From Phycisphaerae bacterium (GTDB taxonomy: Bacteria; Planctomycetota; Phycisphaerae; UBA1845), in assembly GCA_021604825.1 (NCBI GenBank), contig BQJS01000045.1:1-25763 (forward strand): DNA of 25,763 bases. Direction: 5' to 3'. Position numbers and translations under genes: made by a program. Shown here piece by piece: positions 1 to 25,763 of this stretch (the stretch's first letter is position 1; every line of letters begins with the position of its first letter). The notes under the pieces were generated by a model. The model made no database searches, was not told the DNA's origin, and saw nothing but the letters and a program-made list of their open reading frames with translations.

Positions 1-2984
1 TCAGCGAAGAGTTGCAGATTCCATGCACCTCCGGACCGGACAGCGACGGTGACGGTGTGCTGGACAATTGCGACGTTTGTGCGGAAGGCGATGACACGGT
101 CGATACCGACGCCGACGGATACCCGGACGATTGCGACGTGTGCCCCGGATTCGACGACTTTTTTGACACCGACGACGACGGTGTGCCCGATGGATGCGAC
201 GTCTGTCCCGATGCCGACGACAATGTCGACGCCGATGCTGATGGCGTGCCAGACGATTGCGACCAGTGTCCCGGATTCGACGACGCGCTCGACGTGGATA
301 CTGATGGTATTATCGACGGCTGCGACAATTGCCCAGACGTTCCAAACAGCGACCAGTCGGACTTAGACTCGGATGGTATCGGTGACGCATGTGAAGATCC
401 GGCTGTCGTGACGATACCGCTCGATCTGGTTGAAGGTGACGCATACCGATTGTTCTTCATCACAGAGAGGCGAACGACTGCCGAGTCGGACGACATCGAA
501 TACTACAACGCGCTCGCCGAGGAAGACGCAGCCGCCACTCCTCGATTGAACGCACTTGGCGTTGGTTGGAAGGCTATGGTTTCGACTCCAGCGATCGATG
601 CCCGCGACAACAGTGGCACAAATTACCTGACCACGAATGGCGTACCGATATACCTCGTCGATGGTACGCGCCTGGTTGACGACTACGGGCACCTATGGCG
701 ACAGAGCGGTGCTTATCATGTCACGCCATCCGTTAGTTCCGGACTCAATTCGTCGGCAGGGAGAGTCTGGACGGGTACGGATCGCTACGGTGTTCAGTTG
801 GTCGCGTTGGGGGCATCCGGCGGTGAATCGTCGCAGGGGTGGCCGGGTTCAAAGGGGCCAAACGCCTGGGAATACGATGAAGCATCGCAATCGGTATTGC
901 GTCCTATCTATGTCATCAGCGATGTATTGTTTGTTCCCTGTGAGGGAGAGTTCGACGCCGATGGCGACGGGGTCGCCGACAACTGCGACGCCTGTCCGGG
1001 CGGTGACGATGCCTTCGACTCGGACGGAGACGGTACGCCCGACGATTGCGACGCATGCGACGGGTACGACGATTCTATTGATTGCGACACCAACGGCATT
1101 CCCGACGGTTGCGACATGGACCACCCCGGTCGATTCGACAACTTTACCGCAACAGACGCGCAACACTACACGACCAACGGCGATGCCGTTCTCGATCACG
1201 GCTACGTTCGATTGACCGAAGCCCTCAACGGGCAGCGCGGAACGGTCATCTTCGAACCCATTACGCCGGTTCGAGTTTCGGACTTCACCATCGACTTTGA
1301 TTTCTATATGGGCGGCGGTAACGGTGCCGACGGAATGGCGTTCGCCTTGATCGATGCGACACTCACCGGCCCGGACGACCTTTTCGGCGAAGGCGGCGGA
1401 AACCATCCATTAGTCGTGAGTCTGGATACCTATCGCGGCGGTGCTGCGAACGGAAACCACGCACTCCTTAAGAGTTACGGGGCGACGCTGGCGGATGTCC
1501 TCGTCGATCATCAGTTGGACGACGGTCGATGGCAGGGTGCGACGTTCACGTTCGCAAATGGCGCTGGCACGCTGGTCCTGTACGACGGCGATGGCTTCGC
1601 AACCACGATCTTTGAAGACGTAGCCGTACCCGGATTCGCGCCGATTCATGCCCGCTACGGATTCAGCGGACGCTCCGGCGGTGTGACCAACGAGCATCGT
1701 GTGGACAACGTCTACTTCGTAGCGACCAGCGTTTCCAACGACTGCAACACCAACGGAATTCAGGACACCTGCGAACCCGGTGGAAATGTAGACAGCGACG
1801 GTGACGGCGTGACGGACTTGTGTGACACCTGCCCGAATTCGCCGAATGTCTGGAACGTCTCGCAGGACACCTTCCACGCCACCATTCAAAACGCCATAGA
1901 CTCATCGGTGGCTGGCGACGAGATCGAGTTGGGCGCTTGCGTTTTTCATGAAACAGACATCGTTCTCAACAACAAGGACATTGTACTTCGCGGGCGGGGC
2001 ACCGATGCGACATTCGTCGATGGTGACGGTACCGTGGGTAGAATCCTAGACATTATTAACGGTGACGATAGCACGATCGAGGGCATCACGTTCCGCAACG
2101 GCATCGCGGGCATTAGCAACGGCGGCGCTTTGCTGGCTGTTCGCTCGAATTCGTCTCCTGTGATACGGAACTGCCGTTTCGAAGACAGTGAAAATGGCAA
2201 CGCGAATTACAGCGCGGTTTACCTCGTCGGTGGCTCGGCCAGCGAATTTCACGCATGTGTCTTTGCCGAAAATACCGGCGACGGTAACGCCTCCGTCGTG
2301 GGCCAAATCGGATCGACAACAACGTCTCGATTCGTCAACTCGCTATTTTACAACAACGGCGGCAGCGACAATGCTGTGCGGTGCCAGAGCAATGAGATGG
2401 AATTTGTGAACTGCACGTTTGCGAATGATCAAAACAATGAACTATTAACCGCGACAGCCGGCGGTTCGATCAGGACAATCGGTTGTACCTTCGACGCTAA
2501 CTCAGTGCCGAAGCCTCAAATTGAAACCACTCGATGCCTCTATCCCGGTGCGACCGGTGACAACATCGACGGCGTGCCGACATTTGTTGATGCGGCGAAT
2601 GGCGACTATCGACTTGCGGCTGGCTCGCTGGGTATTGATGCGGCCGACTACGACGCGTACGTCGCGGCTGGCGGGGATTCAGTTGATTTGAACGGCGACC
2701 CGCGTACGCACGACGATGTCGGCATTACCGATACGGGACTTGGAGCGCCAGCATACCTCGACATGGGTGCATATGAATTCCAAGGCACGACCCAGTGCGG
2801 TAGCGGAGGCGACTTTGGTTCTGACGGCGATACTGATCTGGCCGACTACTCCCGATTCGCGACTTGCATGTACGGCCCGCTCGGAGTCCTCGGGCCCAAC
2901 TGCGGATGCTTCGATCTGGACAGCGATGGCGACGTGGACGCGAAAGACTTCGCCGAATTCCAACTCAGCTTTACAGGTAACTGA
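1..2984 (+). CDS. Secreted TSP3-repeat / lectin-like / beta-helix protein with dockerin tail (5' end outside window)
   Basis: The frame is open from the first base with no signal peptide in view, so the start lies upstream; the TTG at 12 is just an internal leucine codon. Order of modules: six Asp-rich thrombospondin type 3-like calcium repeats of the form D-x-D-x-DG-x2-D-x-CD-x-CP (nt 40-390); a globular domain with YRLFFIT and DARDNSG motifs (nt 400-930); three more calcium repeats (nt 945-1110); a legume-lectin/ConA-like beta-sandwich containing GADGMAFALID (nt 1120-1730); another calcium repeat; a right-handed beta-helix with short repeated N-x-F/I-x-N strands (nt 1850-2600); and a C-terminal dockerin-like pair of EF loops (nt 2805-2980, DSDGDVDAKDFAEF). 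Such architecture is typical of exported planctomycete adhesins or polysaccharide-binding proteins. No catalytic motif was recognised. The domain names rest on motif reading. Confidence 0.92.
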   Translation, partial: SEELQIPCTSGPDSDGDGVLDNCDVCAEGDDTVDTDADGYPDDCDVCPGFDDFFDTDDDGVPDGCDVCPDADDNVDADADGVPDDCDQCPGFDDALDVDTDGIIDGCDNCPDVPNSDQSDLDSDGIGDACEDPAVVTIPLDLVEGDAYRLFFITERRTTAESDDIEYYNALAEEDAAATPRLNALGVGWKAMVSTPAIDARDNSGTNYLTTNGVPIYLVDGTRLVDDYGHLWRQSGAYHVTPSVSSGLNSSAGRVWTGTDRYGVQLVALGASGGESSQGWPGSKGPNAWEYDEASQSVLRPIYVISDVLFVPCEGEFDADGDGVADNCDACPGGDDAFDSDGDGTPDDCDACDGYDDSIDCDTNGIPDGCDMDHPGRFDNFTATDAQHYTTNGDAVLDHGYVRLTEALNGQRGTVIFEPITPVRVSDFTIDFDFYMGGGNGADGMAFALIDATLTGPDDLFGEGGGNHPLVVSLDTYRGGAANGNHALLKSYGATLADVLVDHQLDDGRWQGATFTFANGAGTLVLYDGDGFATTIFEDVAVPGFAPIHARYGFSGRSGGVTNEHRVDNVYFVATSVSNDCNTNGIQDTCEPGGNVDSDGDGVTDLCDTCPNSPNVWNVSQDTFHATIQNAIDSSVAGDEIELGACVFHETDIVLNNKDIVLRGRGTDATFVDGDGTVGRILDIINGDDSTIEGITFRNGIAGISNGGALLAVRSNSSPVIRNCRFEDSENGNANYSAVYLVGGSASEFHACVFAENTGDGNASVVGQIGSTTTSRFVNSLFYNNGGSDNAVRCQSNEMEFVNCTFANDQNNELLTATAGGSIRTIGCTFDANSVPKPQIETTRCLYPGATGDNIDGVPTFVDAANGDYRLAAGSLGIDAADYDAYVAAGGDSVDLNGDPRTHDDVGITDTGLGAPAYLDMGAYEFQGTTQCGSGGDFGSDGDTDLADYSRFATCMYGPLGVLGPNCGCFDLDSDGDVDAKDFAEFQLSFTGN

Positions 2985-3017
2985 TTCATCGCATGGAACA
3001 ACCCTGTCTTCGCAATG

Positions 3018-3052
3018 GATCGGACCGCGCCTGTTCCAGGTGCGGTTCGATC
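3018..3052 (+). terminator. Strong hairpin after the first gene, probable terminator
   Basis: A 16-bp stem (3018-3033 with 3037-3052, two G-U pairs) closes a 3-nt loop, 33 nt after the stop codon of the preceding gene. There is no clear T-run after it, so it may act as a U-less terminator or as a 3'-end stabiliser. Confidence 0.5.
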
Positions 3053-3719
3053 TCTGCTTCGAATTGGTCATACAAACCGTCGAACGGAAGCGTGATGAGC
3101 GGGAACGCGGCACCTTAAATTTAAAAGCATCAAACCGGACAGACGTGGTTAACAGACTAAATAGCACCCACGGTTGGGCCGGCGATTGTGTGGGTCAAGA
3201 GTGGGTCAGTCGTCACCTGATGACCGCTAGTTTTCAACTACTCAACCACCTGCCAGCAGCCTGCTACCCTCATTTTGACCCTCAAAACGCAGTATAAGCC
3301 CTTGTCTGGTAAGGGTTTATGACCGAGCTTCGTTTTCCCAAGCTGGACGTGGTGGACAGCGTCCCCTTGCCGGTTACTCTCATTATCTCCTGCGTCGAAA
3401 TCGGTCAGGCGATGTGGGATACCGGCCTTCAAATATGTGATCGACCGGGAAGCGGGTTGATCATCTGTGAAATTCGCTCATCTGGCTGAAGCCAGTTAAT
3501 GTCGCGTGCCACGTAAGCCACTACGATATAATTAGTTACATTACGAACCGTTCTTGTTTGAAATCGCGATACTGGTGTCCACCAGCAACACGAAAACAAA
3601 CATCCCGGGAAGTTGGCCTCCCCAAAGTTGCCGATTATGCTTGAGCTCTTTGTAGTTGCGCCTACCACCATCCGCCAACGGAACTGCGAGGGCTCAGGCC
3701 TGCGCGAGGCGCCGCGGGA
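3053..3719. other. Gene-poor, degenerate stretch
   Basis: No convincing gene is seen here. Short open frames on both strands lack ribosome binding sites and recognisable domains. A hairpin with an 8-bp stem and 7-nt loop lies at 3296-3318 (AAGCCCTT/AAGGGTTT). The stretch precedes transposase and integrase debris and is probably decayed mobile DNA (inference). Confidence 0.5.
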
Positions 3720-3890
3720 GGCTGCAAACCCAAACTTCTAAGCCCACATCGGAAACGAACGACGGTCTAGCCGGTGGTGGATCGATTAAAGGTTTCTGAG
3801 CGGCGGGCTTGCCGGGTTCTCCATCAGTCTCGCACAACGCAACATTACCCGCCGCAGGTGCGCGATGATGGAGAGCCTTTGACGCAACAG
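3720..3890 (+). pseudogene. IS3-family transposase OrfB N-terminal fragment, with in-frame stop
   Basis: In the frame of the GTG at 3774 the peptide contains VSERRACRVL, followed by Q-x-R-T-T-Q. This is a hallmark of the N-terminal region of IS3-family OrfB (known family motif VSERRACR..GQ.RSTQR). Translating upstream through the stop TAG at 3768 gives KLLSPHRKRTTV-stop-PVVDRL, which fits the usual segment just before that motif. The stop therefore looks like a point mutation in a longer OrfB. The DDE catalytic core is absent: homology ends near 3890, where integrase sequence begins. No terminal inverted repeats were identified. This is a dead insertion-sequence remnant. Confidence 0.7.
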
Positions 3891-4091
3891 ACCCAAGAGC
3901 ATTACACGCTCCATTCGTGTCGTCGATTCTTCAACTCATTTTGTATCAACCAGGGTGTTCCGGAACGCATTGTGCGCATCTGGATGGGTCACAGCGACCG
4001 GTCAATGACGGGAATCTATTACGGCCTCAGCGAAAATGAATCGATCCAGTTTATGCAAAAGATTTCTTTCGGTGAGATTGGAGCTGTTTGA
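3891..4091 (+). pseudogene. Tyrosine recombinase / phage integrase C-terminal catalytic fragment
   Basis: This segment is in frame with the transposase fragment before it. It carries the second half of a tyrosine-recombinase active site: H-x-x-R (His codon 3912, Arg 3921), then W-M-G-H (His codon 3990), then the likely nucleophile Tyr (codon 4017) exactly nine residues after that His, as in the family. The segment ends naturally at the TGA at 4089-4091. The first catalytic Arg and the whole N-terminal DNA-binding part are missing, so it cannot be an active recombinase by itself. It lies about 300 bp from the 3' end of tRNA-Ser, a common integration target, which suggests a former integrated element (inference). 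Confidence 0.75.
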
Positions 4092-4131
4092 AGAATTGCG
4101 GCAATCGTCCCCATGGATCAGGAGACGACTT

Positions 4132-4260
4132 ATGAAAATGCATTGGGTTTTGTTGACGACAGTGTTCACTTTGCCAGTGGCGTCAATTGGCGAGGGCGCT
4201 GGCAATTCGAGAACGACAATTCATTGCTGCCACAGGTTTGACGTCAGGTCGCCCATTTGG
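4132..4260 (+). pseudogene. Possible orphan gene start with signal peptide
   Basis: An ATG at 4132 follows a good ribosome binding site (AGGAGA, spacing about 7). It encodes a basic and then hydrophobic N-terminus, MKMHWVLLTTVFTLPVAS, like a signal peptide. The frame then runs with low-complexity, unrecognisable sequence straight through the antisense strand of the tRNA-Ser gene and stops only at 4692, which is not plausible for a real protein. I read it as the preserved 5' end of a gene whose body was replaced or lost. The end coordinate is arbitrary. Confidence 0.25.
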
Positions 4261-4341
4261 ACGAATCGTGTCAAGTTATTACCGGTTGAAGAGGATCGTT
4301 ACAGGGACATAACCGGGACAAGTCGATGCATCGAAAGCAAC

Positions 4342-4386
4342 GCGGGTTCGCAAAGTACACAACATAAAGTACTTACGCGAACCCGC
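4342..4386. terminator. Long hairpin downstream of tRNA-Ser
   Basis: The outer stem is 10 bp (4342-4351 GCGGGTTCGC with 4377-4386) and the inner stem 6 bp (AAGTAC 4353-4358 with GTACTT 4369-4374), closing a 10-nt loop. It begins 11 nt past the 3' end of the minus-strand tRNA-Ser. It has no U-run on the distal side, so it may be a processing or termination hairpin, or a relic of the mobile element next door. Confidence 0.4.
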
Positions 4387-4396
4387 AAAATTGAAA

Positions 4397-4488
<92 letters not shown>

Positions 4489-4556
4489 TCCGATGTCGTG
4501 ATGACACCGGTGCTGCATTCCAGATCGTCATGGCCTTACGGCGTGACGTGCTGCGA

Positions 4557-4584
4557 ATTGTATTCCTTAATTTCGTCTCGTCGA
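4557..4584 (-). promoter_or_regulatory. Possible promoter of tRNA-Ser
   Basis: On the minus strand a TACAAT -10 box (4557-4562) is preceded at 16 nt by TCGACG (4579-4584, four of six matches to the -35 consensus). It would give a leader of about 60 nt before the tRNA. Position and strand fit, but the -35 is weak. Confidence 0.35.
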
Positions 4585-4908
4585 GGGCGTTTGGAAGTGT
4601 TCGTGAGTGGTTTCTGGATATTTTCGGTCAGCTCGGGCGATAATCGTTACCCTCCGACGACCGAACTCGGCCGAGTTTCGAAGATTTGTTGATCATTCGA
4701 CGCCCGTATTTTTAACGGCTGAAATGGCCAAGGCGAGTCATGCGCTCGGACTGCATGTCAAAATGGGTAATTTGACGACGCCTCAATTCTATGATGCACC
4801 GCGTGACGATAGATGACGAGTATGGATTGGTCTGAAGATCCGCCGACTGAGACTGTACTGTTTTGCTACCAGATCCTGGTTTCAAGATACATATTCAAAT
4901 CAAGCTCA
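4585..4908. other. Intergenic stretch without recognisable gene
   Basis: Only short unsupported open frames are present. I see no domain, RNA fold or repeat I can name. Confidence 0.4.
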
Positions 4909-4938
4909 TTGACTTTGACCTGCACATATCGAGATAAT
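4909..4938 (+). promoter_or_regulatory. Sigma70-like promoter TTGACT-18-GATAAT
   Basis: TTGACT (4909-4914) and GATAAT (4933-4938) match the -35 and -10 consensus in five of six positions each, with an 18-nt spacer. Transcription would begin near 4945. It is the best promoter I can see in the window, and it points to the structured segment and terminator that follow. Confidence 0.55.
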
Positions 4939-4944
4939 CCAAGT

Positions 4945-5078
4945 CGGTGAATTAATTTGATCGCGATTCACCAAAGGGCGGGAAAGCGAAATTGAGTCGT
5001 TCGCAACGTTGGGTCGAAAGACGTTTGCGACTTGGGATTGAGGGAGATACGCGCAGGGTGCGCGTGTCTCTTTTTTTT
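4945..5078 (+). ncRNA. Candidate small RNA or terminated 5' leader
   Basis: The segment lies between the promoter at 4909-4938 and an intrinsic terminator ending at 5078, about 134 nt. It has no convincing ORF. It contains a GTC-GAAA-GAC hairpin with a GNRA-type tetraloop (5013-5022), flanked by imperfectly complementary arms (GTCG..CAACG near 4996-5009 and the reverse complement near 5021-5031). It could be a free sRNA or an attenuated leader of the large gene starting at 5299. I found no alternative pairing partner for the terminator stem, which favours the sRNA reading. No known RNA family was recognised. Confidence 0.4.
5044..5078 (+). terminator. Intrinsic (Rho-independent) terminator
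   Basis: The stem GAGATACGCGC/GCGCGTGTCTC (11 bp with one T-G pair) is followed by eight Ts (5071-5078). It is a textbook terminator on the plus strand with no protein gene directly upstream. Confidence 0.85.
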
Positions 5079-5298
5079 ATTTGTGCGCCGGTCGTTTTGA
5101 TCTCGCAGTGAATGTTGCACTTCAAGATCGCGACTGGAAATGAGGTTGTAGCGCTCTCGCGCTGCGCATTCATCAATCATCGGGCACTTGAAAACATCGG
5201 ACAGCTGAAAGACATCGGGATTGCAGGCCAAGGCCGTTGAATTTGCGATCCTTATGTTTGGAAATCGGACACGACAATTTTACTGCGAGGGACGAAGC

Positions 5299-8200
5299 AT
5301 GTTGAACTTCTGCACTCGGAATTTGGATTCAAATCAGAATCGTGCGCGCAGGGTCTTTGGGATCTGCGCAATAATGGCTTTTGCCATAGGATCAAATATC
5401 GCCAATGGCCAGATCGCCACCTCGCTCGTCAACGAAGGCGACGAAGTGGATTCGAATGGTTTTCCCGGCGACAACATCGGTACCATCAACAATGTCGCAG
5501 TCAATTCCATCGGTGGTTGGGCTGCGACGCTGAACGCGGGATCGCTCAGTCATATCTATGGGTCGATCGATGGCGTGTCACCGGCTGGTGTCATTTTTAC
5601 TGAGACAACCGAAGGGCCGTTGGTGCAGACCAGCATTGAGTCGCGCTTTGGAATCAGCGACTTCGGCGACGTTTGCTACAGCGCTTCAGGAAACGGCGGT
5701 CCGGATGGTGGATTTGATTCGGCGTGGGTCAATACGATTGGATTCGCTATCGAGGGTGCGGAAATCACGACTGGGCCGTTGGCCGGGTTGTTCTGGTCAT
5801 TCGCTTCGGCACCGACGATGACCGCCAACGGAATCGGACATTTTTCGGGCGGAACTCGGACAACTGTTGGCGGTGGTACGAGTGCCCGCGGAATTTGGGG
5901 CACGGATAGCGAAACGCCGATCATCTACACCGGTGACGAGCTGCCGGGTTTGCCTGCTCCGATTGACGCCGATAGCTCCATCGATTTCAGCTACAAGTTC
6001 TCACGATTTGGCAGCGCTTATATCCTCGACGGAATCATGGAGACGACCGGTACGGGGCTGCCGAGCGGTGCGGACCATGCCATGATCATGGACGGCGCAG
6101 GTCTGTTCCTTGATGGCCAGCTGGTGCAAGAGGGTAGCGTGGTGCCGGTTGCGATTGGTGGTGATGGTACCGAAACTTGGGCCACCGGATTTGATTTCTC
6201 CGGAATCAGTGACATGGGTGAGTACTTGTTTACAGGTGATACCTCCGGTCCAACGGCCACCGATGAATACCTGGTCTTAAATGGCGTGATTCACTTGCGC
6301 GAAGGCGACGCACTCGGCGCCGATACGATTAGCGGCGCAATTGAGGCGGCAGACATGAACAACAATGGCGACTGGGCTGTCGTGTGGCAGCTTAGCCCTG
6401 GCGGCACGTGCCTGATTTACAACGATCAAGTATTGCTCAGACTTGATGAGCAGGTGGACTTCAATGGTGACGGCGTCATTGATGGCGGCGACAACGGTGC
6501 GACGGTCGATGACTTCGAGGTGTTCAGCAACGCGATGGTGGTTGGTGACCGCGACGCGGCTGGAAACGTTTCGATTTATCTCCCACTGGATGTCGATCCT
6601 GACGGACCCGGAGGCACGACTTCGCTGGTTGAAGGGATTTATCAAATTTCCGTTGCTGAGCCTGCCGGTCCTTCGGGTGATTTGGAATTGGTAGTGGTAG
6701 ATGGCCCCGATCCGCAAGTCAATGTTCCAGGTGATGTGACTTATTCGGTCAAGGTTAGAAACAACAGCGATACTGCGATCACCGGTGTCACGGTGACCAG
6801 TACGCTGGATTCCGGTTTGACGTTTGACGCTGGTGCTTCGGATGCGATTGCCGTACACGCGGCGGGCACCGTGACTGCCAACCTCGGTACGATCGAAGCA
6901 AATGCGGTTCGGACGTACAAGTTCGTGACCAATGCGCCGGTGGCTGGCATCTACACGACCACATCGAGTGTGACGGGTGGGGCGGTTGATAGCGTTCCCG
7001 GAAACAACGACGTCACCAGCGAGACGGAAGTCGGCAAGAAAGCCGACGTATCGATTCTCATCACCGATGCCCCCGATCCATTGACGGTTCCTGGTGGGGC
7101 GATCACTTACACGTTGAATGTGTTGAACGATGGACCGTCGAGCGCCACCAACGTTGTGGTTACGATGAATCTCGACCCGACCACGACGTTCAATGCTGGC
7201 TTGTCTGATCCTGCGGCGAACCACGCGGCTGGTGTGGTCACGATCAATGTTGGCAGCCTCGCGAACGACGAGGCGGTTAGCTTTGACGTTGTCGTCAATG
7301 TCACGGTGCAAGGTGTCATTAACGTGGATGCCTCGATCACCGCCAATGAGTCCGACGAAGTACCGGCGAACAACGCAGACACCGAAGACACGCTCTTCCA
7401 ATTGACGACCGATCTGGTGATGACCATCTCTGATGCACCTGATCCGGTGCTGCCTGTGGGTGGGCAAATCACATATGCAGTTTCGGTTGACAACGACGGT
7501 CCCTCCGATGCGACTGGAGTAACTGCGAGTGTTACGCTTGACGATAGCGTGAGTGTGGTTTCGGTCGATGCGCCCGGTATTCACGATGGTTCACCGACAG
7601 GTGGCGTGGTTACTTATGCGATCGGTGCCGTCGGAACGGGCAGCAATGGGTTGAATGCAACGATCGTCGTCGACACCACCGAAACCGGTCGCCCGGTATG
7701 TACGGGTTCGACCAGCGGTGGCGGATTTGAAACCGATCCCGATCCGGTCAACAACAATGCATTGGTCAACACGCTGGTGATTGATGATGCAAGCGGGTTG
7801 GCCGTCGGTGTGTTCTCCAACTTCGCGAGCAGTCCGACTTCCGATGTGCCTGGTCTGCCTGGTGCCAAGTTTGGTACTGGAATCGATCGACCGTACCGAA
7901 GTCCAGATGGTAAGACCTGGGTGCTATCGGCGGACACCGATCTGGGGACTTCCGTCGACGAGGTCATCATTGTTGGAAACCACTGCACGAGTGAAGTGAA
8001 AATTCAGGAAGGTGTGACCACCCTTGATGCAAGCGATCAAGTTGGTCCGATCGAGCAGGACCTTTCAATCAACGACGCAGGTCAATTCGCCTTCGCAACC
8101 AATACGAACAATTCGACGAGCGCCGATGAAACGATCGTTCGTTCGGACGGTTCGACGCATGTGGTGATCGCACGGGAGGGCAACCTCTCACCGGCGACCG

Positions 8201-9456
8201 GAGGCAATTTCGGAAGCACGTTGGCGGCATCCAACATCGTTTCGGATAACACTGTTTGGTTTGATGCCGACACGACCCTTTCGTCGTCGATGGATCGATT
8301 CCTGCTCAGTAAGAATGGTGTTATCGTCGAAGCCCAGGAAGAGGTGACCGTTCCGACAGGTCAGGCAGCCGGTGGGACTGATCCGATTAAAGGATTCGTT
8401 ACCGGTAGTATGCGTGTTGATGCGACAGGAAGTAACTTCACGTACATCGGCGATACCAATGGCGACACGTCGACCGACGAGATGATCGTGGTTAACAACC
8501 AGGTCGTTGTGCAGGAAGGTGTCGTCATTGCCGGTTCAGGATTTGCTGCCCCGGCTGACATCAGCCTCAGCACCGAGACGTTCATGTTTGCAGACGGTAG
8601 CTGGATGGCCCGCGGTTCAAACCAAGACGGCAGCGATTGGTTGTTGCGTGATGGAGCGGTTGTGTCACAGACTGGCGACCCGATCGTAGCCGGTGCTGTC
8701 GAAACTTATGATGATGCGTCGTCTTCGGCTGGTTTCTTCTTGTTTGCCCAGAACAACGCCGGCGACTATGTCATTGGATCAGTCACCAGCGCTACGGAGT
8801 CCGCTTCCGATGCAGTCTTGACCATAAATGGTGAAGTCCTCATTGCTAGGGAAGGCGATCCTGTCGACCTTGACGGTAATGGCATCGTTGACGACGGAAT
8901 GCGCATTCGTGCGTTTAGCAACGACGATCTGATTCTCACTGAAGACCTTCAGGCATACGTCCCGATCACGGTACGCGACTTTAATGATGACGGGTCGAAC
9001 ACCGACATTGGCGATGTCTTTATCCGCTTTAACCTTTGTGGCTTGGCGGGGCCTTGTGGCGATCTTGACAACGACAAGGATGTTGATGGGGACGACTATG
9101 ACATCTTTGTGAGTGCGTTCGGGTCGACGACTTGCGATGCCGAGTATTCGATCTGTGCTGACTTTGATGAAGATGGCGTTGTCACCCATGTCGACTTCCA
9201 GCAGTGGTTGCTTTGCTACCGCGACTTTGTCGGCAGCCCCTTGGCCTCACCGCCGGTAACGATCATGGGGGACTTTGACCGCGACGATGACATTGACCTG
9301 AACGACTTCGCCGAATTCCAGATTTGCGCCGGTGCTCAATCGGAAAGCATTCCATGTCGGGCGCGGTTTGACTTCAACCATGATGACGTCGTGACGTTGC
9401 TCGATGCCGGTGGCCTTGCCGATGCACTTGATGGGCCTTTGGTTGCGAATAATTGA
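5299..9456 (+). CDS. 1385-aa exported repeat protein: propeller-like repeats, three DUF11 domains, dockerin tail
   Basis: The ATG at 5299 is chosen over the upstream in-frame TTG at 5221 because GAGGGA lies at 5287-5292 and a signal peptide follows (RRVFGICAIMAFAIGSNIANG). Residues about 40-450 are repeats with motifs such as ISDMGEYLF and MNNNGDWAV, resembling the planctomycete NxxGxxAF tandem-repeat family. Residues about 461-825 are three copies of a 120-aa DUF11-like beta-sandwich, each opening with D-x2-DPDP followed by a G-x-I/V-T-Y motif. Residues about 827-1225 return to the first repeat type (INDAGQFAF). From about 1253 to the end lie four dockerin/EF-like loops (DLDNDKDVDGDDYDIF, DFDEDGVVTHVDF, DFDRDDDIDLNDFAEF, DFNHDDVVTLLDA). 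It is probably a cell-surface structural or adhesion protein. No enzyme motif was seen. Confidence 0.93.
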   Translation: MLNFCTRNLDSNQNRARRVFGICAIMAFAIGSNIANGQIATSLVNEGDEVDSNGFPGDNIGTINNVAVNSIGGWAATLNAGSLSHIYGSIDGVSPAGVIFTETTEGPLVQTSIESRFGISDFGDVCYSASGNGGPDGGFDSAWVNTIGFAIEGAEITTGPLAGLFWSFASAPTMTANGIGHFSGGTRTTVGGGTSARGIWGTDSETPIIYTGDELPGLPAPIDADSSIDFSYKFSRFGSAYILDGIMETTGTGLPSGADHAMIMDGAGLFLDGQLVQEGSVVPVAIGGDGTETWATGFDFSGISDMGEYLFTGDTSGPTATDEYLVLNGVIHLREGDALGADTISGAIEAADMNNNGDWAVVWQLSPGGTCLIYNDQVLLRLDEQVDFNGDGVIDGGDNGATVDDFEVFSNAMVVGDRDAAGNVSIYLPLDVDPDGPGGTTSLVEGIYQISVAEPAGPSGDLELVVVDGPDPQVNVPGDVTYSVKVRNNSDTAITGVTVTSTLDSGLTFDAGASDAIAVHAAGTVTANLGTIEANAVRTYKFVTNAPVAGIYTTTSSVTGGAVDSVPGNNDVTSETEVGKKADVSILITDAPDPLTVPGGAITYTLNVLNDGPSSATNVVVTMNLDPTTTFNAGLSDPAANHAAGVVTINVGSLANDEAVSFDVVVNVTVQGVINVDASITANESDEVPANNADTEDTLFQLTTDLVMTISDAPDPVLPVGGQITYAVSVDNDGPSDATGVTASVTLDDSVSVVSVDAPGIHDGSPTGGVVTYAIGAVGTGSNGLNATIVVDTTETGRPVCTGSTSGGGFETDPDPVNNNALVNTLVIDDASGLAVGVFSNFASSPTSDVPGLPGAKFGTGIDRPYRSPDGKTWVLSADTDLGTSVDEVIIVGNHCTSEVKIQEGVTTLDASDQVGPIEQDLSINDAGQFAFATNTNNSTSADETIVRSDGSTHVVIAREGNLSPATGGNFGSTLAASNIVSDNTVWFDADTTLSSSMDRFLLSKNGVIVEAQEEVTVPTGQAAGGTDPIKGFVTGSMRVDATGSNFTYIGDTNGDTSTDEMIVVNNQVVVQEGVVIAGSGFAAPADISLSTETFMFADGSWMARGSNQDGSDWLLRDGAVVSQTGDPIVAGAVETYDDASSSAGFFLFAQNNAGDYVIGSVTSATESASDAVLTINGEVLIAREGDPVDLDGNGIVDDGMRIRAFSNDDLILTEDLQAYVPITVRDFNDDGSNTDIGDVFIRFNLCGLAGPCGDLDNDKDVDGDDYDIFVSAFGSTTCDAEYSICADFDEDGVVTHVDFQQWLLCYRDFVGSPLASPPVTIMGDFDRDDDIDLNDFAEFQICAGAQSESIPCRARFDFNHDDVVTLLDAGGLADALDGPLVANN

Positions 9457-9487
9457 CGTAAGTATGATAAGCCGATCGCAATGTTGT

Positions 9488-9519
9488 CCGCACCAAACTG
9501 ATTCGATGGGTGGGTGCGG
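9488..9519. other. Intergenic hairpin between the repeat protein and the PEP-CTERM gene
   Basis: CCGCACC (9488-9494) can pair with GGTGCGG (9513-9519) around an 18-nt loop. It may be a weak terminator or a 5' leader structure. There is no T-run. Confidence 0.25.
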
Positions 9520-9574
9520 GCGACTTCGCGACGGACGATCGAAGATTGAATAGTTCCGTAGAGGAGAAAAGAAG

Positions 9575-10159
9575 ATGCTGCAACGACGCAAACGTGTATT
9601 TGGGGTGATGGCGACTGCATTGGTTGCGATGATCCTGCTGGCCGCTGCACCCGCCAAAGCAACGGTCGTGGTGTCGCTCTCACCGGCCAACCAATCGGTG
9701 GACATCGGTGATGGAACGGCAAGCGTAGATATCATCGCTGTCATTCCGCAGGCCGACGCCGTTGTGGGCTGGGGACTTGACCTCGATCTTTTTGGTTCGA
9801 GCGTGTCGATTGGTGGCGCTTCGGTCAACGAGCCGACGTGGACTGCTGTGAGCGGAACGGACTTGGACGGATTGGCTGGCTTGGTGCCTTTCTCGCCCGG
9901 TACGGCGATTTGGAGCGACCCCGTTGCAATCGTTTTAGCCACCGTGACGCTATCGCTTGATTCGCTGGGAACCACGAATCTGACCCTGAGCGACGACAAT
10001 CCTGCCGATTTGTCGGAAGGGTTTGCGCTCGATCCGCCGCCGGTTGGTGAATTTGCTGACGTGACTTACGAGCCCGGTTCAATCACAGTGACCCCCGAGC
10101 CCGCGAGTTTGGTGTTTTTGCTATTGGGCGGAATGGCCTGCGTTTCGCGCCGTCGCTAG
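9575..10159 (+). CDS. PEP-CTERM protein with cohesin-like domain
   Basis: 194 aa with a strong ribosome binding site (GAGGAG, 9561-9566). The N-terminus is a signal peptide (MLQRRKRVFGVMATALVAMILLAAAPAKA). The C-terminus is a PEP-CTERM sorting signal: TPEPAS, a hydrophobic stretch and a final RRR, the substrate signature of exosortase/archaeosortase systems (known biology). The mature part, residues about 30-170, opens with VVVSLSPANQSVDIGD and later has the VVGWGLDLDL strand and a closing GSITV strand. This pattern resembles type I cohesin domains. It sits between two large dockerin-tailed genes, which makes a scaffold or receptor role attractive (inference). An alternative is a generic beta-sandwich surface protein with no dockerin binding. 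Confidence 0.88.
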   Translation: MLQRRKRVFGVMATALVAMILLAAAPAKATVVVSLSPANQSVDIGDGTASVDIIAVIPQADAVVGWGLDLDLFGSSVSIGGASVNEPTWTAVSGTDLDGLAGLVPFSPGTAIWSDPVAIVLATVTLSLDSLGTTNLTLSDDNPADLSEGFALDPPPVGEFADVTYEPGSITVTPEPASLVFLLLGGMACVSRRR

Positions 10160-10209
10160 AGCGGTTACAAGAGCAGTTAATCGCCCAAGGGTGTGACGAC
10201 ACGGCCGCG

Positions 10210-10294
10210 GTAGGGTGGGCCGTGTACACCTTGGCGCGAGCCGTTTGAATGGCGAATGATTGACCGCGACGGCGGCGGGCACAGCTCACTCTAC
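10210..10294. repeat. Degenerate copy of a palindromic intergenic repeat
   Basis: The left arm GTAGGGTGGGCCGTG (10210-10224) is identical to the first 15 nt of the perfect copy at 16503. The right end (10276-10294) matches the right arm of that copy at 15 of 19 positions. The arms are 85 bp end to end against 64 bp in the other copy. It lies about 50 bp after the PEP-CTERM gene and may help end its transcript. Confidence 0.6.
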
Positions 10295-10546
10295 GGTCGC
10301 TTTCGGCACGGAGTGTGCCGGAAATGATTTGAACTCATGAACCGCCCGATACCCGATCCAACCGAAACGCGTCGGTTGCCTGGGATCAGGGCGGCGCCGT
10401 TCGTCAATTGACACCCCCCAAAACGCGTTCGCGGATTGTCATGCCAACGACAGACCGATCGATCAGTTTTCTTCGACCGTATCACTCCATCTACCACCTC
10501 GCGCCAACCGTACGTCGCGCACCATTTACTTAGGAGTCGAGCCGTC

Positions 10547-13500
10547 ATGCGTCATTCAATCTTTAAACAGTTTTTTGGCATCGCACTGCTTTCTGGGTTG
10601 ACGCTTGCTCTCACTTCAGGTGAGACTTCGGCGGGCGAAATCAAATGGCGCTCCGGCACGCAGCGGCTCACACCATCGACCGCAGCAGAGGCCGCGTCGC
10701 GGCTCGTCTCGATGGCACAGTCTCGAAGTGTGACCGAATCTTCGCATTTGGTTGTGCAATTCAACAAGCCGCTGACCAAGATTCAGCGCGATCGGCTGCA
10801 AGCAGGCGGTGTTAAGCTGCTCACCTATTTGGGCGACCATGCGTATTATGCGACCGCCCGCCCCGGTGCGCTCGTCGAACGGAATATTGCATCCATTGAC
10901 TCGCTCAGCGCCGTCGCCAATGTCGAGCGCGACTGGAAGTTGCACCCGTCGCTCATTCGCAACGAACTGATGCCATGGGCTGACGTCCATGTCGATCCGG
11001 CGATTTTTGAGAAAAATGGTGACGCACAAGTTCGTGTCGTGCCGGCTGACGAAGCGGATTCGGTGCTAGCCGCTGTCTATGTCCTCTTTCATCCCGATGT
11101 GGATCTCGATCAAACGGCGGTCGGAATTCTTCAGCAACATGGTGCGGTGATTCGTGGAACCATTCGGAGCCTGAACGGGTATCTGGTCGAACTTCCCTAT
11201 TCGCGAATTGCCGTTCTCGCCGATGAGGACGCCGTTCAGTACATCGAACCACCGCTGCCTCGGCTATCTACAGTCAACGACAGCAACCGAGCGCGAACTG
11301 GTTCTGATGTCGCTCAAGCCGCCCCCTACGACCTTGACGGAACGGGCATCAACGTGTTGGTGTACGACGGTGGCATTGGGCTCGCGACCCACGCGGATTT
11401 TGGCGGACGTTTGACGCCCCGCGATTCTTCAGGACTGTCGGATCATGCGACGCACGTGGCAGGCACCATTGGTGGCGATGGTTCGCTCAGTGCCGGTATG
11501 AATCGTGGGATGGCCCCCGGGGTCACGATTCAATCGTACGGCTTTGAAACGGGCGGACCGCTAGAGGCGGGATTCCTTTATACCAATCCCGGCGACTTGG
11601 AAGCCGACTACAACGAAGCGATCAATGTCTATGACGTGGACATCTCCAACAACTCCATCGGCACAAACGTCGCCCCCAATGGCTTCCCTTGTTCATGGGA
11701 AGGAGACTACAACGCCACGTCAGCGCTGATCGACGCGATCGTGGGCGGCAGTTTGGGATCGCCGTTTCGCATTGTGTGGGCGGCGGGCAACGAGCGCGGC
11801 AATGGTAGTTGCGGTGCGACCTACAACACCATCGCACCACCTGCCGGTGCCAAGAACCACCTAACGATCGGCGCCCTCAATAGCAACGACGACACCGTCA
11901 CGAACTTTACCGGGTGGGGGCCCACCGACGACGGACGCATGAAACCGGACTTTGCCGCACCGGGTTGCCAATCTGGTGGCGACGGTGGTGTGACATCGTG
12001 TTCCAGTGGCGGGAACTACTCGACCAAGTGCGGGACATCGATGGCCTCGCCCACGGTGTGCGGAATGAGTGCCCTGATCCTAGAAGACTATCGCGCCAAC
12101 TATCCGGGCGAGCCGGATTTTAGAAATTCAACGCTAAAAGCCGTGCTGGCACAAACCGCCGTCGATATCGAAAACCCCGGTCCGGATTATCGAACCGGGT
12201 ATGGATCGGTGCGCGTCGTGCCAGCGATTGAATTGATGCGGGCTGGCAACTTTCTGGAGGCGGAAGTTTCTCAGGGGCAGATTGTTCAGGTGTTGATCAT
12301 CGTCGATGCGCTCGACACGCAGTTGAAGGTCACCTTGGCGTGGGATGATGTTCCCGGTACACCTGCCGTCAATCCTACGCTCGTCAACGACCTCGATCTA
12401 CGGGTGCTGGATGCGAACAGCAATGCATATCTGCCTTGGACACTCAACCCAGCGGTCCCGGGCGACAATGCTGTCCGCACACAAGCCGACCACGTCAACA
12501 ATCTGGAGCAGGTGGTGATCGATGCACCGGTGCCGGGGGAATATTTTGTACAGATTACGGGATTCAACGTTCCACAAGGACCGCAATCGTTTTCGTTGGC
12601 GGCGGAACCCCTGCTGATCAAATGCAGCCCGCAAGGTGTCGTTCGATTCGATCATGAAAGCTACAATTGCGCGAGCACGGCAGAGATTTCCGTCAATGAT
12701 TGCGATTTGAATACAAATGATTTAGCCGTCGAGACTATCAACATCACCGTTGTATCCGACACCGAACCAGGTGGCGAGATCATCACGCTGACCGAATCTG
12801 ACCCGCAGTCCGCGTACTTCGTCGGTACGATAGGGTTGGCGTCGATCAACGCAGTGGGCACGCTTCAAATCACTGAAGGCGATTCGGTCACAGCCAGCTA
12901 TCTCGACGCCGATGACGGCTTCGGGAATACCAACGTGTTGGTCGAAAAGTCCGTCGCGATCGATTGCACCACGCCCGTGATCAGCGGCGTATCGGCGGTC
13001 GATATTGATCCGCGAAGTGCGCGAATCGTTTTCAATACGGATGAACCTGCGTTGGGTGCGGTTCGGTTCGGGATGGGTTGCAGCGAATTGTCTACCGAAG
13101 TGGGGGCATTGGGGCTTAACACGGCCCACAGTATCGATCTGACAGACTTGCAAGATGACACCACGTATTTCTATGACGTGCAGGCCACGGATCCCGCCGA
13201 CAATGTGGCGTTTGATACCAACGGGGCGGTGTGTTACAGCTTCACGACGCCAGAGATTCCCGACTACTTCACGGAAGAGTTTCTGGCTGACTTTGATCTG
13301 ACAAATAGCGCGATCCTCTACGCACCAAATGGTAGCGTTGACTTCTATAGTTCGTGTACGTTTGGGACGCTCGTATTGCCGACCGATCCTGCCGGTGGTG
13401 TTCCGGTTGTGCTTTCCGATACGGGGTCGGTCGAGGTTTCCCTGATCGGCGGCGCCCAAGTTCATCTCTATGGCGTTTCGTACAACACGCTGTATATCAA

Positions 13501-16483
13501 CGCCAACGGCAACATCACGTTTGACGCGCCTGACAGTGACTCAACTGAAACATTTGAAGATCATTTCGACCATCCACGGGTATCGCTGATGTTTGATGAT
13601 CTCGATCCGAGTGAGGGCGGTCTTGTTAGCTACAAGCAATTGGCCGACCGCTTCGTCGTGACTTGGTTTGACGTGTCGGAGGATGGCGTCAACAACAGCA
13701 ACACGTTCCAAGTCGAGTTATATTACGACGGACGAATACAATTCGCTTGGCTGGGTGTCGACGCGAATGATGGCATCGTTGGGCTTTCCGCAGGTACGGG
13801 GATACCAGTCGACTTCTTTGAATCGGATCTTTCTGAGGTCAGTGATTGTGGACCACGGGCACCATCAGCCGCAGGGCGCACGGTGGTTGTCGGCGAAGAT
13901 CGATCGGCGGACATCGAATTGCTTGCTTCCGACGACGGCGATCCGCTGGTCCCGGGAATGTTGAGCTACATCATCACGTCGCTGCCTATCTACGAGTTAC
14001 GCGATTCCGGCAACGACCACATCATCACGCCGGGCGACTTGCCGTATACGCTCGCTGGTGGTGGCAATGCACTGAATTATGCCCCAACCAATGGATTCCT
14101 CGGGACAGACACATTCAATTTCAAAGCCAACGACGGTGGAACTCCGCCAGATGCGGGCGACTCGAACGTTGCGACGGTGACGGTTCAGGTGGACCCGGTG
14201 CTGCAGTTACCTGTGTTTGATCCATTCCCCACCACTGAATTCGACACTGGTTTTTGGTCGTTCGTGTCGCATGCAGCGATTGATGATGAGGGGATAGACG
14301 AACCATCGATTCCTTATTCGGCGCGGATGAACGGCTCGCCGGCTGGCGGGGATGAAATTCAAACGCATCTTGTTGATTTGAGCTCCGTGACTGACGCGCG
14401 GTTGGTGTATTGGTTTGAGCGCACCGGCAACGGTGAAAGCCCGGATTCCGGTGAAAACTTGCGGGTCGATTTCGTGGACAACAATGGAAGCTGGCAAGCG
14501 CTGCGCGAGTACGCAGGCGACGGTGATGACATGACCAGCTATCAACGGGAGGACGTACTTCTTCCTGTGAGTGCTTTGCACGATAGTTTCCGAGTCCGAT
14601 TCCGCACCACGGGAACTGGCAGCCTGAGCAACATCGACGACTGGTTCATTGACAATGTGTCGTTGACGCTGGGCGACGCGCCTTTTGCCAACGGTTCCAT
14701 GGTCGAAGTGCGACAGGATGACCTTGCCGATATTGCACTTGACGGTTCGGATCCGAATCTCGACGTATTGAACTTTGTGATTGTAACGTTGCCGGCGAAC
14801 GGGACGCTTTCTGATCCCAACGGCGGCGTGATCGACTCCAACGGGTTGCCGTACACGTTGATCGGCAATCAGAACATCGTTCGCTACCAACGAAACGGTA
14901 GTTTCTTGGGCGCGGACTCGCTTATCTTCAAGGTCAACGATGGCGTATACGATTCGTTCTTGGCGAATGTCGGCATCGACGTTCAACCACTGATCGAATT
15001 ACCGTTTGAAGATTCGTTCCCGGATTTTGTTTTCGATCCGCTCAAGTGGGGTGAAATACTCGGAGCGTCGATCGACGGCACGGGAATCAACGAACCCAGC
15101 CCGCCCAATGCCGCCCGCCTTAATGGAAGTTCATCGGTGGGCGACGTACTCGTATCGTTTCCGATCAACCTTGAAGGTTATTCAGGTATTCGTTTGCGAT
15201 ATGCGTGGCAACGCACTGGCGGTGGAAATAGCACCGAAGAGGGCGATGATTTGTTCCTTGAATACTTCGATACCAATGGCGCGTGGCAGGTTCTAGCCCA
15301 GCATCTGGGCGACGGGCTTGATATGACTGACTTTGAAATTGCCGATGAACTCCTTCCGGTTGATTCGCTGCACGGGAGTTTTCAATTGCGTGCGAGGGTC
15401 ACAAGCAATGCCGGAGACGATTGGTTTGTTGATGACGTGTTGATCTATCATCCCGACGCCCCGACCGCGACGAGCCTAAGTGTGTTGGTGCGCAGGTTCG
15501 GGTGGGCTGTCATTGATTTGGTCGCGAGCGATCCCAATGAAGATCCTCTGGACTTTGTGATTCGGGCGCTACCGGCGCAAGGTGAGTTGTATGACACCGG
15601 AAGCGGTACATTGATTACGCCGGGTGCGCTTCCATATGTACTTACTGGTGGTGGTCAACAGGTTCTCTACACGCCGCCGCTTGGATTTGAGGGGTCAGAT
15701 GTCTTTACGTTTAGAGCAACAGATGGAGCGTTTGATTCAACATTGGGCACCATCTCCATTCAAATTGGTGGTGAGCAGCCCGTCCTGAGTTTCCCGATGG
15801 ATACGGATCCGGGTTGGTCGACCGAAGGACTTTGGGCGTTTGGCGTGTCGCAGGGGATCGACTTCGATCCTGTGTCGGGCGCGACGGGGTCCAACGTCTA
15901 CGGTTATAACCTCGCCGGCAAGTACGAAAGTAATCTTCCCCCGACGTACTTGACCACGACTCCCTTCGATTTGTCCGTTGTTCAGAATACGGAATTACGC
16001 TTCGAGCGCTGGCTGGGCGTTGAGAGTAGTTTCTTTGATCATGCTGCGATCGAAGTGTCTGTAAATGGCGTCGATTGGGACGTGGTTTGGGAGCACACAG
16101 AAATAGCCGGCATTTTTGATCGAGCGTGGATCCCGCAAACCATCGACATTTCTGCGTTTGCCGACGAACAATCGGCGGTGCAGATTCGTTGGGTCATGGG
16201 TTCGACAGATTCCAGTGGCGAATTCGAAGGTTGGAGCATTGACGACGTCGAGATTTTTGGAGACATCATTGCCAGTCCGGGGGATATCGACAACGACGGC
16301 GATGTGGATAGCGCCGACATGCGGGTGTTCGTTGCTTGTCTGTTCGGTCCCAACGCAGCGCCCGCACCGCCGGGGCCCATGGTTTCGCAAAACTGCTTGG
16401 ATTCGTTCGACTTTGATTCGGATGGCGATGTTGATCTGGCGGACTTTGAAGAGTTTGCGAAGGCGTTTACCGGCGGATCTTGA
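10547..16483 (+). CDS. Subtilisin-like serine protease (S8, KP-43-like) with multidomain C-terminus and dockerin tail
   Basis: The ATG at 10547 is preferred over the upstream in-frame start at 10436 because AGGAG lies at 10532-10536 and a signal peptide follows (MRHSIFKQFFGIALLSGLTLALTS). The protein is 1978 aa. A propeptide of two inhibitor-like units is followed by the catalytic domain: Asp274 (VYDGG), His300 (DHATHVAG), Asn415 (AAGN) and Ser498 (GTSMASP), the complete S8 set. Next is a beta-domain of the KP-43 type (VTLAWDDVPGTP), then a FnIII-like domain, a nidogen-like segment, Ig/cadherin-like domains alternating with jelly-roll modules ending DDWFIDNVSL or DDWFVDDV, and a module (about 1745-1905) shared with the facing carboxypeptidase. 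A dockerin tail ends the protein (DIDNDGDVDSADMRVF, DFDSDGDVDLADFEEF). It is probably an exported, surface-held protease. Confidence 0.95.
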   Translation: MRHSIFKQFFGIALLSGLTLALTSGETSAGEIKWRSGTQRLTPSTAAEAASRLVSMAQSRSVTESSHLVVQFNKPLTKIQRDRLQAGGVKLLTYLGDHAYYATARPGALVERNIASIDSLSAVANVERDWKLHPSLIRNELMPWADVHVDPAIFEKNGDAQVRVVPADEADSVLAAVYVLFHPDVDLDQTAVGILQQHGAVIRGTIRSLNGYLVELPYSRIAVLADEDAVQYIEPPLPRLSTVNDSNRARTGSDVAQAAPYDLDGTGINVLVYDGGIGLATHADFGGRLTPRDSSGLSDHATHVAGTIGGDGSLSAGMNRGMAPGVTIQSYGFETGGPLEAGFLYTNPGDLEADYNEAINVYDVDISNNSIGTNVAPNGFPCSWEGDYNATSALIDAIVGGSLGSPFRIVWAAGNERGNGSCGATYNTIAPPAGAKNHLTIGALNSNDDTVTNFTGWGPTDDGRMKPDFAAPGCQSGGDGGVTSCSSGGNYSTKCGTSMASPTVCGMSALILEDYRANYPGEPDFRNSTLKAVLAQTAVDIENPGPDYRTGYGSVRVVPAIELMRAGNFLEAEVSQGQIVQVLIIVDALDTQLKVTLAWDDVPGTPAVNPTLVNDLDLRVLDANSNAYLPWTLNPAVPGDNAVRTQADHVNNLEQVVIDAPVPGEYFVQITGFNVPQGPQSFSLAAEPLLIKCSPQGVVRFDHESYNCASTAEISVNDCDLNTNDLAVETINITVVSDTEPGGEIITLTESDPQSAYFVGTIGLASINAVGTLQITEGDSVTASYLDADDGFGNTNVLVEKSVAIDCTTPVISGVSAVDIDPRSARIVFNTDEPALGAVRFGMGCSELSTEVGALGLNTAHSIDLTDLQDDTTYFYDVQATDPADNVAFDTNGAVCYSFTTPEIPDYFTEEFLADFDLTNSAILYAPNGSVDFYSSCTFGTLVLPTDPAGGVPVVLSDTGSVEVSLIGGAQVHLYGVSYNTLYINANGNITFDAPDSDSTETFEDHFDHPRVSLMFDDLDPSEGGLVSYKQLADRFVVTWFDVSEDGVNNSNTFQVELYYDGRIQFAWLGVDANDGIVGLSAGTGIPVDFFESDLSEVSDCGPRAPSAAGRTVVVGEDRSADIELLASDDGDPLVPGMLSYIITSLPIYELRDSGNDHIITPGDLPYTLAGGGNALNYAPTNGFLGTDTFNFKANDGGTPPDAGDSNVATVTVQVDPVLQLPVFDPFPTTEFDTGFWSFVSHAAIDDEGIDEPSIPYSARMNGSPAGGDEIQTHLVDLSSVTDARLVYWFERTGNGESPDSGENLRVDFVDNNGSWQALREYAGDGDDMTSYQREDVLLPVSALHDSFRVRFRTTGTGSLSNIDDWFIDNVSLTLGDAPFANGSMVEVRQDDLADIALDGSDPNLDVLNFVIVTLPANGTLSDPNGGVIDSNGLPYTLIGNQNIVRYQRNGSFLGADSLIFKVNDGVYDSFLANVGIDVQPLIELPFEDSFPDFVFDPLKWGEILGASIDGTGINEPSPPNAARLNGSSSVGDVLVSFPINLEGYSGIRLRYAWQRTGGGNSTEEGDDLFLEYFDTNGAWQVLAQHLGDGLDMTDFEIADELLPVDSLHGSFQLRARVTSNAGDDWFVDDVLIYHPDAPTATSLSVLVRRFGWAVIDLVASDPNEDPLDFVIRALPAQGELYDTGSGTLITPGALPYVLTGGGQQVLYTPPLGFEGSDVFTFRATDGAFDSTLGTISIQIGGEQPVLSFPMDTDPGWSTEGLWAFGVSQGIDFDPVSGATGSNVYGYNLAGKYESNLPPTYLTTTPFDLSVVQNTELRFERWLGVESSFFDHAAIEVSVNGVDWDVVWEHTEIAGIFDRAWIPQTIDISAFADEQSAVQIRWVMGSTDSSGEFEGWSIDDVEIFGDIIASPGDIDNDGDVDSADMRVFVACLFGPNAAPAPPGPMVSQNCLDSFDFDSDGDVDLADFEEFAKAFTGGS

Positions 16484-16502
16484 TCGGGTTGAGAGTCGGG
16501 AT

Positions 16503-16566
16503 GTAGGGTGGGCCGTGCCCACCGCAGTTCGAACACATACGACTTGATGGGCACGGCCCACCCTAC
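16503..16566. repeat. Perfect 19-bp inverted repeat between convergent genes
   Basis: The arms 16503-16521 (GTAGGGTGGGCCGTGCCCA) and 16548-16566 are exact reverse complements around a 26-nt loop. The element starts 20 bp after the protease stop, in the gap between the two convergent peptidase genes. It could form a large hairpin in transcripts from both sides and act as a two-way terminator. A degenerate copy lies at 10210-10294. Such GGTGGGC-type palindromes resemble REP/MITE-like elements (inference). Confidence 0.85.
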
Positions 16567-16662
16567 GCGCGGCGAAATGCGAATGACCGGTACGGCGCTC
16601 CTAGCTGTATAACTACAGCGAAAGGGCAAGCACGGAATCCTTCGCTTCCAGCTGGGTGCTAT

Positions 16663-18960
16663 TTATTGAGCCGCCGACTGAAACTGAGCAAAGTCAGTCA
16701 GGTCGACGTGGTTATTGTCATCAAAGTCGAGAATCGAGCAGCCGGGCGGCGTTGAGTCTGCCGGACCTTGCAGGCAACCCGGGAACGCAATGGCGTCGCC
16801 ATCATCGACCGCCGAATCGCCATTGTAGTCCCCCTTGGTGGCGACGCAGCCCTTCGCGAACAAGACGACATCATCAATGTTCCATCCGGGAAGCGAATTC
16901 GAGCCATCGGTTGGCCCCATGCCCCATCGCAAAAATACGGTGGATTGATTATCAGCGACGGCGGAAATGTCGAACGATTGGTGGGTCCATTCGGTGTCGG
17001 TTTCAAAACCGTTGTCACCGATATGGTCGGCGGCTGCGCTGTAAAGCTCCGTCCAGCTTGTTCCATCGTTGCTCACCGAAATGGTTGCATCGTCAAAACC
17101 AAACGCCGACTCAACTCCGAGCCATCGCCAGAAACGCAGTTCAACACCGAATTGCCCCGTGCAATCAATCGAGGTCGTGGTCAGATAGGTAGGCGGCAAG
17201 TTGTTGGCATAGTTGCCAGCTAGGTTGTAACCATAGACATTGCTGCCGGTGTATCCGCTGGTCGGGTCGCCGTTGAAGGTGCCACCACCAGTGGGCACAC
17301 CCCATGCCCAATCGCCTTCGGTCGCCCAGCCCGGGTCGGTATCAAATTCTTCTGAATAGAACGGACCGACAGCCACCGGTGGATTGTATGGACCAAGGTC
17401 AGCCGAAGATGGCAGGGTCGAAATTGATCCTTGATTGCTGTCGGCTGCGAAGTAAAATTCTGGCGTAGAGGAGCAATTCGTCGCCGGCAAAGTGGTTTCA
17501 TAACCGTTACTACTGACCTGCGTGAGCATCACTTCATTAAATGGGCCGTTCGTATCAAAACGGTAATACATCCGGGCCGTGCCAGCGGTGTAGTCTTCGT
17601 ATTGTGAGGTCACCGTAAGCTGAAGCGGAAGATTGACGCCAGGACTCAGGACTTCGGGAATCTCCGTTTCAAGGTCAATAATCACCGGCGACCGAACGAA
17701 ATCGGTATTCGTTAGATACAGAAGGGCTGGCGTGATTTCTTCATTGTTGGGAATGATCTCTTCAGGATCGAGAATGAAACCGGACCCGAACGGACCCGAT
17801 TCAGGGCGCATTTCAAAACTGAACGCCAGCATTCCCAACTGAGCGTACGCCCAGTCAAGTGAATCGCCGTTGACTGGATAGATCGTGGTGTAAGTCGGAC
17901 CCGCGGTGTAATTCAATCCATGCACCCCCAAGATAATGTCCTGCATGGCCAACCCATGTTCGCTGAATAAGTCATTGTCGGGGCAGAGGTCCGGGATGTA
18001 TCCCCAAGGCCAAAGTATCAATTGCGTAAAGCTGTGGATGTCCACCATCGTGCGCATGTTGGGGTGATTCAGCATGAAATCGCGCAGGGCGACGGTTTCT
18101 GGTTCCGAGAATGGAGTTGGGCCACGATAAACGGCGCTGCTCGGGCTGGGACTTGATCCGTCGTCGTCGAACCCCCAAGCTTCGCCCCAGTTGCGGTTGA
18201 TGTCAACGCCAATCGTGCCGTTCGAGTTGATCGTGCGCGTCTTACGCCACAATCGGTCGTCGCTCCAGGTGAATGCGAAGCCATCGGGGTTGGAGACGGG
18301 GACGAGAAAGATTTCGGTTTTGTTGACCATGTCGGTGATGATCGGATCGATCCCGTAATTCTCCAGTATATGTTGCGCAAAATAGGTTGGAGCGGTGGTC
18401 GTTACCCACTCGCGGGCATGCACGCACGAGAAGTAGAGCGCCCCAGGTTTGTTTCCGCCAATGGCATCGTTGGCCAAGCGGAGGCCCCAGATGGTCCTGC
18501 CTTCACCACTGGTTCCGATATCAATCATCGATACGAGGTTGGGATACCGCGTAACCAATTCATTCATGAACCAAACAATGCTTCCGGTGCCGTTGTCGTA
18601 TTCGTGATAGTCTAGAAAGTAGTCTTCGTATGGGTCGCCACCACGCAGTGGACTGGGTTGGCGCTCCGCGTCAATGAGGGATTGAACGTTTTCATGCTGG
18701 AGGTCAAACGCGACACCCATCGCCCGTATCGCGTCGAGTTGTTGCTCACTGGCGACGACATCAATATCGCCTGGGGCGGGGGCGCAGTTCAAAACGACAG
18801 CGCCGAGGGTTTCGATCGCATGAAGTTGGTCGCTGGTAGCATCGCGAACATGGACAAGCCAATGGTCTTTGTATTTTGTTGAGGCGTCAGCCCGTGCGGG
18901 ATTCGGAATCACAATCAAAACAATCACAGTGCTAGCGATCCATCGCGTGAGTTTAGCCAT
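16663..18960 (-). CDS. M14 zinc carboxypeptidase with dockerin tail
   Basis: The ATG at 18960 follows GGGAGG (18968-18973, spacing 7) and opens a signal peptide (MAKLTRWIASTVIVLIVIPNPARA); the upstream in-frame ATG at 19035 would put 25 extra residues in front. The protein is 765 aa. After a propeptide-like segment the catalytic domain shows all M14 hallmarks: zinc ligands His181 and Glu184 in HAREW, third ligand His309 in VDIHSF, substrate-binding Asn255-Arg256 in DINRNW, and catalytic Glu383 in FSFEMR. It should remove C-terminal residues from peptides outside the cytoplasm. Residues about 535-700 form a beta-sandwich module closely matching one in the facing S8 protease. The tail is dockerin-like (DYNGDSAVDDGDAIAF, DFDDNNHVDLTDFAQF). 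Confidence 0.95.
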   Translation of the reverse strand: MAKLTRWIASTVIVLIVIPNPARADASTKYKDHWLVHVRDATSDQLHAIETLGAVVLNCAPAPGDIDVVASEQQLDAIRAMGVAFDLQHENVQSLIDAERQPSPLRGGDPYEDYFLDYHEYDNGTGSIVWFMNELVTRYPNLVSMIDIGTSGEGRTIWGLRLANDAIGGNKPGALYFSCVHAREWVTTTAPTYFAQHILENYGIDPIITDMVNKTEIFLVPVSNPDGFAFTWSDDRLWRKTRTINSNGTIGVDINRNWGEAWGFDDDGSSPSPSSAVYRGPTPFSEPETVALRDFMLNHPNMRTMVDIHSFTQLILWPWGYIPDLCPDNDLFSEHGLAMQDIILGVHGLNYTAGPTYTTIYPVNGDSLDWAYAQLGMLAFSFEMRPESGPFGSGFILDPEEIIPNNEEITPALLYLTNTDFVRSPVIIDLETEIPEVLSPGVNLPLQLTVTSQYEDYTAGTARMYYRFDTNGPFNEVMLTQVSSNGYETTLPATNCSSTPEFYFAADSNQGSISTLPSSADLGPYNPPVAVGPFYSEEFDTDPGWATEGDWAWGVPTGGGTFNGDPTSGYTGSNVYGYNLAGNYANNLPPTYLTTTSIDCTGQFGVELRFWRWLGVESAFGFDDATISVSNDGTSWTELYSAAADHIGDNGFETDTEWTHQSFDISAVADNQSTVFLRWGMGPTDGSNSLPGWNIDDVVLFAKGCVATKGDYNGDSAVDDGDAIAFPGCLQGPADSTPPGCSILDFDDNNHVDLTDFAQFQSAAQ

Positions 18961-18973
18961 GGCTGACCTCCCG

Positions 18974-19319
18974 AATCTTCGTGATTTTCCCGGTGGACCC
19001 CGTGGTGGCTCCTCCGATTCCATTTCGTCCGCCATTGTATATCAAACCATGCAATCAAGGCCAATGGTTTTGACGAAGTTCAAGGGACCGCCGCAGCGAG
19101 CACCAAGCGATGCAAACCAACTGGATCGAACCCACGCATCGCACTGGCGCGTTTTGTGATGATGACCTGTTCGAGGCTCTTGGGCGTGAATTCTAAATGG
19201 GATTGGGGCGACGGGCATGATCGAGGGTGTGAATGGCGTCTTTTCGACTCAGCCTACTACACACGGCATCGCGCCGGAGTTAAACAACCTAAATAGTAAA
19301 CGGCACAAGTAGGCTGGCC
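18974..19319. other. Intergenic region between PilZ and carboxypeptidase genes
   Basis: No gene is supported. A 9-bp inverted repeat, CAGCCTACT (19250-19258) and AGTAGGCTG (19308-19316), lies directly downstream of the PilZ gene on the minus strand and may mark the end of its transcript, although there is no T-run. The promoter of the carboxypeptidase should lie here but I cannot assign it. Confidence 0.35.
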
Positions 19320-20033
19320 TTAGGCGTTGGAAGGAACTTCTTCGGTTGGTTGTTTTGATTCGGCAAGTTGCGCACCGTCATCATCGGCATGCTCGTCGCC
19401 GTCTTGAAGGTCATCGCCATCCGCCCGTGATTCGTCGTTGGGGTTCAGTGCAACCTCGATGCGCTCGATGCACGCCCGAATTTCAGCCATCTGTTTTTCT
19501 TGGGTGATGAGATCTCGTAACTCGTCGACGATTGCAAGAACAAGTTCAACTGAATATGAATTCGACTCGGCGGCTTCGTGAGTTCCTTCACTCGGGATCT
19601 TCGGAGCAATCGGGTCGGATGCTTCGATGGATCCGTCAAACCAACTCAGTTCGATGGGTGTATCGAACTTGACACCTGCAAAGTGAACGTGTCCCCACAC
19701 ATTCTGGCAGTGCGCAATCGTTCCATCAATGGTTAGTGATTCCCCGTCAACAGTGGTCATGCCGAGTTTGCACCGGGTCGACGAATGGATGTAATTGCCC
19801 GTAAAGAAACCGATCCCACCTTCGCTCAAGTCATAGGACCGAACAATGAATCGACCAATCGTCCCACCGGGCTGAACGGTGTCAATCGTCATGCGCATGA
19901 AGTTGGTCGGTCGCCGCATCCACTTTCGTTCGGTGCTATTGCGACAGAGTTCTTCTGAGACGATGACAGCCAACTCGCTGTCGGTCATACGAAGTGTGTC
20001 TAGGTACTTATTGTTTTCGGCCCAATATGACAT
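19320..20033 (-). CDS. PilZ-domain protein
   Basis: The ATG at 20033 is chosen because AGGAAGG (20040-20046) stands six bases before it; the upstream in-frame start at 20069 has no such site. The protein is 237 aa, cytoplasmic, with no signal peptide or TM segment. Residues about 33-125 form a PilZ domain: an R-x3-R motif (Arg36/Arg40 in ERKWMRR), then DLSEGG (68-73) matching the D/N-x-S-x2-G element, and the terminal strand FAGVKF. PilZ domains bind cyclic di-GMP (known biology), so this may link second-messenger level to surface behaviour, which fits the neighbouring surface genes (inference). A helical stretch (about 158-195, ELVLAIVDELRDLITQEKQ) and a very acidic tail follow. Confidence 0.87.
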   Translation of the reverse strand: MSYWAENNKYLDTLRMTDSELAVIVSEELCRNSTERKWMRRPTNFMRMTIDTVQPGGTIGRFIVRSYDLSEGGIGFFTGNYIHSSTRCKLGMTTVDGESLTIDGTIAHCQNVWGHVHFAGVKFDTPIELSWFDGSIEASDPIAPKIPSEGTHEAAESNSYSVELVLAIVDELRDLITQEKQMAEIRACIERIEVALNPNDESRADGDDLQDGDEHADDDGAQLAESKQPTEEVPSNA

Positions 20034-20069
20034 GTTCACCCTTCCTGTGAAATCAATCGGTTGGACCAA

Positions 20070-20576
20070 AGTTTCGAATTAGGTGGACTTCGCATATAAA
20101 TAAAGAATTGGGGACGTGAGGATTGCCCCAAAAGATGAGTAGTCGCTTCTTGCACTCGGTAGTCGCGCGGGATTTGTCAGCAGAATCAAATGGGAATTGC
20201 GCGTATCAACTGCAATACGTGGCTAATTGCGTTGGCCCAATTTGGTTTTAGGCGGCTGAGGGGAAAATTTCCACCACGATAGACTTCTCCGTATCGGACC
20301 TTCCGTCCGCGACAGACTTGGGGGATTTGCCCCCCTGGGTGAGGGGCCACGGCTTGCGATCTTGTAAGCAAGAATAATTCTGTCCGCGAATTTACTCGCG
20401 CTGCAAAACCGTGCTACGTAATTACACACCCGAATCCACGGCCGTATTTCTCGGTCGGTGTTTGATCAATTGTATCGAACTTCGATTGTTCGTTGTGTTT
20501 CATTGTCAATAGGATGCGTATCTTATACTTGAACGCATTAACCCCGCGACAAAATATCTTTCATTTCGATACTGAT
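20070..20576. other. Intergenic region upstream of PilZ gene and downstream of the tRNA array
   Basis: No protein gene is supported. Short minus-strand frames lack ribosome binding sites. A GGGGG-ATTTG-CCCCC hairpin near 20320-20336 and a CTTGC...GCAAG hairpin near 20353-20372 are visible, but no known RNA family was recognised. The promoter of the PilZ gene probably lies near 20085-20130 (AT-rich), not assigned. Confidence 0.35.
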
Positions 20577-20663
20577 TGGGAACTGGAGGAATTGAACCTC
20601 TCGTCAGCCACCTCACTTCTTTTGCGACAACGGGATTACAATCCGCCGTGAGGAACAGTTCCC
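20577..20663 (-). tRNA. tRNA-like gene, Tyr(GTA)-type anticodon loop, abnormal
   Basis: The ends look like a tRNA: perfect acceptor stem GGGAACT/AGTTCCC, discriminator A, and a T-arm with loop TTCAATT. A loop TTGTAAT (anticodon GTA at 20637-20639) sits in a stem with one A-C mismatch. Between acceptor and anticodon stem there are only about 11 nt, so no normal D-arm with a GG pair can form. A long stretch of about 30 nt replaces the variable arm, and CCTCAC can pair with GTGAGG across the anticodon region. It could be a decayed tRNA-Tyr, a tRNA mimic or a rearranged gene. Confidence 0.4.
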
Positions 20664-20694
20664 ATATAGACTCGGTTTTGTTTCATATCATTCA

Positions 20695-20769
20695 TGCGGT
20701 GGGAGGGATTCGAACCCACACTGTCGAGAACCTCATTCTCGTGCCTCCTGCCAATTGGGCTACCACCGC
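20695..20769 (-). tRNA. tRNA with Leu(GAG) anticodon but short variable loop
   Basis: Acceptor GCGGTGG/CCACCGC is perfect with discriminator A. The D-arm is GCCC-AATTGGCAGGA-GGC. The anticodon stem CGAGA/TCTCG encloses ATGAGGT, giving anticodon GAG (20732-20734) with U33 in place. The variable loop is about 5 nt and the T-loop is TTCGAAT (T-stem with one T-T mismatch). Leucine tRNAs of bacteria normally have a long class II variable arm, which is absent here. CCA is not encoded. Anticodon assignment is firm; amino-acid identity is not. Confidence 0.8.
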
Positions 20770-20794
20770 GACGCTTCGTTGTCACCAGACGTAT

Positions 20795-20890
20795 TGGCCG
20801 AGGAGGGATTCGAACCCCCAACAACTCGATCCGGAATCGAGAACCACTCACTCCGATGCCGAGCGCCTCTTCCAATTGGGCTACTTGGCC
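20795..20890 (-). tRNA. tRNA-Arg(CCG)-type with 23-nt segment between D-arm and anticodon arm
   Basis: The body resembles its neighbours: acceptor GGCCAAG/CTCGGCC (one A-C mismatch), D-arm GCCC-AATTGGAAGA-GGC, perfect anticodon stem CTCGA/TCGAG around TTCCGGA (anticodon CCG, 20832-20834), a five-base variable loop, and T-loop TTCGAAT. Normally one base (position 26) joins the D-arm to the anticodon stem; here 23 nt (20842-20864) do so. That insert can form a weak hairpin (CTC-G-G...C-G-GAG). An alternative reading, with the insert as anticodon arm and the CCG arm as variable arm, is worse because U33 is lost. Confidence 0.65.
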
Positions 20891-20909
20891 TTTCAGCTTT
20901 TCAGTTCAA

Positions 20910-20983
20910 TCGCCGGGGAGGGATTTGAACCCTCAACTACTCGAGCTTAAATCGAGTGCCTCTGCCAGTTGGGCCACCCGGCG
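20910..20983 (-). tRNA. tRNA with Leu(TAA) anticodon but short variable loop
   Basis: Acceptor CGCCGGG/CCCGGCG is perfect, discriminator A. D-arm is GCCC-AACTGGCAGA-GGC. Anticodon stem CTCGA/TCGAG holds TTTAAGC, anticodon TAA (20947-20949). Variable loop is five bases. T-arm GAGGG-TTCAAAT-CCCTC is perfect. All stems are intact, so this looks functional, yet it lacks the long variable arm expected for leucine tRNA. Confidence 0.85.
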
Positions 20984-21015
20984 GATTCGTGCGCACACCT
21001 CGGGCGCACTTGGAT

Positions 21016-21089
21016 TGACCAGGGTGGGAGTCGAACCCACACAATCAGCGTTCTAAGCGCTGCGCCTCTGCCAATTGGGCTACCTGGCC
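21016..21089 (-). tRNA. tRNA with Leu(TAG) anticodon but short variable loop
   Basis: Acceptor GGCCAGG/CCTGGTC pairs fully (one G-U), discriminator A. D-arm is GCCC-AATTGGCAGA-GGC. Anticodon stem CAGCG/CGCTG holds CTTAGAA, anticodon TAG (21053-21055). The variable loop is five bases. T-arm GTGGG-TTCGACT-CCCAC is perfect. It is the first gene of the minus-strand array and shares its D-arm sequence with the next genes, which suggests duplication from one scaffold. Confidence 0.85.
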
Positions 21090-21212
21090 GCTAGCTTTCT
21101 GGACGTACATTCTCCATGCGACAGGCCGGATTCGTTTCCGCGCTGCCGGGAACGTGTTATTAACGTGCTATTCGTGTCTCGTTGGAATTGGACTACCGTT
21201 TGGCCCGCGCAC

Positions 21213-21246
21213 AAAAAAAGCCTCGGTAGTCGCAAGCACCACCGAG
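21213..21246 (-). terminator. Intrinsic terminator after the 19-codon ORF
   Basis: On the minus strand CTCGGT (21241-21246) pairs with ACCGAG (21222-21227) and is followed by GC and seven Ts (21213-21219). It ends transcripts of the small ORF and separates it from the tRNA array. Confidence 0.75.
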
Positions 21247-21283
21247 ACATCGCACCAATAAAACAACAATCATCGCGCGCAAT

Positions 21284-21343
21284 CTAAGCGGAGCCACCTC
21301 CGGGCAAGTTCAGCAGGTCATAATAGAGTGCGTTGCGAATCAT
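21284..21343 (-). CDS. 19-aa small ORF, possible small protein
   Basis: The peptide is MIRNALYYDLLNLPGGGSA. Its ATG follows a strong ribosome binding site (AGAGGAGA, spacing about 5), with a TATACT -10-like box at about 21361-21366 and a weak TTGCAT -35 at 16 nt. An intrinsic terminator follows about 40 bp after the stop. The complete set of promoter-like box, ribosome binding site, ORF and terminator in 150 bp suggests a genuine monocistronic small gene. No family was recognised. It could also be a leader peptide, but no protein gene lies downstream on this strand, only the tRNA array. Confidence 0.45.
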   Translation of the reverse strand: MIRNALYYDLLNLPGGGSA

Positions 21344-21508
21344 CAAAATCTCCTCTAACGGAGTATACGACACGAATATCCGAATGCAACAACAAACGTA
21401 TTTTTGCACGCGAATTGACCACAGGCTTTACACGTTGGCCTGCTGGTATTTATCCTATGTGTCGGTGCAAGTCATGATCATCGGGTCAGTCAAACTGCGA
21501 GAACAATC

Positions 21509-24082
21509 ATGCCACACGTTGTCAACGGAATCGGCACTTGGTACTGGGGCAAGAGCGACATTCATGGCGTGAAAGGAATCTGCGAAGCGTGCGGACGTTC
21601 TGGCGAATTACTTTCGTATGACACGCGCACTTTCATCGTGGTATTTTTCGTCCCGATCATTCCACTGGGTCGCAAGCGCATTCTTGAGCAGTGCCCCTCC
21701 TGCAAACGGCACAATGTGGTCAAGTACAAGGTCTGGCAGCAGATGAAGAACGTCGGCTTGCCAGCTGCGATCGAGGCGTTTAGGGCTTCGCCACATGACC
21801 GCGAGAAGGCGATGGAGTCGATCCAGATAAGCGTTGGCTGCCAGGATGCCCAAGCACTCGATGAAGTAACCGCGATCGCAGCCCCGTCGTTTGCAAATGA
21901 CGCGGAGATGCAGGGTACGATTGGTGAAGCCCACGCGTACTTTTCGAAATATGAGCAAGCAGAGGAAGCGTTTCGATTATCATTGGCCGCCCAGGAAGAT
22001 GCTGATGTTCGCAACGCGCTCTCGCGCAATCTGCTGTTTCAGTCGCGTCCGGACGAGGCGTGGGAGTTGATCGCCCACGATCTTAAAGAAAGTTCGGATA
22101 TGCGTGGGGGGCTGGCGCTTCTGATCGCGGAATCGTACCAAACATGGGGGATGCACGACGCAGCTCAGACCGTGCTGGATGCAACGATCGCGGCGCTGCC
22201 AAATTTGGAAAGCGACAAGGGTTACAAGCGGCTGCGCAAGAGCGCGACGAAACACCAGGGAACCGACAAGAAGCTCAAGCCCAAACTTCTCGCTCCGCCC
22301 AAGAATGTCAATTCAAAGACGCGCAATTGGAGCGGGGCAGTCCCGATCGCAATTGCAGCCGTCGTCGTACTGGGCGTCATCGGTATTTTCTGCTACGCAT
22401 CCTGGGATGCAGCCGCCCATCGCGAAGTTCATTTGGTCAACGGTTTGACGATACCCTATCGCGTGTTGATCAATGGCGATCAGCGAAACCTACGTCCAAT
22501 GAGCCGGACAGTTGTGGAAGTGCCAGAGGGTGACATCAATGTCTCGATTCCGGACGAGACAGTTTCGATTCCTGGTCAGACCATCACGATTCGTTCGAGT
22601 TTCTTCACCCGGCTGTTCGACGATAACGTTCATGTCATCAATCCGGATCAAACTGCGATCATTCTCTGGGAAGAGACCGAATACTCTCAGCGTAGCGATC
22701 CAGATGCCGAATACTTGTACACCTACCATTGTGGGGAATTCTTCCAGACGTACACCGACGTCGATTATCCGTTCAAAGAATTCCCAGATACGATTTCGAT
22801 GAAGTCAGGGACATCGATTCGCAAGAGCAAAGTAGAATTTCTGCAAGATGTGGCGGTGTCATCTGCCTTGGGGATTCTGTTCACGGAAGTAGGTTCCGAA
22901 CAGGCGGTAGAATTCTTGGAAAGAAAAGCGGCGTTGGATGCAGACGATTCGATGACAGTTGGTTCCGCGGTCATGTTTCTGCCGGAAGACAAGAGTGTTC
23001 CGCTACTTGAAAAGCTTTGTTCGGCGAGACCAATTCGCGTGTCTGCACACCAATGTTACCAGTGGCTTATGGGGCGGATTCAACCCGAGAAGAATCTGGT
23101 CGCTGAATACCGTGACCTGCTTGCTGAAAAACCTGACAGTTCTGCTCGCATGTACTTGTTGGGATGCGTGGAAACCGATTTCAAAAAATCAGAACTCCTC
23201 CTGCAACGGGCAACATTGGCCGACCCACCCAGCGCCAATGCATACAGCGCTCTGGCAGGCCACCGAAAGTCGATGGGCAAATTTGAAGATGCGTATGAAT
23301 TACTCAAGAAGGCCATTGCATTATCGCCAAAGGAACAACGTATCCAAGCCCATTACATGTCTATGCTTTCGGCCACTGGACGTTTTGAAGAAGCGATCAA
23401 GGCATATCACAAAGTTGATTCATTGGTATTCAGAGGTGAGCGCTACGACCTCTACTTCAAGTGTCGGCTGGGCGACCGTGCGAAGCTTGATGCCTACGTC
23501 AAGGGCATTGCGAATCGACCAGAGAATCAAGATGATCCTGAATACCATAAGGAATTGCAGGCAATAGCTGAGTGCTACTGGGCATACAGTGAAGGCGACA
23601 TTGCGAACGCGATCACAGCTTGCAAAGCCATCGGCGATCCGGAAATGGAATTGGCTTGCGCCATCATGGACGGAAATCTTCAAGCAGCCGCAGGAATGCT
23701 GGCCGAGAATCCGTCGTTGGAAACCCAGTTTTTCCTGCTGGCTTCGATTCTCTTGCGGGAAGCGGGCGACGTGGAGAATGCCGACCAAATCGAAGCGGTC
23801 GCACTCGAGCAACTGACTGAGCAGGGGGTCGAAGAGCGACAATTGGTGGATTGGTTATCTGGCAAGGTGAAACCAGACGTCGATGAAGTATTGCGAATCA
23901 ACTTGGGGAGCAGCTTGAAGTCGGTAGCGCTGGTTGCGCTGGCGAAACGCCAGCCTGACGGCCGGGGTCGCTTTCTTACCTTGGCTGAGAAACTCAATTA
24001 CGATCAACGATTTCCGTATTTGACGCTCAAAGATCTGATCGAATCGACCAGCAATGCGTCCGCGCCGGTCGGTACTGAATAA
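21509..24082 (+). CDS. Zinc-ribbon / single-TM / TPR protein
   Basis: 857 aa, starting at the ATG 21509 with only a weak ribosome binding site (GAGAAC). The N-terminus is a zinc-ribbon-like module with Cys25-x2-Cys28 and Cys62-x2-Cys65 around a hydrophobic FIVVFFVPIIPLGRKR segment, resembling the zinc_ribbon_15 type. Residues about 110-250 are TPR-like helices. One TM helix follows at about 276-298 (VPIAIAAVVVLGVIGIFCYASW). Beyond it is a beta-rich domain (about 305-430) and then more TPR-like repeats to the end (for example AYSALAGHRKSMGKFEDAYELLKKAIALSP). It is probably a membrane-bound scaffold. No catalytic motif was seen and no operon partner is present. Confidence 0.9.
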   Translation: MPHVVNGIGTWYWGKSDIHGVKGICEACGRSGELLSYDTRTFIVVFFVPIIPLGRKRILEQCPSCKRHNVVKYKVWQQMKNVGLPAAIEAFRASPHDREKAMESIQISVGCQDAQALDEVTAIAAPSFANDAEMQGTIGEAHAYFSKYEQAEEAFRLSLAAQEDADVRNALSRNLLFQSRPDEAWELIAHDLKESSDMRGGLALLIAESYQTWGMHDAAQTVLDATIAALPNLESDKGYKRLRKSATKHQGTDKKLKPKLLAPPKNVNSKTRNWSGAVPIAIAAVVVLGVIGIFCYASWDAAAHREVHLVNGLTIPYRVLINGDQRNLRPMSRTVVEVPEGDINVSIPDETVSIPGQTITIRSSFFTRLFDDNVHVINPDQTAIILWEETEYSQRSDPDAEYLYTYHCGEFFQTYTDVDYPFKEFPDTISMKSGTSIRKSKVEFLQDVAVSSALGILFTEVGSEQAVEFLERKAALDADDSMTVGSAVMFLPEDKSVPLLEKLCSARPIRVSAHQCYQWLMGRIQPEKNLVAEYRDLLAEKPDSSARMYLLGCVETDFKKSELLLQRATLADPPSANAYSALAGHRKSMGKFEDAYELLKKAIALSPKEQRIQAHYMSMLSATGRFEEAIKAYHKVDSLVFRGERYDLYFKCRLGDRAKLDAYVKGIANRPENQDDPEYHKELQAIAECYWAYSEGDIANAITACKAIGDPEMELACAIMDGNLQAAAGMLAENPSLETQFFLLASILLREAGDVENADQIEAVALEQLTEQGVEERQLVDWLSGKVKPDVDEVLRINLGSSLKSVALVALAKRQPDGRGRFLTLAEKLNYDQRFPYLTLKDLIESTSNASAPVGTE

Positions 24083-24450
24083 TATTTCGGTTCCACCAGC
24101 TTACAATCGAGACGCGGTTGTGCTCAATGCGGCCGACGCTTGGCTCGGGTCGGTCAACACCGGATTCGTTTCGACGTCGCATTCCCATTTCCATTCGTCG
24201 AACTAAAGATTCCCGACATCGATTTCGCCGCGCTGGAAGTCGTTGGGCTCGCTGCATGCTTGGATGCAAATGCATGCGGCAAATAACGATACCGCGACTG
24301 CGAAATCTTCATGGCTGGGTTTGGTCTTCATTCAAGGACCTTGCGGTACTTGCGCTTGAGCAACAACTTTTCGTAATGCAGCACGTGCAAATAGGCGGCT
24401 TGGATTGACTAATTCAATTGCCGTCACTTACGACGACAGGTTCTTAGTGT
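24083..24450. other. Gap between convergent TPR genes, possible decayed coding sequence
   Basis: No intact gene is present. On the plus strand one frame reads DAVVLNAADAWLGSVNTGF up to about 24168, and the neighbouring frame continues with protein-like sequence (IRFDVAFPFPFVELKIPDID) to a stop near 24285. This could be a frameshifted remnant, but it has no ribosome binding site and no recognised family. No strong terminator was found. Confidence 0.25.
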
Positions 24451-25763
24451 CTAGAGCGTTGGAACGCACTTGCAACTCGTTGTGAGCGGATCGTCTGCTT
24501 TTTCCCATACTTGCTCGTATTCTTCGCGAACCTTTTCGGCTTCAGCGGATTTGCCCTGTTCTTCGAGCGCTCGACTGAGGCCGTAGAGCGACCATCCGTT
24601 ACGCGGCCACTCAGCGAGATCTTCGCGATATACGCGTTCTGCGTCGGCGAACTTGCCGGCTTTTTGGTACACAGCTCCGAGCGCGTGGCGGGCTGGTTGC
24701 AGCCAAAGAGGCGGTTCGCCATAGCCCAGCATGTCTTCGATGGCCACCGCGTCTTTGAGGTAGCGGATGGCTTCATCCAATTCGCCTTTGTGCAGAGCGA
24801 TTTCGCCCGACACGAATAGCTCGCTGGTCATGAGGAACTTGAGAACCATGTCATATTCTGGGAACTGGATTTGGTGCGGGACTTTCTTAATTGCGGCGCG
24901 AAACTTTTCCTGCTCGCGCTTTGCGTTTTGAAAATCCTTTTTGGCGGCGAAGGCGACGGCGCGATGCGCGTGCCAGACTGCGTTCGATACGCGCATGGCG
25001 CTCGGAGGGCCTGGTTCGGCCAACAATTCGTCCCAGCGTCCGAAACGCTTCTGCACAGAATAGACTGGCCACATGCCCACATCGGCAAAATTACCGGCCA
25101 TCAGCTTGACGAACCAAGGTATGCGATTCTGAATGTCGCGGGCCGCCGCTATCGACTCACTTTCACGACCGACCATCATCGCAGAGAACGATAGCATGTG
25201 CGTGTTGTGCAAGGCGTATCCGAACTGCATGCCCATGTTGCTGGCCAATTCGCGATACTTGGCGTCTGCAGCGATGGCTTTTTGGTTCTGTTCAATCGAC
25301 TGATCCCACTTGCCAACTTGTGCATAGATGTGCGAAGGCATGTGCTGCAAGTGACCGCTTACGGGGATCAAGTCGCACAGCGCATCGGCGGATGCGATTC
25401 CTCGGACTTTGTCGCCACTGGGTTCGATCGCATGGATGTAAAGGTGGTTTGCGCCGGGGTGACTCGGATTCTTCTGGATGACATGTTCCAGTGCCGAAAC
25501 AATTTCAGCCGTCTCATCCCGTGCCGGCGTTCCATCGCGCTCATAAAGTTTCCACGGAAACCGAATCATCATCGCCTCAGCACAAATCGTGCCGACATCT
25601 GGATCGTTTGGAAATTTTGCATACACATCCTTCATTGCGTCGGCGAAGGCCTTGTCGAGATCTTCGCGTTCGTCGGGTTCCTTCTCGGCGTAACGATGCG
25701 ACATCGCTTCGATGAGTGCCCGCTCAACGGGTGATGCCTGGTCCACCCGCTTGAGCGCTTCCT
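24451..25763 (-). CDS. TPR protein (5' end outside window)
   Basis: The reading frame is open to the window edge (EALKRVDQASPVERAL...), so the start lies beyond it; the GTG at 25746 is internal. At least 437 residues are visible. The HMPSHIY segment followed by Q-x-N-x-K-A-I-A-A-D is typical of a family of exported TPR proteins of roughly 550-600 aa found in planctomycetes and other environmental bacteria (from memory of the family). TPR helices fill the C-terminal part (GELDEAIRYLKDAV, GKFADAERVYREDL, LSRALEEQGKSAEAEKV). The protein ends in SCKCVPTL, with a Cys-x-Cys pair, perhaps for metal or redox. Its exact function is unknown. Confidence 0.9.
   Translation of the reverse strand, partial: EALKRVDQASPVERALIEAMSHRYAEKEPDEREDLDKAFADAMKDVYAKFPNDPDVGTICAEAMMIRFPWKLYERDGTPARDETAEIVSALEHVIQKNPSHPGANHLYIHAIEPSGDKVRGIASADALCDLIPVSGHLQHMPSHIYAQVGKWDQSIEQNQKAIAADAKYRELASNMGMQFGYALHNTHMLSFSAMMVGRESESIAAARDIQNRIPWFVKLMAGNFADVGMWPVYSVQKRFGRWDELLAEPGPPSAMRVSNAVWHAHRAVAFAAKKDFQNAKREQEKFRAAIKKVPHQIQFPEYDMVLKFLMTSELFVSGEIALHKGELDEAIRYLKDAVAIEDMLGYGEPPLWLQPARHALGAVYQKAGKFADAERVYREDLAEWPRNGWSLYGLSRALEEQGKSAEAEKVREEYEQVWEKADDPLTTSCKCVPTL

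Follow-up and report, generated by a model that had tools for sequence, protein, structure and literature searches.

How are three tRNA genes with leucine anticodons to be understood when their variable loops are only five bases long, and what is the cluster in which they lie? The window, i.e., the whole stretch of DNA analyzed, covers 25,763 nt of contig BQJS01000045.1 from a Phycisphaerae bacterium. An initial annotation, made from the sequence alone, had described in it three leucine-anticodon tRNAs with short variable loops, with U33 and A73. ARAGORN and Rfam both recovered these genes on the minus strand, as a tRNA-Leu(UAG) at 21016..21089 (TAG gene), a tRNA-Leu(UAA) at 20910..20983 (TAA gene) and a tRNA-Leu(GAG) at 20695..20769 (GAG gene). 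All three had U33 and A73, acceptor and T arms of 7/5 and no encoded CCA. In place of the long variable arm of class II tRNA-Leu they had 5-nt loops (ATTGT, TAGTT and ACAGT, respectively). The description of near-perfect cloverleaves was accurate for the TAG and TAA genes, which kept every stem and identity position and scored like other members of their family; it was too generous for the GAG gene, whose D loop holds one G too many and whose T stem contains one mismatch. The tRNA-Ser(GCT) at 4397..4488 (minus strand; ARAGORN and Rfam), used for comparison only, was long-armed and an ordinary class II tRNA, as reported.

The three genes first listed belonged to a larger cluster, with a fourth (20795..20890) and a fifth tRNA (20577..20663). 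All five genes were co-directional on the minus strand, with gaps of 32, 19, 25 and 31 nt. Upstream of the cluster, on the same strand, there was a possible ORF of 19 codons (MIRNALYYDLLNLPGGGSA, window 21284-21343), a candidate leader, and behind it an 11-bp hairpin resembling a terminator (window 21220-21248).

The fourth, tRNA-like gene was built on the class I Leu scaffold and was recognized by its fold, by Rfam (43.7 bits) and by R1, the class I Leu model introduced below (63.9 bits). It carried a 22-nt insert in the anticodon-arm region, the anticodon being readable as CCG or UCG, and the lowest-energy fold was one long hairpin. The gene is possibly degenerate. Two ideas about it were dropped. 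A 22-nt tandem duplication, whose units share 15 of 22 positions, was equaled or bettered by 182 of 2415 family-arm pairs, and an arginine identity deduced from A20 was abandoned because A20 is also found in a Leu-anticodon gene (L322).

To score the two body types we used two covariance models, R1 for class I Leu (70 of 71 non-redundant sequences from 207, window excluded) and R2 for class II Leu (17 genes hand-picked from 30 non-redundant ones). The TAG, TAA and GAG genes scored 87.6, 85.4 and 78.1 bits with R1, 64.3, 62.0 and 49.5 bits with R2, and 59.5, 57.8 and 50.7 bits with the Rfam tRNA model. Because R1 exceeded R2 by 23–29 bits in all three, a better fold as class II, which the initial annotation had named as one outcome that would speak against its reading, did not materialize. 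The separation by R1 was imperfect: in 35 calibration loci the best non-Leu tRNAs were a Phe gene with 69.0 and a Lys gene with 66.8 bits, and some class I Leu genes reached only 65–67. A class II Leu ancestry of the class I genes was considered and not pressed, since the separation by R2 fails in some genomes. In Corynebacterium G003 and Nocardia G004, R2 gave class I Leu genes 62.4–68.5 bits and the next tRNA 52.6; in other genomes some class I Leu genes scored 56–60, near other tRNAs at 55–57.

A search for the same scaffold in other genomes and phages, as had been suggested, found many members. We searched viral contigs and GTDB genome contigs with the D-arm GTRGCCCAAYTGGCAGAGGC; each source held at least 120 matching stretches, of which 120 were taken (240 loci). 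D-arm invariance in this set is thus by construction; the anticodon, variable-loop length, U48 and A73 lay outside the search pattern. ARAGORN called 226 tRNAs with the family D-arm in the 240 loci, 225 with a Leu anticodon and one as Ala. By direct parsing, 241 of the 245 pattern matches could be dissected, and 219 of these were clean cloverleaves; the 22 others and the four undissected matches (26 in all) were dropped. A Leu anticodon was present in 219 of 219 (TAA 78, CAA 67, TAG 53, CAG 10, GAG 8 and AAG 3). Most variable loops (204) were 5 nt long and the other 15 had 6 nt; U48 was found in 215, A73 in 218 and an encoded CCA in 70. The sources were Actinomycetota, cyanobacteria, Planctomycetota, an Acidobacteria bin, a Myxococcales bin and viral contigs. 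The class I tRNA-Leu family can be defined by the D-arm GCCCAAYTGGCAG(R)GGC, a 5–6-nt variable loop, U48 and A73, all found in the window genes. The premise that bacterial leucine tRNAs are class II was too broad.

R1 matched in 71 of 392 Planctomycetota and 40 of 149 Actinomycetota genomes (E 1e-17 or better, 70.5 bits up), counts that are probably lower bounds because the filters were strict and the candidates per genome few. In the best 30 loci of the Planctomycetota search, a Leu-anticodon class I gene lay at the match in all 30. In another planctomycete, G075, four class I tRNA-Leu genes stood in a row (TAG, CAA, TAA and AAG; locus L315, 1500-1842). Within the open-access literature searched, as far as its texts were accessible, we found no description of a class I bacterial tRNA-Leu. 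An excerpt of PMC11541572 mentions a long loop in some Mycobacterium tuberculosis tRNAs, especially Leu-2, -3 and -5, which suggests, by implication and not by statement, that Leu-1 and -4 have none.

Can such tRNAs be charged with leucine? In E. coli, leucylation depends on A73, A15-U48, G18G19 and A20a, and not on the long arm, according to the part of PMC9976931 available to us. The window genes kept A73, U8/A14, A15-U48, G18G19, A20a and the Leu anticodon (in our own numbering).

The gene content of other genomes points in the same direction. The Leu genes found in Corynebacterium G003 were class II CAG, TAG and GAG plus class I CAA and TAA, and in Nocardia G004 class II CAA, TAG, CAG and GAG plus class I TAA. 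In Planctomycetota G235 and G116, which had class II CAA, CAG, TAG and GAG, no TAA gene other than the class I one was found; the same held for G246, where no CAA gene was found either. These sole-reader genomes are drafts of unstated completeness, in each of which 150 of 618–2719 first-look candidates were scored. UUA means leucine in these bacteria, and therefore a sole UUA reader must carry leucine. In genomes in which no other UUA reader was found, the class I form has the look of a housekeeping gene. Of the seven Planctomycetota drafts checked for Leu genes, four (G038, G283, G075 and G001) had a class II TAA gene, with the class I genes as additions to the set. The class II kinds numbered five each in G038 and G283, were CAA, TAA, TAG and AAG in G075, and TAA, TAG, CAG and GAG in G001 outside its array. 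The class I genes were clustered in G283, G075 and G001, and stood beside two other ARAGORN calls in G038.

From these sequence comparisons, the trio very probably represents class I tRNA-Leu, a widespread form (probability roughly 0.85). LeuRS would recognize A73 and the D-loop and core (U8-A14, A15-U48, G18G19 and A20a) and not the long arm, so that a body with a 5-nt loop could still be charged with leucine and read Leu codons. In some lineages the class I form seems to have taken the place of the class II UUA reader, and in the window it would be part of a short co-directional cluster of supplementary tRNAs, as in viral and planctomycete tRNA arrays. Among the three readings offered in the initial annotation, a LeuRS that accepts class I bodies is thus favored by the Leu anticodons, the sole readers and the identity set, codon reassignment is unlikely, and a mobile role is plausible. 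A class I Leu-anticodon tRNA of another lineage could in principle have changed its identity.

The fifth gene (20577..20663, minus strand) is a more novel object than the Leu trio. A BLAST search with the cluster matched 20577-20665 to an unannotated part of a tRNA array in Planctomycetota G001 (locus L197, 8 kb), with 85% identity across 82 nt. ARAGORN made 34 calls in this array, none of them Tyr and two with unreadable anticodons. The array spans 1101-7890 of its locus, surrounded by chromosomal-type genes, and many of its tRNAs have odd bodies. A DNA pattern scan of viral contigs returned ten stretches, seven with a copy of the tyrosine-type gene and three with ordinary tRNAs. With R3, a model made from six copies without the window, the window copy scored 92.9 bits (E 1.7e-25), and the best match outside the family in 153 loci 31.6 bits. 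R3 also matched in 14 of 52 new loci from a second pattern scan and in 12 of 392 Planctomycetota genomes.

The aligned set comprised 34 members, some of them near-duplicates, from 21 viral contigs, 12 genomes and the window. Its weakest members on R3 were in L315 (49 bits) and L452 (45 bits). The anticodon was GUA in 32 members and UCU and UAU in one each; A73 was present in 33, G1-C72 in 32 and an encoded CCA in 21. The window copy had the GUA (20637..20639, minus strand), G1-C72 and A73 of bacterial tRNA-Tyr, an anticodon loop TTGTAAT and an A-C mismatch closing the top of the anticodon stem. The UCU (Arg) and UAU (Ile) members, L379:8691-8774 and L452:1501-1584 (the latter a weak match), imply that the fold may not be limited to tyrosine.

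At default settings ARAGORN called none of the 34 members. At a lowered threshold it called two, in other folds: the window copy as Gly(ccc) and another as His(atg). Rfam gave only a sub-threshold tRNA-Sec match to the window copy, and a search of annotated phages found no close relative, only four weak partial matches. Since both programs miss this core topology, counts of tRNA genes in phages and planctomycetes may be too low. Up to 3 kb away, or to the end of the locus where that came first, 27 of the 34 members had at least three tRNA genes and 24 had a short Leu gene.

What replaces the D-arm in this gene? Between the acceptor and the anticodon stem there were ten nt in 32 of 34 members, and 9 and 5 nt in the other two; ten nt leave no room for a D-arm. 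Instead, the strand at the D position pairs with the variable region. In the window this helix P is formed by CCTCAC (20648..20653) and GTGAGG (20611..20616), and the variable-arm helix V by TGTC (20626..20629) and GACG (20602..20605), all on the minus strand. Over the 34 members, 96.8% of the cells of the 26 proposed pairs could pair, compared with 72.7% in shuffled and 43–54% in slid versions. Both-side changes occurred at 22 of the 26 pairs, and the covariation score was 0.675 versus 0.192. Helix P was 97.5% paired with both-side changes at six of six pairs; helix V, which lay outside the model, was 92.5% paired with such changes at two of four. Pair 37-67, for example, occurred as C-G 15, U-A 11 and G-C 5 times. 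Because helices P and V cross, a pseudoknot is implied.

As helix P was part of the model, we added an alignment-free test. A 6-of-6 complement (G-U allowed) of the D-position strand was found in the member's own variable region in 27 of 32 full-strand members, whereas 2000 permutations gave 4.4 on average and at most 11. Of the 26 members kept out of the training, 21 had such a complement, the permutations giving 4.0 on average and at most 10. The fold is well supported by covariation, and the gene may work as a tRNA-Tyr. It is apparently an undescribed tRNA-Tyr fold: the open-access literature searched, in the portions accessible, held no description of it.

The initial annotation had derived the trio from one scaffold by duplication followed by anticodon change. 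Outside the D-arm the three genes were 52–56% identical to each other and on average 54–56% identical to 196 distinct family members, random family pairs averaging 58%. Nearer relatives exist elsewhere, with overall identities of 80% for TAG (L026), 77% for TAA (L228) and 81% for GAG (L008). As the three resemble each other no more than they resemble random family members, local duplication is unsupported.

The window flanks look chromosomal. A PHROGs search with six window proteins gave two weak or generic matches and no clear phage function. A carboxypeptidase encoded in the window matched in 170 of 392 genomes of Planctomycetota, the phylum searched, the best-scoring match with 38% identity. 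Next to the arrays of relatives (20 proteins scanned) there were chromosomal-type genes in G001 and G384, a serine recombinase in G283 and a topoisomerase in G026. The family is common in viral contigs and phages, and the class I genes are extras in four of the seven Planctomycetota drafts, which makes a mobile or supplementary role plausible.

For the cluster as a whole, we give about even odds to a functional family of rewired tRNA-Tyr that phages and planctomycetes keep beside class I tRNA-Leu, charged by the host and resistant to its nucleases. The preferred reading already includes, as cluster partner of the Leu genes, a tyrosine-type tRNA whose D-arm is replaced by pairing of the D position with the variable region. 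In this further reading, the 3' strand of the D stem and the following GG would have moved to the variable region, and the D-position strand would pair across the anticodon arm and cross the variable-arm helix as a pseudoknot. Host synthetases would charge both tRNA types, and host tRNA nucleases would read them poorly. We infer that in this host the genes are expressed, that leucine and tyrosine are their amino acids, and that their role is supplementary and perhaps linked to mobility or anti-defence.

A related explanation, which we regard as possible but tentative, is that the genes are nuclease-resistant spare tRNAs that sustain translation when a defence system cleaves the host tRNAs. According to sections of PMC11555353 and PMC10264068, defences that target tRNAs can be evaded by the tRNAs of phages, and the depletion of tRNA-Tyr by retron-Eco7 is countered by a phage tRNA-Tyr. 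These reports make a supplementary, possibly anti-defence role attractive, and the frequency of the family in viral contigs and phages and the altered core of the tyrosine-type gene would fit. The PHROGs result for the six window proteins and the housekeeping appearance of the class I Leu form in other genomes argue against it.

Somewhat less probable is that the cluster is the decaying, disused remnant of a once larger tRNA array. It has five genes, compared with the 34 ARAGORN calls at the related locus L197. The insert in the fourth gene and the defects of the GAG gene make both imperfect, and part of the cluster may therefore be decaying; the A-C mismatch in the tyrosine-type copy and the missing CCA could be read likewise. 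However, the TAG and TAA genes keep all stems and identity positions and have family-like scores, the tyrosine-type gene scores 92.9 bits with R3, and the class I family often does not encode CCA anyway. Low-level reassignment of leucine codons, with the trio charged with another amino acid, is very improbable: although a class I body is unusual for Leu and altered-identity tRNAs such as allo-tRNAs are known (from the accessible part of a review), the genes keep every LeuRS identity position listed in the available text of PMC9976931, their family provides the only UUA reader found in several drafts, and their 7/5 acceptor and T arms differ from the 8/4 or 9/3 of allo-tRNAs.

The preferred reading, leucine tRNAs of class I form next to a rewired tyrosine-type tRNA, corrects the rule that bacterial leucine tRNAs need a long variable arm and points to genomes in which the short form seems to fill an essential role. 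With the tyrosine-type gene one could test directly how tRNA shape is read by synthetases, ribosomes and tRNA-cleaving defences.

With bacterial class II tRNA-Leu, the class I family shares the Leu anticodons, A73, A14, A15-U48 and, in the alignment, the D loop AAYTGGYAGA; it differs in its 5-nt variable loop and in a D stem GCC/GGC with C13. Bacterial class II tRNA-Tyr has a GUA anticodon, G1-C72, A73, a D-arm and a variable-arm helix. The tyrosine-type gene shares all of these except the D-arm, its D-position strand pairing with the variable region instead. Human mitochondrial tRNA-Leu(UUR), as presented in the consulted part of PMC9976931, is likewise charged by LeuRS without a long arm and has A73 and A14, whereas the class I family is bacterial, has a regular core and occurs in chromosomes, viral contigs and clusters. 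The tRNA array units of Morgado and Vicente (2018; PMC5966550, in excerpt) are, like our cluster, dense groups of supplementary tRNA genes that phages have too, but comprise 20 or more clustered genes, compared with five in the window. Finally, the tyrosine-type gene has the missing D-arm in common with the D-armless mitochondrial tRNAs treated in the accessible text of PMC7609411; in those tRNAs a connector takes its place, and here a covarying 6-bp helix that forms a pseudoknot.
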